Assembly (NCBI GenBank): GCA_040752595.1
Contig: JBFMGX010000032.1
Coordinates: 1-64,000 of the forward strand
Length of the DNA: 64,000 bases
Origin: Candidatus Zixiibacteriota bacterium
GTDB taxonomy: Bacteria; Zixibacteria; MSB-5A5; WJJR01
Direction of reading: 5' to 3'
This document shows positions 1 to 64,000 of this stretch, one piece after another. Below the pieces are notes generated by a model. That model was given only the letters and a program-made list of their open reading frames with translations, was not told the DNA's origin and did no database searches. Position 1 is the first letter of the stretch. Each line of letters begins with the position of its first letter. The translations under genes and the position numbers were made by a program.

Positions 1-55
1 CGACCGGGCCTACAACCGGTCTTACAAGTTCGGCTGGGCCACGAGAGCCCGGTGC

Positions 56-121
56 CACGGGTCTTTAGACCCGTGAATCCCCGTCGCGAGAAGGCTGGCG
101 GCACGGGTCTGAAGACCCGTG
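56..121. repeat. Pair of palindromic repeats (family CACGGGTC)
   Basis: Two 20-bp palindromes lie at 56-75 and 102-121. Each has arms CACGGGTCT and AGACCCGTG around a 2-bp centre. The same pair recurs at the other end of the window (63931-63950 and 63971-63990). Both pairs are intergenic, so this is a dispersed paired-palindrome element. The stretch 1-191 holds no other gene that I can support. Confidence 0.85.
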
Positions 122-191
122 GCACAACAGATACCCAGAATCAGCAGGAGAGGTGGCGAGTCATATCGGTGCGTGTCGGTCGACCGCGCAC

Positions 192-1583
192 TCATCCCGC
201 GAGGTCGCGCGTGTCAGAGCCCGGTGCCGGTTTCGGTGGGACAGAGACCTGTTCGGCCAATCGGAACCGCAAGAAGCGGAACTTGATCGAGACCATGACC
301 CCGCGCACCACCCAGTCGGCCAGCATCGTCCACCAAACGCCCACCAGGCCGTATCCCAGCGTATACCCGAACACATACGAGAGCGGGAGCCGCACCAGCC
401 ACCCGCCGACGATCGGGGTCAACATCACCCAACGTGTCTCACCGGCGCCACGCAGGGCGCCGGCGACGACCATGGCGAACGCCAGCGGCACCTGGATCAA
501 TGCCGCGACGGCGCAGAACTGCACGCCGAGCGCGATGATCTCAGATTCGTCGGTGAAGAGGCGCATCCATTGTTCGGAGAACAGATAGAACGAGGCGCCC
601 AAGATGGCCATGAAGAGCGCCGAAATCTGCGTCGCTACCCACCCGGCCTTGCGGGCTCCATCGGGGTCTTTGGCACCGAGCCGTTGTCCCACCATGGTGG
701 TGGCGGCCTGCCCGAATCCGAGTGCCGGGAGAAACGAGATCGCCTCCATGTCGATGCCGATGCGATGGGCGGCGATGGCGGCGGCGCCAAAACCAGCCAG
801 AAAGCGGTAGTAGATCCCCTGCATGGTGTTGACCAAGAGGCGCTCACCTGCCGTGGGGGCACCCAGCCGCCAGACGGCCTTGGCCGCGCCCAGAGACAGG
901 TTCCTGATCCCCGGGGCCCACAGGCCGCGACGCGTCGCGATCACCGCCAAGACCAGGGTTCCGATGGCCTCCGAGACGCCGATTCCCCACGCGGAGCCTG
1001 CCACGCCGAGTGCCGGGATGCCGAACTTGCCGAAGATCGTCGCGTAGGCGACCAGCACGTGGAGCAGGTTTACGCCCAGTGTCACGTAGAGAGGGGTCTT
1101 CGCATCACCCGCCCCCTGGAAGATCGCCGAGAAGACATAGAACGCCCCCGAGAACACGAGCGCAATGTAGTAGACATGGAGGAACCGCAGTGATTCCGCC
1201 AACATCGCCTCGTCGGCGCCCATCCAACGGCACATCTGGGGCGAGGCCAACCACAGGATCGCCGCCAAGCCCAACGAGACCAGACCGGCGAGCACGACCA
1301 CGGCTCGTGCCACTTTCAGACGGCGCTCCGGCTCGTCGGCGCCGGTGTGATAGGCGATCAAGACCTGTCCGCCGATACCCAGTCCGCGCTGGATGGCCAT
1401 CGCGAAGAAGACCGGAATCTGTGCCATGCCCAGACCGGCCAGCGCGATCTCCGAGAGACGACCGACCATCGCCGTGTCGACAATGGCCGCGCCGCGCGAT
1501 AGGAGATTGGTCGCCGCCATCGGCCAGGCGAGCGCCCAAACTTCGCGGTGGAATCGCTCCTTTGTCGACGGCCCGTCGGACAT
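192..1583 (-). CDS. MATE-family multidrug/Na+ efflux transporter
   Basis: The 463-residue product is an integral membrane protein with about 12 hydrophobic segments, the usual MATE size. The N-terminus (MSDGPSTKERFHREVWALAW, then PMAATNLLSRGAAIVDTAMVG) matches the start of the DinF/NorM-like MATE fold, and the internal repeat (LRLGAPTAGERLLVN in the second half) fits the two-lobed architecture. The family exports cationic drugs or metabolites using Na+ or H+ gradients; the substrate here cannot be told. An upstream extension is open to 1940 but has no hydrophobic or conserved content and overlaps the divergent methylase, so the ATG at 1583 is preferred. Confidence 0.9.
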   Translation of the reverse strand: MSDGPSTKERFHREVWALAWPMAATNLLSRGAAIVDTAMVGRLSEIALAGLGMAQIPVFFAMAIQRGLGIGGQVLIAYHTGADEPERRLKVARAVVVLAGLVSLGLAAILWLASPQMCRWMGADEAMLAESLRFLHVYYIALVFSGAFYVFSAIFQGAGDAKTPLYVTLGVNLLHVLVAYATIFGKFGIPALGVAGSAWGIGVSEAIGTLVLAVIATRRGLWAPGIRNLSLGAAKAVWRLGAPTAGERLLVNTMQGIYYRFLAGFGAAAIAAHRIGIDMEAISFLPALGFGQAATTMVGQRLGAKDPDGARKAGWVATQISALFMAILGASFYLFSEQWMRLFTDESEIIALGVQFCAVAALIQVPLAFAMVVAGALRGAGETRWVMLTPIVGGWLVRLPLSYVFGYTLGYGLVGVWWTMLADWVVRGVMVSIKFRFLRFRLAEQVSVPPKPAPGSDTRDLAG

Positions 1584-1699
1584 GACGTGCCAAGTAAGCA
1601 ATGGACAGCCGACAGCACAATGCCCCGAAGCGTGCATCGCTTGCGACGTCCGCACAAAAGCGCTTGCGCGGTCAGGAGCGGCCATGGCTTCGTAAGTCC

Positions 1700-2545
1700 A
1701 TGGTTCGCCGTTTGGATCCCCAACAGTGGCCGGTTGTCTCGCACCGTCGGCTGTCCGAATGGCACAAGCTCGGCACGCGTAAGGGGCGGGCACAGACCGG
1801 GCTACTGTTGATTGAAGGCGTGCGTCTTGTCGGCGAGGCGATGCTGTCCGGTCAGGACGTCGAATGTGTGATGGCAGCGGATGACGATCAAGGTCTTGCC
1901 GGAATGCGTCATCTGGCCTTTCAAGTCGGGCAACTGCCAAAGTCCGTGCTGCGGGTGGCGAGGCGCGATTTCGAGAAGCTGGCGGACACGCGGCACGCCG
2001 CCGGTGTCGCCGCCTTGCTGCGATGGCATCCCCAATCTCTCACGGGGGTGCGCGTACCGCCCGAACGCGATTGTCGCGTGTTGATCTGTGATCACATTGC
2101 CGACCCCGGCAACCTCGGCACACTCATTCGGGCTGCGGCCGGACTGGGCATCGACCGGATCATCATCACGGCTGGCTCGGTCGAACTGACCAACCCCAAG
2201 ACAGTCCGTGCCACGGCCGGCGCTCTGTTTCATCTTCCGGTGCACGATGGAGTCGACGCCCCGGAGGCCGCCAGTTGGTGCCGCGACAGTGGGTTGGCGA
2301 TCCTGATCGCCGACGCGCATCGGGGCAAGATTCCCGATTCCGGACGGCCCGTCTCTCGGTGGGCACTCGTATTGGGCGGCGAGACGATTCCCCACGATCC
2401 GGTTTGGGGCACGATTCCCGCCGACAGACTGCATGTGCCGCTTCGGCATGGGGTCGAATCACTGAACGTCGCTGTGGCGGGGGCCCTTCTCATCGACCGC
2501 CTGACCCGTCACCAAGCAGGACATGGAGGGGTAAGGGAGCGATGA
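1700..2545 (+). CDS. TrmH/SpoU-family RNA 2'-O-methyltransferase
   Basis: The 281-residue product carries all three SPOUT signatures: DPGNLGTLIRAA (motif 1), LVLGGE (motif 2) and VPLRHGVESLNVAVAGALLI (motif 3). The N-terminal part (KGRAQTGLLLIEG) is the short RNA-binding domain of RlmB/TsnR-type enzymes. It should methylate a ribose 2'-OH in rRNA or tRNA using S-adenosylmethionine; the target site is not predictable. The frame is open from an ATG at 1601, but that would leave 17 bp for two divergent promoters. The ATG at 1700 starts just before conserved sequence and is preferred, though no strong ribosome binding site is visible for either. Confidence 0.88.
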   Translation: MVRRLDPQQWPVVSHRRLSEWHKLGTRKGRAQTGLLLIEGVRLVGEAMLSGQDVECVMAADDDQGLAGMRHLAFQVGQLPKSVLRVARRDFEKLADTRHAAGVAALLRWHPQSLTGVRVPPERDCRVLICDHIADPGNLGTLIRAAAGLGIDRIIITAGSVELTNPKTVRATAGALFHLPVHDGVDAPEAASWCRDSGLAILIADAHRGKIPDSGRPVSRWALVLGGETIPHDPVWGTIPADRLHVPLRHGVESLNVAVAGALLIDRLTRHQAGHGGVRER

Positions 2546-2609
2546 GACAATGTCCTGCAACCGCAGAGGCGGTATTGCGTAACTTGTCCGGGGGATGGAT
2601 CGGACCGTG

Positions 2610-3695
2610 ATGACACCTCATCGCCACAACCTATCGGCCGCCTTCCTGGGTATCGCGTGGGCAACAATCGTCCTGGGTGCAGGCGCGACAGAACCGTCGG
2701 CCCAAGTCGTCAAGATTCAGAAGCTGGGGGGCGGACGATTCATGTCCGAAAGCGTCCAGCAGATTCCCGTGCCGGGGATATCCAAGCTGCACCTGATTGG
2801 GTCGTCCAATCTCGGCGGAACGGTCACTCTGACTACGCGGCCGGTGGATTCGGTTCGCGTGGAGCTGGTCAAGGTCTTCCGCGTTCCCTCGGCCGACATG
2901 GCATACGATTGGGAGCGTCTGATCGCCTGCGATCTCGTGCTCTCGGATTCGATTCTGACGATCGACCTGAAGGCCCAAAGCAATGCCCCCTGGCAGGGGA
3001 GCGAGTGGTCCGCGCGTGCGGAAGTGACGGTCACCATTCCACCGGACTGGGACATCAATGTCGGCGCCCGGTTCTTCGAATTTGATCTGGCCGGACCGTT
3101 CGGCGCCGCCGTTGTCGACACCGAGTTCGGCCGTGTCAAGTTGCAGAGAGTGACCCGACGAACATCGGTGACCGGGTCGTACACCGCCATCGAGCTGGCC
3201 GAGGTACGCGGTGAAATCAGCGCCCAGACCAGCTATGCCGATTTGGAAGTCCGTGGCGCGATTTCCGCCGCCGAAAGGGCCGCGCGCCTCGTCAACACGT
3301 CGGGGTCGATTTCGGTGCGTGGTCTGGCCGGCGCCGTCGACGTTGAGACCGAGAATGCCCCCGTTACGCTGTCCGATCTGGTGCTGGTGGGATCGGAGTC
3401 CTCGCTGCGCGGGTCCAATGCCCCAATCGAGGCCGAGATCATCGAATTCGGTGATGCCCAGTTGGAAGTCCGCAACGGCAACGCGCCGGTCAGTCTGAAG
3501 GTGCCGCGCTCACTGTCGGCGCGGCTGAATCTTGTGGTCGGCATCGGGGGGCGAATCCACACCGAGGGGCTGATTGTCCAGACTCACCCCAATCAATTGC
3601 GGACGGGTCGCTTGGAAGGTGTCTGTGGCTCCGGTCAGGGCCTAATCGACGTCGACGTCAGTGGCTTCGGCCGGATCGACCTGACCGGGCGATAG
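2610..3695 (+). CDS. Exported DUF4097-like beta-helix protein
   Basis: The 361-residue protein starts with a signal peptide (MTPHRHNLSAAFLGIAWATI, then VLGAGA). The rest is rich in short beta repeats such as TSGSISVRGLAGAVDVETEN and GSNAPIEAEIIEFGDAQLEV. This repeat pattern of alternating S/N-A-P turns and V/I/L strands is typical of DUF4097 'putative adhesin' proteins, which form a beta-helix at the cell surface or periplasm. The function is unknown. An ATG 15 bp upstream (2595) is possible but has its purine run too close; 2610 has GGATCGG about 6 bp upstream. It lies between the RNA methylase and the SppA gene on the same strand. Confidence 0.75.
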   Translation: MTPHRHNLSAAFLGIAWATIVLGAGATEPSAQVVKIQKLGGGRFMSESVQQIPVPGISKLHLIGSSNLGGTVTLTTRPVDSVRVELVKVFRVPSADMAYDWERLIACDLVLSDSILTIDLKAQSNAPWQGSEWSARAEVTVTIPPDWDINVGARFFEFDLAGPFGAAVVDTEFGRVKLQRVTRRTSVTGSYTAIELAEVRGEISAQTSYADLEVRGAISAAERAARLVNTSGSISVRGLAGAVDVETENAPVTLSDLVLVGSESSLRGSNAPIEAEIIEFGDAQLEVRNGNAPVSLKVPRSLSARLNLVVGIGGRIHTEGLIVQTHPNQLRTGRLEGVCGSGQGLIDVDVSGFGRIDLTGR

Positions 3696-3851
3696 GTACA
3701 TCAGCCAGCTCGCCTCTTGTCTCCCCTCCCATTTCCTGTCAGCGGTTTTTGGGTCGCGCGATCGGGGCACTGATCTGATATTGCGACTGTCGGTGGCGGT
3801 CGGGCGTGGTTGCACTTTTGCCTTCACCCGCCCCCAGCAGGAGGGGAGAAG

Positions 3852-6329
3852 ATGAATGTCGGTGGGCACGGTACCATGACCGAGGCGCGGCGGTCGCGGC
3901 GCCTCGTGTGTTGGTGCTTCGCGGCCGTGGTCCTTTGGCCGGGATGTTGTGCGATGGCCGGTGAGCTCTTCCCCCGCGACCGCGTGCTGTTGCCGTTCAC
4001 GCCGGCGGCGATGGCACAGGGACCTTCGGCTTTGCGATTCAATCCGTCGGCGCTGGGGTCAGATCCCGAGTTCGCCCTGGATTACTATCATACATATTCA
4101 GATTCCTCATTCCATGGCAATGACGCGCTCTATGCCGCGCTGCGCGGCATCGGCGTGGCGATCGAATGGTATGGCGCCGACCGGACCCCGGCCGGGCATT
4201 CCTACACCATCGGGTTGGCGACATCCGCCGAGCGGGCGCTGGCCCTGGGATCGTCGTACCAGTGGCGGTCATCGGACGATCCGGTCCAGGACAAGTCGCA
4301 TTTCTGGTCGCACGGCCTCTGGTGGCGGCCGAACAACCGCTTGGCCCTCGCGGTCGTGGTCGACAACTACAATCGCATGAAGGTGCACGGCGAACGCTCC
4401 GATGCGCGGTTTGCCTATTCAGCGGCATGGCGGTTTCTGGACCGACGGTTGACCGTGGGCGGCGATTGGTATCAGCAGACGTCGGAGGCGTTGTTTGACG
4501 GCACCTATCGTGTCGGCGCCGCCTGGGAGGTGACCGATGGCCTGACGCTCTATGCCGATGTCGGCCGGGATCGGAGCTACTCGCTGGGCGGACGTCTGAA
4601 CCTGACGAGTTTCCTCACCGGATCGCACGCGACCTTTGACCGTCACGATGGCTGGCGCGGTGGTGTGGCCTGTGCGGGAATCCGTTCCCAGCGGCAGCGC
4701 CCGCTGGTCCACGTCCGCCGCGAAGTCGTCCATCTGGATCTGACCGGCGCGATTCCCGATCGCCGACCGCCCCGACTCCTCTTTGGTCGGACCCCGTATA
4801 CGACATGGGATTGGATCGATATGCTGGGCAAGGCGGAGACCGATCCATCCATCCGCGCTGTTGTTCTTCGCATCCAGGATCCCGAACTGGGTTGGGCACG
4901 CCGGCGGGAGTTGCGTCAGGCGCTGGCCCGTGTGCGCGCCGCGGGGAAATTCACGGTGGCCTATTGTGACGGCAACATCACGAACAGTGAATACTATCTG
5001 GCGACGGCCGCGGACCGCATCGTCGTTCCTCCGGTCTCCACGGTCGATCTGGTCGGGCTCAAGTCCGAAGTGGTCTTTGCGACGCGTCTGCTCGGCAAGC
5101 TTGGTATCGTCGCCGACCTGGAACACGTCGGCGAGTACAAGACCGCATCCGACCTGTTGACGCGGACGGACATGTCCCCGGCCCACCGTGAGGCACTCAA
5201 TGCACTGCTGGACGATCTCGATTCGTGCTGGGTCGCGGAGATGGCACAGTCGCGCGGTGTGAGCAGCGAACGGGTGCGCGCGTGGATCGATCACGGACCG
5301 TACGTCTCGGTCGATGCCCGTGGCGCGGGGCTGATCGACGAGGTGATCTATGCCGACCGTCTGGACAGCCTCGTGCGCGCATGCGCCGGTCCGGTCTGGG
5401 GGCACGTTACGCAGGCACAGTTGGCGGGCCGACATTATGCGACGTCAGCGTGGACCCATCCGCGGGTTGCGGTGGTTTTCGCCTCCGGCTCCATGGTCGA
5501 AGGGGTCGACGGCACCGCGCCGCTCTGGGGCGATGTCATGGGGGAACGGACGATCGTTCAGGCGATTCGCCGTGCCGCCGCCGACCGCCGCGTCAAGGCG
5601 ATCGTGCTGCGCATCGATTCGGGCGGCGGGTCGATCTTTGCCGCCGATGCCATCTGGCGTGAAGTGGCGCAGGCCAGAGCGAAGAAACCGGTGGTGGTGT
5701 CATTGGCCGACGTGGCAGCCTCCGGGGGATACTACATCGCCTGTGCCGCCGATTCGATCTTCGCGCAGCCGAACACCATCACCGGATCGATCGGTGTGAT
5801 CGCCGGCAAACTGGATCTCTCGGGGCTGTACGACAAGGCGGGTCTGGATCGTGAGGTCCTGACGCGGGGGCCTTACGCCGCGATGTACAGCGCCGGTCGC
5901 GCGTTCGACTCGACCGAACGCGTCGTCGTCCGCGATCAGATGCTGAGGGCGTATGGGCGCTTCGTCTCCATCGTGGCTGCCGGGAGACATCTCGCCGAGG
6001 ACTCGGTGGACGCGATCGGGCAGGGACGGGTCTGGTCCGGAACCGCGGCGTGTGGCCGGGGACTGGTGGATCGCCATGCCGACCTGCGTGAGGTCATCGC
6101 GGTGGCGGCCCGTATGGGAAGAATCGAGTCTGGTGACGCGATCGGCATCCAACTGCTGCCTCGGCCCGAATGGCGTCTGTTTGATGCCGGTCCGCTCGCG
6201 CAGACCAATGGGCTTGGGTCGATGGGCGGGTTCCTGCGGTCTGCGCTCGGCTCGTTCCCGCTGACCTCGTGGATTGCGAGTGATGCCAATGTGCGGTATG
6301 AACTGCCGTACTCCATCACGGTGCGCTGA
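3852..6329 (+). CDS. sppA: SppA signal peptide peptidase with N-terminal barrel-like domain
   Basis: The 825-residue protein has a signal sequence (about residues 15-36, ending GCCAMAGE). Next comes a roughly 250-residue region of amphipathic strands rich in aromatic residues (DYYHTYSDSS, SYQWRSSDDP, GLWWRPNNRLALAVVVDNY) that resembles an outer-membrane beta-barrel. Two S49 peptidase repeats follow from about residue 290. The catalytic pair of long SppA enzymes is present: Lys430 in GEYKTASD and Ser624 in DVAASGGYY, 194 residues apart (200 in E. coli SppA). The usual SPGG oxyanion motif reads SGGG. SppA cleaves leftover signal peptides in the membrane; the barrel-like half is not part of known SppA. 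The ATG at 3852 is chosen because AGGAGGGG lies directly upstream. Confidence 0.88.
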   Translation: MNVGGHGTMTEARRSRRLVCWCFAAVVLWPGCCAMAGELFPRDRVLLPFTPAAMAQGPSALRFNPSALGSDPEFALDYYHTYSDSSFHGNDALYAALRGIGVAIEWYGADRTPAGHSYTIGLATSAERALALGSSYQWRSSDDPVQDKSHFWSHGLWWRPNNRLALAVVVDNYNRMKVHGERSDARFAYSAAWRFLDRRLTVGGDWYQQTSEALFDGTYRVGAAWEVTDGLTLYADVGRDRSYSLGGRLNLTSFLTGSHATFDRHDGWRGGVACAGIRSQRQRPLVHVRREVVHLDLTGAIPDRRPPRLLFGRTPYTTWDWIDMLGKAETDPSIRAVVLRIQDPELGWARRRELRQALARVRAAGKFTVAYCDGNITNSEYYLATAADRIVVPPVSTVDLVGLKSEVVFATRLLGKLGIVADLEHVGEYKTASDLLTRTDMSPAHREALNALLDDLDSCWVAEMAQSRGVSSERVRAWIDHGPYVSVDARGAGLIDEVIYADRLDSLVRACAGPVWGHVTQAQLAGRHYATSAWTHPRVAVVFASGSMVEGVDGTAPLWGDVMGERTIVQAIRRAAADRRVKAIVLRIDSGGGSIFAADAIWREVAQARAKKPVVVSLADVAASGGYYIACAADSIFAQPNTITGSIGVIAGKLDLSGLYDKAGLDREVLTRGPYAAMYSAGRAFDSTERVVVRDQMLRAYGRFVSIVAAGRHLAEDSVDAIGQGRVWSGTAACGRGLVDRHADLREVIAVAARMGRIESGDAIGIQLLPRPEWRLFDAGPLAQTNGLGSMGGFLRSALGSFPLTSWIASDANVRYELPYSITVR

Positions 6330-6367
6330 TGCCCCATCACATTCACATCATTCGCCCTTCTGCCTGC

Positions 6368-6396
6368 TTGTGTTCGGATCGCGATCGCGCTATCCT
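6368..6396 (+). promoter_or_regulatory. Candidate sigma70 promoter for the ACT-domain gene
   Basis: TTGTGT (6368-6373) and TATCCT (6391-6396) are separated by 17 bp and lie 33 bp upstream of the ACT-domain start. Half of the -35 positions and four of the -10 positions match consensus. Confidence 0.35.
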
Positions 6397-6428
6397 GCCG
6401 CAGTCGACCCGCGCGGGAGATTGTGCCC

Positions 6429-6905
6429 ATGACCAGACTGGCGATCACGACCGATCCACATATCTGCAAATTCACGATCCATAATGTACCGGATCGACCC
6501 GGCGTCGCGGCGGATCTGTTCGGCCGCTTCGGTGCCGCGGGGATCAATATCCTGCTCTTGGCTTCGGCCGGATCAGCCGTGGGTCGCAGCGACGTATCCG
6601 TGACCGTCGGCGCCGACGATGCGGTGCGGCTGGCCCGCCTCTTGGAATCAGCCCGGGCCGAGCTTTCGGCCCAGAGCGTGAGCGAGCGTCATGATGTCGC
6701 CGCGATCAGTTTGATTTCCCAAGAGATGCGTCGTCTGCCCGGAGTGGCGGGGCGGATGTTTCGGGCGTTGTCGGCTCATGGTATCAACATCGACATGATC
6801 ACGGCCGCCGACGCCGCTGTGACATGCGTGATCGACGAGCGATTTCTCGCATCCGCCCAGAAGGCACTCCAGCAGGAGTTCCGCCAGGAGCTTTCGGTCC
6901 CTTGA
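6429..6905 (+). CDS. Tandem ACT-domain protein, aspartokinase-regulatory-like
   Basis: The 158-residue product consists of two ACT domains. The first begins FTIHNVPDRPGVAADLFGRF and the second contains LPGVAGRMFRALSAHGINID. The pattern DRPGVAADLFGRFGAAGINI is the one seen in the regulatory half of aspartokinase, but the kinase domain is absent. It probably senses an amino acid and acts as a free-standing regulatory subunit. No lysC is present in the window, so the partner is unknown. An in-frame GTG lies at 6423, but GCGGGAGA upstream is spaced 8 bp from the ATG at 6429, which is preferred. Confidence 0.8.
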   Translation: MTRLAITTDPHICKFTIHNVPDRPGVAADLFGRFGAAGINILLLASAGSAVGRSDVSVTVGADDAVRLARLLESARAELSAQSVSERHDVAAISLISQEMRRLPGVAGRMFRALSAHGINIDMITAADAAVTCVIDERFLASAQKALQQEFRQELSVP

Positions 6906-7100
6906 CCGACTCCATATGGTCGTCAAATCCAGCGGCTGTTGATGCATCTGAGACAGTTCTCTTGTCCCAAACCACAGTAGCACCTGATTCTATCTTGTGG
7001 TTCAATGGGTTAGCCGGGATTGTCCCACTGGCACCGGTCTTGCTTTCGAGTATGCGCTGCTGATGTTGCGTGGAGTGACCAAAACGAAAGGAGCACGGAC

Positions 7101-7457
7101 ATGGGACGATATCGCGCTTTGACGATCACGATTGCACTAACGGCGGCCAGTGTACTCGTCCTTGGCTGCGGTGCAGAGAAGAAGGAGTCTGAGACTGCCG
7201 CACCAAAATCGGGGACGCAGGCCAATCAGGCCGCGCAGCCGTACGCCATTGATTGGTGCATCGTTTCGGGTGAGAAACTGGGCGGGATGGGCGCCCCGGT
7301 GAGCTATCAGCATCAGGGGCGCGAGCTCAAGTTCTGCTGCAAGGGATGCATCAAGGACTTTGAACGCGAGCCGGCGCGCTATCTGGCCCGCTTGGATTCA
7401 GCCGTCGCCGGACAGATCCAGCAGCCGCACGTCGAAGAAGAAGGCCACGGCGGCTGA
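7101..7457 (+). CDS. Small lipoprotein with TRASH/YHS-like metal-binding domain
   Basis: The 118-residue protein has a lipoprotein signal ending in VLVLGC. After a 30-residue A/K/E-rich linker comes a domain with the cysteine pattern DWCIVSGEKLGG then KFCCKGCIKDFEREPARYL. This matches the TRASH/YHS type of heavy-metal-binding fold (Cys near a Gly-rich turn, then CCxGC before an F..P.YL motif). A role as a periplasmic metal sensor or chaperone is inferred. The start is set by AAAGGAG eight bases upstream of ATG 7101. The 195 bp before it hold no other gene. Confidence 0.82.
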   Translation: MGRYRALTITIALTAASVLVLGCGAEKKESETAAPKSGTQANQAAQPYAIDWCIVSGEKLGGMGAPVSYQHQGRELKFCCKGCIKDFEREPARYLARLDSAVAGQIQQPHVEEEGHGG

Positions 7458-7502
7458 TCACGTTCGACATCAATCACCCGATCGGGCGCGGGCGAGCGCT
7501 GC

Positions 7503-8402
7503 CTATTGCCTTGTGACCGGTCGGGTTTGTGCATAGTACACGCCTGCGATGATGATCGCCGCGTATCCGGCGACCGCGATCGTCAGTTCCTCTCCCAAGA
7601 GCGCGTACCCCGCCAACGTGGCGACGATCGCCTCGAGGAAGAGAAACATGCTCGTGTTCATCGCGGAGAGGCGCTTCAGCCCCGCCGCCCACCAGTAGTA
7701 AGCCAGCCCCGACGGCACGATGCCGATCAGGATCGTCAGCCACCACGCCTGAGCCGACATCGCGCCCGCCTCGCGTCCCAAACGTCCGGCGCCGAGTCCG
7801 AGGAAGAAGACAAAACCCATCGTCATGTGGATGGTCGCGATGGCCAGCGGCGAGTAGCGGATCAGGCGCGACTTGGTCATGATCGTGTACAGCGACCAGG
7901 TCAGCACACTACACAGTGCCAATATGTCGCCCCAGTTGTGTACGAACGACAACCGTGCCGGATTCCCCCGGGTCGCCAGAAACAGGACGCCGATGACGGC
8001 GATCAACAGTCCGATCACCTGGCGCCATGACACCCGTTCCCGCAGAAACACCCAGCCGAGCAGTCCCGTGACCGGTGGAATCAACGTCAGAATCCACCCG
8101 GTGTTGGTCGCCGAGGTGAAGCGCAGACTGTTGACCTGGATCAACTGGTGGGCGATGATGCCGACGGCGCCAGCGCCGAGGACAATGCCGAGGTCACGCC
8201 GCGCCAGCGACAATCGCACCCGACCCATGAGGCAAAGAGCGAGTAGGATCGCTGCACCGATTCCCAATCGCAGGGTGAGGAAGACGACCGGCGACAACGT
8301 CCGCAGGACAATCTTGGCCAGCGGAAAATAGACGCCCCAGGCGGTGATCGCCGCCAGCGAATAGAGCACGCCGAGCCACGAATCGCGGCGGGATGTGGTC
8401 AT
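7503..8402 (-). CDS. EamA/DMT-superfamily transporter
   Basis: The 299-residue protein has ten hydrophobic segments arranged as two EamA repeats of about 140 residues. The first has VYFPLAKIVLRTLSPVVFLT and LGVLYSLAAITAWGV, the second ILALCSVLTWSLYTIMTKS. This is the drug/metabolite transporter fold of RhaT/YdcZ-like exporters; the substrate is unknown. Its ATG overlaps the stop codon of the preceding RAYT gene in an ATGA arrangement (8399-8402), so the transposase gene is translationally coupled to it. Confidence 0.9.
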   Translation of the reverse strand: MTTSRRDSWLGVLYSLAAITAWGVYFPLAKIVLRTLSPVVFLTLRLGIGAAILLALCLMGRVRLSLARRDLGIVLGAGAVGIIAHQLIQVNSLRFTSATNTGWILTLIPPVTGLLGWVFLRERVSWRQVIGLLIAVIGVLFLATRGNPARLSFVHNWGDILALCSVLTWSLYTIMTKSRLIRYSPLAIATIHMTMGFVFFLGLGAGRLGREAGAMSAQAWWLTILIGIVPSGLAYYWWAAGLKRLSAMNTSMFLFLEAIVATLAGYALLGEELTIAVAGYAAIIIAGVYYAQTRPVTRQ

Positions 8403-8947
8403 GGACAGGTCAGTGTCGGGTTTTCCCGATCCAATGCCCAGGCCAGGCGATTGTTGAGGACGTATTCGCGCGTGGCGTGCAGATCGTCGTCATTACGGAT
8501 GACGTGTTCGTAGTAGTTGCGTTGCCAGACAGGTTGGCCAGGTGTTCCGCGGAAGGCGTTGATCCGTTTGGTTGTTGCCCCTTTGAAACCGCGCACGATC
8601 GCGCCGATGGTTTGCGACGGCGACGCAAGGCGCGGCGTAGGGGCGTATTGCAATACGCCCCTACGGTCGGTGATGAAGACAATCGCGTGGAAGTGATTGG
8701 GCATGACAACAAACGTGTCCGGCGCGACCTGCGGACGGAGCGTAGGTGTGTGAAGCCATTCGTCCTCCACGATCCGTCCCGTATCATTCAACCGCATTGT
8801 CCCATCAACGATCTCCCCGAATAGGCATCGCCGGTCCTGCGTGCAGATTGTGACGAAGTATGCGCCGGATTGGGAATAGTCATACTCGCGGAGGCGTACC
8901 GACCGACGACGCCTAACGGCTGGACTTTCCTTCGTCTTGTTCGTCAC
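8399..8947 (-). CDS. REP-associated tyrosine transposase (RAYT, Y1_Tnp)
   Basis: The 182-residue protein has the IS200-like Y1 transposase signatures: LREYDYSQSGAYFVTICTQD at the N-terminus, the HUH metal motif in MPNHFHAIV, and the catalytic tyrosine region in WQRNYYEHVIRNDDDL. RAYT enzymes nick and join single-stranded DNA at REP-type palindromes. It starts with GTG at 8947 and overlaps the following DMT gene by 4 bp. A 28-bp palindrome (8637-8664) is read in frame just after the HUH motif, giving residues RRGVLQYAPT. It is intact, with normal length for the family. Confidence 0.9.
   Translation of the reverse strand: MTNKTKESPAVRRRRSVRLREYDYSQSGAYFVTICTQDRRCLFGEIVDGTMRLNDTGRIVEDEWLHTPTLRPQVAPDTFVVMPNHFHAIVFITDRRGVLQYAPTPRLASPSQTIGAIVRGFKGATTKRINAFRGTPGQPVWQRNYYEHVIRNDDDLHATREYVLNNRLAWALDRENPTLTCP
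8637..8664. repeat. GTAGGGGC palindrome inside the RAYT gene
   Basis: A perfect 28-bp palindrome with arms GTAGGGGCGTATTG and CAATACGCCCCTAC sits inside the transposase coding sequence without breaking its frame. Its outer arms GTAGGGGC/GCCCCTAC are shared by intergenic elements at 8957, 9005-9030, 25368, 44404-44453 and 48381-48404. Confidence 0.9.
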
Positions 8948-8956
8948 GTTAGATCC

Positions 8957-9030
8957 GTAGGGGCGCCCCTGTGTGGGCGCCCATGTTCGTGGGGAGTGTC
9001 ATGAGGGCGGACACACAGGTCCGCCCCTAC
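8957..9030. repeat. Two GTAGGGGC-family elements in the RAYT remnant
   Basis: Two inverted elements lie back to back. One begins GTAGGGGCGCCC and ends GGGCGCCC (8957-8983). The second runs GGGCGGACAC to TCCGCCCCTAC (9005-9030). The second falls inside the decayed RAYT at the position matching the palindrome inside the intact copy. Confidence 0.75.
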
Positions 9031-9287
9031 GATCGTCACAATCCCGTGGACGTGATTCGGCATCACCACGAATTCATCTGGCGCCATTTGGGGGAACTTC
9101 GCCGGCAATTCCGACCATCACCGTTCGACCATCCGCCCGGCATCATTCGAGCGCATCGCACCGTCAACGATCTCACCGAACAGACACCGCTTGTCTTGCG
9201 TACAGATCGTGACGAAATAGGCGCCGGCTTGGGAATAATCGTATTCAGGCAGGCGGAGAGAACGACGGTGGAGTTCTTCGTTCGCGG

Positions 9288-9291
<4 letters not shown>
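8970..9291 (-). pseudogene. Truncated, frameshifted RAYT remnant
   Basis: Read on the minus strand from GTG at 9291, this encodes LRLPEYDYSQAGAYFVTICT, nearly identical to the intact RAYT, and continues to MVER before a stop at 9118-9120. A different frame then continues with PDEFVVMPNHVHGIVTIVGA, which is the HUH motif region. The catalytic tyrosine half is missing. The GTG overlaps the gyrA stop codon in a GTGA arrangement (9288-9291). It is a dead copy of the same transposase family and not a product of the intact gene's duplication alone, because the two differ at many positions. Confidence 0.85.
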
Positions 9292-11774
<2,483 letters not shown>

Positions 11775-11848
11775 GTGGTCCTCCAAAACACCCGTTGGCA
11801 ATGGACCGAAGGCCCCCGGCGGAGGGACCCAAGTCCATTGGAATCTTT

Positions 11849-11877
11849 AATTTAGGTGAACCTGCGGAGCGGTGCAA
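11849..11877 (-). promoter_or_regulatory. Candidate gyrA promoter
   Basis: On the minus strand TTGCAC (11872-11877) and TAAATT (11849-11854) are 17 bp apart, 75 bp upstream of the gyrA ATG, in the 242-bp space divergent with tig. Confidence 0.45.
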
Positions 11878-12016
11878 TGGGGAACTTGTCCGCGTGCAGC
11901 TCCCGAGTTCAGGCGTGCTCGGCATGCGCGAAAAGGCTGGGACTGCCCCAGGATGGTTCGTATCATGCTTGCTTCCGTCCGGCGCCGTTTCGCCTCGCGG
12001 AGACAGGGGATTGATC

Positions 12017-13282
12017 ATGCAACTGCAGGCCACGATCAGCAACGAAGAGGGCTGGAAACGAACGATCACGATCGTCGTCCCGGCGAATGAAGTCGAGACG
12101 GTCTATGTCGCCACGACCGCGAAGTACCGCCAGAAGGCGAAGATCCCCGGCTTCCGTCCCGGCAAGGCGCCGGAGAAGATGGTCACCCAGCGGTATGCCG
12201 ACGAGATCCGTCAGGAAGTCCTCGAGACAGTCGTCCCGGAGGCCTTCGACGGAGCGCTCAAGCAGTTGGCGCTCGACCCGATCGGCTCCCCGACGTTGTC
12301 GGCGGTCAATCTCGAACGCGGCAGCGACCTGACGTTCGAGGCCGAAATCGAGATACGACCACAGGTTGAGATCGTCGGCTACAAGGGCCTGAAGCTCACC
12401 AAACAGATCTATGAGGTCACCGACCAAGATGTCGATTCGGCCTTGGAATCGGTTCGCGACGGGGCCGCGACAACGACCGAAGTGCAACGGCCGGCACGTG
12501 AAGGGGATGTCGTCACCTGCGACCTGCAGAAGATCTATGATCGGCTCAACCGGGTGAAACGGACTCAGTTCAACGACGTCAAGATCGAATTACGCAACGA
12601 CCGCACCCGGCCGCAGTTGTACGCGGGGCTCAATGGCATGGCAGTCGGCGAAGGCAAGGAGATCGAAGTCACGTATCCGGCCGATGAGCCCGATCTCGAC
12701 TTGGCGGGGAACACCTTGCTCTACCGGGTCTGGCTGAAATCGGTGGCGCAGAAGAATCTGCCGGTGCTCGATGATGAGTTCGCCCGTTCGCTGCCTGGCG
12801 ACAAGGTCGAGACGCTGGCCCAACTGCGGGATGTCATTCGCAAGGATCTGGAACGCCGCATGGAAGGCGCGGCGATGAAGGACCTGCGCGCCCAGGCACG
12901 GCGCGGCGTGGTCGAGGCCAATGCGTTCCCGATCCCCGGCAACTTCCTGCAGGAATACCTCGACGACGTGGCCAACCGTTTGAAGGCGCAGGATCCGTCC
13001 ATCACGCCCGAGACCGTCCGCACCCGGTTCGAGCCGCTGGCGGTGGAGCAGTTCCGTTGGGATTATGCCGTCTCCGACATCGCCAAGCGCGAAAACATCA
13101 ATGTTACCAAGGCCGAGGTCAACGCGATTGTCGAGGCCTGGCCGCCGCAGGCCCAGGACCGACCTGACTCGGCGAAGGTGCACTGGTCGCTTCTGGAGAT
13201 GAAGATCTACGACTTCCTGTTGACCAACGCCGAGATCAGCGAGAGCCGTTTCAATCCGGCGGCGCAGATCATCCGGCCGTAG
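12017..13282 (+). CDS. tig: Trigger factor, ribosome-associated chaperone
   Basis: The 421-residue protein has the ribosome-binding domain with the signature GFRPGKAPEKMV (residues about 45-57). A PPIase-like domain follows at about 155-240 and a helical C-terminal chaperone domain after that. It binds L23 at the tunnel exit and shields nascent chains. The PPIase region keeps the FKBP-like outline (GDVVTCDLQ, AGLNGMAVGE) but is divergent, so isomerase activity is uncertain. The start is set by GGAGACAGGGGA just before ATG 12017. It is followed by clpP and clpX, the classic tig-clpP-clpX order, although repeats and a terminator now split the group. Confidence 0.93.
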   Translation: MQLQATISNEEGWKRTITIVVPANEVETVYVATTAKYRQKAKIPGFRPGKAPEKMVTQRYADEIRQEVLETVVPEAFDGALKQLALDPIGSPTLSAVNLERGSDLTFEAEIEIRPQVEIVGYKGLKLTKQIYEVTDQDVDSALESVRDGAATTTEVQRPAREGDVVTCDLQKIYDRLNRVKRTQFNDVKIELRNDRTRPQLYAGLNGMAVGEGKEIEVTYPADEPDLDLAGNTLLYRVWLKSVAQKNLPVLDDEFARSLPGDKVETLAQLRDVIRKDLERRMEGAAMKDLRAQARRGVVEANAFPIPGNFLQEYLDDVANRLKAQDPSITPETVRTRFEPLAVEQFRWDYAVSDIAKRENINVTKAEVNAIVEAWPPQAQDRPDSAKVHWSLLEMKIYDFLLTNAEISESRFNPAAQIIRP

Positions 13283-13346
13283 AGGGGTGTTTTAGGTCCC
13301 TCCCAAGTGACTGGGTATACATGGCCGCGATCAGATACCCGCACAT

Positions 13347-13433
13347 GTCATCCCGAAGCGAGGGATCTGCTGTTTCATGAATTCCCTCACCCGATCCGCC
13401 TACGGCGGATCGACCTCTCCCAATGGGAGAGGT
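13347..13433. repeat. Mosaic of two intergenic repeat families
   Basis: The tig-clpP spacer holds a half element of the GTCAT...GATCTGCTG family (13347-13376), followed by an element of the CCCTCACCCGATCCGCC family (13384-13433) that contains the palindrome GATCCGCC/GGCGGATC. Further copies of both are found elsewhere in the window. Confidence 0.8.
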
Positions 13434-13563
13434 TATCCCGTACCATTGGTGATTCAAACGAACGTCTGCCTGTGCCGATGATATCAAGACAGGGGGAGGC
13501 AGACGTTTCCGCGACCCATCCGGCCTGGATGCCGGATACCAATCCGCAAGGAGACTCAACACC

Positions 13564-14166
13564 ATGACCTTGATTCCCATCGTGGTCGAACAGACCGGGC
13601 GCGGCGAACGCGCCTATGACATCTACTCGCGGCTGCTCAAGGACCGCATCGTCTTCATCGGCACGCCGATCGACGATCAGATCGCCAACCTCGTGATCGC
13701 CCAGATGCTGTTCCTCGAAGCCGAGGACCCGGAAAAGGACATCTTCCTGTATGTGAACTCCCCCGGCGGGATCGTCTCTTCCGGGTTGGCGATTTATGAC
13801 ACGATGCAGTTCATCAAGCCGGATGTCGCCACGACCTGTGTCGGCATGGCGGCCTCGATGGGCGCGGTCCTATTGGCGGCCGGGGCGCCGGGTAAACGCG
13901 CGGCACTTCCGAATGCGCGCGTGATGATCCACCAGCCATGGGGCGGCGTGCAGGGCCAGGTCTCCGACATCGAAATCCACGCCAAGGAGCTGTTGAAGCT
14001 CAAGGAGCGGCTCAACCAGATTCTGGTCAAGCACACCGGTCAGCCGCTGGAAAAGATCGAGCACGACACCGACCGCAATTTCTTCATGTCGGCCGAAGAG
14101 GCGAAGACCTACGGTATCATCGACGACGTCTATGTGAAGAAGGCATCGAAGCCGAAGTCGTCGTAG
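13564..14166 (+). CDS. clpP: ATP-dependent Clp protease proteolytic subunit
   Basis: The 200-residue protein has the ClpP catalytic residues: Ser in [14 protein letters not shown], His in MIHQPWGG and an Asp downstream in the [12 protein letters not shown] region. The N-terminal segment [18 protein letters not shown] is canonical. Fourteen subunits form the barrel that degrades substrates unfolded by ClpX. AAGGAG lies ten bases upstream of ATG 13564. A terminator follows at 14195, so clpX is probably transcribed separately at least in part. Confidence 0.96.
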
Positions 14167-14194
14167 CGTCCCGGCACCATCCGGCGCACACAGG

Positions 14195-14222
14195 CCCCTT
14201 GGATCGCGACCCGAGGGGTTTC
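14195..14222 (+). terminator. Candidate intrinsic terminator after clpP
   Basis: CCCCTTGG (14195-14202) pairs with CCGAGGGG (14211-14218) around an 8-base loop, with one G-T pair, followed by TTTCTG. It lies 28 bp after the clpP stop. Confidence 0.55.
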
Positions 14223-14367
14223 TGCGTGACACCGGGCGCGATTTCCCATTGTCGGTTGTCGCGTGGATCATGGTATATTGGGCAACGGCGCATTCTCCCC
14301 TTCCATGGTCGCTGGCCGACGCGACCGTGATGGGTGGTGTCGTGCGTCCAGATGGAGGGTGACAACA

Positions 14368-15690
14368 ATGCCCCCGAGAAAACCGCGATCACGTGGCTCC
14401 AAGCCCCCCGCCGGAAGCGGCCCACAAGATCCATCATCGCCGGACAGAAAGGCAGACTGGCGCGATCGCTGCTCGTTCTGTGGGCGGGAACCGGCGCGCG
14501 CCCGGAAGTTGTTCTCCGGCTTTCAGGCACTGATCTGCGAAGAGTGCGTGCGCACATGCTACCACCTGCTGACCGAGGGTCAGGCAGAGGATGCCGGTGA
14601 TGCGCCTTTGCGCGAGGAGCTGCCGCGTCCGGTCGAGATCAAGGAATTCCTCGACCAGTACATCATCGGCCAGGAACGCGCCAAGAAGATCGTCTCCGTG
14701 GCGGTCTACAATCATTACAAGCGCGTCTTCTATCCCGAGTGGCAGGAATCGGTTGAGCTGGAGAAGTCCAACATCCTCCTGCTCGGTCCGACCGGGACCG
14801 GCAAGACGCTGCTGGCGCGCACGCTGGCGCGACGGCTGGAGGTGCCGTTCTGCATCGCCGATGCCACCGTCCTCACCGAGGCGGGGTATGTCGGTGAGGA
14901 CGTCGAGAATATCCTGGTCCGGCTGCTGCAGGCCGCCGACTACAATCCGCGCCGCGCCGAACGGGGGATCGTTTACATCGACGAAATCGACAAGATCGCC
15001 CGCAAGGATGCCAATCCCTCGATCACGCGCGATGTCTCCGGCGAAGGGGTGCAGCAGGGGCTGCTGAAGATCCTCGAAGGCACGGTCGCCAATGTCCCGC
15101 CCAAGGGTGGACGCAAGCACCCGGAGCAGGCGTTCGTCAAGGTCGACACGCAGAACATTCTGTTCATCTGCGGCGGCGCCTTCCACGGTCTCGAAGAGAT
15201 CATCAACAGGCGCATCGGCAAGAAGAATGTCGGGTTCCACACCGACCCGGCCTCGCTGGCGGCGTTAACGACTTCCGACGTGCTGGCACGGGTCGAGGCG
15301 GAAGATCTGCTGCAGTATGGTCTGATTCCGGAGTTGATCGGGCGGCTGCCGGTGGCGGCGGCCTTTGAGGAGTTGGACCGCGAGGCGCTGTTGCGCATCC
15401 TCACGGCGCCGAAGAATGCGCTGGTCCGACAGTATCAGGCGCTCTTCGAGATGGAAGGCATCGAGCTGGCCATCGAGCCGGGGGCATTGGACGAAGTGGT
15501 AACGCGCGCGCTCAAACGCAAGACCGGCGCCCGCGGGCTACGCTCGTTTCTCGAGGGTGCCTTGCTTGACATCATGTATGAGCTCCCCTCGATTCCCAAT
15601 CTGAAACGTGTCGTGGTGACCGCCGAGGCGATCCGGGGTACCGCCAAGCCGGTCTTGGAGTTTACCGCCGGGAAACGGAAGTCGGCGTAG
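14368..15690 (+). CDS. clpX: ClpX ATPase, unfoldase of ClpXP
   Basis: The 440-residue protein has the N-terminal zinc finger (RCSFCG and ICEECVRTC, about residues 32-65), Walker [16 protein letters not shown], Walker [12 protein letters not shown], and the sensor stretch [12 protein letters not shown]. The ClpP-docking IGF loop appears as VGF in KKNVGFHTD, a conservative change. It unfolds tagged proteins and feeds them to ClpP encoded just upstream. GGAGG upstream supports ATG 14368. A weak promoter may lie in the clpP-clpX gap (TTGTCG 14249, TATATT 14274, 19-bp spacing). Confidence 0.96.
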
Positions 15691-15735
15691 CAGGTTGCGG
15701 AAGAAATACGAGAACCGCGTATCGTGGCCACCAAT

Positions 15736-15847
15736 GTCATCCTGAGCGAAGCGAAGGATCTGCTGTTTCTTCCCCTGAAGGTAACAGCGGATTCTCGCCC
15801 GCCTTTGGCGGACAAGCCCGCCAAGGAACGGCGGGGCTCAGAATGAC
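15736..15847. repeat. Long inverted repeat element, GTCAT family
   Basis: The element begins GTCATCCTGAGCGAAG and ends with the inverse CTCAGAATGAC. Internal arms GATCTGCTGTTTC and AACAGCGGATTC are also inverted. It fills the clpX-engB spacer. Related copies occur at 13347, 18056, 18282, 46133 and 46224. Confidence 0.85.
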
Positions 15848-15907
15848 ATGGGACGCCCGTCTTCATCAACCTGTTAGGTACGGACGGGACCTCGTGCGCG
15901 TCTGACC

Positions 15908-16504
15908 ATGGAAGCCCGCTATCTGACGAGCGTCTACAACGCCGCCGATCTGCCCCGCGACCGCAAAGTCGAGATCGCGGTCGCCGGGAAGTCGAACGTG
16001 GGGAAATCATCGCTGCTGAATCGGCTGGTCAAACGGCGCGGCCTGGCCAAAACATCGCAGACACCGGGGAAGACCCGATGCCTGAACTACTTCGTCGTCG
16101 AGCCGGACAAGAGCGCGTCGTTCTATCTCGTGGACCTGCCGGGATACGGCTATGCAAAAGTGTCGCAGACGATGCGCAAGGACTGGGCGGGATTGATCGA
16201 AGCGTATCTGAATGAACCCGACCGTCCGGCGGGGCTGATCGCTCTTTTCGATGCGCGGCGCGAACCGACGTCGGTCGACGAGGACTGGCTGGCGTGGCTG
16301 GGTCTCTGGGGGCGGCCATTCCTGGTTGTGCTGACCAAGTCGGACAAGGTATCGGGTAACGCCCGTGCCCAGGCGATCCGGCGTTGGACGCTCGCCGGAC
16401 CGGCGGGGGCGATCGCGCCGGTGACCGCCTCGGCCTTGACCGGCGAGGGGACCGACAAGATCTGGCAATGGATGGACGGCGTGCGCCGGAGACGACCTGG
16501 GTAG
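15908..16504 (+). CDS. engB: Ribosome biogenesis GTPase EngB/YsxC
   Basis: The 198-residue protein has G1 GKSNVGKSSLLN, the G2 region TPGKTRCLNYF, G3 DLPGYG and G4 LTKSDK, in the order of the EngB family, and is the usual length. It helps assemble the large ribosomal subunit. The start ATG 15908 leads directly into the canonical SVYNAADLPRDRKVEIAVAG. The TAG stop (16502-16504) is supplied by the first bases of the repeat element that follows. Confidence 0.93.
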   Translation: MEARYLTSVYNAADLPRDRKVEIAVAGKSNVGKSSLLNRLVKRRGLAKTSQTPGKTRCLNYFVVEPDKSASFYLVDLPGYGYAKVSQTMRKDWAGLIEAYLNEPDRPAGLIALFDARREPTSVDEDWLAWLGLWGRPFLVVLTKSDKVSGNARAQAIRRWTLAGPAGAIAPVTASALTGEGTDKIWQWMDGVRRRRPG

Positions 16505-16553
16505 GTCAGGAGCCCTGCCTGCGGTGAGCAAGGCCGAACCGTGCTCCTGACGC
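16501..16553. repeat. GTAGGTCAGGAGC repeat, copy 1
   Basis: A roughly 53-bp element starts GTAGGTCAGGAGCCCTGC and ends GTGCTCCTGACGC, with terminal inverted arms GTCAGGAGC and GCTCCTGAC. A second copy with only a few changes lies at 48506-48558. The engB stop codon is its second to fourth bases. Confidence 0.85.
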
Positions 16554-16632
16554 AGGTGAATCATGGAAGCAGCCGATGGAGCGCATCGCATGACATCACG
16601 CAGATCGAGAACACCGGTCATTGTATCGGTGA

Positions 16633-16654
16633 ACAAGGGGCTTAAGCCCCTTGT
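16633..16654. repeat. ACAAGGGGCT palindrome, copy 1
   Basis: A perfect 22-bp palindrome (arms ACAAGGGGCTT and AAGCCCCTTGT) lies upstream of purA. Related copies are at 25394-25415, 37389-37407 and 38021-38042. Confidence 0.85.
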
Positions 16655-16711
16655 CTGCCCGTTCGTGCCGAGACCGAGTTGGGTTGTGGGACCGACCCAA
16701 GGAGCGCAGTG

Positions 16712-17992
16712 ATGCCGAATCGCGTGGTGCTGGGTGCCCAGTGGGGCGATGAAGGCAAAGGGAAGATCGTCGACATATTGGCGGCGCAGGCCGACTGGGT
16801 CGTGCGCTACTCGGGCGGCGCCAATGCGGGGCACACGGTCAAGATCGACGATCATCGCTTTGCGTTGCATCTGGTCCCCACTGGGATGTTGATACCGTCG
16901 GTTCATTGCCTGATCGGCAACGGCGTCGTGATCGATCTGCCCTGCCTGTTCGCGGAACTGGATCAACTGGCCGGCGAAGGAATCAAGATCGCAGGGCGTC
17001 TGCAAGTGGCGGCCAATGCGCATCTGGTGCTTCCCCATCACAAGTTGCTGGAAGCCCAGGCCGAGGAACTGTGCGACGATGCCGCCCGGATCGGCACCAC
17101 GATGCGCGGGATCGGCCCGGCCTATGCCGATAAGATCGCGCGACGCGGCATCCGCGCCGCCGACCTGGCCGACACCGACCGTCTACGCCAGCGTCTCGAT
17201 GCGGCCATTGGATACTGGGATCGGGTCAGCCATGGCTGGCTGTCGCAGAAGGGATGTAACGTCGAAAGTGTTCTGGCCGAGCTGCGTCCGCATCAGGCGC
17301 GTCTGGTCCCGATGCTGACCGATGCCTCGCTGGCGGTGCAGAGCGCGATGCACGGTGGAAAGTCGATTCTGTTCGAAGGGGCGCAGGGGACACTGCTCGA
17401 CATCGACTTCGGCACCTATCCCTATGTCACCTCGTCGAACACGACCATCGGCGGCGCGTTCACCGGGCTGGGGATTCCGCCGCGCGCGATCGATCAGGTG
17501 ATCGGCGTCGTGAAGGCGTACACCACGCGGGTCGGCCGCGGGCCGTTTCCGACCGAGTTGACCGATTCGGTCGGCGCGTTGCTCCAGGAACGCGGGCTGG
17601 AGTATGGCACGACCACTGGGCGCAAACGTCGTTGTGGATGGCTCGATCTGGTCGCGCTCAAGTACGCGGTGCGGATCAGCGGCATCACCCACATCGCGCT
17701 CACCAAGCTCGATGTCCTCGACACGCTCGCCGAGATTTCGGTCTGTGTTGCATATGATGACAACGGCACGATCTCGCCGGAAGTGCCGATGGATCTGTCC
17801 CGCCTCGATCAAATCACACCGATCTACCAGCGCCTCCCCGGCTGGCAATCTCCGAGTGTCGGTCTGACCAACTGCGACCGTCTCCCTGACCACGCGAAGC
17901 AGTACCTGCATTTCATCTGCGACACGCTCGGCGTCGAACCGCTCATGGTTTCCACCGGCGCCGGCCGGGAGGAGACGATTGTGTGCGGGTGA
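16712..17992 (+). CDS. purA: Adenylosuccinate synthetase
   Basis: The 426-residue enzyme makes adenylosuccinate from IMP, aspartate and GTP in AMP synthesis. The N-terminal GTP-binding signature is VVLGAQWGDEGKGKIVD, followed by RYSGGANAGHTVKIDDHRF with the catalytic His. FEGAQGTLLDIDFGTYPYVT and the C-terminal GRKRRCGWLDLV are also canonical. AAGGAG lies eight bases before ATG 16712; an in-frame ATG 33 bp upstream lacks both conservation and a ribosome binding site. It is flanked by repeats on both sides. Confidence 0.97.
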   Translation: MPNRVVLGAQWGDEGKGKIVDILAAQADWVVRYSGGANAGHTVKIDDHRFALHLVPTGMLIPSVHCLIGNGVVIDLPCLFAELDQLAGEGIKIAGRLQVAANAHLVLPHHKLLEAQAEELCDDAARIGTTMRGIGPAYADKIARRGIRAADLADTDRLRQRLDAAIGYWDRVSHGWLSQKGCNVESVLAELRPHQARLVPMLTDASLAVQSAMHGGKSILFEGAQGTLLDIDFGTYPYVTSSNTTIGGAFTGLGIPPRAIDQVIGVVKAYTTRVGRGPFPTELTDSVGALLQERGLEYGTTTGRKRRCGWLDLVALKYAVRISGITHIALTKLDVLDTLAEISVCVAYDDNGTISPEVPMDLSRLDQITPIYQRLPGWQSPSVGLTNCDRLPDHAKQYLHFICDTLGVEPLMVSTGAGREETIVCG

Positions 17993-18055
17993 CGGCGATG
18001 TGCCGTCTTGCCTCCACGCATCGCTGGCGGGCTGACCCGCACGCAGCCCTCCCCG

Positions 18056-18166
18056 GTCATTCTCAGCGAAGCCTCGCTCGCAGAGCGGGGGTGAGGCGTA
18101 GAATCTGCTGTTTCTTATTCCCCTCCGAGAAAGAAAAAGCAGATTCCTCGCTGCGCTCGGAATGAC
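18056..18166. repeat. Long inverted repeat element, GTCAT family, first of two
   Basis: The element starts GTCATTCTCAGCGAAGC and ends GCTCGGAATGAC. Inside it, AATCTGCTGTTTCTT is answered by AAAAAGCAGATTCCTCG. It lies in the 449-bp purA-legB spacer (17993-18441), which holds no gene that I can support, only this element and its neighbour. Confidence 0.85.
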
Positions 18167-18281
18167 AAGAGGTTGTGTTCCGGTGGTTTTCGGGCCTTGG
18201 ATTCTTCGGGTCCCAATGTGCCGGTCAGCTCCCATGCCAACGGCCGCATCACGCTCGCCCTTTTCGCAAGCAACTCCCCCT

Positions 18282-18410
18282 GTCATTCTGAGCGAAGCCC
18301 CGCTCGCAGAGCGGGGGTGACGCGAAGAATCTGCTTTCCCTTCAAAGCAGCAACAGCAGATCCTTCGCTGCTTTCCGCGCTCAGAGAGCGCGGAATTCGC
18401 TCAGGATGAC
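18282..18410. repeat. Long inverted repeat element, GTCAT family, second of two
   Basis: It starts GTCATTCTGAGCGAAGC and ends CGCTCAGGATGAC, with internal arms AATCTGCTTTC and CAGCAGATCCTTCG and a nested hairpin GCGCTCAGAGAGCGC. It is in tandem with the copy at 18056 and shares the insert CTCGCAGAGCGGGGGTGA with it. Confidence 0.85.
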
Positions 18411-18441
18411 ATTGGGTTTTTGTGGACCTCGGTTGGGAGGA

Positions 18442-19452
18442 TCACACGACATACGATCCGGCGTCACGATGCACCGCGTCGGTTGCCGACGATTGGGTAC
18501 GCATGGAATCGACGACACAACGCAGGCCGTCGCGGAATGGCACCGACGGCGACCAGTGCAGAAGTCGCTGGGCCTCGGAGGGGTCACACAGGAGGCGTTC
18601 GACTTCGGAGGCGGAGGGGCGGACGCGCTGATCTTCGCTGACGATCTTCAACGACCGTCCGACCAGTTCGCCGGTCGTCTTCACTATATCGGCAATCGAC
18701 GTTTCGATTCCGGTGCCGATCTGCAATTCGATTCCCGGCGGCAGATCGGGCGCGGTGGCGGCGGCGAGGAAGCCGTTGACTGTGTCGCTCACATAGAGGA
18801 AGTCGCGGGTCGGATGGGTGGAGCCGAGCCTGACTTCGTCTCCCGCCAACGCCTGACAGACAATCGTGGGAATGACCGCGCGGGGCGATTGACGCGGCCC
18901 GAATGTGTTGAAGGGACGCAGAATCACGACCGGCAGATCAAAGGAACAGGCGTACGATTTGGCCAGCGCATCGGCGGCGATCTTCGAGGCCGAATAGGGC
19001 GATTGCGCCTGGCGGGGATGATCGAGCGTGATCGGGATCGTGCGCGCGGTGCCGTAGACTTCGGAGGTCGAGGTGTGAATCAGACGCCGCACACCCAGAT
19101 CGCGGCAGGCATTGAGAACATGCAGCGTCCCCAGAATGTTGGTCTGCACGTAGTCGGTCGGATTCTGGTACGAGAAGGGAATCGCAATCAGGGCGCCGAG
19201 GTGGAAGACGATTTCGCAGCCGTCGACCGCCCGACGCACCGCCTCCGGATCTTTGAGATCGCCTCGGGCGATTTCGATCTTCGCGGCCTGATCCGGGGAC
19301 AGTTCGGCCAGATGTCCGAGGCGATTCTGCGAATCATAGCGCAGAAAGGCGCGCACGTGTGCGCCCTCGGCAAGCAGCCGCTCGACCAAATGCGAGCCGA
19401 TGAATCCGCCCGCGCCGGTGACCAGTACACGAATGCCATCCAATTGCCGCAC
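18442..19452 (-). CDS. NAD-dependent nucleotide-sugar 4,6-dehydratase, LegB-like
   Basis: The 336-residue extended SDR has the Rossmann motif VTGAGGFIGSHL, the active-site pattern TSTSEVYG with YSASK (Tyr and Lys of YxxxK), and RPFNTFGPRQSPRAVIPTI. The stretch FHLGALIAIPFSYQNPTDYV, with ARGDLKDPEAV, closely resembles the LegB-type UDP-GlcNAc 4,6-dehydratases used for legionaminic-type sugars. No other legionaminic genes are nearby, so the final sugar is unknown. It starts with GTG at 19452, four bases after AAGGAG. A PAP2 phosphatase gene lies 48 bp upstream on the same strand. Confidence 0.85.
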   Translation of the reverse strand: MRQLDGIRVLVTGAGGFIGSHLVERLLAEGAHVRAFLRYDSQNRLGHLAELSPDQAAKIEIARGDLKDPEAVRRAVDGCEIVFHLGALIAIPFSYQNPTDYVQTNILGTLHVLNACRDLGVRRLIHTSTSEVYGTARTIPITLDHPRQAQSPYSASKIAADALAKSYACSFDLPVVILRPFNTFGPRQSPRAVIPTIVCQALAGDEVRLGSTHPTRDFLYVSDTVNGFLAAATAPDLPPGIELQIGTGIETSIADIVKTTGELVGRSLKIVSEDQRVRPSASEVERLLCDPSEAQRLLHWSPSVPFRDGLRCVVDSMRTQSSATDAVHRDAGSYVV

Positions 19453-19500
19453 ACTACTCCTTTCGGCAGTTGACCGGCGTCGCTCGACTGCGGATCGTGC

Positions 19501-20097
19501 TCAAGGTGAAGCGCCACCAGCAACCGGGTCGGTGCGGAATAGCCGCCAGCGATTGAGCTGCCGCGCCAGATGAGCCCGGTAGAGCCACGCGGCTCCCAAC
19601 GCCAATCCGCCCCCGAGAACCCAGCCACCGAGCATGTCGAGCGGATAGTGGATGCCGAGATAGACCCGCGAATACGATATCAACACCGACAACGCCACCA
19701 GCGGCCAGAGCCAACGGCGATATAAAAGGCCGAAGAAGATGGCGGCCGCCATCGTGCTGGTGGCATGGCCGGACGGGAACGCGAGCGTTTTACCGCAGCG
19801 GTAGAGCACGCGTGCCCCCGCCACGACATGGCAGGGACGCACGCGACCGACCAACGGCTTGATCAGGTGTGAGGCGAGCTGGTCGGTCGTGATGATGAGC
19901 AGAATGGCGATCAGCACAGCGCTGCGCCCTTTGCCGCCGCCGAAGATCGCCAGCGCCAGCAGACCGACCACGATGACGGGCAGATAATAGCGCAGCTCGG
20001 TCGCAATCGGCATCAGCCAATCCAGAACCGGATTGGCGGCGCCGGCGTTGAGCTTCAGGAATAGCCAGGTGTCAATGTCGGTGAGGGTGTGGATCAT
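19501..20097 (-). CDS. PAP2-family membrane phosphatase
   Basis: The 198-residue protein has five or six hydrophobic segments and the three phosphatase motifs: KPLVGRVRPC, PSGHA and SRVYLGIHYPLDMLGG. Members dephosphorylate lipid phosphates such as undecaprenyl pyrophosphate or phosphatidylglycerophosphate on the outer face of the inner membrane. Its position before a nucleotide-sugar dehydratase gene suggests a link to glycan-carrier recycling, which is inference. The size is normal for the family. Confidence 0.9.
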   Translation of the reverse strand: MIHTLTDIDTWLFLKLNAGAANPVLDWLMPIATELRYYLPVIVVGLLALAIFGGGKGRSAVLIAILLIITTDQLASHLIKPLVGRVRPCHVVAGARVLYRCGKTLAFPSGHATSTMAAAIFFGLLYRRWLWPLVALSVLISYSRVYLGIHYPLDMLGGWVLGGGLALGAAWLYRAHLARQLNRWRLFRTDPVAGGASP

Positions 20098-20117
20098 GGT
20101 GTGACCGGATGCGCGAT

Positions 20118-20177
20118 GTGGCCCTGACGTTCGTCAGGGGTGACGTTCAAGTACACCCTGACCAAGGTCAGGGCCAC
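20118..20177. repeat. GTGGCCCTGAC inverted repeat
   Basis: Two hairpins, CCCTGACG/CGTCAGGG (20122-20139) and CCCTGACC/GGTCAGGG (20156-20173), are bounded by GTGGCCCTGAC and GTCAGGGCCAC. They lie between the PAP2 and yigZ-like genes. Confidence 0.8.
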
Positions 20178-20201
20178 AAGAATCTGGCGAATCATTTCAC
20201 C

Positions 20202-20846
20202 TCAGAGAATTTCCCGTTCGCCCAAGCTCAACTCGACGCCGCTCGGTGCCAGTTCGGCCAAGCGTTGGCAGAGGGTCGTGACTTTCGACAACGGCACCTT
20301 TGCGGTCCCGTGTGCACGGGAATCATACGCGCCGGGGACCAGATGCACACCGAATTGTCCCAATGTGTGGAAGACAACCCCTGTGCGGTCAAAGTCGAAG
20401 TCGATCGTCACATTCTGCACGACCGTGCGCGTGGTGATCGTGGCCGCATCGATGGCGCCACGGGCGGCGGCGGCATAGGCGCGCACCAATCCCCCGGTGC
20501 CGAGTTTCGTCCCGCCGAAATAGCGGGTCACCACACAGACGACATTCTCCAATTCCGCCCGGCGGAGTTCATCGGCAATCGGTCTCCCGGCTGTCCCCGA
20601 TGGCTCTCCGGCATCGGATGAGCGTTCGATCAACGGCTCCGGTCGACCCAACCGGTAGGCCCAGCAGTGATGAGTGGCATCGGGGTAACGACGCTGCCGC
20701 AGCGTCAGGATGGAATCGGCATCGGCGGTTGTCGCCACCGGCGCCAGATGGGCGATGAACTTCGATCCTTGCACCAGGAGAGAGGCGTCGGCTGCTGCGT
20801 CCACCGTCCGAAGGGCATCGCTGTCAACCGTGCCAGGGCGCGACAT
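20202..20846 (-). CDS. YigZ/IMPACT-family protein
   Basis: The 214-residue protein has the UPF0029 core: QGSKFIAHLAPV, YPDATHHCWAYRLG, SSDAGEPSGTAGRPI and VVTRYFGGTKLGTGGLVRAY. The C-terminal half is the extra ferredoxin-like domain found in YigZ. Bacterial YigZ has been linked to translation or nucleic-acid binding but its biochemical role is unclear. The full family length is kept. Confidence 0.92.
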   Translation of the reverse strand: MSRPGTVDSDALRTVDAAADASLLVQGSKFIAHLAPVATTADADSILTLRQRRYPDATHHCWAYRLGRPEPLIERSSDAGEPSGTAGRPIADELRRAELENVVCVVTRYFGGTKLGTGGLVRAYAAAARGAIDAATITTRTVVQNVTIDFDFDRTGVVFHTLGQFGVHLVPGAYDSRAHGTAKVPLSKVTTLCQRLAELAPSGVELSLGEREIL

Positions 20847-20916
20847 GCCGCATGATAGCGAATGGACACGCCGCCGTCATCTGGCCGTTGATCTCTGCAG
20901 GAGGTATCGGGTGATT

Positions 20917-21948
20917 TCAGTATGTCTGGGACGATGTCCCCGGCGGCCGTCGCACCTGCATGAGCATCCAGGCGAGGACGAGCAATCCGACCACGAGGGC
21001 TAATGCGAACATCACGAATGGTCCCCATTGCATGCGCACCGGCTCGACTGATGCACCGGAGTTGGCCGACAGCGTGTGCAGGCGCCAGCTTTCGCGCTGC
21101 AGCACCAGACCGAGCGCACCGGCCAGCGCGGCGACCAGAGACGTCCAGCGGACCCATGGGATGAATCTCGCGGTGACCGACTGCCGTGCCCACAACAGCG
21201 CAAAGCCGATGATCGACAGCAGGCCGGACGTGAGAAGTAGTCGTTTGCCGTTTTGGCCCCAACCGTCGGATGTGAAATCGGAGACCAGCGCCCAGATCAA
21301 CACGAACGCAGCTCCCGCCAGGGAGGCCCACTTCGCGCCCGATGGGGTTGCGCCGTCGCGTCGCCACAGGCGGCCGAACCATGTCGCCCACGCGGCAGAT
21401 GCGATGAACGCGACGCCGCCATATCCCGATAGTCGTCGCGCCGCCAGCGCGTGGGAGATGCGATCGGCCCAGGGACGGGCGGTCAATGATTGCAGATGGT
21501 TCCAGGAATAGGTGAAGCCGATGGCGAACACCATCAGCATGGCCAGGATGAGGTATCCCTTCCCGGAGGCCGAGGGTCCACCGGCCTTGTCCCAGCGGAA
21601 GCGCGACAGATAGAGGGCATAGAAACCGATCAGGAGGTAGGCGATGATGGCCAGCCAGGGGAAACCGATCTTGATCGACGACGAGTAGAAGGATTTCCCG
21701 TACAACACTTGCACAAACAAGAGCGGTGCGACTCCTGCCGTGATCGTCATCGAGAAACCGAGCACGCCGGCGCGGTGCAGACGCTCGGGATCATACGACG
21801 GCCGTCGCCCCCACTCGGCACCCGCCTTTGCCCACAGCGCCGCCACCAGGAGTCCGAGGAATCCGATGTGCAGAACAAACGTCAGCCCGAACAGGAACTG
21901 CAGAAGTTCGACCGGCGCCGGCAGCGCCATCGGATCAGGAGGAGTCAT
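20917..21948 (-). CDS. Membrane partner subunit of the bd-like oxidase
   Basis: The 343-residue protein has eight or nine hydrophobic segments (LQFLFGLTFVLHIGFLGLLV, ITAGVAPLLFVQVLYG, AIIAYLLIGFYALYLSRF). It sits in the place of CydB but I cannot see a strong CydB match. The His in TFVLHIGF and the Trp/Tyr-rich helices would suit a haem-protein partner. Its ATG (21948) overlaps the stop of the upstream CydA-like gene in an ATGA junction, so the two are co-translated. I call it the second subunit of the same complex from context alone. Confidence 0.65.
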   Translation of the reverse strand: MTPPDPMALPAPVELLQFLFGLTFVLHIGFLGLLVAALWAKAGAEWGRRPSYDPERLHRAGVLGFSMTITAGVAPLLFVQVLYGKSFYSSSIKIGFPWLAIIAYLLIGFYALYLSRFRWDKAGGPSASGKGYLILAMLMVFAIGFTYSWNHLQSLTARPWADRISHALAARRLSGYGGVAFIASAAWATWFGRLWRRDGATPSGAKWASLAGAAFVLIWALVSDFTSDGWGQNGKRLLLTSGLLSIIGFALLWARQSVTARFIPWVRWTSLVAALAGALGLVLQRESWRLHTLSANSGASVEPVRMQWGPFVMFALALVVGLLVLAWMLMQVRRPPGTSSQTY

Positions 21949-23270
21949 TGCCCCGCCTCCCTCTGACTCACCGTCGCCGACCACTGCGCCGACCGCAGCG
22001 TCGACAAATAGGCGACCAGATCCTCCAGATCGGCGTCAGTTCCGGCGAAAGGCGGCATGAAGCCGCGCAGCCGCTGCAATTGGCGCGTGTTGTCGCGGAT
22101 CATCTCCGGCGTCCACGACTCGACCAGCGGACGAATCGCATTGTACCCGTCGATCGTGTGGCAACGCCCACACTGGCCGCGGAAGATCAGACGCCCGCGC
22201 TCCACCGGGGACAGACGGTCGGGATTGATCCCCTGCGCGATCACCGGCTGCGTGGCAAAGAAGCCGGATTGGTTGATGGTCTGCATCTGCGCCTGGGTCA
22301 GGCCGTTGGCGTACATGTAGCCGTACACGACATACGGTTTGCGCATTCCCTCGCGCATGTACTCCATCGCCCCGGTCGCAATCAGGGCAATCGCGGTGAG
22401 GAGAAGCGCTGTTTCCAGATGCACCGAGCGGCGGTTCTTGAGCAGGCCCCAGTACGCGTATAGACCGATCAGGGTCGAAGCCACCAAGCCGAACATGAAG
22501 AACATCGTCATCGCCACCGCCCCGCCCAAGACCAGACGAGTCGCCGGAGCGGGAGAAACGGCGAAGAACCAGATCGAGACGGGCAGCATCAGCGCCAGCG
22601 GCACGAGGAAGATCGAGCCCTCGTTGATGACATGACGCCGCTTTTCGACCTCGTCGCCCGGCTTGATGTTGGCCACGACGGCGATGAACAGCCCGGCCAG
22701 CGCCAAAGACGAGATCGTGCGGAGAACCAGCGACGGCCAGACTCCCGGATTGAGCCAGCCATCCCAGAATGAACGGGTTGTCAGCCAATCGCCCGGCGTC
22801 AGCATGAAGGCCAGGATCCCATTGATGATAAGCAGCGAGCCCCAGGCGGCGATCCCATAAATGACCCCGATCCTCACGTGTGTCTTCGGGTCCATCCGAT
22901 CCCAGTAGAAGTAGTAGATGTAACCCGAGAGAATCTCCACGATAAAGAAGACCCACTCGGTCGCCCAACCCCAGACGAATTGACGCAAGAGCAAAGCGAT
23001 CGTCTCGGGTGAGATCAGCCCGACGACGAACCAGATCCCGACACCGGTGATCGCCCCGGCGACAAACGAAAAGAGGATCAAAAAGCGGGCATACCGACGC
23101 AGGAAGTCCAACAGGATGGTGTCGTTGCGGCGGAGCGCCCGTGCCTCCAGCCACGGGGTCGCAATGCCGAAGCCGACGGCGAACTGGGCAATGACGACAT
23201 GGATGATCGCCACGACCGCGATCAACGTCGACGGTCCGAAGGGTCCCAAGTCGAAGATGGGATAGTCCAT
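21945..23270 (-). CDS. Cytochrome bd-like oxidase subunit I fused to cytochrome c
   Basis: The 441-residue protein has a CydA-like membrane part: His24 in AVVAIIHVVIAQF at the position of the haem b595-type ligand, and the glutamates of ATEWVFFIVEILSG in the proton/haem region. The long periplasmic Q-loop of quinol-oxidising CydA is missing. The last 80 residues are a cytochrome c domain with CGRCH at 367-371 and a likely axial Met405 in GFMPPF. Cytochrome bd-superfamily members with fused cytochrome c and no Q-loop are known; they are expected to take electrons from cytochrome c rather than quinol. ATG 23270 is chosen because the upstream extension is unlike any membrane protein. Confidence 0.85.
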   Translation of the reverse strand: MDYPIFDLGPFGPSTLIAVVAIIHVVIAQFAVGFGIATPWLEARALRRNDTILLDFLRRYARFLILFSFVAGAITGVGIWFVVGLISPETIALLLRQFVWGWATEWVFFIVEILSGYIYYFYWDRMDPKTHVRIGVIYGIAAWGSLLIINGILAFMLTPGDWLTTRSFWDGWLNPGVWPSLVLRTISSLALAGLFIAVVANIKPGDEVEKRRHVINEGSIFLVPLALMLPVSIWFFAVSPAPATRLVLGGAVAMTMFFMFGLVASTLIGLYAYWGLLKNRRSVHLETALLLTAIALIATGAMEYMREGMRKPYVVYGYMYANGLTQAQMQTINQSGFFATQPVIAQGINPDRLSPVERGRLIFRGQCGRCHTIDGYNAIRPLVESWTPEMIRDNTRQLQRLRGFMPPFAGTDADLEDLVAYLSTLRSAQWSATVSQREAGQ

Positions 23271-23405
23271 ATGCCCCGGCCAGAATCCCGCGGTCACAGC
23301 CCCATGGCGGACCGGCCGCAGGACCATGGGTGCACAAAAGCACAAGAAGCCGCAAGGGGAAAATCGCCGGGAGGGACGGTATGAAGGAAAATCACGCCGG
23401 AGGAG

Positions 23406-23434
23406 TTGACACGGGACGAGGGAAGGCGGATATT
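23406..23434 (+). promoter_or_regulatory. Candidate arsR promoter
   Basis: A consensus TTGACA (23406-23411) is followed after 17 bp by GATATT (23429-23434), 31 bp before the arsR ATG. The overlapping AT-rich stretch is where ArsR would be expected to bind and repress its own operon. Confidence 0.6.
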
Positions 23435-23464
23435 TCGTCATGTGGTGGAATGTAGGAATAGTCC

Positions 23465-23836
23465 ATGCGTAATCTTGCCGCCATCGCCCGGGCGCTGGCC
23501 GATGAGACCCGGATTCGCGCCTTGCTGGCGTTGCAGGGTCGCGAGTTGTGCCTCTGTCAATTGATCGAACTGCTGGGGCTGGCCACATCGACGGTGTCCA
23601 AGCACATGGCGGTGCTGCAGCAAACCGGGCTGGTGCATCGCCGCAAGGTCGGGCGATGGGCGTATTTCCGTCTTCCCGGCGATGAGGCGCCGCAGGTGGT
23701 GCAAATGGCACTTGTGTGGGTCCGTGAGAACGCGGCGAAGGACTCTACGGTGCGAGAAGACACCCGGCGCCTGCGAGAGATTACCCGAGCGGATCAGGAG
23801 GCCTTGTGCCGTCGTCAGCGTCCCCGTCCCCTTTAA
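23465..23836 (+). CDS. arsR: ArsR-family arsenic-responsive repressor
   Basis: The 123-residue winged-helix protein has ALADETRIRALLAL, the metalloid-binding site ELCLCQLIELL (paired Cys as in ELCVCD of E. coli ArsR) and the recognition helix TSTVSKHMAVLQQTGLVHRR. As(III) binding to the cysteines would release DNA and induce the operon. It is directly followed by arsC and acr3 with overlapping reading frames, which fixes its role. Confidence 0.92.
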   Translation: MRNLAAIARALADETRIRALLALQGRELCLCQLIELLGLATSTVSKHMAVLQQTGLVHRRKVGRWAYFRLPGDEAPQVVQMALVWVRENAAKDSTVREDTRRLREITRADQEALCRRQRPRPL

Positions 23837-24282
23837 GAATCCTCTTTCTCTGTACGGGCAACTCCTGCCGCAGCCAGATGGCCGAGGGGTGGGCCCGTCA
23901 TCTGAAGGGCGATGTGATCGAACCACACTCGGCCGGTGTCGTGGCCCATGGGCTCAATCCCATCGCCGTTAGGGTCATGGCGGAGGTCGGCGTGGACATA
24001 TCCCATCACCGCTCCAAGCCGTTGAGCGGGCTTGCGGGAATTCGCTTCGATGGCGTGATCACGCTGTGCGACCATGCCCACGAATCTTGCCCGGTATTCC
24101 CCGGCCGGGTCAAGACGATCCACCATGGCTTCGATGACCCGCCGCTATTGGCCGCCGGCGCGCGCACGGAAGATGAGGCGCTCGCTCACTACCGGCGCGT
24201 GCGCGATGAGATTCGCGAATTCGTGCAGTCTCTGCCGGATGCTCTCCTGAAACCGGAGCCGGGAACTCATGGCGATCACTGA
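23806..24282 (+). CDS. arsC: Arsenate reductase, low-molecular-weight phosphatase type
   Basis: The 158-residue protein has the P-loop [14 protein letters not shown] and the downstream cysteine of [13 protein letters not shown], the arrangement of thioredoxin-coupled ArsC. It reduces arsenate to arsenite for export by the Acr3 pump. It starts with GTG at 23806, five bases after AGGAGG, and overlaps arsR by 31 bp. The last bases overlap acr3 by 14 bp. The tight packing indicates one transcript. Confidence 0.93.
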
Positions 24283-25405
24283 CCCGCACGCACCCGCAGG
24301 ACGGCGGAATCTGTCCTTCCTCGACCGCTATCTGACGGTTTGGATCTTCCTGGCCATGGCCGTGGGTGTCGCTTCCGGTTACCTGTTCCCCGGCATCGTT
24401 CCGGCGCTGAACCGGTTCAATGTCGGCACGACCTCGATCCCGATCGCGATCGGTCTGATCCTGATGATGTATCCGCCGTTGGCCAAGGTCCGGTACGAAG
24501 AGATGGGACCGGTCTTCCGCAACGTCAAAGTGCTCGGTCTGTCGCTGGTTCAGAATTGGGTCGTCGGACCGATTCTGATGTTTGGACTGGCGGTTCTGTT
24601 CCTGCGCGACCGGCCGGAGTACATGGTCGGCTTGATTCTGATCGGTCTGGCACGGTGCATCGCCATGGTCATCGTCTGGAATGACCTGGCGTGTGGGGAC
24701 ACCGAATACTGCGCCGGTCTGGTCGCCTTCAATTCGATCTTCCAGGTCTTATTCTATTCCGTCTATGCCTATGTCTTCATCACCGTGCTGCCGACCTGGT
24801 TTGGTCTGTCCGGTGTGGCGGTGGACATTACGATTGGCGAAATCGCCAAGAGCGTCTTCATCTACCTCGGCATTCCGTTCCTGGCAGGCATCATTACACG
24901 CTTCACGCTGATCAAGGCAAGGGACAAGCGCTGGTATCACGAGAAATTCATCCCCAGGATCAGTCCCATCACCCTCATTGCCTTGCTCTTCACCATCATT
25001 GTAATGTTCTCGCTCAAGGGCGAATACATCGTGCAGCTTCCCCTCGATGTCGTCCGGATCGCGATACCGCTTCTGATCTACTTCGTCCTGATGTTCTTCA
25101 TTTCGTTCTTCATGAGCCGGAAGATCCATGCCTCGTATGGCCAGACAGCCACGCTCAGTTTCACGGCCGCCTCGAACAACTTTGAGCTGGCGATCGCGGT
25201 GGCGATTGCGACCTTCGGCATCAACCATGGCGCGGCGTTTGCGGCCGTCATCGGCCCGCTGGTCGAGGTCCCGGTGCTGATTGGGCTGGTGAATGTCGCG
25301 CTGTGGCTCGGGCGCAGATACTACGCCCAGATCGCAGCGGTGCGTGCAAAGCACGCACCCTACGCCTGTAGGGGCACGGCGTGCCGTGCCCGCACAAGGG
25401 GCTGA
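24269..25405 (+). CDS. acr3: Arsenite efflux permease, ACR3 type
   Basis: The 378-residue membrane protein has ten hydrophobic segments. The ACR3 signature region includes [20 protein letters not shown] with its essential Cys, then [19 protein letters not shown] and [13 protein letters not shown]. It extrudes As(OH)3 made by the neighbouring ArsC. The last 20 or so residues ([16 protein letters not shown] and on) are not family sequence: they are the translation of three intergenic palindromes into which the gene runs, and the TGA stop lies at the centre of the third. Confidence 0.93.
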
Positions 25406-25415
25406 AGCCCCTTGT
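25340..25415. repeat. Three nested palindromes at the acr3 3' end
   Basis: In order: GTGCGTGC-AAA-GCACGCAC (25340-25358), a GTAGGGGC element with core GGCACGGCGTGCCGTGCC (25368-25391) and a 22-bp ACAAGGGGCT palindrome (25394-25415). They overlap the last codons and the stop of acr3. Confidence 0.85.
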
Positions 25416-25440
25416 CCGCAATCCCACGTTGTATGGAAGA

Positions 25441-26367
25441 TCAGACTTCCAACCGGCCGATCAGATCGGTGACACGGGTCATCCCTTTGGACTGGAGGTA
25501 GGCACCCAACTCGTCGGCGATGCGGGTCGTGGCATCGGGATGGCGGAAGTTCGCCGTGCCGACCTGCACGGCGGAAGCGCCGACAATGAGGAACTCGGCG
25601 GCGTCGGTCCCTGACATGATGCCGCCGATCCCGATCACCGGGATGTCAACGGCCTTCTTGATCTTGTAGACCGCTGCCAGGGCCACCGGTTTGATCGCCG
25701 GGCCGGAAAGACCGCCGGTGATGTTTGCCAGACGGGGCTTGAAGGTGTTGTGGTTGACGGCCATGCCGACCAGCGTGTTGATCGCCGAAATGGCATCGGC
25801 GCCATGGTCGGCGGCCGCACGCGCCAGCGAGGCGATGTCGTGCGTGTTGGGAGTCAGCTTGATGATGATCGGCGTCGTCGTCGCGGCGCGGACAGCGGCG
25901 GTGCACTCGCCCACCCAGCCCGGATCGGCACCGTTGTCGATCCCCCGTGACACATTCGGGCACGAGAGATTGACCTCCAAGGCGTCGATGCCCTCTTCCC
26001 GTGTCAATCGGTGCGCCAGAGCAGCGTACTCATCGATCGCCCATCCGACGACGTTCACGATGACACGGGTCGGCATCTGCCGCAGTCGAGGTAGTTCCTC
26101 GGCGATGAAGGCCTCGATGCCCTTGTTTTGCAGGCCGATCGCGTTGAGCATCCCGGAGGCGGTCTCCACTGTCCGCGGATAGGGATGGCCGGGCCGCGGC
26201 TCCAGCGAGACGGATTTCGTGACCATGCCGCCCAGCTTACCGGTGTCGCACCAGGCGGCGATCTCCTCCCCGGTCCCGGCGGTTCCGGAGGCGGTCCAGA
26301 TCGGCGTGGCGAAATGCACACCGGCGAGGGTCACGGATAGATCGGGGCGGGAAGCTCGAGTGGTCAT
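25441..26367 (-). CDS. pyrD: Dihydroorotate dehydrogenase 1B, catalytic subunit
   Basis: The 308-residue FMN enzyme oxidises dihydroorotate to orotate. The catalytic cysteine of class 1 enzymes is in LEVNLSCPNVSRG, and FMN-binding motifs VIGIGGIMSGTDAAEFLIVG and KLTPNTHDI are present. Cys rather than Ser, plus the neighbouring pyrK, make it class 1B, which passes electrons through PyrK to NAD+. It lies 77 bp after pyrK on the same strand with a GGCACGGCACGCC palindrome between. Confidence 0.95.
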   Translation of the reverse strand: MTTRASRPDLSVTLAGVHFATPIWTASGTAGTGEEIAAWCDTGKLGGMVTKSVSLEPRPGHPYPRTVETASGMLNAIGLQNKGIEAFIAEELPRLRQMPTRVIVNVVGWAIDEYAALAHRLTREEGIDALEVNLSCPNVSRGIDNGADPGWVGECTAAVRAATTTPIIIKLTPNTHDIASLARAAADHGADAISAINTLVGMAVNHNTFKPRLANITGGLSGPAIKPVALAAVYKIKKAVDIPVIGIGGIMSGTDAAEFLIVGASAVQVGTANFRHPDATTRIADELGAYLQSKGMTRVTDLIGRLEV

Positions 26368-26384
26368 CGTGGAGGACTCTCAGC

Positions 26385-26404
26385 GGGCACGGCACGCCGT
26401 GCCC
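26385..26404. repeat. GGGCACGG palindrome between pyrK and pyrD
   Basis: A perfect 20-bp palindrome GGGCACGGCACGCCGTGCCC. It has the same core as the elements at 25368-25391 and 48381-48404 but lacks the outer GTAG. Confidence 0.8.
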
Positions 26405-26444
26405 ACAGGTCTCTCTCATTACGGAAGTGAGATCATCGGTTCAT

Positions 26445-27260
26445 TCAGAACACAATTGCCGCGGCATCAAAGACCGGGCCGTCGCGGCAAACACGGCGAT
26501 AGGTTTCATATCCCGATGCGCCCCGGCTCGTGACGACACACCCCATGCAGACACCATATCCGCATGGCATGCTGCGCTCCAGGGAGACCTCGCAGGGAAC
26601 CTGTTGCGCGATACACAACTCCGCCAGCGCCTTCATCATCGGCTCGGGGCCGCAGCCGTAGACCATCGCGTGGCCGGGACCCCAGTCATTTCGCCGCAGC
26701 ATGTCGGCAAACAGATCGACGGCGGTGCCATGAAAGCCGAGTGAGCCATCGTCAGTGGCCCAGTGTGGGTGCACGTGCAGGGTGCGCAGTTGGTAGGGGG
26801 CCACGGCCAACTCACGCGTACGAACTCCGAGAATCATGATGGGGGCGACTGGCTTGCCGCGGCGTGTGCTTCGCGCGGCCATCAACTCGGCCGCCCACAG
26901 GCGCAACGGTGCCATCCCCAGTCCGCCTCCGACCAGGACCGGCGTCGTCCCGCGCGCCGGGGGAGTGAACGAATTACCGAGCGGTCCCAACGTATCTATG
27001 ACAGTGCCGATCGGTTGGTGGGCCAGGCATCGGGTTCCCGCGCCCAAGACCTGATGGAGGACATCGAACGTCTCCGCGCGCGGATCGGTGGCATAGACCG
27101 ATAGAGCGCGGCGAAAGAGGTGGTCAGAACCGGGGAGGAGATGGACGAATTGCCCGGCTTTGGCCCGACGGGCGATCAGCGAATCTGAGAATCGTTGGTG
27201 GTAGACGTTCGGCCCGACCCGGCGGGTCCAGACGAGCGTGGCGCGACGTGGGCGGTTCAC
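26445..27260 (-). CDS. pyrK: Dihydroorotate dehydrogenase 1B, electron-transfer subunit
   Basis: The 271-residue protein has an FAD-binding domain (RRALSVYATD and GAGTRCLA), an NAD-binding motif (LVGGGLGMAPL) and a C-terminal [2Fe-2S] site with cysteines in PCGYGVCMGCVV and VCRDG. It transfers electrons from PyrD to NAD+. The GTG start (27260) overlaps the TGA of the upstream TPR lipoprotein gene in a GTGA junction, so it is translated from the same operon. Confidence 0.94.
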   Translation of the reverse strand: MNRPRRATLVWTRRVGPNVYHQRFSDSLIARRAKAGQFVHLLPGSDHLFRRALSVYATDPRAETFDVLHQVLGAGTRCLAHQPIGTVIDTLGPLGNSFTPPARGTTPVLVGGGLGMAPLRLWAAELMAARSTRRGKPVAPIMILGVRTRELAVAPYQLRTLHVHPHWATDDGSLGFHGTAVDLFADMLRRNDWGPGHAMVYGCGPEPMMKALAELCIAQQVPCEVSLERSMPCGYGVCMGCVVTSRGASGYETYRRVCRDGPVFDAAAIVF

Positions 27261-30091
27261 GGTTGTCTGCCGCTCTGGTCCGGACGAGTTTGATCGATAC
27301 CCAGCCGGCGAAACTCGTCGAGTTCCTCGGCAGGGGCGGTGACTTCAATCTCGTACTTGTACCACATGTTCAGGGAATCGGGCGGGATCGAGTCGGCCCA
27401 GAAGGTCGTCATCCGGAGCGTCCGCTCGGCCGCGTCGTTGATGTCCTGCCACTTGGTCGGCCTGATCATGTCATGTTGGGCGATTTGCCCGGTGAAGTCG
27501 ATCAGGATTCTGTAGACGACATAGTCCCTGTAGTTCTGTCCGACATCGTTGGTGGAGATCGAAGTGGGCCAGACGAATTGCCCCACGACCTTCGTGCGAG
27601 GCGCCCGCGGCAGGCCGGCGTACTGCGCCGAGTCGGTGTCGGCCTCTCCGGCCGCACGTTCTCCCTGAATGGCAGCGTCCTTGGCTTTTCCCCCTTCTTC
27701 TTTGGCGGCCATGATCGGGGCGCGTGGCCTGGGCTTGTGGATGGTTGGTTGCAGCTTCTGCGTGGCCGCTTTGGCCAACTCGGTGCCCGGATAGTTGGCG
27801 ACGATCTCCTGGTATGCCCAGATGATTGAGGAGTCGGTGGAAGGGAAGTGGCGTTCGGTCAGCGCCGCAATGGCATACTCTGCCCGCGGGACCAGTCGGG
27901 ATTGCGGGTAGTCCTCCACGAACGCCCGGAGCTTCCGGATGGCCACCTTGGGATTGTCATCTTGGAAGTAGGCTGCTTCGGCCTCTTTGTAGGCATGGGC
28001 CGGGTGCGCCGTGTCGGCCGGCGTGTTCTCCAGTCCCAGGCGCACCATGGCATCGCTGGCGCAGTCGCTGTATGGGTACTCAGCCAGAATGCGTCGCAGG
28101 CACAAGTCGGCTTGCATGGAATCGTGCAGGTCGGCATTGTAGACGTCGGCCATGCCGAGGAGCGCTTGGGCAGCATAAGGCGAGCCCGGATATCGCTCGG
28201 TGACGTCGCGGTATTCCACCAGCGCGGAATCGGGATACTGAAGATCGAAACGGTAAAGCTCCGCCAATTCCAACTGAGTTGTGGCGGAGGCGGCGATCTC
28301 GGCGTAGGCCTCCTTGCGTTGCGAACGGGCGGCCTCCCGGGCTTCGCGCTCCTGCCTGGCGATCTCGTCTGTCTCCGCCGCCGCCTGCACGAGCAGCGAT
28401 TCCGGGGGAGCGGTCGGTCCGAGAAAGTCACCGGATCCGAAGGCATAGAGATAAGCAGGCGTCGGCGGTCCCAAAGCGGAATCAATTGCCGCGATCCTCC
28501 ACCATGCCGCTTCCGGGAGCAGCGTCAGGCGACGACGATTGAATTCCACGTCGTCCAGGTTGACGCGCGGGCCGAAGAAGAGCGCCGAATCGATCGGCGG
28601 TCCGAATTGTGTTTCCGCGAGCGATTGCGCTGAGTCCGCCGACGCGGCCGCTGCGGTGGTCAGCGACGGCGCCGGCGGGCCAAGCAGACTGTCGCCGGGA
28701 ACAAGATCAGGTGGGTGAGGACCCAGCACCACGGCGCTGTCGCCGGCCCCTGACGAATCCGTTGGGGTCGGAGGGCCAAACGTTGAAGTCGGATCGGCTA
28801 TCGCGGTGGCCAAGGCCCCTGGGGGAGCATAGTCGACCGGACGCGCGGCCAGAGGGGAGTAGGTGGCATTCCGTTCCAGCCTCGGCACTGCGTCGGGATT
28901 GTATGGTTCCTGCGCACCCCCGCCTTGCCTGCCACCTTTGGAGAGCTCGGCGCGTCCGAGCTCCTTGCGAAACTGTTCGAGCTTGGTGATGTTCGCCGAG
29001 CGGGTCAAGGCCAGGTTGGCCAGATCGCCGCGTGAATACTCCTGGCGCGATTTCTCGTACAGGTCCTTGGCACCGAGCAGATCGTTCTCTTCGAACTGCA
29101 GGATCTCGGCCAGTCGGAAACACGCCTCGGCCGACCACGGGGTCGTCTCTTTTGTGGCCGTCACCTGCTCGTATTGCCGTTGCGCCCCTTCCCGGTCGCC
29201 GATGTTCCGGAGGCCACGCGCCAGGTTGAGGCGGATCGGGCCGATGGAATCGGCATAGGCGTCATCTTCGGCCATGTCCGAGAAGATGGCGATCCCCGAA
29301 TCGGGGATTTCGGCTTCATACCATGACAGCCCGATTCCCGTCAGAGCTTCATACCGGTGCTCGCCGTTCTTTTCCTGCGCGAGCGGCTCATAGAGCGCGA
29401 TCGCCTCACGGGGACGTCTGACCTGACGCAGCGCCTCGGCCGCGCGCAACCGGGCCTCCAGGGCGCGGTCAGTGCCGGAGTATTCGTCCAGAACGACTTG
29501 AAACGCGGCTACCGCGGAGTCGGCCGAACCGCTCTTCAGGAAATACAGCCCGCGCTGGAAGATCGCCTCAGCGCGCCACGCCGGCTTGCGCGCGGTGGTT
29601 GCCAGTTGTGTGAACGCGCGGAATGCCGACTGCTCGTCGTCCATGAGCATGCGGCAACGCGCCAGGTACAACTCCGATTCTTCCGTCAGATTGGATTTCG
29701 GGTGTGTGGCCAGCAATTCACGAAACGCGTTTTCGGACTTGGAGTAGGATTCCATACGGAAGTACGACACGCCGATGAGAAACAGCGCATCGTCATGGTA
29801 CTTGCTCTTGGGGTGCTTCTGGACGATCTTCGCGGCCTTGGTGATCGCGTCCTGATACGCCTGCGTGCTCGGCGACAATTGCCGGCCCCGGTGCGAATCC
29901 TTACGGTACTGCTTTTCCGCGGTGTTGAAGAGACTCCGGGCGTTGTAGTACGTGTTGAAATAGACGCAGCCGGGGAAGCCGACCATCAGTCCGATGGCGA
30001 CACACAGCGCTGCCAGCGCCCGCGTCCGCCACCTTGGTGGGCGCGAGAACGACCACGGGGGGCAGGACTCAGTATTCCTGACAGTAGCCAT
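27257..30091 (-). CDS. TPR lipoprotein with TonB-like C-terminal domain
   Basis: The 944-residue protein has a lipoprotein signal (ALCVAIGLMVGFPGC) and then BamD/YbgF-like tetratricopeptide repeats across about residues 60-370 (YRKDSHRGRQ, ALFLIGVSYFRMESYSKSEN, FRELLATHPKSNLTEESELY). A long P/A/S/D-rich linker and more TPRs at about 600-790 (LRRILAEYPYSDCASDAMVR) follow. The C-terminus (VVYRILIDFTGQIAQHDMIR, with WYKYEIEV) resembles the TonB C-terminal fold. It probably works at the outer membrane or periplasm as a scaffold. It lies between a radical SAM gene and pyrK. ATG 30091 is taken as start, inside the end of the upstream gene; 30130 is possible. Confidence 0.8.
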   Translation of the reverse strand: MATVRNTESCPPWSFSRPPRWRTRALAALCVAIGLMVGFPGCVYFNTYYNARSLFNTAEKQYRKDSHRGRQLSPSTQAYQDAITKAAKIVQKHPKSKYHDDALFLIGVSYFRMESYSKSENAFRELLATHPKSNLTEESELYLARCRMLMDDEQSAFRAFTQLATTARKPAWRAEAIFQRGLYFLKSGSADSAVAAFQVVLDEYSGTDRALEARLRAAEALRQVRRPREAIALYEPLAQEKNGEHRYEALTGIGLSWYEAEIPDSGIAIFSDMAEDDAYADSIGPIRLNLARGLRNIGDREGAQRQYEQVTATKETTPWSAEACFRLAEILQFEENDLLGAKDLYEKSRQEYSRGDLANLALTRSANITKLEQFRKELGRAELSKGGRQGGGAQEPYNPDAVPRLERNATYSPLAARPVDYAPPGALATAIADPTSTFGPPTPTDSSGAGDSAVVLGPHPPDLVPGDSLLGPPAPSLTTAAAASADSAQSLAETQFGPPIDSALFFGPRVNLDDVEFNRRRLTLLPEAAWWRIAAIDSALGPPTPAYLYAFGSGDFLGPTAPPESLLVQAAAETDEIARQEREAREAARSQRKEAYAEIAASATTQLELAELYRFDLQYPDSALVEYRDVTERYPGSPYAAQALLGMADVYNADLHDSMQADLCLRRILAEYPYSDCASDAMVRLGLENTPADTAHPAHAYKEAEAAYFQDDNPKVAIRKLRAFVEDYPQSRLVPRAEYAIAALTERHFPSTDSSIIWAYQEIVANYPGTELAKAATQKLQPTIHKPRPRAPIMAAKEEGGKAKDAAIQGERAAGEADTDSAQYAGLPRAPRTKVVGQFVWPTSISTNDVGQNYRDYVVYRILIDFTGQIAQHDMIRPTKWQDINDAAERTLRMTTFWADSIPPDSLNMWYKYEIEVTAPAEELDEFRRLGIDQTRPDQSGRQP

Positions 30092-31094
30092 GGTCCAGCC
30101 CTGCCTCGGTGAAGGCGGCAAGCGCCGCATCGTATTCCGCCGTTGTCAAACGCCGCGCCAGACTGCGGTCTGATTCGGCGCGATAGGCCGGGAAGTACTG
30201 GCTCATCACGCTGACGGCCGTCTCCGTGGATACCTCGCGCGCGAGGAACTCGAAGACGGCCCGCGAACCGGCCAAGCCATCCGGGAGAACCAGGTGGCGC
30301 ACCAGGAGGCCGCGTCTGGCCACTCCCCCCGCGTCCAATGCGAGTGTGCCGACTTGACGGTGCATCTCGATGATCGCGGCCCGGTTCACCGCCGGATAGT
30401 CGGCCGCCTTGGAATAGCGACGCGCCGGGCCGGCTTCTGCGTAACGCATGTCGGCCAAGTAGATGTCGACAAGCCCCTCAAGCAAGCGCAACGTCTCGAC
30501 CCGCTCGTAACCGGATGTGTTCCAGACGATGGGAATCTGCAGCCCGGATCGACGCGCCTCCAGGATGGCATCGATCAGCGCCGGAGTATGATGCGTGGGT
30601 GTCACGAAGTTTATGTTGTGCGCGCCGGCCGATTCCAACTCGCGCATGATCGCAACCATCCGGCCGACCGTCATTGTCTCCCCGACCCCCAATTGCGAGA
30701 TGGGGTAGTTCTGGCAGTACAGGCAGCGGAGCGAACACCCGGATAAGAAGATCGTTCCCGAGCCGCCGAAGCCGGAGATGGGAGGTTCCTCGCCATGATG
30801 GAGATTCCAACTCGCGACCGTGAGATTGCCGCCGCTGCGGCAAGTACCCGTGTCGCCGGCCAGACGAGCGGCGCCGCACAGGCGGGGGCACACTTCACAA
30901 CTTGCGAGCATCGCGTGGGCCTGCCGGGAACGGGATGCCGCTTCCGCCGACAACGGATCGAGGCGCCAGGGCCAGCCATCCATGGTGCGGGCCATCTCCC
31001 GATGTTGGCGTACTGGTGCCGACACGCCGGTGTCCGGTGACAGGATCGTCGTCACTGACGCCGGAACCGCATGTGCTGCTTGAGAGTTCCGCAT
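30069..31094 (-). CDS. Radical SAM protein, PflA/AmrS-related (COG1313-like)
   Basis: The 341-residue protein has the radical SAM cluster motif SGCSLRCLYCQNY (CxxxCxxC). It also has an N-terminal cysteine group CEVCPRLCGAARLAGDTGTC like that of AmrS and PflX-type proteins. TPTHHTPALIDAILEARRSG and WNTSGYERVETLRLLEG are typical of the uncharacterised COG1313 group; the substrate is unknown. The gene starts 4 bp after the sirtuin stop and overlaps the TPR gene, so it is in the sirtuin-pyrD operon. The first 35 residues are not conserved-looking, and a later start near 30983-30995 cannot be excluded. Confidence 0.85.
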   Translation of the reverse strand: MRNSQAAHAVPASVTTILSPDTGVSAPVRQHREMARTMDGWPWRLDPLSAEAASRSRQAHAMLASCEVCPRLCGAARLAGDTGTCRSGGNLTVASWNLHHGEEPPISGFGGSGTIFLSGCSLRCLYCQNYPISQLGVGETMTVGRMVAIMRELESAGAHNINFVTPTHHTPALIDAILEARRSGLQIPIVWNTSGYERVETLRLLEGLVDIYLADMRYAEAGPARRYSKAADYPAVNRAAIIEMHRQVGTLALDAGGVARRGLLVRHLVLPDGLAGSRAVFEFLAREVSTETAVSVMSQYFPAYRAESDRSLARRLTTAEYDAALAAFTEAGLDHGYCQEY

Positions 31095-31098
31095 TGGG

Positions 31099-31923
31099 CT
31101 ATCCGCTCATCGGCAATCCCATTCGCGCCGAGATCGCGGGGAGATACTCGCCGGCGGGTCCCCGCAGGACCACATCAAAGATATCGGACAGTTCCGTCGG
31201 CTCAGGATTGACCTCGACGACGAATGCCCCGGCATTTCGGGCCACCTGTACCAGCCCCGCAGCGGGATAGACAACGCCGGATGTGCCGACGGAGAAGAAC
31301 ACTTCTGCAGTTGCGGCGGCCTCTCCCGATTGTTCTAAGACGTCGGTGGGCAAAAGTTCCCCGAACCAGACAACATCGGGACGCTGCCGACCGCCGCAGG
31401 GACAACGCGGGACGGCATTGGCGTTGCCTGCAGGAGTGCTTTCGGAGGATGCATGATCACCGACCACGGTCGGTGGTACTTCCTGCTGGGGCAAGGGAGC
31501 GAGTTGGGAGTCATCGAGCACCGTGCCGCAACGCTGGCACCGGGATCGGAAGATGTTGCCGTGCAACTCCAAGACCCTCTTTGAGCCGGCACGGCGGTGC
31601 AAGCCGTCCACGTTCTGCGTCACCAGCGTGAAATGGGGAAAGTGCCTCTCCCAGCGGGCCAGGGCGCGATGCGCGGGGTTGGGCTCGGCTTTGCGCACCA
31701 ACTCTCGCCGGTAGATATACCAGTCCCAGACCATCCGGGGGTCGCGGGCGAATGCCTCAGGCGTCGCCAGCTCCTCTGGGCGGTAACTCCGCCAGAGACC
31801 TCCGGCGCCACGAAACGTCGGGACGCCACTCTCGGCGGAGACACCGGCACCGGTGAGCACAACGACTCTGGCGGCCGTGGTCAGGACCTCCAGCAGCCGG
31901 TCCGGGATGGCCGCTGTCTGCAT
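31099..31923 (-). CDS. NAD-dependent protein deacylase, sirtuin class III-like
   Basis: The 274-residue protein has GAGVSAESGVPTFRGAGGLW (NAD site), TQNVDGLHRRAGS (catalytic His in LELHGNIF) and a four-Cys zinc site (RCQRCG and PRCPCGG). The YxxR pattern in WDWYIYRRELV corresponds to the Tyr/Arg pair that SIRT5 and CobB use to bind succinyl or malonyl groups, so it is probably a desuccinylase/demalonylase. The first of at least five minus-strand genes ending in pyrD. ATG 31923 is preferred over 31959 because homology begins soon after it. Confidence 0.92.
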   Translation of the reverse strand: MQTAAIPDRLLEVLTTAARVVVLTGAGVSAESGVPTFRGAGGLWRSYRPEELATPEAFARDPRMVWDWYIYRRELVRKAEPNPAHRALARWERHFPHFTLVTQNVDGLHRRAGSKRVLELHGNIFRSRCQRCGTVLDDSQLAPLPQQEVPPTVVGDHASSESTPAGNANAVPRCPCGGRQRPDVVWFGELLPTDVLEQSGEAAATAEVFFSVGTSGVVYPAAGLVQVARNAGAFVVEVNPEPTELSDIFDVVLRGPAGEYLPAISARMGLPMSG

Positions 31924-32124
31924 GACCGCGAATATACGAATGGGTCGACCCAACCGCAAACCGGTCGGGGTCCGAGGGGTAGGCGACGGGGCGTGTTCGG
32001 GAATGGATGCTCAGTTCAGATGAGTCGCTGTGCCGCGGGCATGCAGAATGAACTCATGAAGAACTCCCAACCGAATCACCGGGCCGCGTCACTTGCCGGG
32101 GTCATGGAACTGACTCAGCGCGAT

Positions 32125-32424
32125 CTAGCGAAAGAGGATGCGCAGCTTGTCCCAATCGGAGACATCGGCTGGGTTCGGGATCGAGCGGACCGAGAGGTAT
32201 GCCTCGCCCATCCTCTTGTGGTATTCGAGTGAGTCGGCACTGACCACGGACTGAACGGGGCCGATTGATCCCGTGTCCGCCGCCGAGAGTCCGCTTGCGG
32301 GCATGGATCCGGTCGGATCACCCGGCATGGCGTTTCGTGGCGATGGACCCAGCCCGCCCTGCAGGATCGGCATGATCCCGATCGCGAAGGCGACGACCAG
32401 CAAGACTCGGGTGGCTTTGTGCAT
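32125..32424 (-). CDS. Small secreted protein of unknown function
   Basis: The 99-residue product begins with a clear signal peptide (MHKATRVLLVVAFAIGIMPI) and a P/G/S/A-rich mature part, ending in DWDKLRILFR. I recognise no family. It follows rex by 30 bp on the same strand. The ribosome binding site is weak (GGCAGG next to the ATG). The signal peptide and position are the only evidence that it is real. The 200 bp between it and the sirtuin gene hold nothing else that I can support. Confidence 0.55.
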   Translation of the reverse strand: MHKATRVLLVVAFAIGIMPILQGGLGPSPRNAMPGDPTGSMPASGLSAADTGSIGPVQSVVSADSLEYHKRMGEAYLSVRSIPNPADVSDWDKLRILFR

Positions 32425-32454
32425 CCTGCCGATAGCTTGTCTCCGATTCCTCCT

Positions 32455-33156
32455 CTATGTCAGAGCGGCGGTCCGCACCTGACGATGGGCGAGGTGGAAG
32501 GAGAGAAACTCCAATTCGATGGCCATGTTTTCGGCGCGCACGATGACGTCGGGCGGGACCCGCAGACTCACCGGCGCGAAATTGAGAATCGACTTGATGC
32601 CGGCGGCGACGACCAGGTCGCAGATGGCCTGGGCATTGGCCGACGGGACGGCAATGATCATGATCGACAGCTTGCGCTTGCGGACTTCGGAGGCCAGATC
32701 GCGGATATCGGCAATGACGATTCCCTTGTGGTTCGATCCGATCTTCCGCTGATCGTTGTCAAACAGCGCCCGGATGATAAATCCCTGCTTCTGAAACTCC
32801 TTGTATGACACGAGGGCGGAGCCCAGATGTCCGACACCGATCAGCCCCACATTCCATTCGTGGTCGATGCCGAGGATTTTGGCAATGCGCCCCTTGAGCT
32901 CAGAGGCGGGGTAGCCCAATCCGCGCGTGCCGAACGATCCGAAGGACGATAGGTCCTTGCGCACCTGCGCCGGGGTCAGTTTCTCCCGGTCGGCCAACTC
33001 CTGTGAGTTGACCGTATAGTACCCTTCGGCCTCCAAGGCGACCAGCGTGCGGTAGTACACGGAGAGGCGATGGATCGTCGACTCGGATACCCGTCGGCGA
33101 AAGAGCGGTATGGTGCCGCCGCTCGTCGTCTTACGGCTGCGCCGCGGTCTCATCAT
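32455..33156 (-). CDS. rex: Redox-sensing transcriptional repressor Rex
   Basis: The 233-residue protein has an N-terminal winged helix (RLSVYYRTLVALEAEGYYTV, KDLSSFGSFGTRGLGY) and a Rossmann NADH-binding domain (VGLIGVGHLGSALVSY). This is the standard Rex layout, which releases DNA when NADH/NAD+ rises. GGAGG six bases upstream of ATG 33156 fixes the start; an open extension to 33441 is unrelated. It is encoded 134 bp after ppdK on the same strand, so energy status may feed back on that enzyme. Confidence 0.95.
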   Translation of the reverse strand: MMRPRRSRKTTSGGTIPLFRRRVSESTIHRLSVYYRTLVALEAEGYYTVNSQELADREKLTPAQVRKDLSSFGSFGTRGLGYPASELKGRIAKILGIDHEWNVGLIGVGHLGSALVSYKEFQKQGFIIRALFDNDQRKIGSNHKGIVIADIRDLASEVRKRKLSIMIIAVPSANAQAICDLVVAAGIKSILNFAPVSLRVPPDVIVRAENMAIELEFLSFHLAHRQVRTAALT

Positions 33157-33290
33157 GCAATGCCTCCGATTCCCGGTAGGGTTGGCTGACTCTGAATTCC
33201 GACGATCAATGCCTGATCGCCATCGACCTCTGGTCCATCGAAGTGGAGCCGCCGTCGGCGACTCCGCGTTCCCTGTGATCGCGGGACTCG

Positions 33291-36230
33291 TTACTTGGTG
33301 GCGTCGGTACCTCCACCCAGCGCCGCCTGTGCCGCTGCCAGCCGCGCGATCGGCACACGGTACGGCGAACAACTCACGTACGCCAGCTTCAGACGATGGC
33401 AGAAGGCGATCGTCGCGGGGTCGCCGCCGTGCTCGCCGCAAATCCCGATCTTCAACTCCGGATTCGTGGTGCGTCCCCTCTCCGTGGCCAATTCCACCAA
33501 CTGCCCCACGCCGTCCAGATCGAGGGTGACGAAGGGGTCGGCCGGATAGATCCCCTTGTCCTGGTAAAGCTGCATGAACTTCCCGGCATCGTCGCGCGAA
33601 AGTCCCATCGTCATCTGTGTCAGGTCGTTTGTGCCGAAGCTGAAGAAGTCGGCGGCGGCGGCAATCTTGTCGGCCATCAGCGCGGCCCGCGGCACCTCGA
33701 TCATCGTGCCGACACGGTAGTCGACGCGTTGTTTGCGCTTCTTGAAGACATCCTCGGCGACCGCCTCGACGATGTCCCGCTGATTCTGCAATTCCGCCAC
33801 CGTTCCCACCAGCGGGATCATCACCTCCGGATGCACGTCGATGCCTTCCTTGGCCAGGTCACAGGCGGCGGTGAAGAGCGCCCGCGCCTGCATCTCGGTG
33901 ATCTCCGGATAGGCGATGCCGAGACGGCAACCGCGGTGCCCCAGCATCGGATTGACCTCGGTCAACTGGCTGAGGCGCTCCAGGGTCTTTTCTTTGAGGG
34001 CAATGTCCTCTTTGATCGCCAGCGATTCCTCATAGGAGGCCTGTTCCTCCTTGGCCTTCAGGGCGGCGATGGCCGCCTGAATCTCCTCCCGCCGGGGCAG
34101 AAACTCATGCAGGGGTGGATCGAGCGTGCGGATCGTCACCGGCCGCCCCGCCATGGCGCGGAAGATTCCCTTGAAGTCCGTGCGCTGGAAGGGGAGCAGA
34201 CGATTGAGGGCCAACTGACGATCCTCGGCCGTGTCCGCCAGAATCATCCTCTGAATGTGCGCCAGACGGTCGGGTGCGAAGAACATATGCTCGGTGCGGC
34301 ACAGGCCGATTCCCTCGGCGCCGAACCGGACCGCGCGTTCGGCATCCTCGGGCGTGTCGGCATTCGTGCGCACGCCCAAATGCCGCTTGGCGTCAGCCCA
34401 TGACATCAGCGTGACGAACTCCGGCGACAGCTCCGGTTCGATGGTCGGGACTTCGCCCAGCATGACTGCGCCGGTCGAACCGTCCAGAGTAATCACCTGT
34501 TTCTCGCGGACGATGGTCGGACCGACCGCGAACGTCTTGCGTTCCTCGTTGACACGGACCGATTCGGCGCCGGCGACGCAGCACTTCCCCATGCCGCGGG
34601 CGACGACGGCGGCATGGGAGGTCATGCCGCCCCGTGTGGTCAGGATCCCGACGGCCGCCGCCATCCCCTGGATATCATCCGGATTGGTTTCGGAGCGGAC
34701 CAGAATGACCTTTTCCCCCTTGGCGGCCATCGCCACCGCATCCTCGGCGGTAAAGACGACCTTGCCGGCGGCCGCTCCCGGCGATGCCGCCAGTCCCCGT
34801 ACGATCGGGGACACCGTCGCCGCGGGATCGAGCCGCGGATGCAGCAACTGGTCGAGGTCTTCGGGACGGATGCGTTGCAGCGCCTCTTCCTGTGTAATCA
34901 GTTTCTCCTTGACCATGTCGACGGCGATCTTGACCGCCGCCTGCGCGGTGCGCTTGCCGGTTCGCGTCTGCAACATGAACAAGGTGCCGTTCTGGATTGT
35001 GAACTCGAAATCCTGCACGTCGCGGTAGTGGGCCTCCAGATGGGAGGTGATCTCCTTCAGTTGCCGGTACACATCCGGCATCAACTCGGCCAATTCGCTG
35101 ATCGGTCGCGGGGTGCGAATGCCGGCGACAACGTCTTCACCCTGCGCGTTGGTCAGGAACTCCCCATAGAACTCGCGCGCCCCGGTCGAAGGATTGCGGG
35201 TGAAACCGACGCCGGTGGCGGACTCCTCGCCGGTGTTGCCGAAGACCATCGCCTGGATGTTGACGGCGGTGCCCAGATCCGAGGGTATGTCGTGCAGCTT
35301 ACGGTAGGCGATGGCACGCGGATTGTTCCACGACTTGAACACGGCCTCGATGGCCATTATGAGCTGTGTCCACGGTTCGTCAGGGAATGCCTCCTGCGTG
35401 TGGCGATGGACGATCTTCTTGTAGCCGGCGATGATCTCGCGCAGGTTGTCCACCGACAGAGAGGCATCGCGCTTGACCCGGCTGGCTTTCTTGCGCTGCT
35501 CGATGATCTCCTCGAAGACGTCCTTGTCCATGCCGAGGACGACATTGGAGAACATCTGAATGAAGCGACGGTACGAATCATACACGAATCGGGGATTGCC
35601 GGTCTCGGCAATCAGCGCGTTCACCGTTTTGTCGTTCAACCCCAGATTGAGGACGGTGTCCATCATGCCCGGCATGGAGAATTTGGCGCCGGATCGGACC
35701 GAGACCAGAAGCGGTTTCTCGGCGCCGCCGAAACGCCGTCCCATGGCGCGCTCGACTTTGGCCATGTGCTCCTTGAGCCCCGGCTTCAACGATGGCGGGA
35801 TGCGCATGCGGTTGGCATAGAAGACATTGCAGGCCTCGGTCGTAATCGTAAACCCGGGCGGTACGGGGAGATCGGCCTTGGCCATGCCTGCCAAGCCGGC
35901 ACCCTTGCCGCCCAACAGGTCCCGCATCGTGGCATCGGCTTCGACTTCACCGGGGACGAAGGAGTAGATCAACTTGGCGTTTTCATCAATTCGTGACGGC
36001 GTGCTGGGCAACGCCGTTGACTTCGATGCTGCGATTCTCGCTGCTATTGTCATACGAGTCCGGGGCTGAGCATGACCTGCCACGGGTGCCGCAACGGGCG
36101 AAGCGGCTGGCGATTTGGCAATCCGTGATGCTGTTCTTGGGGACCTTTCCTTCGACTTGGCACGAGTACGTGCCACAGTCTCTTTGTTGCCCTTCGCCTT
36201 GCCTCGTCTTGGTTCCGCCTTCTTCGCCAT
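33291..36230 (-). CDS. ppdK: Pyruvate phosphate dikinase
   Basis: The 979-residue enzyme interconverts pyruvate, ATP and Pi with PEP, AMP and PPi. Seen are the ATP-grasp region (GGKGAGLAGMAKADLPVPPG, SVRSGAKFSMPGMMDTVLNL), the swivelling phospho-His domain (GGMTSHAAVVARGMGKCC) and the PEP-binding barrel (GHRGCRLGI, FFSFGTNDLTQMTMG, GICGEHGGDP). The core begins near residue 80. The first 75 residues are a K/R/A/P-rich tail (KKAEPRRGKAKG, KSPAASPVAAPVAGHAQP) not found in the usual enzyme of about 870-900 residues. GGAGG four bases before ATG 36230 supports this longer start. Confidence 0.95.
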   Translation of the reverse strand: MAKKAEPRRGKAKGNKETVARTRAKSKERSPRTASRIAKSPAASPVAAPVAGHAQPRTRMTIAARIAASKSTALPSTPSRIDENAKLIYSFVPGEVEADATMRDLLGGKGAGLAGMAKADLPVPPGFTITTEACNVFYANRMRIPPSLKPGLKEHMAKVERAMGRRFGGAEKPLLVSVRSGAKFSMPGMMDTVLNLGLNDKTVNALIAETGNPRFVYDSYRRFIQMFSNVVLGMDKDVFEEIIEQRKKASRVKRDASLSVDNLREIIAGYKKIVHRHTQEAFPDEPWTQLIMAIEAVFKSWNNPRAIAYRKLHDIPSDLGTAVNIQAMVFGNTGEESATGVGFTRNPSTGAREFYGEFLTNAQGEDVVAGIRTPRPISELAELMPDVYRQLKEITSHLEAHYRDVQDFEFTIQNGTLFMLQTRTGKRTAQAAVKIAVDMVKEKLITQEEALQRIRPEDLDQLLHPRLDPAATVSPIVRGLAASPGAAAGKVVFTAEDAVAMAAKGEKVILVRSETNPDDIQGMAAAVGILTTRGGMTSHAAVVARGMGKCCVAGAESVRVNEERKTFAVGPTIVREKQVITLDGSTGAVMLGEVPTIEPELSPEFVTLMSWADAKRHLGVRTNADTPEDAERAVRFGAEGIGLCRTEHMFFAPDRLAHIQRMILADTAEDRQLALNRLLPFQRTDFKGIFRAMAGRPVTIRTLDPPLHEFLPRREEIQAAIAALKAKEEQASYEESLAIKEDIALKEKTLERLSQLTEVNPMLGHRGCRLGIAYPEITEMQARALFTAACDLAKEGIDVHPEVMIPLVGTVAELQNQRDIVEAVAEDVFKKRKQRVDYRVGTMIEVPRAALMADKIAAAADFFSFGTNDLTQMTMGLSRDDAGKFMQLYQDKGIYPADPFVTLDLDGVGQLVELATERGRTTNPELKIGICGEHGGDPATIAFCHRLKLAYVSCSPYRVPIARLAAAQAALGGGTDATK

Positions 36231-36282
36231 CGTTCCTCCAAGAACAAGCCAGCGATCGTTCACGATTCCTTGTCGGCGACGG

Positions 36283-36310
36283 GTAACTAATTGATAGTTA
36301 ACCGATTAAC
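36283..36310. promoter_or_regulatory. AT-rich overlapping palindromes upstream of ppdK
   Basis: GTAACTA (36283-36289) and TAGTTAAC (36295-36302) form one imperfect inverted repeat; GTTAA (36297-36301) and TTAAC (36306-36310) form a second. They lie 53-80 bp upstream of the ppdK ATG in otherwise GC-rich DNA, a fitting place for an operator. I cannot assign the regulator; the known Rex site (TTGTGA/TCACAA type) is not what is seen. Confidence 0.4.
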
Positions 36311-36382
36311 GCCTCCGCCGATCTCCGGCACACGGTAAGTTACTGGCAGATCGACCGTTGGGCAAGTGGTTTTGCAGAACAG

Positions 36383-36402
36383 AAACCCCGCCGAAGCGGG
36401 GT
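36383..36402 (-). terminator. Candidate intrinsic terminator of the small basic ORF
   Basis: On the minus strand ACCCCGC-TTCG-GCGGGGT followed by TTCTGTT forms a strong tetraloop hairpin with a short T-rich tail, about 50 bp after the small ORF's stop and 150 bp before ppdK. Confidence 0.55.
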
Positions 36403-36449
36403 CTGCAAAGTCGACGGGGTCTGGGAAGCCCCGAAGCTGGTGCCGTGCT

Positions 36450-36791
36450 TCACATGGTGAAGAGGCGTTCCCCTGAAAGGATCTTGTCGAGCATCTTCAA
36501 GGTCTTCTCCACCGGGGAATGCATGATGTCATGCGTGTTGAATGTGCTCTTGATCGAGTATTTCTTGGGCAGTCCTTCCGGAACATCATCCGGTCCGACT
36601 GGAGCCCGTCGGCTCGTGGCAACCACTTTGATGACTGTCTTCTGCCCCAGAGGCTCGGTCATTCGCTTCTTCTTCGCTCTTGCCGGGGTACCGACCCCGG
36701 TTGCACTTCGTGCGACCGCTGACTTGCCTGCTATTCCGTTCTCTCCCTTCACTTTCCTTGCGGTTGGCTTCTCAACCCTCGAATCGCCCAC
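36450..36791 (-). CDS. Small basic protein of unknown function
   Basis: The 113-residue product starts with GTG at 36791, about six bases after GGGAGGT. The first half is rich in Lys, Ala, Gly and Arg (KPTARKVKGENGIAGKSAVA, ARAKKKRMTEPLG), similar in style to the N-terminal tail of PPDK. The second half (KKYSIKSTFNTHDIMHSPVE, KTLKMLDKILSGERLF) looks folded. No family is recognised. The good ribosome binding site and the terminator after it favour a real gene. It is transcribed towards ppdK. Confidence 0.55.
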   Translation of the reverse strand: MGDSRVEKPTARKVKGENGIAGKSAVARSATGVGTPARAKKKRMTEPLGQKTVIKVVATSRRAPVGPDDVPEGLPKKYSIKSTFNTHDIMHSPVEKTLKMLDKILSGERLFTM

Positions 36792-37487
36792 TGTCCACCT
36801 CCCTGGAAGTGAGCCGGGATCTGTCCCCCCGGTCGGTGTGGAGTAACGACGCTGCGGTAGTGGTAATGGTGTTGATGCATGGCATCACGCAGTACTGTGG
36901 CTAACGATCATACAAACAAGGAGATATGAATGTCAACAAGAATCCCGTCGAGGACTGAGTCTGTTTGAGATTTCCACGTCGACGCTACTCACTTTACATC
37001 AGCGAGTTATGATGCCCATCCGGGCGACACTGCTCCCTCTGCCTCCGGCGGCGACGCCAGAGACAATCATGCTATCTTTTTTTGGGCTGAACCGCTTACG
37101 TACGCCCCGGTTGGTCCGTGCCGCCCCGTCTGCTGCGCAAAGCCGGTACAACCCCCCTCACCTGTGATACTCCCATGAACCGCAGAAAGTTGTAGGAAAT
37201 CGCCTTGTCGACCTTGCAATCTCTTGGCAGCCCGACCGCAGCCATGGCTTGCGCCGCAAGGCCTGTCCCTTCGGGCGATTCGTGTGATTGACGATGTTCC
37301 TCGGCTTCGCGTTATTGGTCCACGTGCCACTCAGATTCTGTTGCATGCTTCGCGGAGAATGGTCGCGACGGGATTCTGTCTGTGGGCCAGGGGCTGAGGC
37401 CCCTTGTATGCCGGACCATGCAGGAGTGGTTGTGAGTTGTAAGATCTTTCGTATGGCGTGGCGAGTTGGGGCTCGGGGTCGAATGAG
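36792..37487. other. Gene-poor interval
   Basis: This 696-bp stretch has no gene that I can support. Near 36918 AAGGAGATATGAATG looks like a ribosome binding site and start, but both ATGs there give only 10-12 codons. A minus-strand frame (37158-37574) encodes a short Arg/Asn-rich peptide without family features and overlaps the PfpI gene. A palindrome of the GGGGCTGAGGCCCC type lies at 37389-37407. GC content is lower than in the neighbouring genes, so it may be decayed DNA. Confidence 0.5.
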
Positions 37488-37997
37488 ATGAAGACAGTCG
37501 GGATATTGGTCGAGAGCGACTATCAGACTCTGGAAGTCTGGTACCCACTTTATCGACTGCGGGAAGCGGGCCATCGGGTCGTAGTCATCGGCACCGGCTC
37601 GGCGAGCAGTTACCTGAGCAAGAATGGTTACCCCATCAAGGCCGAGCGCGTGGCCGACGAAGTGAATACCTCAGACCTTGATGCGATCGTCATCCCCGGC
37701 GGCTGGGCGCCGGATCATCTGCGACGATACCCTGGGGTTGTTGAACTCGTGCGCCAGATGCATGCCGCCGGCAAACCGGTCGCAGCGATCTGCCATGCGG
37801 GGTGGGTTTTGGTTTCCGCGGGGATTCTGCGCGGCAAACGGGCAACCTCGTATGTCGCGATCCAGGACGACATGATCGCCGCCGGGGCGCAGTGGGTCGA
37901 CGCCGAGTGCGTGGTTGATGGAAATCTGATCACGGCGCGGATGCCCGATGATCTACCCGCATTCATGCGGGCGCTGCTGGCGACGGTGGAATCGTAG
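37488..37997 (+). CDS. DJ-1/PfpI-family protein
   Basis: The 169-residue protein has the glutamine-amidotransferase-like fold. The nucleophile elbow is AAICHAGWVLVSAG (Cys-His), preceded by DAIVIPGGWAPDHLRRYP and the acid residue in VGILVESDYQTLEVWYP. This is the PfpI/YhbO type, reported as stress-related deglycase or peptidase activity; the exact reaction is debated. ATG 37488 opens the conserved strand; an in-frame start at 37458 is less likely. The stop TAG is the second to fourth bases of a GTAGGGTGGGTGC repeat. Confidence 0.9.
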   Translation: MKTVGILVESDYQTLEVWYPLYRLREAGHRVVVIGTGSASSYLSKNGYPIKAERVADEVNTSDLDAIVIPGGWAPDHLRRYPGVVELVRQMHAAGKPVAAICHAGWVLVSAGILRGKRATSYVAIQDDMIAAGAQWVDAECVVDGNLITARMPDDLPAFMRALLATVES

Positions 37998-38042
37998 GGT
38001 GGGTGCTTTGCACCCACCATCAGGGGGCTGAAAGCCCCCTGT
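37994..38042. repeat. GGTGGGTGC hairpin and AGGGGGCT palindrome
   Basis: GTGGGTGC-TTT-GCACCCAC (stem 37999-38017) begins with GTAG, which supplies the PfpI stop codon. It is followed by AGGGGGCTGAAAGCCCCCT (38022-38040), a variant of the ACAAGGGGCT palindrome. The same order of elements is seen at 25340-25415. Confidence 0.8.
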
Positions 38043-38111
38043 CCGCAATGATCTCTTGAGTATGCATGAATGTCTTGAATCGCCAGATGCATCCCGTACG
38101 CTGAGGCGTGA

Positions 38112-38663
38112 ATGGCAGGTGCATTCACCATCGACCCCATCGCCGGATTCCCACCGCGCATCGGATCGTACCTCGCCCAGATGGAGGATGTCCGTCGCCG
38201 AACGCTGAAATACGTCGAGGGATTGACGCCCGAGCAGTTGTCGTGGTATCCGCAACCGAACGTGGAATCGATCGGCACGCTGCTGTTGCATATCGCCGCG
38301 GTGGAATGCTCCTGGATCGGTGAGGACATCATGCGGCGCACGATGGGGGATGAGTGGAAGATCGCGCTGCCGATCCGCTTGGGCATTCCGCAAGTGACCG
38401 GCCAGCCATTGGCGTTCTTCCTGAATACGTTACGGGCCGTGCGCGAGCAAACCAAGGCCGATCTGGCGTCGTTGACGGACGACGATCTTGGCCGTCTGGT
38501 CGCGCCGCTGGACCCCGGCCCTTCGAGCAGCCCCGATCACCGTTTTACGATCGAGTGGATTCTCTATCACATCATCGAGCATGAGGCGCATCACAAGGGA
38601 CAGATCGCAGTGATGAAGCGGTTGCTGCCGCCATGGGACAACGGGACCGGTCTCAGGCAGTGA
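38112..38663 (+). CDS. DinB-like four-helix metalloprotein
   Basis: The 183-residue protein has the DinB/YfiT bundle with its metal-binding histidines: TLLLHIAAVECSWIGED and WILYHIIEHEAHHKGQIAVM. The family includes bacillithiol and mycothiol S-transferases and many uncharacterised stress proteins; the substrate is unknown here. ATG 38112 follows GAGGCGTGA. It begins a plus-strand run of DinB, GDPD and AmrS genes with short gaps. Confidence 0.88.
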   Translation: MAGAFTIDPIAGFPPRIGSYLAQMEDVRRRTLKYVEGLTPEQLSWYPQPNVESIGTLLLHIAAVECSWIGEDIMRRTMGDEWKIALPIRLGIPQVTGQPLAFFLNTLRAVREQTKADLASLTDDDLGRLVAPLDPGPSSSPDHRFTIEWILYHIIEHEAHHKGQIAVMKRLLPPWDNGTGLRQ

Positions 38664-38706
38664 ATAGTGCGAGGACGGCGATCTGGCTGCCCATATTCCA
38701 CATATC

Positions 38707-39447
38707 ATGATCCCCCGCATCATTGCCCACCGCGGCAATTCGCACGACTGCCACGAGAACACAATGGCGGCTTTCGCGCGGGCTGTCGCCGATGGCGCCG
38801 ATGGGATCGAACTGGACCTCCGTTTGACCGGTGACCGCCACTGGGTTGTGCACCATGATACCCATGTGTTGAACGGCGGTAGACGCCGGCGCATAGCGGA
38901 CATGACGATGCAGGAGGCGGCCGTCGTCAGGGTGGGTGCGAACGGTGATCCGCTGCCGATGCTGATCGAGGTGCTGGACTGGGCCAAGACGATCCGGCAG
39001 ACGCTTGTACTCGACATCAAAGACACGGATGGTGCCGATGAGCTGATCGCCGCGGTCGAGGCGGCGGCGCTGCCGGTGGCGCCGGTCTTTTCCTCCTTTC
39101 GCAAATCGGTCCTGCGCGCGATCAGCCGCCGTCGTCCGACCTGGAAGCGCGCCCTGATCCTCGACGACCCGCGCAGCGCCATTGTCCGTCAGTTCTATGG
39201 TCGGGCCATGGTCCGCTGGGCGCGTCGTCGCCATCTCGCGGCACTCCATATGCAGGAGCGTTGGGTGACCCCATCGCTGGTCGCCCGGATGGCGCGGGCG
39301 CACATGAATCTGGCGGTCTGGACGGTCGATGATCCGACGCGCATGGTCTTGTTGGCGGCCCTGGGCGTGCATGCGATCATCACCAACCGCCCCGATGTCG
39401 CACGTATCACGTTGGGTCAGATGGCCCCGGCGACGGAAGGCGCGTGA
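38707..39447 (+). CDS. Glycerophosphodiester phosphodiesterase
   Basis: The 246-residue TIM-barrel protein has IAHRGNSHDCHENTMAAF (catalytic His-Arg and Glu-Asn), GIELDLRLTGDRHWVVHHD (metal-binding Glu/Asp and catalytic His) and the C-terminal VWTVDDPTRMVLLAALGVHA with IITNRPD. It hydrolyses glycerophosphodiesters to sn-glycerol-3-phosphate and an alcohol. No signal peptide is seen, so it is probably cytoplasmic. The length is typical. Confidence 0.93.
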   Translation: MIPRIIAHRGNSHDCHENTMAAFARAVADGADGIELDLRLTGDRHWVVHHDTHVLNGGRRRRIADMTMQEAAVVRVGANGDPLPMLIEVLDWAKTIRQTLVLDIKDTDGADELIAAVEAAALPVAPVFSSFRKSVLRAISRRRPTWKRALILDDPRSAIVRQFYGRAMVRWARRRHLAALHMQERWVTPSLVARMARAHMNLAVWTVDDPTRMVLLAALGVHAIITNRPDVARITLGQMAPATEGA

Positions 39448-39475
39448 GCGGCGCGAATCTGCCCTGGACGACGCG

Positions 39476-40525
39476 ATGAGTGAAGCCGTCGACATACTGG
39501 CAAAGCAGCACGCCGCCCCGGCGATGTTCTGGGAGACGCGATCGGACGGGGCGGTTGTTTGCACGCTCTGCCCGCACCGCTGCCACATTGGAACGGGATT
39601 GTACGGCGTCTGCGGCGTGCGGCGGAATGACGGCGGCCGTCTCGACACGCTGATCTACGGTCTGGCGGCGGCGATCAATGTCGACCCGATCGAGAAGAAG
39701 CCGCTGTTTCATTTCCTGCCCGCGAGTCGTTCGCTGTCGATCGCCACGGTCGGGTGCAGCTTCAAGTGCCCCTTCTGCCAGAATCACGACATCTCGCAGA
39801 TCGCCAAGGGGAAGAAGCGCGCCATCATCGGTCGTCAGGTGGCGCCGGGGGAAGTGGTGGCGTTGGCCAAGGAGAGCGGCTCGCGCACGATTGCCTTCAC
39901 ATACTCCGAGCCGACGATCTTCTATGAATACGCCTTTGACTGCGCCAAGCTTGCCTTCGCCGAGGGGATACGCGGTGTGTTTGTGTCCAATGGCTTCATC
40001 TGCCAGGAGCCGCTCGGGCAGATTCGCCCCTATGTGCATGCCTACAACGTCGATCTGAAGGGATTCAATCCGGAGTATTATCAGAAGGTGCTGGGGGCGC
40101 GTCTGGAGCCGGTCTTGGAAGCGATCAAGCTGATTCACCAGCTTGGCTTTTGGCTGGAGGTCACGACATTGGTCGTCCCGACGAAGAACGATTCCCCGGA
40201 TGAGTTGCGCCAGGTGGCGGGATTCATCGCGGACATCAGCACCGATATCCCCTGGCATGTGACCGCTTTTCATCCCGACTACAAGATGCGCGATTTGCCG
40301 CGCACGTCAGTGGAGTCGCTACGCACCGCTCGCAAGATCGGTTTCGAGGCCGGTCTGAAATTTGTCTATACCGGCAACATCCCCGGCGATGACGGCGAGT
40401 CGACCTTCTGCCCGCAGTGCCGCACCCGCCTGATCCACCGGCTGGGGTTTCAGATCCTCGCCAACCGCCTACGCTCAGGTCGATGCCCCGACTGCGGCAC
40501 GGCGATTCCCGGCGTGTGGGAGTGA
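39476..40525 (+). CDS. amrS: AmmeMemoRadiSam-system radical SAM protein
   Basis: The 349-residue protein has an N-terminal Cys group (CTLCPHRCHIGTGLYGVCGV), the radical SAM motif VGCSFKCPFCQNHDISQ and FTYSEPTIFYEYAFDCAKLA. A C-terminal zinc-ribbon-like pair (STFCPQCRTRLIHR, CPDCGTAIPG) follows. This is the AmrS architecture, normally found with AmmeMemo partners AmrA (AMMECR1) and AmrB (Memo); neither is in the window. The reaction is unknown. ATG 39476 lies 28 bp after the GDPD stop. Confidence 0.9.
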   Translation: MSEAVDILAKQHAAPAMFWETRSDGAVVCTLCPHRCHIGTGLYGVCGVRRNDGGRLDTLIYGLAAAINVDPIEKKPLFHFLPASRSLSIATVGCSFKCPFCQNHDISQIAKGKKRAIIGRQVAPGEVVALAKESGSRTIAFTYSEPTIFYEYAFDCAKLAFAEGIRGVFVSNGFICQEPLGQIRPYVHAYNVDLKGFNPEYYQKVLGARLEPVLEAIKLIHQLGFWLEVTTLVVPTKNDSPDELRQVAGFIADISTDIPWHVTAFHPDYKMRDLPRTSVESLRTARKIGFEAGLKFVYTGNIPGDDGESTFCPQCRTRLIHRLGFQILANRLRSGRCPDCGTAIPGVWE

Positions 40526-40660
40526 CACGGTGCGCACCGGAGGGCGACGCTCCTGTTTACCCTGAGCGAAGCGTGAGGGTTGAGCCGCCTTCTGCCATTG
40601 TTGGAGCACTGCGGCGCGGCGGTCCGCCGCGGCGGCTCGCCCTCCCGAAGACAGACGGGG

Positions 40661-40742
40661 AGATTGATAACCTCTCCCTCCGGCATGCCCCGAGCGAAGT
40701 CGAGGGGGAGAGGTCGATCCGACCGGAGGTCGGATCGGGTGC
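40661..40742. repeat. GATCCGCC-family repeat next to ccmF
   Basis: AACCTCTCCCTCCGGC, CCCGAGCGAAGTCGAGGG and GGAGAGGTCGATCCG match, in the opposite direction, the element at 43191-43256. The two flank ccmF. The rest of the 260-bp amrS-ccmF spacer is a decayed repeat mosaic with CCGCCGCGGCGG-type palindromes and no gene. Confidence 0.75.
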
Positions 40743-40785
40743 GGGAAGCAAGATGGTGGGCGGAGCCCACGCTACTACTAAGGAC

Positions 40786-43014
40786 TCAGGAATTGGTGAC
40801 CGCGGTCGCGCGTACAGGCGGCGTGGCGATGGGCGTCTCCGATGGCTCCGCCGCCTGCTTCACCCGCTTACGCAGGACGACAAGCCCGCCGAAGACCATG
40901 ATCGTGGTGCCCATCCAGAAGAGGTTGATCAGGGGCTTTTCCGAAATCTCAACATGGAATACGGGTTGGGCGGCGGTGGGATCATCGCGATCGCTGAAGC
41001 GCACCTGCACGGCGCCGGTTGAGGCGTCCATTTTCTCGACGGCGAGCGTGTAGCGTCCGTCGCCGAACGTCGCGGGGATTTCCGTCAGTCTCTGGGTCAC
41101 GCCGGCCAGCGCGGGGCGGACGGTGTCCATCAGCATCTCGCCTTGGATTTCGATGAGACAGTCGACACGGCCGATGCCGCCTTCGCCGTGGCCGACCATG
41201 TCGAACCCGAGAAGGGTGGCGTTGAATCCGCCGAGTGCGATGGTCTGGCCGCGTACCAGCGTCGCGACCTGCCCGCTGCTGCCGCCGGTCTCATCGATCG
41301 GCGAGATGTAGAGATCCTTGTTCCAGAATTTCTTCACCGCCGGTTTTCGCATGGTCCCCTTGCCGTAGGGAAGCTCGAACTGCCGCGGCGAGGCGATGAA
41401 GGCCTCCTGCGAGCCGGGTCGTTCCACGAGGACATGGAACGGTGTCCTCCCTTCGGGGGCATCCGCGTCCTTCCCCTGATAGGTGAACACCCAGCCGAAC
41501 TTATCGACGGCTTCACCCAGCGGCAGTGCCACCTGCGCTTTGTGTTCATAGGCGGATGAGATGGCCGCACCCACCAGCAGGAGTGCCAGCCCGACATGGG
41601 CGACATAAGCGCCGGGGAGGCGATGCTTCTTCCGCACACCGGAGATGATCAGCCATGAGTTGGCGGCGACCGCCGACGTGCCGAGCATGATCAGGATGAT
41701 GTACAGTGGCTCCAGAACGTCTGCCAGGATCGCGACGACTCCAGCCAGCATCGCCAGCGAAAACACAATCATGGCCGGTCGTGTGAAGAACGGTTTGACG
41801 GGCTTGATCCAACGTACGAACGGGAAGATGGAAAGAGCAAATAGAAGAATGAGCGCCACGGGCGTCGTTGCCAGAAAGTAGTAACGCAGTGTCACATTGG
41901 ACGGGGGTCCGAACAGCCGGGTCCACAACGGCGACGACATGCCGATGGCGACCAACGCGCCGGCGATCAGAAACGAGAGCACCCCGGTGGAAATAAAGAA
42001 GTCGACCGTCGGCAGCGCGCCATAGGCGACGGTGGAACGGACACGGCGGGACCGCCACACGAGAACGCCGACGCCGATGGCGGTGAAGACCACAAGGGAG
42101 GCGACCAGATAGGAGTTGATCCCCAAGTCGAGAAAGGAGTGTACCGAGAAGTCGCCCAGAACACCGGAGCGTGTCAGGAAGGAGCCGAACAGAACGGCGA
42201 TGAACGGTAGAATGGAGAACAAATAGGCCGAGCGTCCGAGAGCGTTCTTCTTGCGCAACATCACCAACGAATGGAGCCCGCCGGAGGCAAGAAGCCATGG
42301 GATCAGCGAGGAGTTCTCCACCGGGTCCCAACCCCAGTATCCGCCCCATCCGAGGACTTTGTAGGCCCAGTATCCGCCCATGACCAGGGCAGTGCCCAAA
42401 ACGCACCAGGTGGCGATCAGCCAGACCCACGCCTTCGGCGCCCAGGTCTTGTATTCACCCTGAATCCAGCCGGCGACGGCGATGGCGAAGGGAAAGAGCG
42501 CCAGCGCGAAACCCAGGAACATCACCGGCGGATGAATCGTCATCCAGAAGTCCTGCAACAGCGGATTGAGACCGGCGCCGTCGGGCGGCCCGGTCGGCGT
42601 CGCCGCAAAGGGACTGCGCTTCAGCAGGATCACCAGCACGGAGAGGACAAACAGACTCACGACCGCCATGGCCCATCGTTCCAGCCGCCGGGCCATCCGC
42701 ATCAAGATCAGCCCCAGCAGACCGACATAGAAGATCCAAAGCAGAAGCGTCCCTTCCTGCCCGCCCCACAGGCAGGAGATCAGATAGTAGAGCGGCAGGT
42801 CCGAGGAGGAGTAGTTGCGTACATACTCGAATTCATAGCGGTGCGTGAGAATGAGCACCAAGAGCAGGGCCAAAGCAGCCACCAACGACCCGGCCGCGAC
42901 ACGGAAGGCCCAGCGGGCTTGTTTCGAAGCGCGGTCGCCGCGCAGATAGAAGAGTAACGTGGCAATCGTTGCTGCCGTCGCCAGGATGATCAGCGATCTA
43001 CCGAGCAGTTCCAT
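40786..43014 (-). CDS. ccmF: Cytochrome c maturation haem lyase CcmF
   Basis: The 742-residue membrane protein has about 15 hydrophobic segments and the WWD haem-handling signature WGGYWGWDPVENSSLIPWLL, plus FLGFALALFPF and FLTRSGVLGDFSVHSF, all typical of CcmF/NrfE. It attaches haem to apocytochrome c in the periplasm, together with CcmE and CcmH. Those partners are not in the window. It would serve the fused cytochrome c of the bd-like oxidase among others. GGGAGCAACGG precedes the ATG at 43014. It is flanked by inverted repeats on both sides. Confidence 0.93.
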   Translation of the reverse strand: MELLGRSLIILATAATIATLLFYLRGDRASKQARWAFRVAAGSLVAALALLLVLILTHRYEFEYVRNYSSSDLPLYYLISCLWGGQEGTLLLWIFYVGLLGLILMRMARRLERWAMAVVSLFVLSVLVILLKRSPFAATPTGPPDGAGLNPLLQDFWMTIHPPVMFLGFALALFPFAIAVAGWIQGEYKTWAPKAWVWLIATWCVLGTALVMGGYWAYKVLGWGGYWGWDPVENSSLIPWLLASGGLHSLVMLRKKNALGRSAYLFSILPFIAVLFGSFLTRSGVLGDFSVHSFLDLGINSYLVASLVVFTAIGVGVLVWRSRRVRSTVAYGALPTVDFFISTGVLSFLIAGALVAIGMSSPLWTRLFGPPSNVTLRYYFLATTPVALILLFALSIFPFVRWIKPVKPFFTRPAMIVFSLAMLAGVVAILADVLEPLYIILIMLGTSAVAANSWLIISGVRKKHRLPGAYVAHVGLALLLVGAAISSAYEHKAQVALPLGEAVDKFGWVFTYQGKDADAPEGRTPFHVLVERPGSQEAFIASPRQFELPYGKGTMRKPAVKKFWNKDLYISPIDETGGSSGQVATLVRGQTIALGGFNATLLGFDMVGHGEGGIGRVDCLIEIQGEMLMDTVRPALAGVTQRLTEIPATFGDGRYTLAVEKMDASTGAVQVRFSDRDDPTAAQPVFHVEISEKPLINLFWMGTTIMVFGGLVVLRKRVKQAAEPSETPIATPPVRATAVTNS

Positions 43015-43047
43015 CCGTTGCTCCCGCCTTCAACCGTGCTCTGGTGC

Positions 43048-43256
43048 CCCACCCGAAGGGTGGGATTCTCCGATTGGTTCATGACCGTCCCACGGCTCAT
43101 GCCGTGGGCTAACATCTGTCGCCCCTTCAGGGCTTTCTACTCTGAAGTCGTCTAATGGGGACGGACGCATGAGAAGAGCACCCTCACCCGATCCGCCGGC
43201 GGCGGATCGACCTCTCCCCCTCGACTCGGCTCGGGGCAAGCCGGAGGGAGAGATTA
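43048..43256. repeat. Repeat mosaic between ccmF and ispG
   Basis: Hairpins CCCACCC-GAA-GGGTGGG (43048-43064) and CCCACGGC-TCAT-GCCGTGGG (43089-43108) precede a GATCCGCC-family element (43191-43256) with the palindrome GATCCGCC/GGCGGATC. The ispG stop codon abuts the last one. No gene lies in this 239-bp spacer. Confidence 0.8.
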
Positions 43257-44390
43257 GCTTTCTCCCTCTGACAGAAGTGCGCGGGTCAATGCCGCCTTGG
43301 CGCTGTCGCGATCGGTGTGGCGCTCGACGATTTCGCCTTTGCGCGTGAGCAGGTAGACACCCTTGCCGCCGAAGATCCCCCAGTCGGCATCGCGCGCCTC
43401 GCCGGGACCGTTGACGACACACCCCATCACCGCCACTTTGAGCGGCGTTTTGACCTGTTTGAGTGTTTCCTGCACCTCGTCGACCAGTGAGAGCAGGTCG
43501 ACCTCGATGCGTCCGCACGACGGACAGGAGACCAGCTCAGGGCCGCGGCGCCGCAATCCCAGCGCCTGCAGGATGCCCCAGCACGCTTCCATTTCTTCGT
43601 TCTTGGGGCCGGTGAGCGAGACGCGAATCGTGTCACCGATCCCTTCGGCCAACAGCGTACCCATGGCGACCGCCGATTTCAGCGAGCCGCTCTTGACCGG
43701 CCCGGCCTCGGTTACGCCCAGGTGCAGGGGGTAGTCGCACTGCTGCGACACCGAGCGGTAGGCGGCGATCGTCTCACCGGCGCTCGACGATTTGAGCGAG
43801 AGGATGATGTTGTGGAATCCCAGATCGTCGAGAATCGCGGCATTGCGCAGCGCCGATTCGACCAGCGAGTCGGGGTTGTTGCCGCCGTATTTATCCAAGA
43901 GGTCTTTCTCAATCGAGCCCTGGTTGACGCCGACGCGGATCGGCAGGCCGTGATCTTTCGCGCAGGCCACCACTTCGGCGATCTTCTGTCTGCCGCCGAT
44001 GTTCCCCGGATTGATCCGCAGCTTGTCGGCGCCGTGTTTCGCCGATAGGATCGCCAGCCGCCAATCGAAGTGGATGTCGGCGACCAGCGGGATGTTGATC
44101 TGTGGGCGGATTTGGGCGAGGGCGAAAGCCGCTTCGGTGTCGGGGACAGCCACGCGGACGATCTCGCACCCCGCCTGTTCCATCGCGTGGATTTGCGCCA
44201 CGGTCGCGCCCACATCACGGGTGTCGGTGTCGCACATCGACTGCACCGCCACCGGGGCATCGCCCCCGATGGCGACTCCACCGACCATCACCCGGCGCGT
44301 GGCGTGACGCGGAAGAACCCCCCAGGCAAGGGAATGGCCATCACCCTGAGAATCCCTCATCGCCATGTGCGCTGCGTCGTCTGCCATCAC
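43254..44390 (-). CDS. ispG: 4-hydroxy-3-methylbut-2-en-1-yl diphosphate synthase
   Basis: The 378-residue enzyme converts MEcPP to HMBPP in the non-mevalonate isoprenoid pathway. It has the TIM-barrel part (PVAVQSMCDTDTRDV, VADIHFDWRLAI, RINPGNIGGRQK) and the [4Fe-4S] part with cysteines in SCPSCGRIEVDL and VMGCVVNGPGEA. The short bacterial form without the extra plant/Thermus domain is used. Two or three in-frame starts lie within 70 bp, so the first residues are uncertain. Confidence 0.95.
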   Translation of the reverse strand: MMADDAAHMAMRDSQGDGHSLAWGVLPRHATRRVMVGGVAIGGDAPVAVQSMCDTDTRDVGATVAQIHAMEQAGCEIVRVAVPDTEAAFALAQIRPQINIPLVADIHFDWRLAILSAKHGADKLRINPGNIGGRQKIAEVVACAKDHGLPIRVGVNQGSIEKDLLDKYGGNNPDSLVESALRNAAILDDLGFHNIILSLKSSSAGETIAAYRSVSQQCDYPLHLGVTEAGPVKSGSLKSAVAMGTLLAEGIGDTIRVSLTGPKNEEMEACWGILQALGLRRRGPELVSCPSCGRIEVDLLSLVDEVQETLKQVKTPLKVAVMGCVVNGPGEARDADWGIFGGKGVYLLTRKGEIVERHTDRDSAKAALTRALLSEGES

Positions 44391-44403
44391 ATCCCATCAA
44401 AGC

Positions 44404-44475
44404 GGGCACGGCCCCTCGGCGCCGCTCGGGATTTGCGACACGCCATGCCCCTACACAGGCGTGTCGCCACGCCTG
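44404..44475. repeat. GTAGGGGC element and palindrome at the lipA 3' end
   Basis: On the minus strand GTAGGGGCATGGCGTG begins at the lipA stop; it ends with GGGGCCGTGCCCG near 44404. Directly inside the last lipA codons is the palindrome CAGGCGTG-TCGC-CACGCCTG (44456-44475). The TAG stop of lipA is part of GTAGGGGC. Confidence 0.75.
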
Positions 44476-45380
44476 ACTCCGGTCGTGGTCCGCTCCAACT
44501 TCGCCACTTGCTCGAAGGCGTGATAGGACGAACGCACCAGAGGCCCCGATTCGACATGGGCAAAGCCCATCTTTTGGCCGACCCGCGCCAAGTCCGCGAA
44601 CTCGTCGGGCGTGTAGTACCGCTCGATCGGCAAATGGTTCGCTGAAGGTGAAAGATATTGGCCGATGGTGAGAATCTGGCATCCGGTGGCCGCGATCTGG
44701 CTCATGCAGTCGTGCAGTTCAGTCACTGTTTCGCCGACGCCGACCATCAGTCCCGATTTCACGATCGGATGGTTGGGATGCGCGAACGAGCGACGGAGGA
44801 TTTCCAGCGACCGGTCAAACTCGGCCTTGGGACGCACGCGCCGGTACAGGCGCGGCACCGTCTCAACATTGTGATTGAGGACATCCGGAGCCGCAGCCAA
44901 TACCGTTTCCAAAGCCGCGAAGTTGCCGTCGAAGTCCGGAATCAACACCTCGATGTTGACGTGGGGATCGCGCTCGCGCAGCAGTCGGATTGTCTCGGCA
45001 AAGACCCAGGCGCCGCCGTCGGGAAGATCATCACGGTTCACGGAGGTGATCACCACTTGCTTGAGCCCGAGATGGGCGACACCTTCGGCCAGCCGACGCG
45101 GCTCATCGGTGTCATACCCCAGCGGTTTCCCCTTGATCACATCGCAGAAACGGCACCCCCGCGTGCAGACATTCCCCAGAATCATGAAGGTCGCCGTCCC
45201 GTGAGAAAAGCACTCGCGGATGTTGGGGCAGTTGGCCTCCTCGCAGACCGAATGCAGGGCATTAGCGCGCAGGGCGCCTTTCACCTTCAGATAGTTGGGG
45301 GTGAAGGTCGCCTTGGTCTTCAGCCACGGCGGTTTGGGACCGGCATGTCGCGCGGTCTCTGGGGCTGGATGCTCGACCAT
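44451..45380 (-). CDS. lipA: Lipoyl synthase
   Basis: The 309-residue radical SAM enzyme inserts two sulphurs into octanoyl-E2 or GcvH. It has the auxiliary-cluster cysteines CEEANCPNIRECF, the radical SAM motif VCTRGCRFCDV, and the C-terminal RSSYHAFE. The auxiliary cluster is sacrificed as sulphur donor in this family. It supplies lipoate for complexes using LpdA (encoded at 53011). The last residues (GVRRGDTPV) are encoded by a repeat. Confidence 0.95.
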   Translation of the reverse strand: MVEHPAPETARHAGPKPPWLKTKATFTPNYLKVKGALRANALHSVCEEANCPNIRECFSHGTATFMILGNVCTRGCRFCDVIKGKPLGYDTDEPRRLAEGVAHLGLKQVVITSVNRDDLPDGGAWVFAETIRLLRERDPHVNIEVLIPDFDGNFAALETVLAAAPDVLNHNVETVPRLYRRVRPKAEFDRSLEILRRSFAHPNHPIVKSGLMVGVGETVTELHDCMSQIAATGCQILTIGQYLSPSANHLPIERYYTPDEFADLARVGQKMGFAHVESGPLVRSSYHAFEQVAKLERTTTGVRRGDTPV

Positions 45381-45467
45381 CGCAAATACTGTACGGAATA
45401 AGTCGGATTTCCGCGACTGTTCTTTGGGCCCGTCCGAGTTCGCTCCGGGTGGTCTTGCAAGTCTGTG

Positions 45468-46073
45468 TCAATGGACCGTTTGCGACGCGCGCTCCGCCAT
45501 TTCGGTCAGGAAGAACCGATGCACCGACGGGTCACCGGCCAACTCCGGGTGAAAGGTCATGGCCAGGATGTTCCCCTGCCGTACCATGGTCGGTTCGTCC
45601 TCCAACCACCCAAGGATCTGTACTCCGTCGCCGACGCGCACCAGGCGCGGCGCCCGGATGAACACCATCTCCAGAGGACGAGCGCCGTTTTCGAGATGGA
45701 CGTGTCCCGTCTGGCGAAAGGAATGATACTGGCTGCCGTAGGCGTTCCGGTCCACATCGCAATCGATCAACTTCAGGGTCGGTTCATCGGGAGCATCGAC
45801 AATCCGCCGGCCCAGCAGGATCAGCCCGGCGCAGGTCCCCATGATCGGATAAGATCGCGCAAACTCCAGGATCGCATCGAACAGTCCGTCCAGTAGCATC
45901 AGCTTGCGCATCGTGGTCGATTCGCCGCCGGGCATGATCAGCGCGTCGATCCCGTTCAAGTCGCTTGCTGTGCGCACCGGCATACTCCGATGACCCAGCG
46001 GTTCGACCGCCCGTCGATGGAGGTCGAAGTCGCCTTGGATGGCCAGAAGGCCGACGGTCAAGGGGCGGTTCAT
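45468..46073 (-). CDS. pdxT: Pyridoxal 5'-phosphate synthase glutaminase subunit
   Basis: The 201-residue class I glutaminase has PGGESTTM, the nucleophile elbow GTCAGLILLG and the His-Glu of FHPELAGD. It hydrolyses glutamine and channels ammonia to PdxS, encoded 272 bp upstream. An ATG 12 bp further upstream is possible. The gap from pdxS is filled with repeats, not with another gene, so the two are still likely to be cotranscribed. Confidence 0.94.
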   Translation of the reverse strand: MNRPLTVGLLAIQGDFDLHRRAVEPLGHRSMPVRTASDLNGIDALIMPGGESTTMRKLMLLDGLFDAILEFARSYPIMGTCAGLILLGRRIVDAPDEPTLKLIDCDVDRNAYGSQYHSFRQTGHVHLENGARPLEMVFIRAPRLVRVGDGVQILGWLEDEPTMVRQGNILAMTFHPELAGDPSVHRFFLTEMAERASQTVH

Positions 46074-46132
46074 TGCATCATTCACCGGGGTGCATTCCGA
46101 CGCGCTCGAATCACTCCGGGTAGGCGGAAAGA

Positions 46133-46335
46133 GACAACAGCAACAGCAGATCCCTCACTTCGTTCGGGATGACAATGGGGGGTTGGCGTCGTTCCCTTGT
46201 CATTGGAGAAGGACCTAACCACTGTCATCCCGAGTGAAGCACCGCCCAGTGGGCGGTGCGAAAGGAGGGATCTGCTTTTCCCATCGCCGCGGGCAGGAAG
46301 ACAAACAGCGGATTCCTCACTTCGTTCGGGATGAC
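46133..46335. repeat. One half and one full GTCAT-family element between pdxS and pdxT
   Basis: A half element (46133-46173) ends CTTCGTTCGGGATGAC. The full one runs from GTCATCCCGAGTGAAG (46224) to CTTCGTTCGGGATGAC (46335). It has the internal hairpin CACCGCCCAGTGGGCGGTG, and AGGGATCTGCTTTTC is answered by CAGCGGATTCC. Confidence 0.85.
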
Positions 46336-46345
46336 AATGGCGTGC

Positions 46346-47266
46346 CTACCGCACCTGAAGCAATTGTTCCACCGGGATCGAGCTGATCTCCAGCCCGCGC
46401 ATCGGCTCGCCCAGTCCCTTCGACACCTCGGCGAGGCGCAGCGGGTCGTTGTAGTGCGTGGTGGCGATCACGATCGCCCGGGCGCGCACCGCCGGATCCT
46501 CCGACTTGAAAATCCCCGAGCCGACAAAGACCGATTCGGCGCCCAGTTGCATCATGAGTGAGGCATCGGCGGGGGTGGCGATGCCGCCGGCGGCAAAATT
46601 CGGCACCGGCAGCTTGCCATGCTCGGCCACCCAGAGCACGAGATCATACGGTGCGCCGAGGTTCTTGGCCTCGGTCATCAGTTCTTCGCGTGGGAGCACG
46701 GTCAGTCGGCGAATCCCGCCCTGCACGGCGCGCATATGACGAACCGCTTCGACGATGTTCCCGGTTCCCGCTTCGCCCTTGGTACGCAGCATCGCGGCGC
46801 CCTCGCCGATGCGCCGCAGCGCCTCGCCGAGGTCGCGACAGCCGCACACGACGGGAATGCGGAATAGGTCCTTGTCAATGTGGTGGGCCTCATCGGCCGG
46901 GGTCAACACCTCTGATTCGTCGATGAAATCCACTTCGAGGGCCTGCAGAATCTGCGCCTCGGCGAAATGCCCGATCCGGCATTTGGCCATCACCGGGATC
47001 GACACCGCTTTCTTGATCGCGGTGATTCGGGCCGGGTCGGCCATGCGCGCCACACCGCCTTGGGCGCGGATATCGGCGGGGACCCGTTCCAAGGCCATCA
47101 CCGCCACCGCCCCGGCGTCCTCGGCGATGCGCGCCTGCTCGGCGGTGGTGACATCCATGATGACGCCGCCCTTGAGCATCTCGGCCAGGCCGATTTTGAT
47201 CTTCCGCTTGTCCTCGTCGGTCCCCGCTGGGCCGCCGGGAAATTTGCGTTTGTCTTCCCCGTTCAT
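46346..47266 (-). CDS. pdxS: Pyridoxal 5'-phosphate synthase catalytic subunit
   Basis: The 306-residue TIM-barrel enzyme makes PLP from ribose 5-phosphate, glyceraldehyde 3-phosphate and ammonia. It has the two catalytic lysines, in [14 protein letters not shown] and [13 protein letters not shown], the N-terminal [20 protein letters not shown], and the C-terminal [26 protein letters not shown] six bases before ATG 47266 fixes the start; a longer open frame to 47470 overlaps the divergent promoter region. Confidence 0.96.
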
Positions 47267-47354
47267 CGTCTGCTCCTTAGCGTGAGCACCCCACCCCGGG
47301 GCGGGTACCCGCACGCTGGTCTGACTCCAAGTCCCGGTCGGAAACCGGAGTGCC

Positions 47355-47383
47355 AATTTACCCGGTGGCGGCGCGAAAATCAA
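47355..47383 (-). promoter_or_regulatory. Candidate pdxS promoter
   Basis: On the minus strand TTGATT (47378-47383) and TAAATT (47355-47360) are 17 bp apart, 90 bp upstream of the pdxS ATG. Confidence 0.5.
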
Positions 47384-47431
47384 ACGCCGCCGCAGGGGGT
47401 CCGGAATCCAGCCAACACTGATACGCAGAGA

Positions 47432-48367
47432 ATGCCGATGAAGCCAATCTGTCCGCGACACATTCGCCACGCCCCGGTCTTTCTGTCACTGATCCTGCTG
47501 ATCATGGTCATTTCCGGGTGCCGTTCCGAGGCGCCGCCACCCCAGCAAACGGTGCAATCTCCGGCGCCGGCCAAACCGCCGCGTCCCTGGCTGGTGTTGT
47601 GTGCCAATCCCGCCGATGCGCTCGAACTGAGAAAGATCGGCTCGATGCAGAAGGACACAGTGTGGCAGGGGCGTTCGATTTCGGGAGGGTGGATCGTCGA
47701 GCCGATCATCGTTGCGACGACGGGGACCGGCATCGCCAACGCGGTCGCCACGGCCCAGCATCTGATCGACCACTACGACCCGGTGGCCATCATCGTGACC
47801 GGCTTGTGCACACCGGTCAATCCCGTCCACCAGCCCGGCGATCTGGTCATCCCCAACCGCTGGGTCAACTTCGACTTTGGCCGCTGGGGGGCCGAAGGGC
47901 TCTTGCCCGATTCGATTCCGATCGGACGGACAGATTCGGTCGGCTTTGAGCGGCACTTCGATCTGCCCGTCGACACCGCGTTGGCTCGCATGTTGCGCCG
48001 CGCGGCCGAGACCGTGGCCTTCCGCATGCGTACCATCGACCGCCGTATGCCGGAACTCCACTTGGGGGGGGTAGGCCTCTCCGGGAACGCGGTTGTCACC
48101 TCGAAGGCACGGCGAGAGCAGTTGCGCAAACAGTTGGGGGCGGAGATCTCCGACACCGAATCGGCCGCCTTGGTGCAGACGGCCCGCTCGGCCGGGTTGC
48201 CGATCATCGTCCTGCGTGCCTGCGCGCCGCCGGTCGATCAGTCTGATGACCCGGTCATCCAGAAGATGTTGCCGGGACTAGTGAGAGACTGCGGCCGCAA
48301 CACCGCCCTGATCGTCAGCACGATGTTGGAGAATGTGCCGGAGGGGTTTCTGCGCGGCGCCAAGTAG
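47432..48367 (+). CDS. Lipoprotein with nucleoside-phosphorylase-like domain
   Basis: The 311-residue protein has a lipoprotein signal ([16 protein letters not shown]) and a P/A/Q-rich linker. A purine-nucleoside-phosphorylase/MTAN-like domain follows: [40 protein letters not shown] and the family's [20 protein letters not shown] (usual pattern DmEsaA). MTAN enzymes cleave methylthioadenosine in the cytoplasm, so the lipoprotein signal is unusual. Catalysis is not assured. ATG 47432 or 47438 may be used. The stop TAG is part of a GTAGGGCGGG repeat. Confidence 0.85.
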
Positions 48368-48380
48368 GGCGGGTCCAGGT

Positions 48381-48433
48381 GGGCACGGCACGCCGTGCCC
48401 CTACCCCACAATGTAGGGCGGGCTCTGCCCGCC
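48381..48433. repeat. GTAGGGGC element and GTAGGGCGGG hairpin
   Basis: GGGCACGGCACGCCGTGCCC followed by CTAC (48381-48404) is a GTAGGGGC element read on the minus strand. GTAGGGCGGG-C-TCT-GCCCGCC (48413-48433) repeats the GTAGGGCGGG found at the preceding gene's stop. Confidence 0.8.
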
Positions 48434-48505
48434 GTTAATCGCGACAGACATCGAGGACAGGGGGGCTCCCTCTTCGGCCGGGACCTTCAACTTCCAGTCG
48501 ATTCC

Positions 48506-48558
48506 GTAGGTCAGGAGCCCTGCTTGCGGTGAGCAAGGTCGAACCGCGCTCCTGACGC
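48506..48558. repeat. GTAGGTCAGGAGC repeat, copy 2
   Basis: Second copy of the roughly 53-bp element seen at 16501-16553. It overlaps the 3' end of the MFS gene, encoding its last 15 or so residues (ASGARFDLAHRKQGS) and its TGA stop. Confidence 0.85.
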
Positions 48559-49962
48559 GTTGGGCGTCCCCCGCACGTTCCCCCGCGCCAGCGAAACGAA
48601 GACCCCGACGAAACACCACGCCGCGAAAACGCCATAGGCGACCTTGATGCTGTGCAGGAAGGGACCGTAGTACTCGGGGGTGATCTCCACCTTGCCCACG
48701 AAGATCGAGAAGATCAGCATGGCGACGCCCATGCTGAGCATCTGGCCCACCAGACGCATTGTCCCCAATGTCGCAGACGCGACGCCGTAGTAGCGCTTCT
48801 CCACCGCGCTCATGACGGCATTGGAGTTGGGCGATGAGAAGAGGGCAAAGCCGAGCCCCAGAACCATCAACGCGGTCACGATGTACGGCACTGGCGTCTG
48901 CGGACCGAGGAAGACCAAGAGCACGAGCCCCACGACTGTGATCGCCATCCCGGCTGAGGCGACGATGCGCGACTCCACGCGGTCGGACAGCCGTCCGGCA
49001 TAAGGGGAGAGGATCGCCATCACGATCGGCTGCGAGACCAGAATCGTTCCGGCGCTTTCGGGCGTGTACCCCTTGATGTATTGCAGATAGAGACTCAGGA
49101 AGAAGCCGACGGCAAAAGTCGCGCTGTAGTTGATCAGCGCCGCCAGATTGGAAAAGCCGAAGACGATGTTGCCGCGAAACAGCGACATGTTCAGGACCGG
49201 ATGTCTCGCGCGCAGCTCCCACCATACGAAGGCGACCGCCGCCAGCACGCCGACGACGATGAAGACCGCCCCGCTCCACAGCGGGAGGAGCGACAGGCCA
49301 TACATGATCGCCACCAACGTCAGGCCATAGATCACCGACCCGGTCCAGTCGAGCTTCTCGCCTTTGGCTTCGGCCCATTCGCCTTTGAGTCCCCACATCG
49401 TGAGGACGACGAGCACCGCTCCGAGGAGCGTGTTGACCCAGAAGATGCTGCGCCAGCCGAGATGCTGTGTGAGGATGCCGCCGGCGAACGGACCCAATGA
49501 CAATCCCAGGTAGACGGCCGCGACATTGATCCCCAGCGCCTTGCCGCGTTCGCCGACCGGGAAGACCGAGGTCACAATCGCCATGCCGGTCCCGAAGAGC
49601 ATCGCGCCGCCGATTCCCTGCACGATGCGCGCGCCGATCAGCATTGCATCCGATCGGGCCAACGCCGACAGCAGCGATGCCAGCGAATATGTGGCGACGC
49701 CGTAAGTGAAGACCCGCCGCCGCCCATGGATGTCCGCCAGCTTGCCGAACGGCACCAGGAACATCGCCGCGGTCAACAAATACGACGTCGACACCCAACT
49801 GAGCGTGATGGCATCGAGCGCGAACTCCTTCCCAATCGACGGCAGCGCCACATTGATCGACGACCCCATGAACGGCGTCACAAACGCCGCCAGCGTGGCG
49901 ACGAGGAGGACGGTGCGTTTCTGCGATTGAGCCGGATCAGGCAGTGTGGGAGACCGAGGCAT
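48511..49962 (-). CDS. MFS exporter, DHA2 (EmrB/QacA) type
   Basis: The 483-residue protein has 14 hydrophobic segments. The MFS loop motif is GKLADIHGRRRVFTYG, motif C is GLSLGPFAGGILTQHLGWRS, and the N-terminal SSINVALPSIGKEFALD is the DHA2 signature. It is a proton-driven multidrug or metabolite exporter with unknown substrate. The C-terminal residues are translated from a repeat element, so the original end of the gene has probably been replaced. GTG at 49965 is an alternative start. Confidence 0.92.
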   Translation of the reverse strand: MPRSPTLPDPAQSQKRTVLLVATLAAFVTPFMGSSINVALPSIGKEFALDAITLSWVSTSYLLTAAMFLVPFGKLADIHGRRRVFTYGVATYSLASLLSALARSDAMLIGARIVQGIGGAMLFGTGMAIVTSVFPVGERGKALGINVAAVYLGLSLGPFAGGILTQHLGWRSIFWVNTLLGAVLVVLTMWGLKGEWAEAKGEKLDWTGSVIYGLTLVAIMYGLSLLPLWSGAVFIVVGVLAAVAFVWWELRARHPVLNMSLFRGNIVFGFSNLAALINYSATFAVGFFLSLYLQYIKGYTPESAGTILVSQPIVMAILSPYAGRLSDRVESRIVASAGMAITVVGLVLLVFLGPQTPVPYIVTALMVLGLGFALFSSPNSNAVMSAVEKRYYGVASATLGTMRLVGQMLSMGVAMLIFSIFVGKVEITPEYYGPFLHSIKVAYGVFAAWCFVGVFVSLARGNVRGTPNASGARFDLAHRKQGS

Positions 49963-50022
49963 CACCCTTGAGATTGCTTGCCGCGTGCGCGGCAGTGGAA
50001 AGAACCGGATGACTTACACCGC

Positions 50023-52230
50023 TCACATCTTGACCTGGGTCTCGTGCGCAATGGGGAGGAACCGCGTCATCATCGCTGTATATTCCGCGTAGTAGGCGTC
50101 CCAATCAGAGTCGGTGTACTCCTCGGGGCGGATGGTCTCATTCCTTCCAAGCAGGCGAGCACAGACCGCATCTGCAACTATCTCGGCAAGCAGTACCCGA
50201 AAGTAAACCTCTTCTTGGCCGGGGTACTTCGGTCCTGGCCCAAGATAGCGGCGCACCGACGGGTGTCTTGTTGCGATGTGTAGCTCGTTCCCGCGCCAAA
50301 ACGACCTCTGATTCCCATAATCCCCCGGATCGAGCACTATTTCAATCGTCGCTCCGAGAGGGTCCACCGAAACCAGCTCTGCCTCGCATGTGTGGGCCTC
50401 GAACGCAGCCCTCAATTGTGCGATACGACCGGCCTGGCTGGCAGACACCCTGAGGCGGCATTCGGCGATGCCGACATTGGGCCTCGGTACCAGACAGGGA
50501 TCACCTTCGAGCTTGAAACCCTTGTCCGTGCATGTGATTTCGAACGAAGTTGGCCTTGAGACTACTCCTGGGATGGGGGCATAGAGCACGACTGTTCTCC
50601 TTGAATCGACCTGAACAGAGTATCTCTTCCGACTGAAGCAGAATCGCGTGATGTCGCGATACAGATCCTTCTCGCTTTCCAGCACCTCTATGGTGCTGTC
50701 CGCAACGATCTTCCCAACCCGCACTTTGATTCCGGTTGCGTTCGACGGGCGCTCGCCCTTAACGGTCCAAACACATCTGAGAACTCCCTCCCGTCTCGGA
50801 TGGCACTCCAGTGCGACGAAGGGCCTGCTTACTCGTACCTCGTCTGTGGCGGATGCGATCTCCACCGTATCCCCCGGCGCAAGCTCAGGGAATGCGTCCT
50901 GCCTCACATTGAGCCAAAAACGCACACTACGGCCGACCAGAACACGCGCGAACGGTGGGTTGAGGCTGAATCCCCTCTTCTGGAAACTACTGTCGGGCAG
51001 TGTGTCGTCAGCGTCGCGCGCAATCTCGTCAACCTCGCGGTTTTCACTCATGAACTTGGCTGCGGCTTTTTCAAGAGCGCGGAGCCGGCGGCGGGTGTCG
51101 TCACTCTCGATGCTCGCTCTTTGGCTCTCCGCCTGCTTCCGTTCTGCTTCCACGAGGGGCCTGAGCCGCTTCAGGGCCTCCCTAAATAGCGCTTCCACAA
51201 AGGGGTGCTCTCGTGACAAGCCCTCCTTGCGCAACGGGTCCAGAATGGGCCGCGGATTGTCCTCCGTGGGGGGCAATCCCTTTTCGAATCTGTCGTCATA
51301 CTCATTCCACAAATCGTCTATGTGCTCGCAAGTGAGCCGCCCGTAGAACCACTTCGCGTACGGATCGCTCTCGAGATCGGGCGCGAATAGGGTCGCTTCA
51401 TGGATAGCATGCTTGGATTTGACCAAGATCCCCCCGAGCCGGAATCTCGGGCGCTGATCCTCCAAGCGTTCTTTGGCGCGCCTTATGACGAGCTTGGCTT
51501 CGACGTCGCCGTGGCCAGGCACTTTGAATCGTTCATTCACCCTGTCTGCGCCCTCGGCCATAGGCGCCCGGATGGTATGGCTCCGGCCAGGGTTGTTGCT
51601 ATCGTACAGAACGATCTCCCGGTCCGGTGAGCTGAGAATGTCGCGGAGGGCCACCAGCCGACTGAAATCCTCTCGAAGAGTATCATGTTGGGGAACCCGT
51701 ACGACTTCAGAATCAACCTGGACCGTTACAACTGTTCCAGTCCCGTCGACGATTTTCAGACGCGCCCGATGTGGGTCAGGGTCACATGGGCACGTCGAAT
51801 CAGGGATGAAGCGCCCCTGCGGAGTGATTTCGCACTTGTGGTACATCCCGTCACCCGCAATCGACTCGAATGCCACTCCCCCCAGCCAAGCCACGTCCTT
51901 GGCACCACGCGAGTTTGTGCCTCGAACCCTCTCTCCCTTCTCCATTCCGCTCACGCGATCACCGACTCGCCTCAGCTTTGTCCGCATTACCTCCAGTGTC
52001 ATCCCATCGGCGAAGTCCCGTACTCTGATGAGATTTGGCGTCCCCTTTCTTCTTCTCTCGACTTCAAGCTCTATCCGCCCACTTCTTCTCTTGAGAAAGA
52101 CGTAGCGGTCGTCGGCGTTCGTGACGATCTCAACGAGTGCATCGTATATATCGCGAATAGCCATCTGGGCGTTCTGCCGCCAGTAGCGCGGATTACTTAG
52201 ATCAAGCGGCTCACCCGTCTCTTGTGCCAT
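50023..52230 (-). CDS. Large GHKL-ATPase protein, cassette A
   Basis: The 735-residue protein has a Bergerat-fold ATPase domain at its N-terminus: N-box E34-IVT-N38-A-D40, G1-like RDFADGM (residues 71-77) and G2-like RGTNSRGAKD (103-112). Helical R/E-rich segments (about 340-405) and a beta-rich, Ig-like region (about 420-640) follow. The C-terminal domain has NELHIATRHPSVRRYLG (648-664) and VYFRVLLAEIVADAV. No endonuclease or phosphoacceptor motif is seen. It starts 2 bp after the stop of the winged-helix-like gene. GC content is clearly lower than in lpdA. The layout matches the cassette B ATPase. A MutL/MORC-like role on DNA is inferred. Confidence 0.8.
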   Translation of the reverse strand: MAQETGEPLDLSNPRYWRQNAQMAIRDIYDALVEIVTNADDRYVFLKRRSGRIELEVERRRKGTPNLIRVRDFADGMTLEVMRTKLRRVGDRVSGMEKGERVRGTNSRGAKDVAWLGGVAFESIAGDGMYHKCEITPQGRFIPDSTCPCDPDPHRARLKIVDGTGTVVTVQVDSEVVRVPQHDTLREDFSRLVALRDILSSPDREIVLYDSNNPGRSHTIRAPMAEGADRVNERFKVPGHGDVEAKLVIRRAKERLEDQRPRFRLGGILVKSKHAIHEATLFAPDLESDPYAKWFYGRLTCEHIDDLWNEYDDRFEKGLPPTEDNPRPILDPLRKEGLSREHPFVEALFREALKRLRPLVEAERKQAESQRASIESDDTRRRLRALEKAAAKFMSENREVDEIARDADDTLPDSSFQKRGFSLNPPFARVLVGRSVRFWLNVRQDAFPELAPGDTVEIASATDEVRVSRPFVALECHPRREGVLRCVWTVKGERPSNATGIKVRVGKIVADSTIEVLESEKDLYRDITRFCFSRKRYSVQVDSRRTVVLYAPIPGVVSRPTSFEITCTDKGFKLEGDPCLVPRPNVGIAECRLRVSASQAGRIAQLRAAFEAHTCEAELVSVDPLGATIEIVLDPGDYGNQRSFWRGNELHIATRHPSVRRYLGPGPKYPGQEEVYFRVLLAEIVADAVCARLLGRNETIRPEEYTDSDWDAYYAEYTAMMTRFLPIAHETQVKM

Positions 52231-52232
52231 GG

Positions 52233-52919
52233 CTACACCTTCGGGACACCACGCCATTCAACTTGTGCTTCGAGCGCAACTCTGCACCGTCTCAGGAATG
52301 CAAGCATGCCTTCATCACTTGCCGACTGGGCCAGGTTCGTTGCCGCCTGTAACCTCTTCTCCCACGTCTTCTGGTCTGCATCCACCCGGCAGCGGAAGAA
52401 CTCCGCGAGGTCTCCCAGCGATGGGCTGAACGTCTCAAGTTGCTCAGAATAACTTCGGAAGAGTCTATGCTCGCGAAGGCGTGTAAGCCTCTGGAGTCGG
52501 TCTTGTCGATGGCTACTTGCTTCATGGTATCTCAGTTCTGTTGTCAGCCGGATTTCGTTCACCTGCGCCCATTTCGCTCCCGCCTCAGTAAGAGCCCAAC
52601 CATCCAATGCCGGCTCGGAGTTCGTCCTATGTGATTGCCCCTTACCTCTCCCGGTCCGCCCTTGAAGCAGGATGCCATTCTTCTTCTTCCGTGCGTCGAC
52701 AAGTGCAGAACGCACGACATCCTTGTCGGGGTATTGCGGGTATCTGACCCAAGAGAATGAATCAGGCGCCAATTCGTAGCACTTCAACGCGATGTCTTCG
52801 GTGGGGACCTTGCGGAGCCCCCCTCCTAGGAGGTGTACCACGAAGACAGCGACTTCCCAATTGGGGAGTTTGGGCCTTGGACTCGTCCCCACTGGTTTGC
52901 CCACCAAAGCGGGCGTCAT
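52233..52919 (-). CDS. Winged-helix-like partner protein, cassette A
   Basis: The 228-residue protein has an N-terminal region with the pattern TEDIALKCYELAPDSFSWVR, then YPDKDVVRSAL and WALTEAGAKW (LTEAG at 110-114). The same pattern (ED, PDTF, YPD, LTESG) appears in the cassette B protein, suggesting a shared winged-helix domain. The C-terminal half is helical and charged. No family name is recognised. ATG 52919 follows AAAGGA; a longer frame to 53021 would translate the palindrome at 52959-52980 and is rejected. It is the first gene of a two-gene unit with the ATPase. Confidence 0.75.
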   Translation of the reverse strand: MTPALVGKPVGTSPRPKLPNWEVAVFVVHLLGGGLRKVPTEDIALKCYELAPDSFSWVRYPQYPDKDVVRSALVDARKKKNGILLQGRTGRGKGQSHRTNSEPALDGWALTEAGAKWAQVNEIRLTTELRYHEASSHRQDRLQRLTRLREHRLFRSYSEQLETFSPSLGDLAEFFRCRVDADQKTWEKRLQAATNLAQSASDEGMLAFLRRCRVALEAQVEWRGVPKV

Positions 52920-52958
52920 ATGGTGTCCTTTGTGGCGCGGGTTCGCCATGTCTGTCCT

Positions 52959-52980
52959 GGGCAGACAAGAATGTCTGCCC
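52959..52980. repeat. GGGCAGAC palindrome before cassette A
   Basis: A near-perfect 22-bp palindrome with arms GGGCAGACA and TGTCTGCCC around AGAA lies between lpdA and the first cassette A gene, where a leader would be. Confidence 0.8.
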
Positions 52981-53010
52981 TCCTGAACGATCAAGATCGG
53001 CTCAACATCG

Positions 53011-54417
53011 TCACTGCGCAATATGCACCGCCTCGCCGCGGGCGGCGGCGGCGGATTCCATCAGGGCCTCGGAGAAGGTCGGGTGCACGTGGATGACCGA
53101 GGCCCAATCCTCGGCGGTGGCCTCAAACTCAAGGGCCAGCGCCGCCTCGCCGATCATGTCGCCTGCGGTCGGGGCGACGATGTGCACGCCGAGAATCTGA
53201 TCGGTGGCCTTGTCGACCACTATCTTCACCAAGCCCTCCATTGCGCCGGTGGCCACCGCGCGTCCCAGCGCGGCGAAGGGGAATCGGCCGATGGCGACTT
53301 CATGCCCGGCCTGTCTGGCAGCCTCCTCGGACAGACCGACCGTGGCGATTTCCGGATGCAGGAAGACCGTGCCGGGGACGGCGCGATAGTCCATTGTCGC
53401 ATGATGCCCGGCGGCCACTTCGGCGGCGACATGCGCCTCACGCGATGCCTTGTGCGCCAACAGTTTCTTGCCGACCACATCGCCGATGGCGAAGATGTTC
53501 GGGACGTTTGTCCGCATCTGCTCGTCGACGATGATGTAGCCGCGCGGATCGGTCTTGACCCCCGCCGCCTCGAGGACCAGGCCATCGGAATTCGGCTTCA
53601 GACCGACTGCGACCAGCACCTTGTCGGGCACGAGCGGATCGCCCTTGGCGCCATCGGCCTTCTCGACCGTGAGCGTCCAACGTCCATCCTTGCCCTGCGA
53701 TGCGGCTGACACCTTGGCGCCGGTGATCACATTCGCGCCCGATTTGCGCAGATTGTCCGCCGCCGCCTTGCAGAGGTCGGCGTCGAAACCGGGCAGCAAT
53801 GTCGGCATCATCTCCACGACCGTGACCTTCGACCCGAAGGTGGCATACACCTCCGCCATCTCCAAGCCGATGGCGCCGCCGCCGATCACCACAAAGTCCT
53901 TCGGCGGCCCGTCGATCTCCAGCGCCTCGACATAGGTGATGATCGTCTTCCCATCCGGCTTCAGATGCGGCAGCTCAATCGGCCGCGCCCCGGTGGCAAT
54001 AATGACCTTCTTCGCCCGGATGGTATTGGACTTCCCGTCTGGATGGGTGACCACCAGCTCCTGCGGCCCCACGAATCGCGCCTCGCCTTGCAACCACTCC
54101 ACGCCGTTCTTCTTGAGCAGGAACTCGACGCCTTTGACCAGACGGTCGACCACGCGGTCCTTCTTGCCGCGCAGCTTGGCCAGATCGATTTTCGGTTCGC
54201 CGAAGTCGATGCCGAATTCCCTGGCGTGTTTGGCGCTGGTCACAAGTCCGGCGGCGTGCAGGAGCGTCTTGGAGGGGATGCACCCCCACGACGTGCAGAT
54301 GCCCCCCGCCTTGGCGCGTTCGATCACCGCGGTTTTCTGACCCAGTTGGGCGGCGCGGATGGCGGCGACATATCCCCCCGGCCCCGCCCCGATCACACAG
54401 ATATCGTATTCCATCAT
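53011..54417 (-). CDS. lpdA: Dihydrolipoamide dehydrogenase (E3)
   Basis: The 468-residue flavoprotein has the FAD motif ICVIGAGPGGYVAAIRAAQ and the redox-active disulphide in GGICTSWGCIPSKTLL. An NAD motif VVIGGGAIGLEMAEVYATFG and the C-terminal catalytic His in VHPTFSEALMESA are also present. It reoxidises lipoyl groups of 2-oxoacid dehydrogenases or the glycine cleavage system; no E1 or E2 gene is in the window. AAAGGA precedes the paired ATGs at 54417. It sits as a GC-rich housekeeping gene between the two accessory cassettes. Confidence 0.95.
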   Translation of the reverse strand: MMEYDICVIGAGPGGYVAAIRAAQLGQKTAVIERAKAGGICTSWGCIPSKTLLHAAGLVTSAKHAREFGIDFGEPKIDLAKLRGKKDRVVDRLVKGVEFLLKKNGVEWLQGEARFVGPQELVVTHPDGKSNTIRAKKVIIATGARPIELPHLKPDGKTIITYVEALEIDGPPKDFVVIGGGAIGLEMAEVYATFGSKVTVVEMMPTLLPGFDADLCKAAADNLRKSGANVITGAKVSAASQGKDGRWTLTVEKADGAKGDPLVPDKVLVAVGLKPNSDGLVLEAAGVKTDPRGYIIVDEQMRTNVPNIFAIGDVVGKKLLAHKASREAHVAAEVAAGHHATMDYRAVPGTVFLHPEIATVGLSEEAARQAGHEVAIGRFPFAALGRAVATGAMEGLVKIVVDKATDQILGVHIVAPTAGDMIGEAALALEFEATAEDWASVIHVHPTFSEALMESAAAARGEAVHIAQ

Positions 54418-54528
54418 ATGGTCCTTTCCGTCGCGACCAGAAGATTCGACCCGCGCGCAAGGAACCGGACGGATGCACGCGTTGTCAAGGCGTCCGCGCG
54501 GCGGTCACGGCGGGCCCGTACAATGCCT

Positions 54529-54557
54529 TTGACTCACTCCGGGTGGCGGAATATAAT
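54529..54557 (+). promoter_or_regulatory. Strong sigma70 promoter of tRNA-Lys
   Basis: TTGACT (54529-54534) and a perfect TATAAT (54552-54557) are exactly 17 bp apart and end 11 bp before the mature tRNA. Confidence 0.85.
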
Positions 54558-54568
54558 CCGGCGGGGCT

Positions 54569-54643
54569 GGGGGTGTAGCTCAGTGGTAGAGCATCTGCCT
54601 TTTAAGCAGGTGGTCGAAGGTTCGATCCCTTCCACCCTCACCA
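54569..54643 (+). tRNA. tRNA-Lys (anticodon TTT)
   Basis: A 75-nt cloverleaf: acceptor GGGGGTG pairs with CACCCTC, D-arm GCTC/GAGC, anticodon stem TCTGC/GCAGG with loop CTTTTAA, T-arm GAAGG-TTCGATC-CCTTC and an encoded CCA (54641-54643). A decayed copy of its last 23 bases lies at 58740. The methyltransferase gene of cassette B ends 16 bp beyond the CCA. Confidence 0.97.
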
Positions 54644-54659
54644 AGCGATGATCGGCCAG

Positions 54660-55580
54660 TCACGAGCGTGTGAACCGGGTACGACGCGGGCGAGTGTGTG
54701 GCAATGCGCGAGTGCCGTTGAAACGAAACGCAGATCCAGCGACGTACTCCTCCCGGACCTCAACGCTCAACCACCCACGCCCCAGAGATTCGGCGACTTC
54801 GCCCACGACGTTACTTCCGGCGAAGGGATCGAGCACCAGGTCCCCCGGAAGGGTAAGGAATCTCACAAAGAAATCGGGGACCGCTCTGACAAACCGTGCC
54901 GGGTGCACTTCCAGACCAAACTCCTTGCAGGCAGTAATGTATGGATCATGACTCTTTGTATTCGCAGCGACGATCAGGTTTGAAGGGATCGCCCCATTCT
55001 GGCGCCTTCCCCATTTCCCAGAAACTACGTGTCCAGACGGCCTTGGCCCCTCGTTATAACCCCTCGACAACAGGTCCTCCATGCTCTTCGAGTACGGCTT
55101 CAGTACTCGGCGGTTGGAGGCTTTGGGAGTCGTTGTCTTCGACATCCACCAGATCGGGTTCACCGCGTCCTTCACTCTGGTTCTCTCGATGTTCACCCAC
55201 TGAGCTGGCGCGGGCATTTTTGCTGGATTATACCAGAAAAACTCTTGAGCCAGTCGAAACGGTCCCTGGGGAGCGCAGAGTCGGAGCAACAAATCAAAAT
55301 GGTACAAGGTGCGAGTCGCTTCGCCCTTATTCCAGGACCCGCCGATGTCCAGCACGAAGCTCCCGGTCCTCTTGAGTACGCGGAAGATCTCTTGGGCAAT
55401 CGGCAGAAACCACTCGCAGTAATTCTCAGCAGAGACGTTTCCATACGATTTCTTCCGTCGTAACGCAAACGGAGGCGAAGTAATCACCAGATCGACCGAA
55501 TTGCGAGGCATCCCTTGCAGGAAGGTGAGGCAGTCTGTACAATATGCCTTCCCGAGCTTCGTGCGGTAGATTGGTTCCAT
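54660..55580 (-). CDS. DNA methyltransferase, beta class, probably N4-cytosine
   Basis: The 306-residue protein has the catalytic motif IV TSPPF at 34-38 near the N-terminus and the SAM motif I DPFAGSN at 251-257 near the C-terminus. This is the order of beta-class amino-methyltransferases. The SPPF form is most common in N4-cytosine enzymes. The middle (about 110-230) would hold the target recognition region. Its ATG overlaps the TAA of the winged-helix gene in a TAATG junction, so it is the third gene of one operon. No restriction endonuclease is next to it. Its recognition site is unknown. Confidence 0.9.
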   Translation of the reverse strand: MEPIYRTKLGKAYCTDCLTFLQGMPRNSVDLVITSPPFALRRKKSYGNVSAENYCEWFLPIAQEIFRVLKRTGSFVLDIGGSWNKGEATRTLYHFDLLLRLCAPQGPFRLAQEFFWYNPAKMPAPAQWVNIERTRVKDAVNPIWWMSKTTTPKASNRRVLKPYSKSMEDLLSRGYNEGPRPSGHVVSGKWGRRQNGAIPSNLIVAANTKSHDPYITACKEFGLEVHPARFVRAVPDFFVRFLTLPGDLVLDPFAGSNVVGEVAESLGRGWLSVEVREEYVAGSAFRFNGTRALPHTRPRRTRFTRS

Positions 55581-56272
55581 TAGAGTCTCTCGTCAGTGCG
55601 CCTTAAGATGAACTCGATCTCGTGGTGAAAGCGCTCGAGAAGATACTCGTGTGCTTCCACGAGCTGGTCGACGTCAGTAAGACTGATTGTAGCACCACCA
55701 TGTTTAATGGTCATCTCCCTACCTTGGAGAGCTGCCCTAACCGAGTCAACAATCCCTCTGAAGTTCTCCATGCGACCGTTGTAGTCAATCGCCGAGGTTC
55801 GAGGGGAGATGCCCCAATACGTGCAAGCATCATGGAAGGTGATCTCTTCCCGTCGCCCCGACCTGTACTTCAGGACGACCTTAGTGTTAAGAAGTCTCAG
55901 AAGCTCGTGCTGGAGGGACCGTGATAGACCAGCCTTCTGTGCTCCCTCGACTGCGGAACCTCCTTGCAGCAGGCGGCCGTGCATCTGTCCAGATTCGGTG
56001 AGTTGATACATCTTGCTGCCGACCTTTGTGAGGAATCCTCGTTTGCGGATGGGCTTGGAGCCCATGATCTCCGCAAACACCCGGTTCGAATCCGGATAGC
56101 TTAGAGTCCCGTTGTCGGCTGTGTAGCCTGCCAGCCCGAATGTGTCGGGGAACATGCGCCAAGCCGCAACGACAAGGTCTTCTGCGGAGAAGGGGCGCCC
56201 CGTTGTCCTCTCCAAGTCGGAGGCCGCCAAGACGAGCTTGTCAGTGACGCTCAGGCCTGATCTGATAGCCAT
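55580..56272 (-). CDS. Winged-helix-like partner protein, cassette B
   Basis: The 230-residue protein has AEDLVVAAWRMFPDTFGLAG, YPDSNRVFAEIMG and YQLTESGQM, the same spaced pattern as the cassette A protein. ED is followed 10 or so residues later by PD(T/S)F, then YPD and LTE(S/A)G. The C-terminal half contains strands and helices (VVLKYRSGRREEITFHDACT) and ends in a charged helix. It is probably a DNA- or protein-binding adaptor; no family is recognised. It starts 5 bp after the ATPase stop and is preceded by GGAGAA. Confidence 0.75.
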   Translation of the reverse strand: MAIRSGLSVTDKLVLAASDLERTTGRPFSAEDLVVAAWRMFPDTFGLAGYTADNGTLSYPDSNRVFAEIMGSKPIRKRGFLTKVGSKMYQLTESGQMHGRLLQGGSAVEGAQKAGLSRSLQHELLRLLNTKVVLKYRSGRREEITFHDACTYWGISPRTSAIDYNGRMENFRGIVDSVRAALQGREMTIKHGGATISLTDVDQLVEAHEYLLERFHHEIEFILRRTDERL

Positions 56273-56277
56273 TCGCC

Positions 56278-58554
56278 CTATTCTCCGGGAAGTGCTCCGG
56301 TAGCGATGAAGTCCACTAAGGCGGACGCTGCAGTGGCTTGGATTTCCGACGCTTGTTCTCCCCACCTAAGGATCCAGTCTTCAACGGAAAGCGACTCCTT
56401 CTCAGTGGGGCTCTGCGTCAGGGCGATTTGAATCATAATGTCGATGTACCGTTCCAAGTGATAAATACGCCACTCCCGTGAGTCATACCCGTAGCCCCGA
56501 CCTTGGTCCAAGTACATTCGGGCAAAGGGTGCAGCACTGTTTATCCACCAGATATTCCGATCGACATCTTGCGGTCTCTGCCAAACGGGCGGGTCATCGT
56601 GACTAAAGACGACAGGCTCGGCTGTGTCGGGATCGGGATCAACCTCGGAGATCTTGACCGTGGGATAGCCCTCCCCTTGTTGGTCGCCCGGTCCCTTCCC
56701 CCGTCCAGGGATAACGCGAACGACTGCGGGATTCAGGGCCGTGCACGAATCGTCCCCCGCGACCACTTCGGTTTCCCCCGTGGCGAAACCGTAAACGAGG
56801 CCTGATGAACTGACCCGTGCCACATTGGGGTTATTCTCTGTCCATACCAAATGGACCGACGATGTCTCCTGCCCGTTCGCGAGCCGACAAACCGCCTCCA
56901 GTTTCTGGCGGCTGCCTGCCGGGATTTCAACGGCTTCGGGCACAATCTGTACTCCGATGATGCGCACTACCTCCAGCGGGACCTTGTTGGAGCACAAACG
57001 GCTATTCAGTATCTCGGCGTAGATCGAGGTCGCGCCATATGAGAATGTGTTAATGATCATCAGATCCTCATCGACCATTGCCACATTCGTGTCATCGCTC
57101 ACCCATCTGAATGGAACGGGTCGGATTCGCACGCCGTTTCTGTCAAAGAACCGTATCGTGGGCCTCAGCGCCACACCAAGGCCAGCCATCTGATGGGATA
57201 GGCTGACCTCAATCCTGGCCGGTGCTCCGGATGGGAGCGGTGGTGGAGGCGGGGGAGGCCCTCCGTCTCCTGGTCCCCAATGTCCTCTTAGCAGTTCATT
57301 GAGGAGTCGATTCTTCCAGCGGTCCAGAGCCTCATTCATCTTGCTGAGCGCCGATTTCTCCTCCTGATCGTAACGCCTTCGATCCCGCGCTTCGAATTCC
57401 TTCGCGTACGCTTGTATTTGCTCAGAGACGAACCGCTCAACGGCGCGGCTGAGGGGGCTGTCGGCCAGCCGTGCACGATCATTCTGCTTAAAGGACTCCA
57501 GCGCCTCGAGCACGCACTCGCCATAGATATGATCCCGGTAGGACGACTGGATGTCCAGCTCCGGGACACTCACGTACCCGATGAACCCCGACTGCGCCTC
57601 GTAGATAATCGAGTGTCTCCCTTTCTTACTCCAGCGCATGCTCTTTTCTGACGTGCGAAGGACCAGTCTGCCTTGATGGAGCTGACCGCCGCTAGTCGTG
57701 GAGACTCGCGTTCCAGACAATTCCTCCTTGAGCATCTCGGGGATGGCTATCACGCGGGGTGCCTCTGCGCCGGGGAGCGGCGGAATATCCGGCAAGGATA
57801 GCGGCCGGCCACCTTCGACCACTACTCCATTCACGACAGCGAATACCTTGCACAGCTGAAGAGTCCTTATCATCTGTGGGTGATTTCGCAGAGTCTCAAT
57901 GAGCTGTTCAGTCGGAATCCGGCCTTCATATCCCTTCGGTGCCACTCCACGGATGAGAGTGAAGCCGTCCGCCAGCCCCAGCGCGTCTAGCGCTGGTTTG
58001 GGGAGAGTCCTCAGGGAGCAGCCCAGCGGAGAAAGGACCAAATCAAGCTCCGCGGGCAGACTCGCGATCGTTATGTTGCGACCGGTCTCGCGGTCGGGGA
58101 CGTATCCGAATCTAACAGAACCTGCGGTAACACCATAGCAGTTGCGTCGGTTCTCCTTTACACTCTGGATCACAGCATAGTGTTCGAACATCTGTGTCAT
58201 GTAGCACTTACCGCCGTTCCCATGTCCGCCTTGGATGTTACCCTTCGGTCCACTGCGTCGTGCGGATTCCGGGTCCGCCCAGACTCTGAAGTCCTTCTCG
58301 ATCATGTCACAGCTCATCCCGGAGAAATCCAAACAGGAAATTGAGGGCGATGGGTCTCTTCGACCGAAGTTGAAGATGACAACAATGACACGTTTGGCTT
58401 CCGGGGCAGGCTCGCGTGCGTAGGCATCGGCGGAGTTCTTGAGCCACTCGGGCAGGCCGTTTTCATGGGACTGGAACGCCTTGCAGATGAGCCTGATCGC
58501 GTTCTCTTCATGAACCTTCAGGTCCACATCCGGAGTGTAAGAGAGGGGTTGCAT
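56278..58554 (-). CDS. Large GHKL-ATPase protein with Ig-like domains, cassette B
   Basis: The 758-residue protein has N-box E36-WLK-N40-SA-D43, a G1-like DFSGM (76-80) and G2 GGHGNGGK (109-116). These are good Bergerat-fold motifs of the MutL/MORC type. A transducer-like region to about 345 and charged helices (350-425) follow. Next are a seven-proline linker (433-439), two Ig-like domains (445-530; 533-615, the second Big_2-like with RVSSSGLVYGFATGETEV) and a C-terminal domain (627-758: NIWWINSAAPFARMYLD). No signal peptide is present, so the Ig-like domains are cytoplasmic. GGGAGG seven bases before ATG 58554 fixes the start. Low GC marks it as acquired. Confidence 0.85.
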   Translation of the reverse strand: MQPLSYTPDVDLKVHEENAIRLICKAFQSHENGLPEWLKNSADAYAREPAPEAKRVIVVIFNFGRRDPSPSISCLDFSGMSCDMIEKDFRVWADPESARRSGPKGNIQGGHGNGGKCYMTQMFEHYAVIQSVKENRRNCYGVTAGSVRFGYVPDRETGRNITIASLPAELDLVLSPLGCSLRTLPKPALDALGLADGFTLIRGVAPKGYEGRIPTEQLIETLRNHPQMIRTLQLCKVFAVVNGVVVEGGRPLSLPDIPPLPGAEAPRVIAIPEMLKEELSGTRVSTTSGGQLHQGRLVLRTSEKSMRWSKKGRHSIIYEAQSGFIGYVSVPELDIQSSYRDHIYGECVLEALESFKQNDRARLADSPLSRAVERFVSEQIQAYAKEFEARDRRRYDQEEKSALSKMNEALDRWKNRLLNELLRGHWGPGDGGPPPPPPPLPSGAPARIEVSLSHQMAGLGVALRPTIRFFDRNGVRIRPVPFRWVSDDTNVAMVDEDLMIINTFSYGATSIYAEILNSRLCSNKVPLEVVRIIGVQIVPEAVEIPAGSRQKLEAVCRLANGQETSSVHLVWTENNPNVARVSSSGLVYGFATGETEVVAGDDSCTALNPAVVRVIPGRGKGPGDQQGEGYPTVKISEVDPDPDTAEPVVFSHDDPPVWQRPQDVDRNIWWINSAAPFARMYLDQGRGYGYDSREWRIYHLERYIDIMIQIALTQSPTEKESLSVEDWILRWGEQASEIQATAASALVDFIATGALPGE

Positions 58555-58601
58555 CCTGTAGCCTCCCGTGTTCAGCACCTGATCCAGTGCAGAAGTGCCA
58601 T

Positions 58602-58630
58602 AATCTATCGAGGCCCTGGGATGATTTCAA
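58602..58630 (-). promoter_or_regulatory. Candidate promoter of the cassette B operon
   Basis: On the minus strand TTGAAA (58625-58630) and TAGATT (58602-58607) are 17 bp apart, 48 bp upstream of the ATPase ATG. Confidence 0.5.
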
Positions 58631-58739
58631 GGAACCAGATTCTCAGGCACACGGTCTCCACCGGGATTTCGACGCCGGTCAAGCCGTAGCGCTACAACAA
58701 CATAGCAGCTGTTGCACACCTTGGCAGGATGGACTCGGC

Positions 58740-58762
58740 TTCGATCCCCTCCGCCCTCACCC
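58740..58762 (+). repeat. Decayed direct repeat of the tRNA-Lys 3' end (attachment-site-like)
   Basis: This 23-bp stretch starts TTCGATCCC and ends CCCTCACC. It matches tRNA-Lys positions 54621-54643 at 20 of 23 bases, in the same direction; the differences are at its 10th, 14th and 23rd bases. A shared GCAGG lies 11-12 bp before it in both places. It bounds cassette B on the side away from the tRNA, as expected of the distal attachment site of an element integrated into the tRNA gene. The rest of 58631-58848 holds no gene. Confidence 0.7.
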
Positions 58763-58848
58763 GGCTTTCTCCACTCCCAAGGCAACCTCATCTCCCCGCA
58801 CCTCCCCCCGATTGACCCCGGAGCGCGACGCGTGTATCCTGCCAAGCC

Positions 58849-60330
58849 ATGACACCCTGGTCCCGACTTCGCAGCATCGTCGGTGCCATTCTGGTCCTCG
58901 TTGCGGCCAGCGGCGTCTTCGCGTTCGACTTCTGGCAGGAGGCGCTGGCGGGGTTGAGTCCCGATGGCGTGATCATGGAGTACAGTTGGCTGGTGCTGCG
59001 GATCATGATGATCGCCCTGGCGGCGCCCGGTTTGGTGCTGCTCTTCCCACGGTTGTCGAAGCGGCTGCTCATTCGTCTTCACCACAATCTCCGTCGTCTA
59101 CCCACCACAGCATTCCTCACCTACACGCTCGGGATCGCCTTCGTGCTGCGTTTGCTGGCGGTGCTGGTGTTGCCCCTGCGATTGATCAGCGACTTCGCCA
59201 CCTACGATGAGTTGGCGCGTCAGTGGCTCATCCATGGCGAGTACACCGACGGCACCCACGCGACCGCCTACTTCCCGCCGGGGTGGCCGTTTCTCCTGTC
59301 GCGATTGTACGCGGTGTTCGGGCATCATCCCCATGCGGGGATCATGGCGAATGTCGTCTTCGGTGTGGCCTGTGTCTATCTGACCTGGCGGATTGTGCGC
59401 AGAGGATGGGGCGAATTCCCCGCGCGCTGGGCGGCAGCGATTGTGGCGATCATCCCCGGCGAGTTGCTCTTCGCCAATATCCTCGGCTCCGAGAGGTTGT
59501 TCACCTTTCTGCTGTTGATGGCGCTGCTGTTACTTCTGCCCCGTGCCGAGGGCGGTTGGCGACCATGGGCGTCCGCCTTGGTCGGAGGCGTTCTTCTGGG
59601 TGTGGCCACGCTGACGCGTACGTTGTCGTTTCTGCTCCCGCTCGTATTCCTGCCGGCCTATGCGGCACGGGGCGGGCTGTCGCTGCGCACCGCGTCACGC
59701 TGGCTGGTCTGTGTTGCAGGTCTTCTGATCGTGACGGTGCCGTGGATGATGCGCAATGAGTCCCGCCTCGGACGGGCGACGCTCTGCACCAACGTCGGCG
59801 TCAATCTGCACATCGGCAACAACCCGAACGCCGGGGTCGGGTACAACGAGCCGGATCACCGGGTGCTCTTCCTGAAGTCGGCGCAGGATGAGGCGCACGA
59901 CGACAGTGTCGGCATGGCGCGGGGACTGGAATACATCCGCCGGCATCCGGTTGCATTCCTCGTTCGCGGCACGCTCAAGTCGGCGTTCTTCATGCTGTGC
60001 GACACCGATGGCATTTTCTTTGAACTGGGTGATGCCGCCACGGCGCACGAATTCAATCGCTACTGCTGGCTGGCGCTGGCGACGCAGGCGTTCTGGATGA
60101 TCTTTCTGCTGGCGTGTGGGTACGGCGTCATCGTGTACCTGCGCTCATCGCCGTGGCAGAATCCCACTGGCCTCTTGCTCTTGGGCGTGGTCCTCTACTG
60201 GATCGCGGTCCATTTCGTTTTCTACGGCGCCGGACGCTACCACATGCCGATCGTGCCGGTCATGGCGGCGTTCGCCGGGCTGGCGGTGATGAAGAGTACG
60301 AATGACTCACGCAATCGGAGCGTCGTCTAA
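58849..60330 (+). CDS. Membrane glycosyltransferase, PMT/ArnT-like (GT39/83)
   Basis: The 493-residue protein has about 11 hydrophobic segments and the first-loop acidic motif SDFATYDELARQWLIHGEYT followed by HATAYFPPGWPFLLSRLY, typical of polyprenyl-phosphate-sugar-using transferases. A periplasmic loop (GVNLHIGNNPNAGVGYNEPD) and a C-terminal membrane part (FVFYGAGRYHMPIVPVMAAF) match the family. It moves a sugar from a lipid carrier to a protein or lipid acceptor outside the membrane; the acceptor is unknown. It directly follows the island boundary. Confidence 0.88.
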   Translation: MTPWSRLRSIVGAILVLVAASGVFAFDFWQEALAGLSPDGVIMEYSWLVLRIMMIALAAPGLVLLFPRLSKRLLIRLHHNLRRLPTTAFLTYTLGIAFVLRLLAVLVLPLRLISDFATYDELARQWLIHGEYTDGTHATAYFPPGWPFLLSRLYAVFGHHPHAGIMANVVFGVACVYLTWRIVRRGWGEFPARWAAAIVAIIPGELLFANILGSERLFTFLLLMALLLLLPRAEGGWRPWASALVGGVLLGVATLTRTLSFLLPLVFLPAYAARGGLSLRTASRWLVCVAGLLIVTVPWMMRNESRLGRATLCTNVGVNLHIGNNPNAGVGYNEPDHRVLFLKSAQDEAHDDSVGMARGLEYIRRHPVAFLVRGTLKSAFFMLCDTDGIFFELGDAATAHEFNRYCWLALATQAFWMIFLLACGYGVIVYLRSSPWQNPTGLLLLGVVLYWIAVHFVFYGAGRYHMPIVPVMAAFAGLAVMKSTNDSRNRSVV

Positions 60331-60350
60331 TGCCTCCGGCCAGCAGGAAC

Positions 60351-60740
60351 CTATCGCCGGATACCAACAGAACGCAACTTGTGCCTGACCAACTCCCTTG
60401 TAAGCGGGTCGTCATAGCGTACCACGACAAACATCGTGCCGTGCTTGGGTATTTCCTCGGCACGCCGTTGATCGTATCGTTGCCGTTGTAGCCTCCGTCC
60501 AGGTCTGCGATCCATGAAATCGCATTGTTTGTAGTGCTGTTTCCCCATGTACTCAAGCACCAGGTTGAATTCAGGGAAATAGGCATCCACAGGAAGTGGG
60601 ACTCCTTTCGGACGTTTGGGTGTCGGGTCACCCCGTAGGAAGTCGAACCCCCGATAGTTCCGATGCACCGTTGTCGTGCCGAGGATCTCTACGAAGAGTT
60701 CAACAACGGCGGTCTCTGCTTTGCGGTCGATTCTCATCAT
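60351..60740 (-). CDS. Small PD-(D/E)xK-like nuclease
   Basis: The 129-residue protein has VDAYFPEFNLVLEYMGKQHY: Asp52, Glu63 and Gln68-His69 have the spacing of the solitary nucleases whose core reads D...EY.G.QH. The C-terminal half (KHGTMFVVVRYDDPLTRELV) gives the following strand and helix. The family includes homing- and Vsr-like endonucleases. No ribosome binding site is visible; TATACT ends 7 bp before the ATG, so a leaderless transcript is possible. Base composition is lower in GC than the neighbours. The 206 bp after it on the right hold no gene that I recognise. Confidence 0.7.
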   Translation of the reverse strand: MMRIDRKAETAVVELFVEILGTTTVHRNYRGFDFLRGDPTPKRPKGVPLPVDAYFPEFNLVLEYMGKQHYKQCDFMDRRPGRRLQRQRYDQRRAEEIPKHGTMFVVVRYDDPLTRELVRHKLRSVGIRR

Positions 60741-60946
60741 GTGAAGTATAAGCCGATCAGTGCGCCCCGCGCTGGGCCGGTGGGCACCTGCCCGGGGGGT
60801 TCTTTACAATGGGCTCCAGCTTCGGTATACACGGAGAGATCCGGGCCGATTACGCGCCAAGGGGTCGTGCGGGCCCGATTCACATTCGACATACATTCCG
60901 TGAGAGATGCCCAAGGGAGCGACCCTGGCGTCTTCACGAAAGGACC

Positions 60947-61978
60947 CTACTGCGCCGTGATGTCGATGTTCCCGTACGGCGTGGGGAAGTAGAGCGTCGT
61001 GATGTGTGCCTTTTGCACCTGGCAGGTGCCGGTGCCGCTCAGGTCGCCCAGAAAATAGACCTTGGTCTGGCCCGGGCCGACCGGGAGGACGCGGCTGACG
61101 GTGAAATTCTGGGTGTGATGGCCGGATACCTCGGCCGACAACACCGTGAATTTGGCGGTGTGGTTGTCCTCGTGTGAGACCCGCGATCCCGACAGGGACA
61201 CGGTCGCGATGCAATCACCGGCGCCCTGGGTATGAAGTCGATAGAACCAGCCGTTGGCGATGATGAAGATGTATCCGCCCCTGGGGACGGTGATGATCGC
61301 CGAATCCATCACGGCCATGGTCGAGGAGAGCGTCTTCAAATCCGTGAAGGTGTAGGCAATGCCCGGCTCGTCGGCGAGGCGGTTGGCACCGACCGATTCC
61401 ATCTCGATCTCGGTGGAATCGATGGCCCCCTGCGGCAGACGTCCCTCCGGCAAGGTGCCGATGACGAGTTCCGAAGCGTCGACGGTCTTGCTGTGGTGGG
61501 CGCTGGAGTTGGCCGTGTGGGTGGCAATTTGGGCGTCGATCTCGTTGGATTCTTCGAGATCGAGCACCGTGGCGCCGGTGAGGAGATCGGCATCATGCGC
61601 CCGCCGGGCATAGGGGACCACCGTCAGACGCGAGCGTGGCAGCACCGGGTCGGAGCCGTTCGGTTGAACCTCCAAGTACAGACTGTCGCGATAATACACG
61701 TACGGCGGAATCGTGTCGACATCGCCGAGCAGGACCGAAAACACGCCGGCGGTCGTGGCGATGCTCTGAGTCTCGGTCCACAGGGCGGTGCCGCCGGTCG
61801 GAATGTCAAAGAGGCGAAAGGTCACCGTGTAGTTGGCATCCGGCACCGGTACTCCGGCGGTGTCATCGAGTCGGCCCTGAAAGTTCATCAGGCGCGGGAA
61901 CTCCGCCGCCACCGCCGTGCTCAGCGACGCGATGACCACCACGACACAGAGACCGCAAACGGCCCTTATGCTCTTCAT
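60947..61978 (-). CDS. Exported fibre-like protein of unknown function
   Basis: The 343-residue protein has a signal peptide (CGLCVVVVIASLSTAVAAEF). An N-terminal domain of about 120 residues follows, with FPRLMNFQGRLDDTAGVPVP, FRLFDIPTGGTALWTETQS and GVFSVLLGDV. This domain occurs in many exported, tail-fibre-like proteins of environmental bacteria. The rest contains a His/Ser-rich stretch and a beta-rich C-terminus (TLSSTMAVMDSAIITVPRGG). It is probably cell-surface. The ATG at 61978 follows GGGGAG by five bases. Confidence 0.75.
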   Translation of the reverse strand: MKSIRAVCGLCVVVVIASLSTAVAAEFPRLMNFQGRLDDTAGVPVPDANYTVTFRLFDIPTGGTALWTETQSIATTAGVFSVLLGDVDTIPPYVYYRDSLYLEVQPNGSDPVLPRSRLTVVPYARRAHDADLLTGATVLDLEESNEIDAQIATHTANSSAHHSKTVDASELVIGTLPEGRLPQGAIDSTEIEMESVGANRLADEPGIAYTFTDLKTLSSTMAVMDSAIITVPRGGYIFIIANGWFYRLHTQGAGDCIATVSLSGSRVSHEDNHTAKFTVLSAEVSGHHTQNFTVSRVLPVGPGQTKVYFLGDLSGTGTCQVQKAHITTLYFPTPYGNIDITAQ

Positions 61979-62026
61979 TTTGTCTCCCCAGACGGCAGGT
62001 AATCCCGCAGTCGAACTCTCACTATA

Positions 62027-62055
62027 AATCAACATCGCCTTATCAAATCTGTCAA
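62027..62055 (-). promoter_or_regulatory. Candidate promoter of the exported-protein gene
   Basis: On the minus strand a perfect TTGACA (62050-62055) is followed after 17 bp by a poor -10, TTGATT (62027-62032). AT-rich sequence (ATTTATAG) continues downstream. Confidence 0.35.
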
Positions 62056-62212
62056 GCCGTTGTCTTTGTGGCGGTCAGACGCGGTCACTCGGGACTCCGT
62101 GCACCGCCGACGCGGCCCCGCGGACAATGGCACTCCATCCTCGCACCCGTGGGACGCTGGGATCAGGCCGGATTGCCCGACCCGTTATGTCAGGGGCGAA
62201 GATGGTAACCTC

Positions 62213-62241
62213 TTGACAGTTATCGGCAGATGGCCTACGAT
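62213..62241 (+). promoter_or_regulatory. Candidate promoter of the AHSA1-like gene
   Basis: TTGACA (62213-62218) and TACGAT (62236-62241) are 17 bp apart. The -10 overlaps the ATG at 62240, which argues against that codon being the start. Confidence 0.5.
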
Positions 62242-62290
62242 GGCGCACCAGAGCCGGCAAGCCACAACGCCAGTGTCCGTGCATCGCCTG

Positions 62291-62887
62291 ATGGGGGAAC
62301 CGGCCGAACAGGGAGGAGCTCTGACCAAGGATCCGGCCTTCGACTGGACCCAATTCCGGTTGGGCATCTACGTCCGCGCCCGGCCTGAGGATGTGTACAC
62401 CATATGGACCACATCCCAGGGCCTGTGCCGCTGGTTTCTGCGGTCGGCGGCCTTTGCGGCATCGTCTGGACGTCCCAGTTCCCGTCGGGAGGCGGCGAAG
62501 GTGCCGCCCTTCGAGACCCTGGCCGCACGCCCCGACGCCGAGATGTGCCAGACCGGAGACCGCTACCGATGGGAGTGGTTCTATAACGACGGCGTCGCCG
62601 GCGAAGACTGGGTCCTCGACGTCCGTCCCCCGACCAAGCTGTCGTTCGGCTTCGGTGCCGGGATGTTGGTGGAGGTCCTTCTCCGCAAGCAAGGCGTCTG
62701 GTGTGAAGTCAACCTGCGGCAGTATGACATCCCCAACACGCCCCGGGCGCATCGGGACATGCACATGGGTTGTCGCGCGGGATGGGTGTTCTTCCTGACC
62801 AACTTGAAGTCGGTCGTCGAGGGCGGGCACGACCTGCGCGAAACCGAGCGTGCCAAGACCCGCCAGTTGCATCTGGTGAACATCTGA
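62291..62887 (+). CDS. AHSA1/SRPBCC-domain protein
   Basis: The product of about 198 residues has an SRPBCC-type helix-grip fold: FRLGIYVRARPEDVYTIWTT and LCRWFLRSA at the start, GDRYRWEWFYNDGVAGEDWV and the C-terminal helix MGCRAGWVFFLTNLKSVVEG. Such proteins bind small hydrophobic ligands or co-chaperone partners; the ligand is unknown. The start is unsure. ATG 62291 has no ribosome binding site, whereas GGGAGGAGCT lies just before an in-frame CTG at 62321. The open frame extends back to 62060, but the promoter at 62213-62241 excludes that. Confidence 0.7.
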   Translation: MGEPAEQGGALTKDPAFDWTQFRLGIYVRARPEDVYTIWTTSQGLCRWFLRSAAFAASSGRPSSRREAAKVPPFETLAARPDAEMCQTGDRYRWEWFYNDGVAGEDWVLDVRPPTKLSFGFGAGMLVEVLLRKQGVWCEVNLRQYDIPNTPRAHRDMHMGCRAGWVFFLTNLKSVVEGGHDLRETERAKTRQLHLVNI

Positions 62888-63033
62888 TGGCGGGGCGTCT
62901 GAGTCCGCCGGGACAGCCCGCGGCACAGTCCAAAGAAGGATCGAGTCATTCACCGTTCGGCATCCGGCAGCGTCGCCGGTCCAAAACCCGCTGACGTGTG
63001 ATTCGTCCGTCAGCAGACAGAAGGGAGATCGCT

Positions 63034-63555
63034 TTGAAGACAATGCTCGCAGTCGCCATCTTCTCAGGTTTGGTCGTGATCGCCGGGTGCGCCAAGAAGG
63101 AAGCGGCGCCACCCGCAGAGAGTCAGACCCCGGCGACACAGCCACCTGCCGAGCCGGCACAGGCCATGGCCCCGGGGATTCCCCAAGTCAGCGGCGACAC
63201 GGTCACGACACCCTCCGGCCTGAAGTACATCGAGATGACAGTGGGTACGGGAGCGACCCCCCAGACGGGACAAATGGTCCTGGCGCACTACACCGGGTGG
63301 CTGACCGATGGGACCAAATTCGACTCGTCGCGCGACCGGGGACAGCCCTTCCCATTCCCGCTCGGCCAGGGTCGGGTGATCAAGGGTTGGGATGAAGGTC
63401 TGGCCACGATGAAGGTCGGCGGCCGTCGCCTGTTGATCATCCCTCCCGACTTGGGGTATGGTGCCCGCGGCGCCGGCGGCGTCATTCCGCCGGGGGCGAC
63501 ACTGGTTTTCGACGTCGAGTTGGTCGGGATCCAAGACGCAGCCGTCGGCGGCTGA
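63034..63555 (+). CDS. FKBP-type peptidyl-prolyl isomerase lipoprotein
   Basis: The 173-residue protein starts with TTG at 63034, six bases after GGGAG, giving the lipoprotein signal [18 protein letters not shown]. After a P/A/E-rich linker comes a complete FKBP domain: [60 protein letters not shown]. Active-site residues (Y, D, F, W, I, Y) appear conserved. It should speed prolyl isomerisation in exported proteins in the periplasm. The GTG at 62998 would spoil the signal peptide and is rejected. Confidence 0.9.
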
Positions 63556-63642
63556 TCGCTGTCGCGGCAGTTTCCATCGGTGCCAACGGGGACGGCTGTT
63601 TTGCGGTCGCCTCGACGGCGGGTAGTGTGGCTGGGAGGACAC

Positions 63643-63879
63643 ATGACCGAGCCGATCATCGCCCAGAAGGGCCCCTATGTGATCGAGGAGACGGCACGGC
63701 GGGTCTCTTGGTGTCAATGCGGCCGGTCGGCCAATCAACCGTACTGCGACGGCTCTCATAAGGTCACTGATATCCGGCCGATCGTGGTGGAGTTGACCGA
63801 GAACAAGCGGATTGCCTGGTGCGGCTGCAAGCATTCCGGGAACAAGCCGTACTGCGACGGCACTCATAAGCGGCTGTAG
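63643..63879 (+). CDS. Tandem CDGSH iron-sulphur protein
   Basis: The 78-residue protein has two CDGSH motifs: CQCGRSANQPYCDGSH and CGCKHSGNKPYCDGTH. Each provides three Cys and one His for a [2Fe-2S] cluster, as in the two-motif CISD3/MitoNEET-related proteins. Proposed roles are electron or cluster transfer. GGGAGG four bases before ATG 63643 fixes the start. The gene ends 50 bp before the terminal paired palindromes. Confidence 0.92.
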   Translation: MTEPIIAQKGPYVIEETARRVSWCQCGRSANQPYCDGSHKVTDIRPIVVELTENKRIAWCGCKHSGNKPYCDGTHKRL

Positions 63880-63930
63880 TCCGTCAAGATCACCCTCGCC
63901 ATCCCGGTCGGGCGCGAAGTGGCCTCGTGC

Positions 63931-63990
63931 CACGGGTCTTCAGACCCGTGCGGACGGTGAGCCAATTCCCCACGGGTCTGAAGACCCGTG
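63931..63990. repeat. Pair of palindromic repeats (family CACGGGTC), second pair
   Basis: CACGGGTCTTCAGACCCGTG (63931-63950) and CACGGGTCTGAAGACCCGTG (63971-63990) repeat the pair at 56-121, here 40 bp apart start to start (46 bp there). Confidence 0.85.
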
Positions 63991-64000
63991 GCACAGGGTC

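Follow-up and report, generated by a model that had tools for sequence, protein, structure and literature searches.

In Zixibacteria, an SppA peptidase is joined in a single reading frame to a domain predicted to fold as a 14-stranded outer-membrane barrel, and this barrel is likely to shift the anchoring of SppA from the inner membrane to the outer one, where the enzyme would clear peptides. The gene (3852-6329, + strand) lies in the window, the 64,000-nucleotide stretch analysed here, which belongs to a Zixibacteria genome assembled in 50 contigs (2.94 Mb). It begins with an ATG at 3852, immediately preceded by an AGGAGG-like ribosome-binding sequence, ends with a stop codon at 6327-6329, and encodes 825 amino acids without an internal stop. 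The signal peptide (residues 1-36; 3852-3959, +), with a hydropathy peak of 2.0 at residues 18-36, is of the Sec type by its sequence, having an arginine-rich start, a hydrophobic core and a predicted cleavage site AMA|GE before G37. It is followed by an N-terminal hatch (residues 37-74; 3960-4073, +), recognized by helices in the model and invariant columns, including Asn64-Pro65 of an NPA/NPAGL motif, then by the barrel (residues 75-278; 4074-4685, +), a linker of 12 residues delimited by the strands of the model (4686-4721, +), the tandem S49 domain (residues 291-775; 4722-6176, +), and a C-terminal tail (6177-6326, +) of low model confidence. The tail ends in a conserved P-Y/F-x-I-x-I motif, which was considered as a strand closing the barrel and rejected, since the tail is unstructured in the model and the same ending occurs in unfused SppA of Acidobacteria and Planctomycetes.

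The earlier note had proposed that both S49 domains are present, with Lys430 and Ser624 at the normal spacing, and this is borne out by two Pfam matches and by alignment to the E. coli SppA structure. Peptidase_S49 (PF01343) matches two stretches (E 4.5e-65), one of them residues 607-753, and the protein scores above the NCBIfam cutoff for SppA_dom (232 bits vs 155) and slightly below that for SppA_67K (296.4 bits, cutoff 311.45). E. coli SppA (protease IV, 67K; PDB 3bez/3bf0) aligns with residues 318-759 (E 4e-54), and the whole-protein model matches 3bez with a TM-score of 0.87 normalised to the target (Foldseek). In this alignment the catalytic Lys430 (codon 5139-5141, +) and the nucleophile Ser624 (codon 5721-5723, +) pair with chain positions 184 and 384; these correspond, at a constant offset of 25, to K209 and S409, which we take to be the numbering of the E. 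coli dyad. Both residues are invariant among 28 fusion proteins. The lysine lies in the N-terminal half of the tandem and the serine in the C-terminal half, as in SppA 67K. The fusion shares with the E. coli enzyme a Ser-Lys dyad split between two S49 halves and, by the topology predicted below, a periplasmic catalytic part. The genome encodes a second S49 protein, a 300-residue SppA with an N-terminal membrane helix, and no further S49 protein.

Evidence for the barrel comes from structure prediction, profile comparison and strand composition. AlphaFold2, supplied with 28 natural sequences, models the whole protein with 14 strands ahead of the S49 fold (pLDDT 85.6, pTM 0.83), and the N-domain modelled alone gives the same 14 strands behind a helical hatch (pLDDT 90.0, pTM 0.86), a high-confidence barrel of the outer-membrane type. 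A Foldseek search with the whole protein places E. coli SppA first, other SppA structures next, and then PorV (6h3i_F) and OmpG, while the 50 matches listed for the barrel alone are all outer-membrane or mitochondrial barrels, Omp33 and FadL included; among the matches listed, PorV of the type IX secretion system (T9SS) covers the barrel best (TMq 0.71). By HHalign, the N-domain is related to PorV-like proteins of related genomes with a probability of 94.1% (E 1.3e-7, 191 collinear columns, the alignment beginning near the NPA motif), against 0.1% for a control comparison with S49. The alternating hydrophobicity of the strands is 1.18, compared with 0.55 +/- 0.10 for shuffled strands, and none of 5000 shuffles is as high. 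The curated models Toluene_X, PorV and PorV_fam (Pfam/NCBIfam) recognize no N-domain above cutoff and match weakly in single members only, and a sequence-only search of solved structures with the N-domain returned nothing credible. The host genome itself contains some 14 PorV-family matches. A 14-stranded barrel of the FadL/PorV superfamily with a hatch is thus a well-supported prediction, and the suggestion of a strand-rich, barrel-like domain reaching residue 290 holds with its end moved slightly forward, to about residue 278. The label 'porin-type' fits as far as the barrel is of the outer-membrane type, the prediction being of a small FadL/PorV-superfamily barrel and not of a general porin.

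The fusion barrel resembles PorV (PDB 6h3i, 8gl6) and the PorV/PorQ family in its 14 strands, N-terminal hatch and NPAG-type motif, and differs in being only ~240 residues long, compared with ~370-400 for PorV, in its short outer loops, and in being joined to a peptidase. With BamG and FadL it shares the 14-stranded FadL-superfamily fold, BamG representing scaffold use within an outer-membrane machine; unlike the fusion, both stand alone without a peptidase domain.

The predicted topology places the peptidase on the periplasmic side of the outer membrane. The loops after strands 1, 3, 5, 7 and 9 have 7-14 residues and the turns after strands 2, 4, 6, 8, 10 and 12 have 2-5 residues. Because short turns alternate with longer loops in this way, both ends of the barrel are predicted to be periplasmic, and the peptidase would therefore be periplasmic too. 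Two locations had been put forward for the fusion, peptidase activity at the outer membrane and a link from membrane to membrane. The predicted barrel favours the former, and the latter, a bridge between the membranes, is not supported, no inner-membrane helix being predicted: no 19-residue stretch after the signal peptide exceeds 1.48 on the Kyte-Doolittle scale. The host genome encodes Omp85 proteins, so the cell should be able to insert barrels. Together these predictions suggest that the peptidase probably acts directly beneath the outer membrane.

In E. coli, SppA forms a tetramer in the inner membrane, where it breaks down released signal peptides; a single N-terminal helix fixes it to that membrane (PMC9360617). 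The predicted outer-membrane barrel occurs in place of this helix. Unfused SppA proteins have a short N-terminus, in many of them with a membrane helix right before the first LxLxGxIPE strand; since that helix directly precedes the same strand that follows the barrel in the fusion, the barrel occupies the helix position. Two genomes (G007 and G008) encode barrel and peptidase as two adjoining or overlapping genes, a naturally occurring separation that speaks for the two parts working together.

In the preferred mechanism, the FadL/PorV-superfamily barrel would thus substitute for the usual inner-membrane helix of SppA. The protein would be exported by Sec, and BAM would insert its barrel into the outer membrane. 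The peptidase would then be suspended from the last barrel strand in the periplasm, close against the inner surface of that membrane, and most likely assembled like E. coli SppA. There it may cleave peptides or unfolded segments that gather at the outer membrane, such as released propeptides or stalled products of secretion and assembly, although the substrates named here are a guess; the genome's other, short SppA with its helix anchor would cover the inner membrane. Flavobacterium columnare without its ordinary 589-residue SppA shows a 3.8-fold increase in vesicle output and no gliding (PMC13236525). These effects on the outer membrane and gliding, together with the use of FadL-type barrels as scaffolds, make an outer-membrane role for the fusion plausible.

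A first alternative, which we regard as unlikely, is that the barrel docks the peptidase on BAM or on a type IX-like translocon, in the manner of BamG or PorV, where it would clip substrates or remove those that have stalled. PorV is the best-covering solved fold among the Foldseek matches listed, BamG, a 14-stranded FadL homologue, is integral to the Bacteroidota BAM complex (PMC12578637, PMC12611786), and the F. columnare phenotype also agrees with this alternative. Against it, the fusion loci showed no conserved association with genes for BAM or secretion. The neighbourhoods in spirochaetes gave no functional hint.

The Zixibacteria neighbourhoods contain other genes in recurrent positions. 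Upstream of the fusion in the window lies a gene for an exported 'toastrack' (DUF4097-like) protein (2595-3695, +), and of 21 Zixibacteria loci, 15 have a tblastn match to it ahead of the fusion. Pfam finds nothing in the protein encoded in the window and recognizes DUF4097 only in the homologue at locus L130 (E 6e-10). In most Zixibacteria, the fusion comes after the toastrack gene and a gene identified by sequence as a SpoU/TrmH-type methyltransferase; the toastrack is not obligatory, being missing at some loci (e.g. L038 and L040). Four genomes (G074, G090, G091 and G094; loci L125, L127, L129 and L130) carry after the toastrack a stand-alone barrel of this family (274-280 amino acids). In three of them (L125, L127 and L130) one or two genes for M16-type peptidases come next, an assignment confirmed by Pfam for both genes in G090 and at L125, and a diverged barrel-S49 fusion lies elsewhere. 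Because both the S49 fusion and this barrel/M16 slot occur, the barrel family has more than one kind of partnership with peptidases. A patatin-like gene also lies near the stand-alone barrel at L125, L127 and L130. Elsewhere in Zixibacteria, proteins of ~610 amino acids (L128:2069-3895 and L131:2302-4131) with a PorV-like barrel represent another barrel fusion, C-terminal TPR repeats being confirmed in the L128 protein.

This repeated association of barrels with peptidases, and the presence of transporters such as FadL in the superfamily, would suit a second alternative, in which the barrel is a working channel with the peptidase at its periplasmic mouth, degradation being linked either to product export or to the import of external peptides. 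We hold it to be rather improbable, since PorV and BamG are FadL-type barrels that serve as scaffolds without a transport role (PMC12578637), and since the hatch may plug the pore. A more specific form, a degrade-and-export device in which an SppA chamber sits beneath an outer-membrane pore of its own, cleaves periplasmic peptides and lets the fragments out, as part of a wider Zixibacteria family of barrels with peptidases (the S49 fusion, and barrels beside M16 pairs), seems more doubtful still. That the N-domain is instead a soluble β-rich domain would accord with its failure to reach any curated barrel-family cutoff, and is very improbable in view of the two concordant AlphaFold2 models, the membrane barrels that make up its best Foldseek matches listed, its profile homology to PorV, and a strand amphipathicity beyond that of 5000 shuffles.

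The fusion recurs well outside the window, in related genomes of the kind that the earlier note had advised searching, and extends from Zixibacteria to Spirochaetota and Poribacteria. A scan of genome contigs with a single-protein query found nothing, and an alignment-based query found the relatives. An initial search showed the full-length fusion as a single frame in 47 of 58 relatives. Counting frames of at least 700 amino acids with the barrel at their head, the S49 domain being directly confirmed in part of them, 73 of 83 near-complete Zixibacteria genomes are positive. Seven spirochaete MAGs and one Poribacteria MAG (L052) have the fusion, and in a sample of 60 Spirochaetota, 15 show a one-frame match that spans both the barrel and the S49 domains. 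A search of plasmid proteins for the fusion gave no match. The merging of two genes through sequencing or assembly error, which the existence of two separate genes in two relatives might suggest, is refuted as an explanation by this recurrence of the identical single frame in all three groups, the frame in the window being open throughout, with no stop or frameshift hidden between the halves as the earlier note had cautioned there might be. Two genomes of the same class, both from one genus and 93-99% complete (G016 and G030), lack the fusion and keep the short SppA.

In an S49 tree, every fused protein lies on one side of a single branch (support 96/90). Two apparently plain sequences inside this group have simple explanations, one (L054) being cut by a contig end, and the other (L053) having a broken frame with the barrel just upstream. 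This arrangement agrees with a single origin of the fusion and does not prove it, the tree being rooted for drawing only. The S49 part is split into shorter frames at L053 and at L124 (G077), through decay or sequencing error.

SppA and the FadL-type barrel are each known, and their combination was not found described: a search limited to open-licence PMC papers, which is weak evidence of absence, returned no published account of an SppA-barrel fusion. SppA is usually regarded as an enzyme of the inner membrane that deals with spent signal peptides. If the barrel anchors it as we infer, this phylum-wide form, apparently of single origin, would mean that in much of the diderm bacteria peptide clearance is organised at the outer membrane as well, and a peptidase would be added to the roles that FadL-type barrels are known to play as scaffolds, as in PorV and BamG. 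The natural exchange of one anchor for another, together with the naturally split versions, would thus provide a tool for asking where SppA acts and on which substrates.
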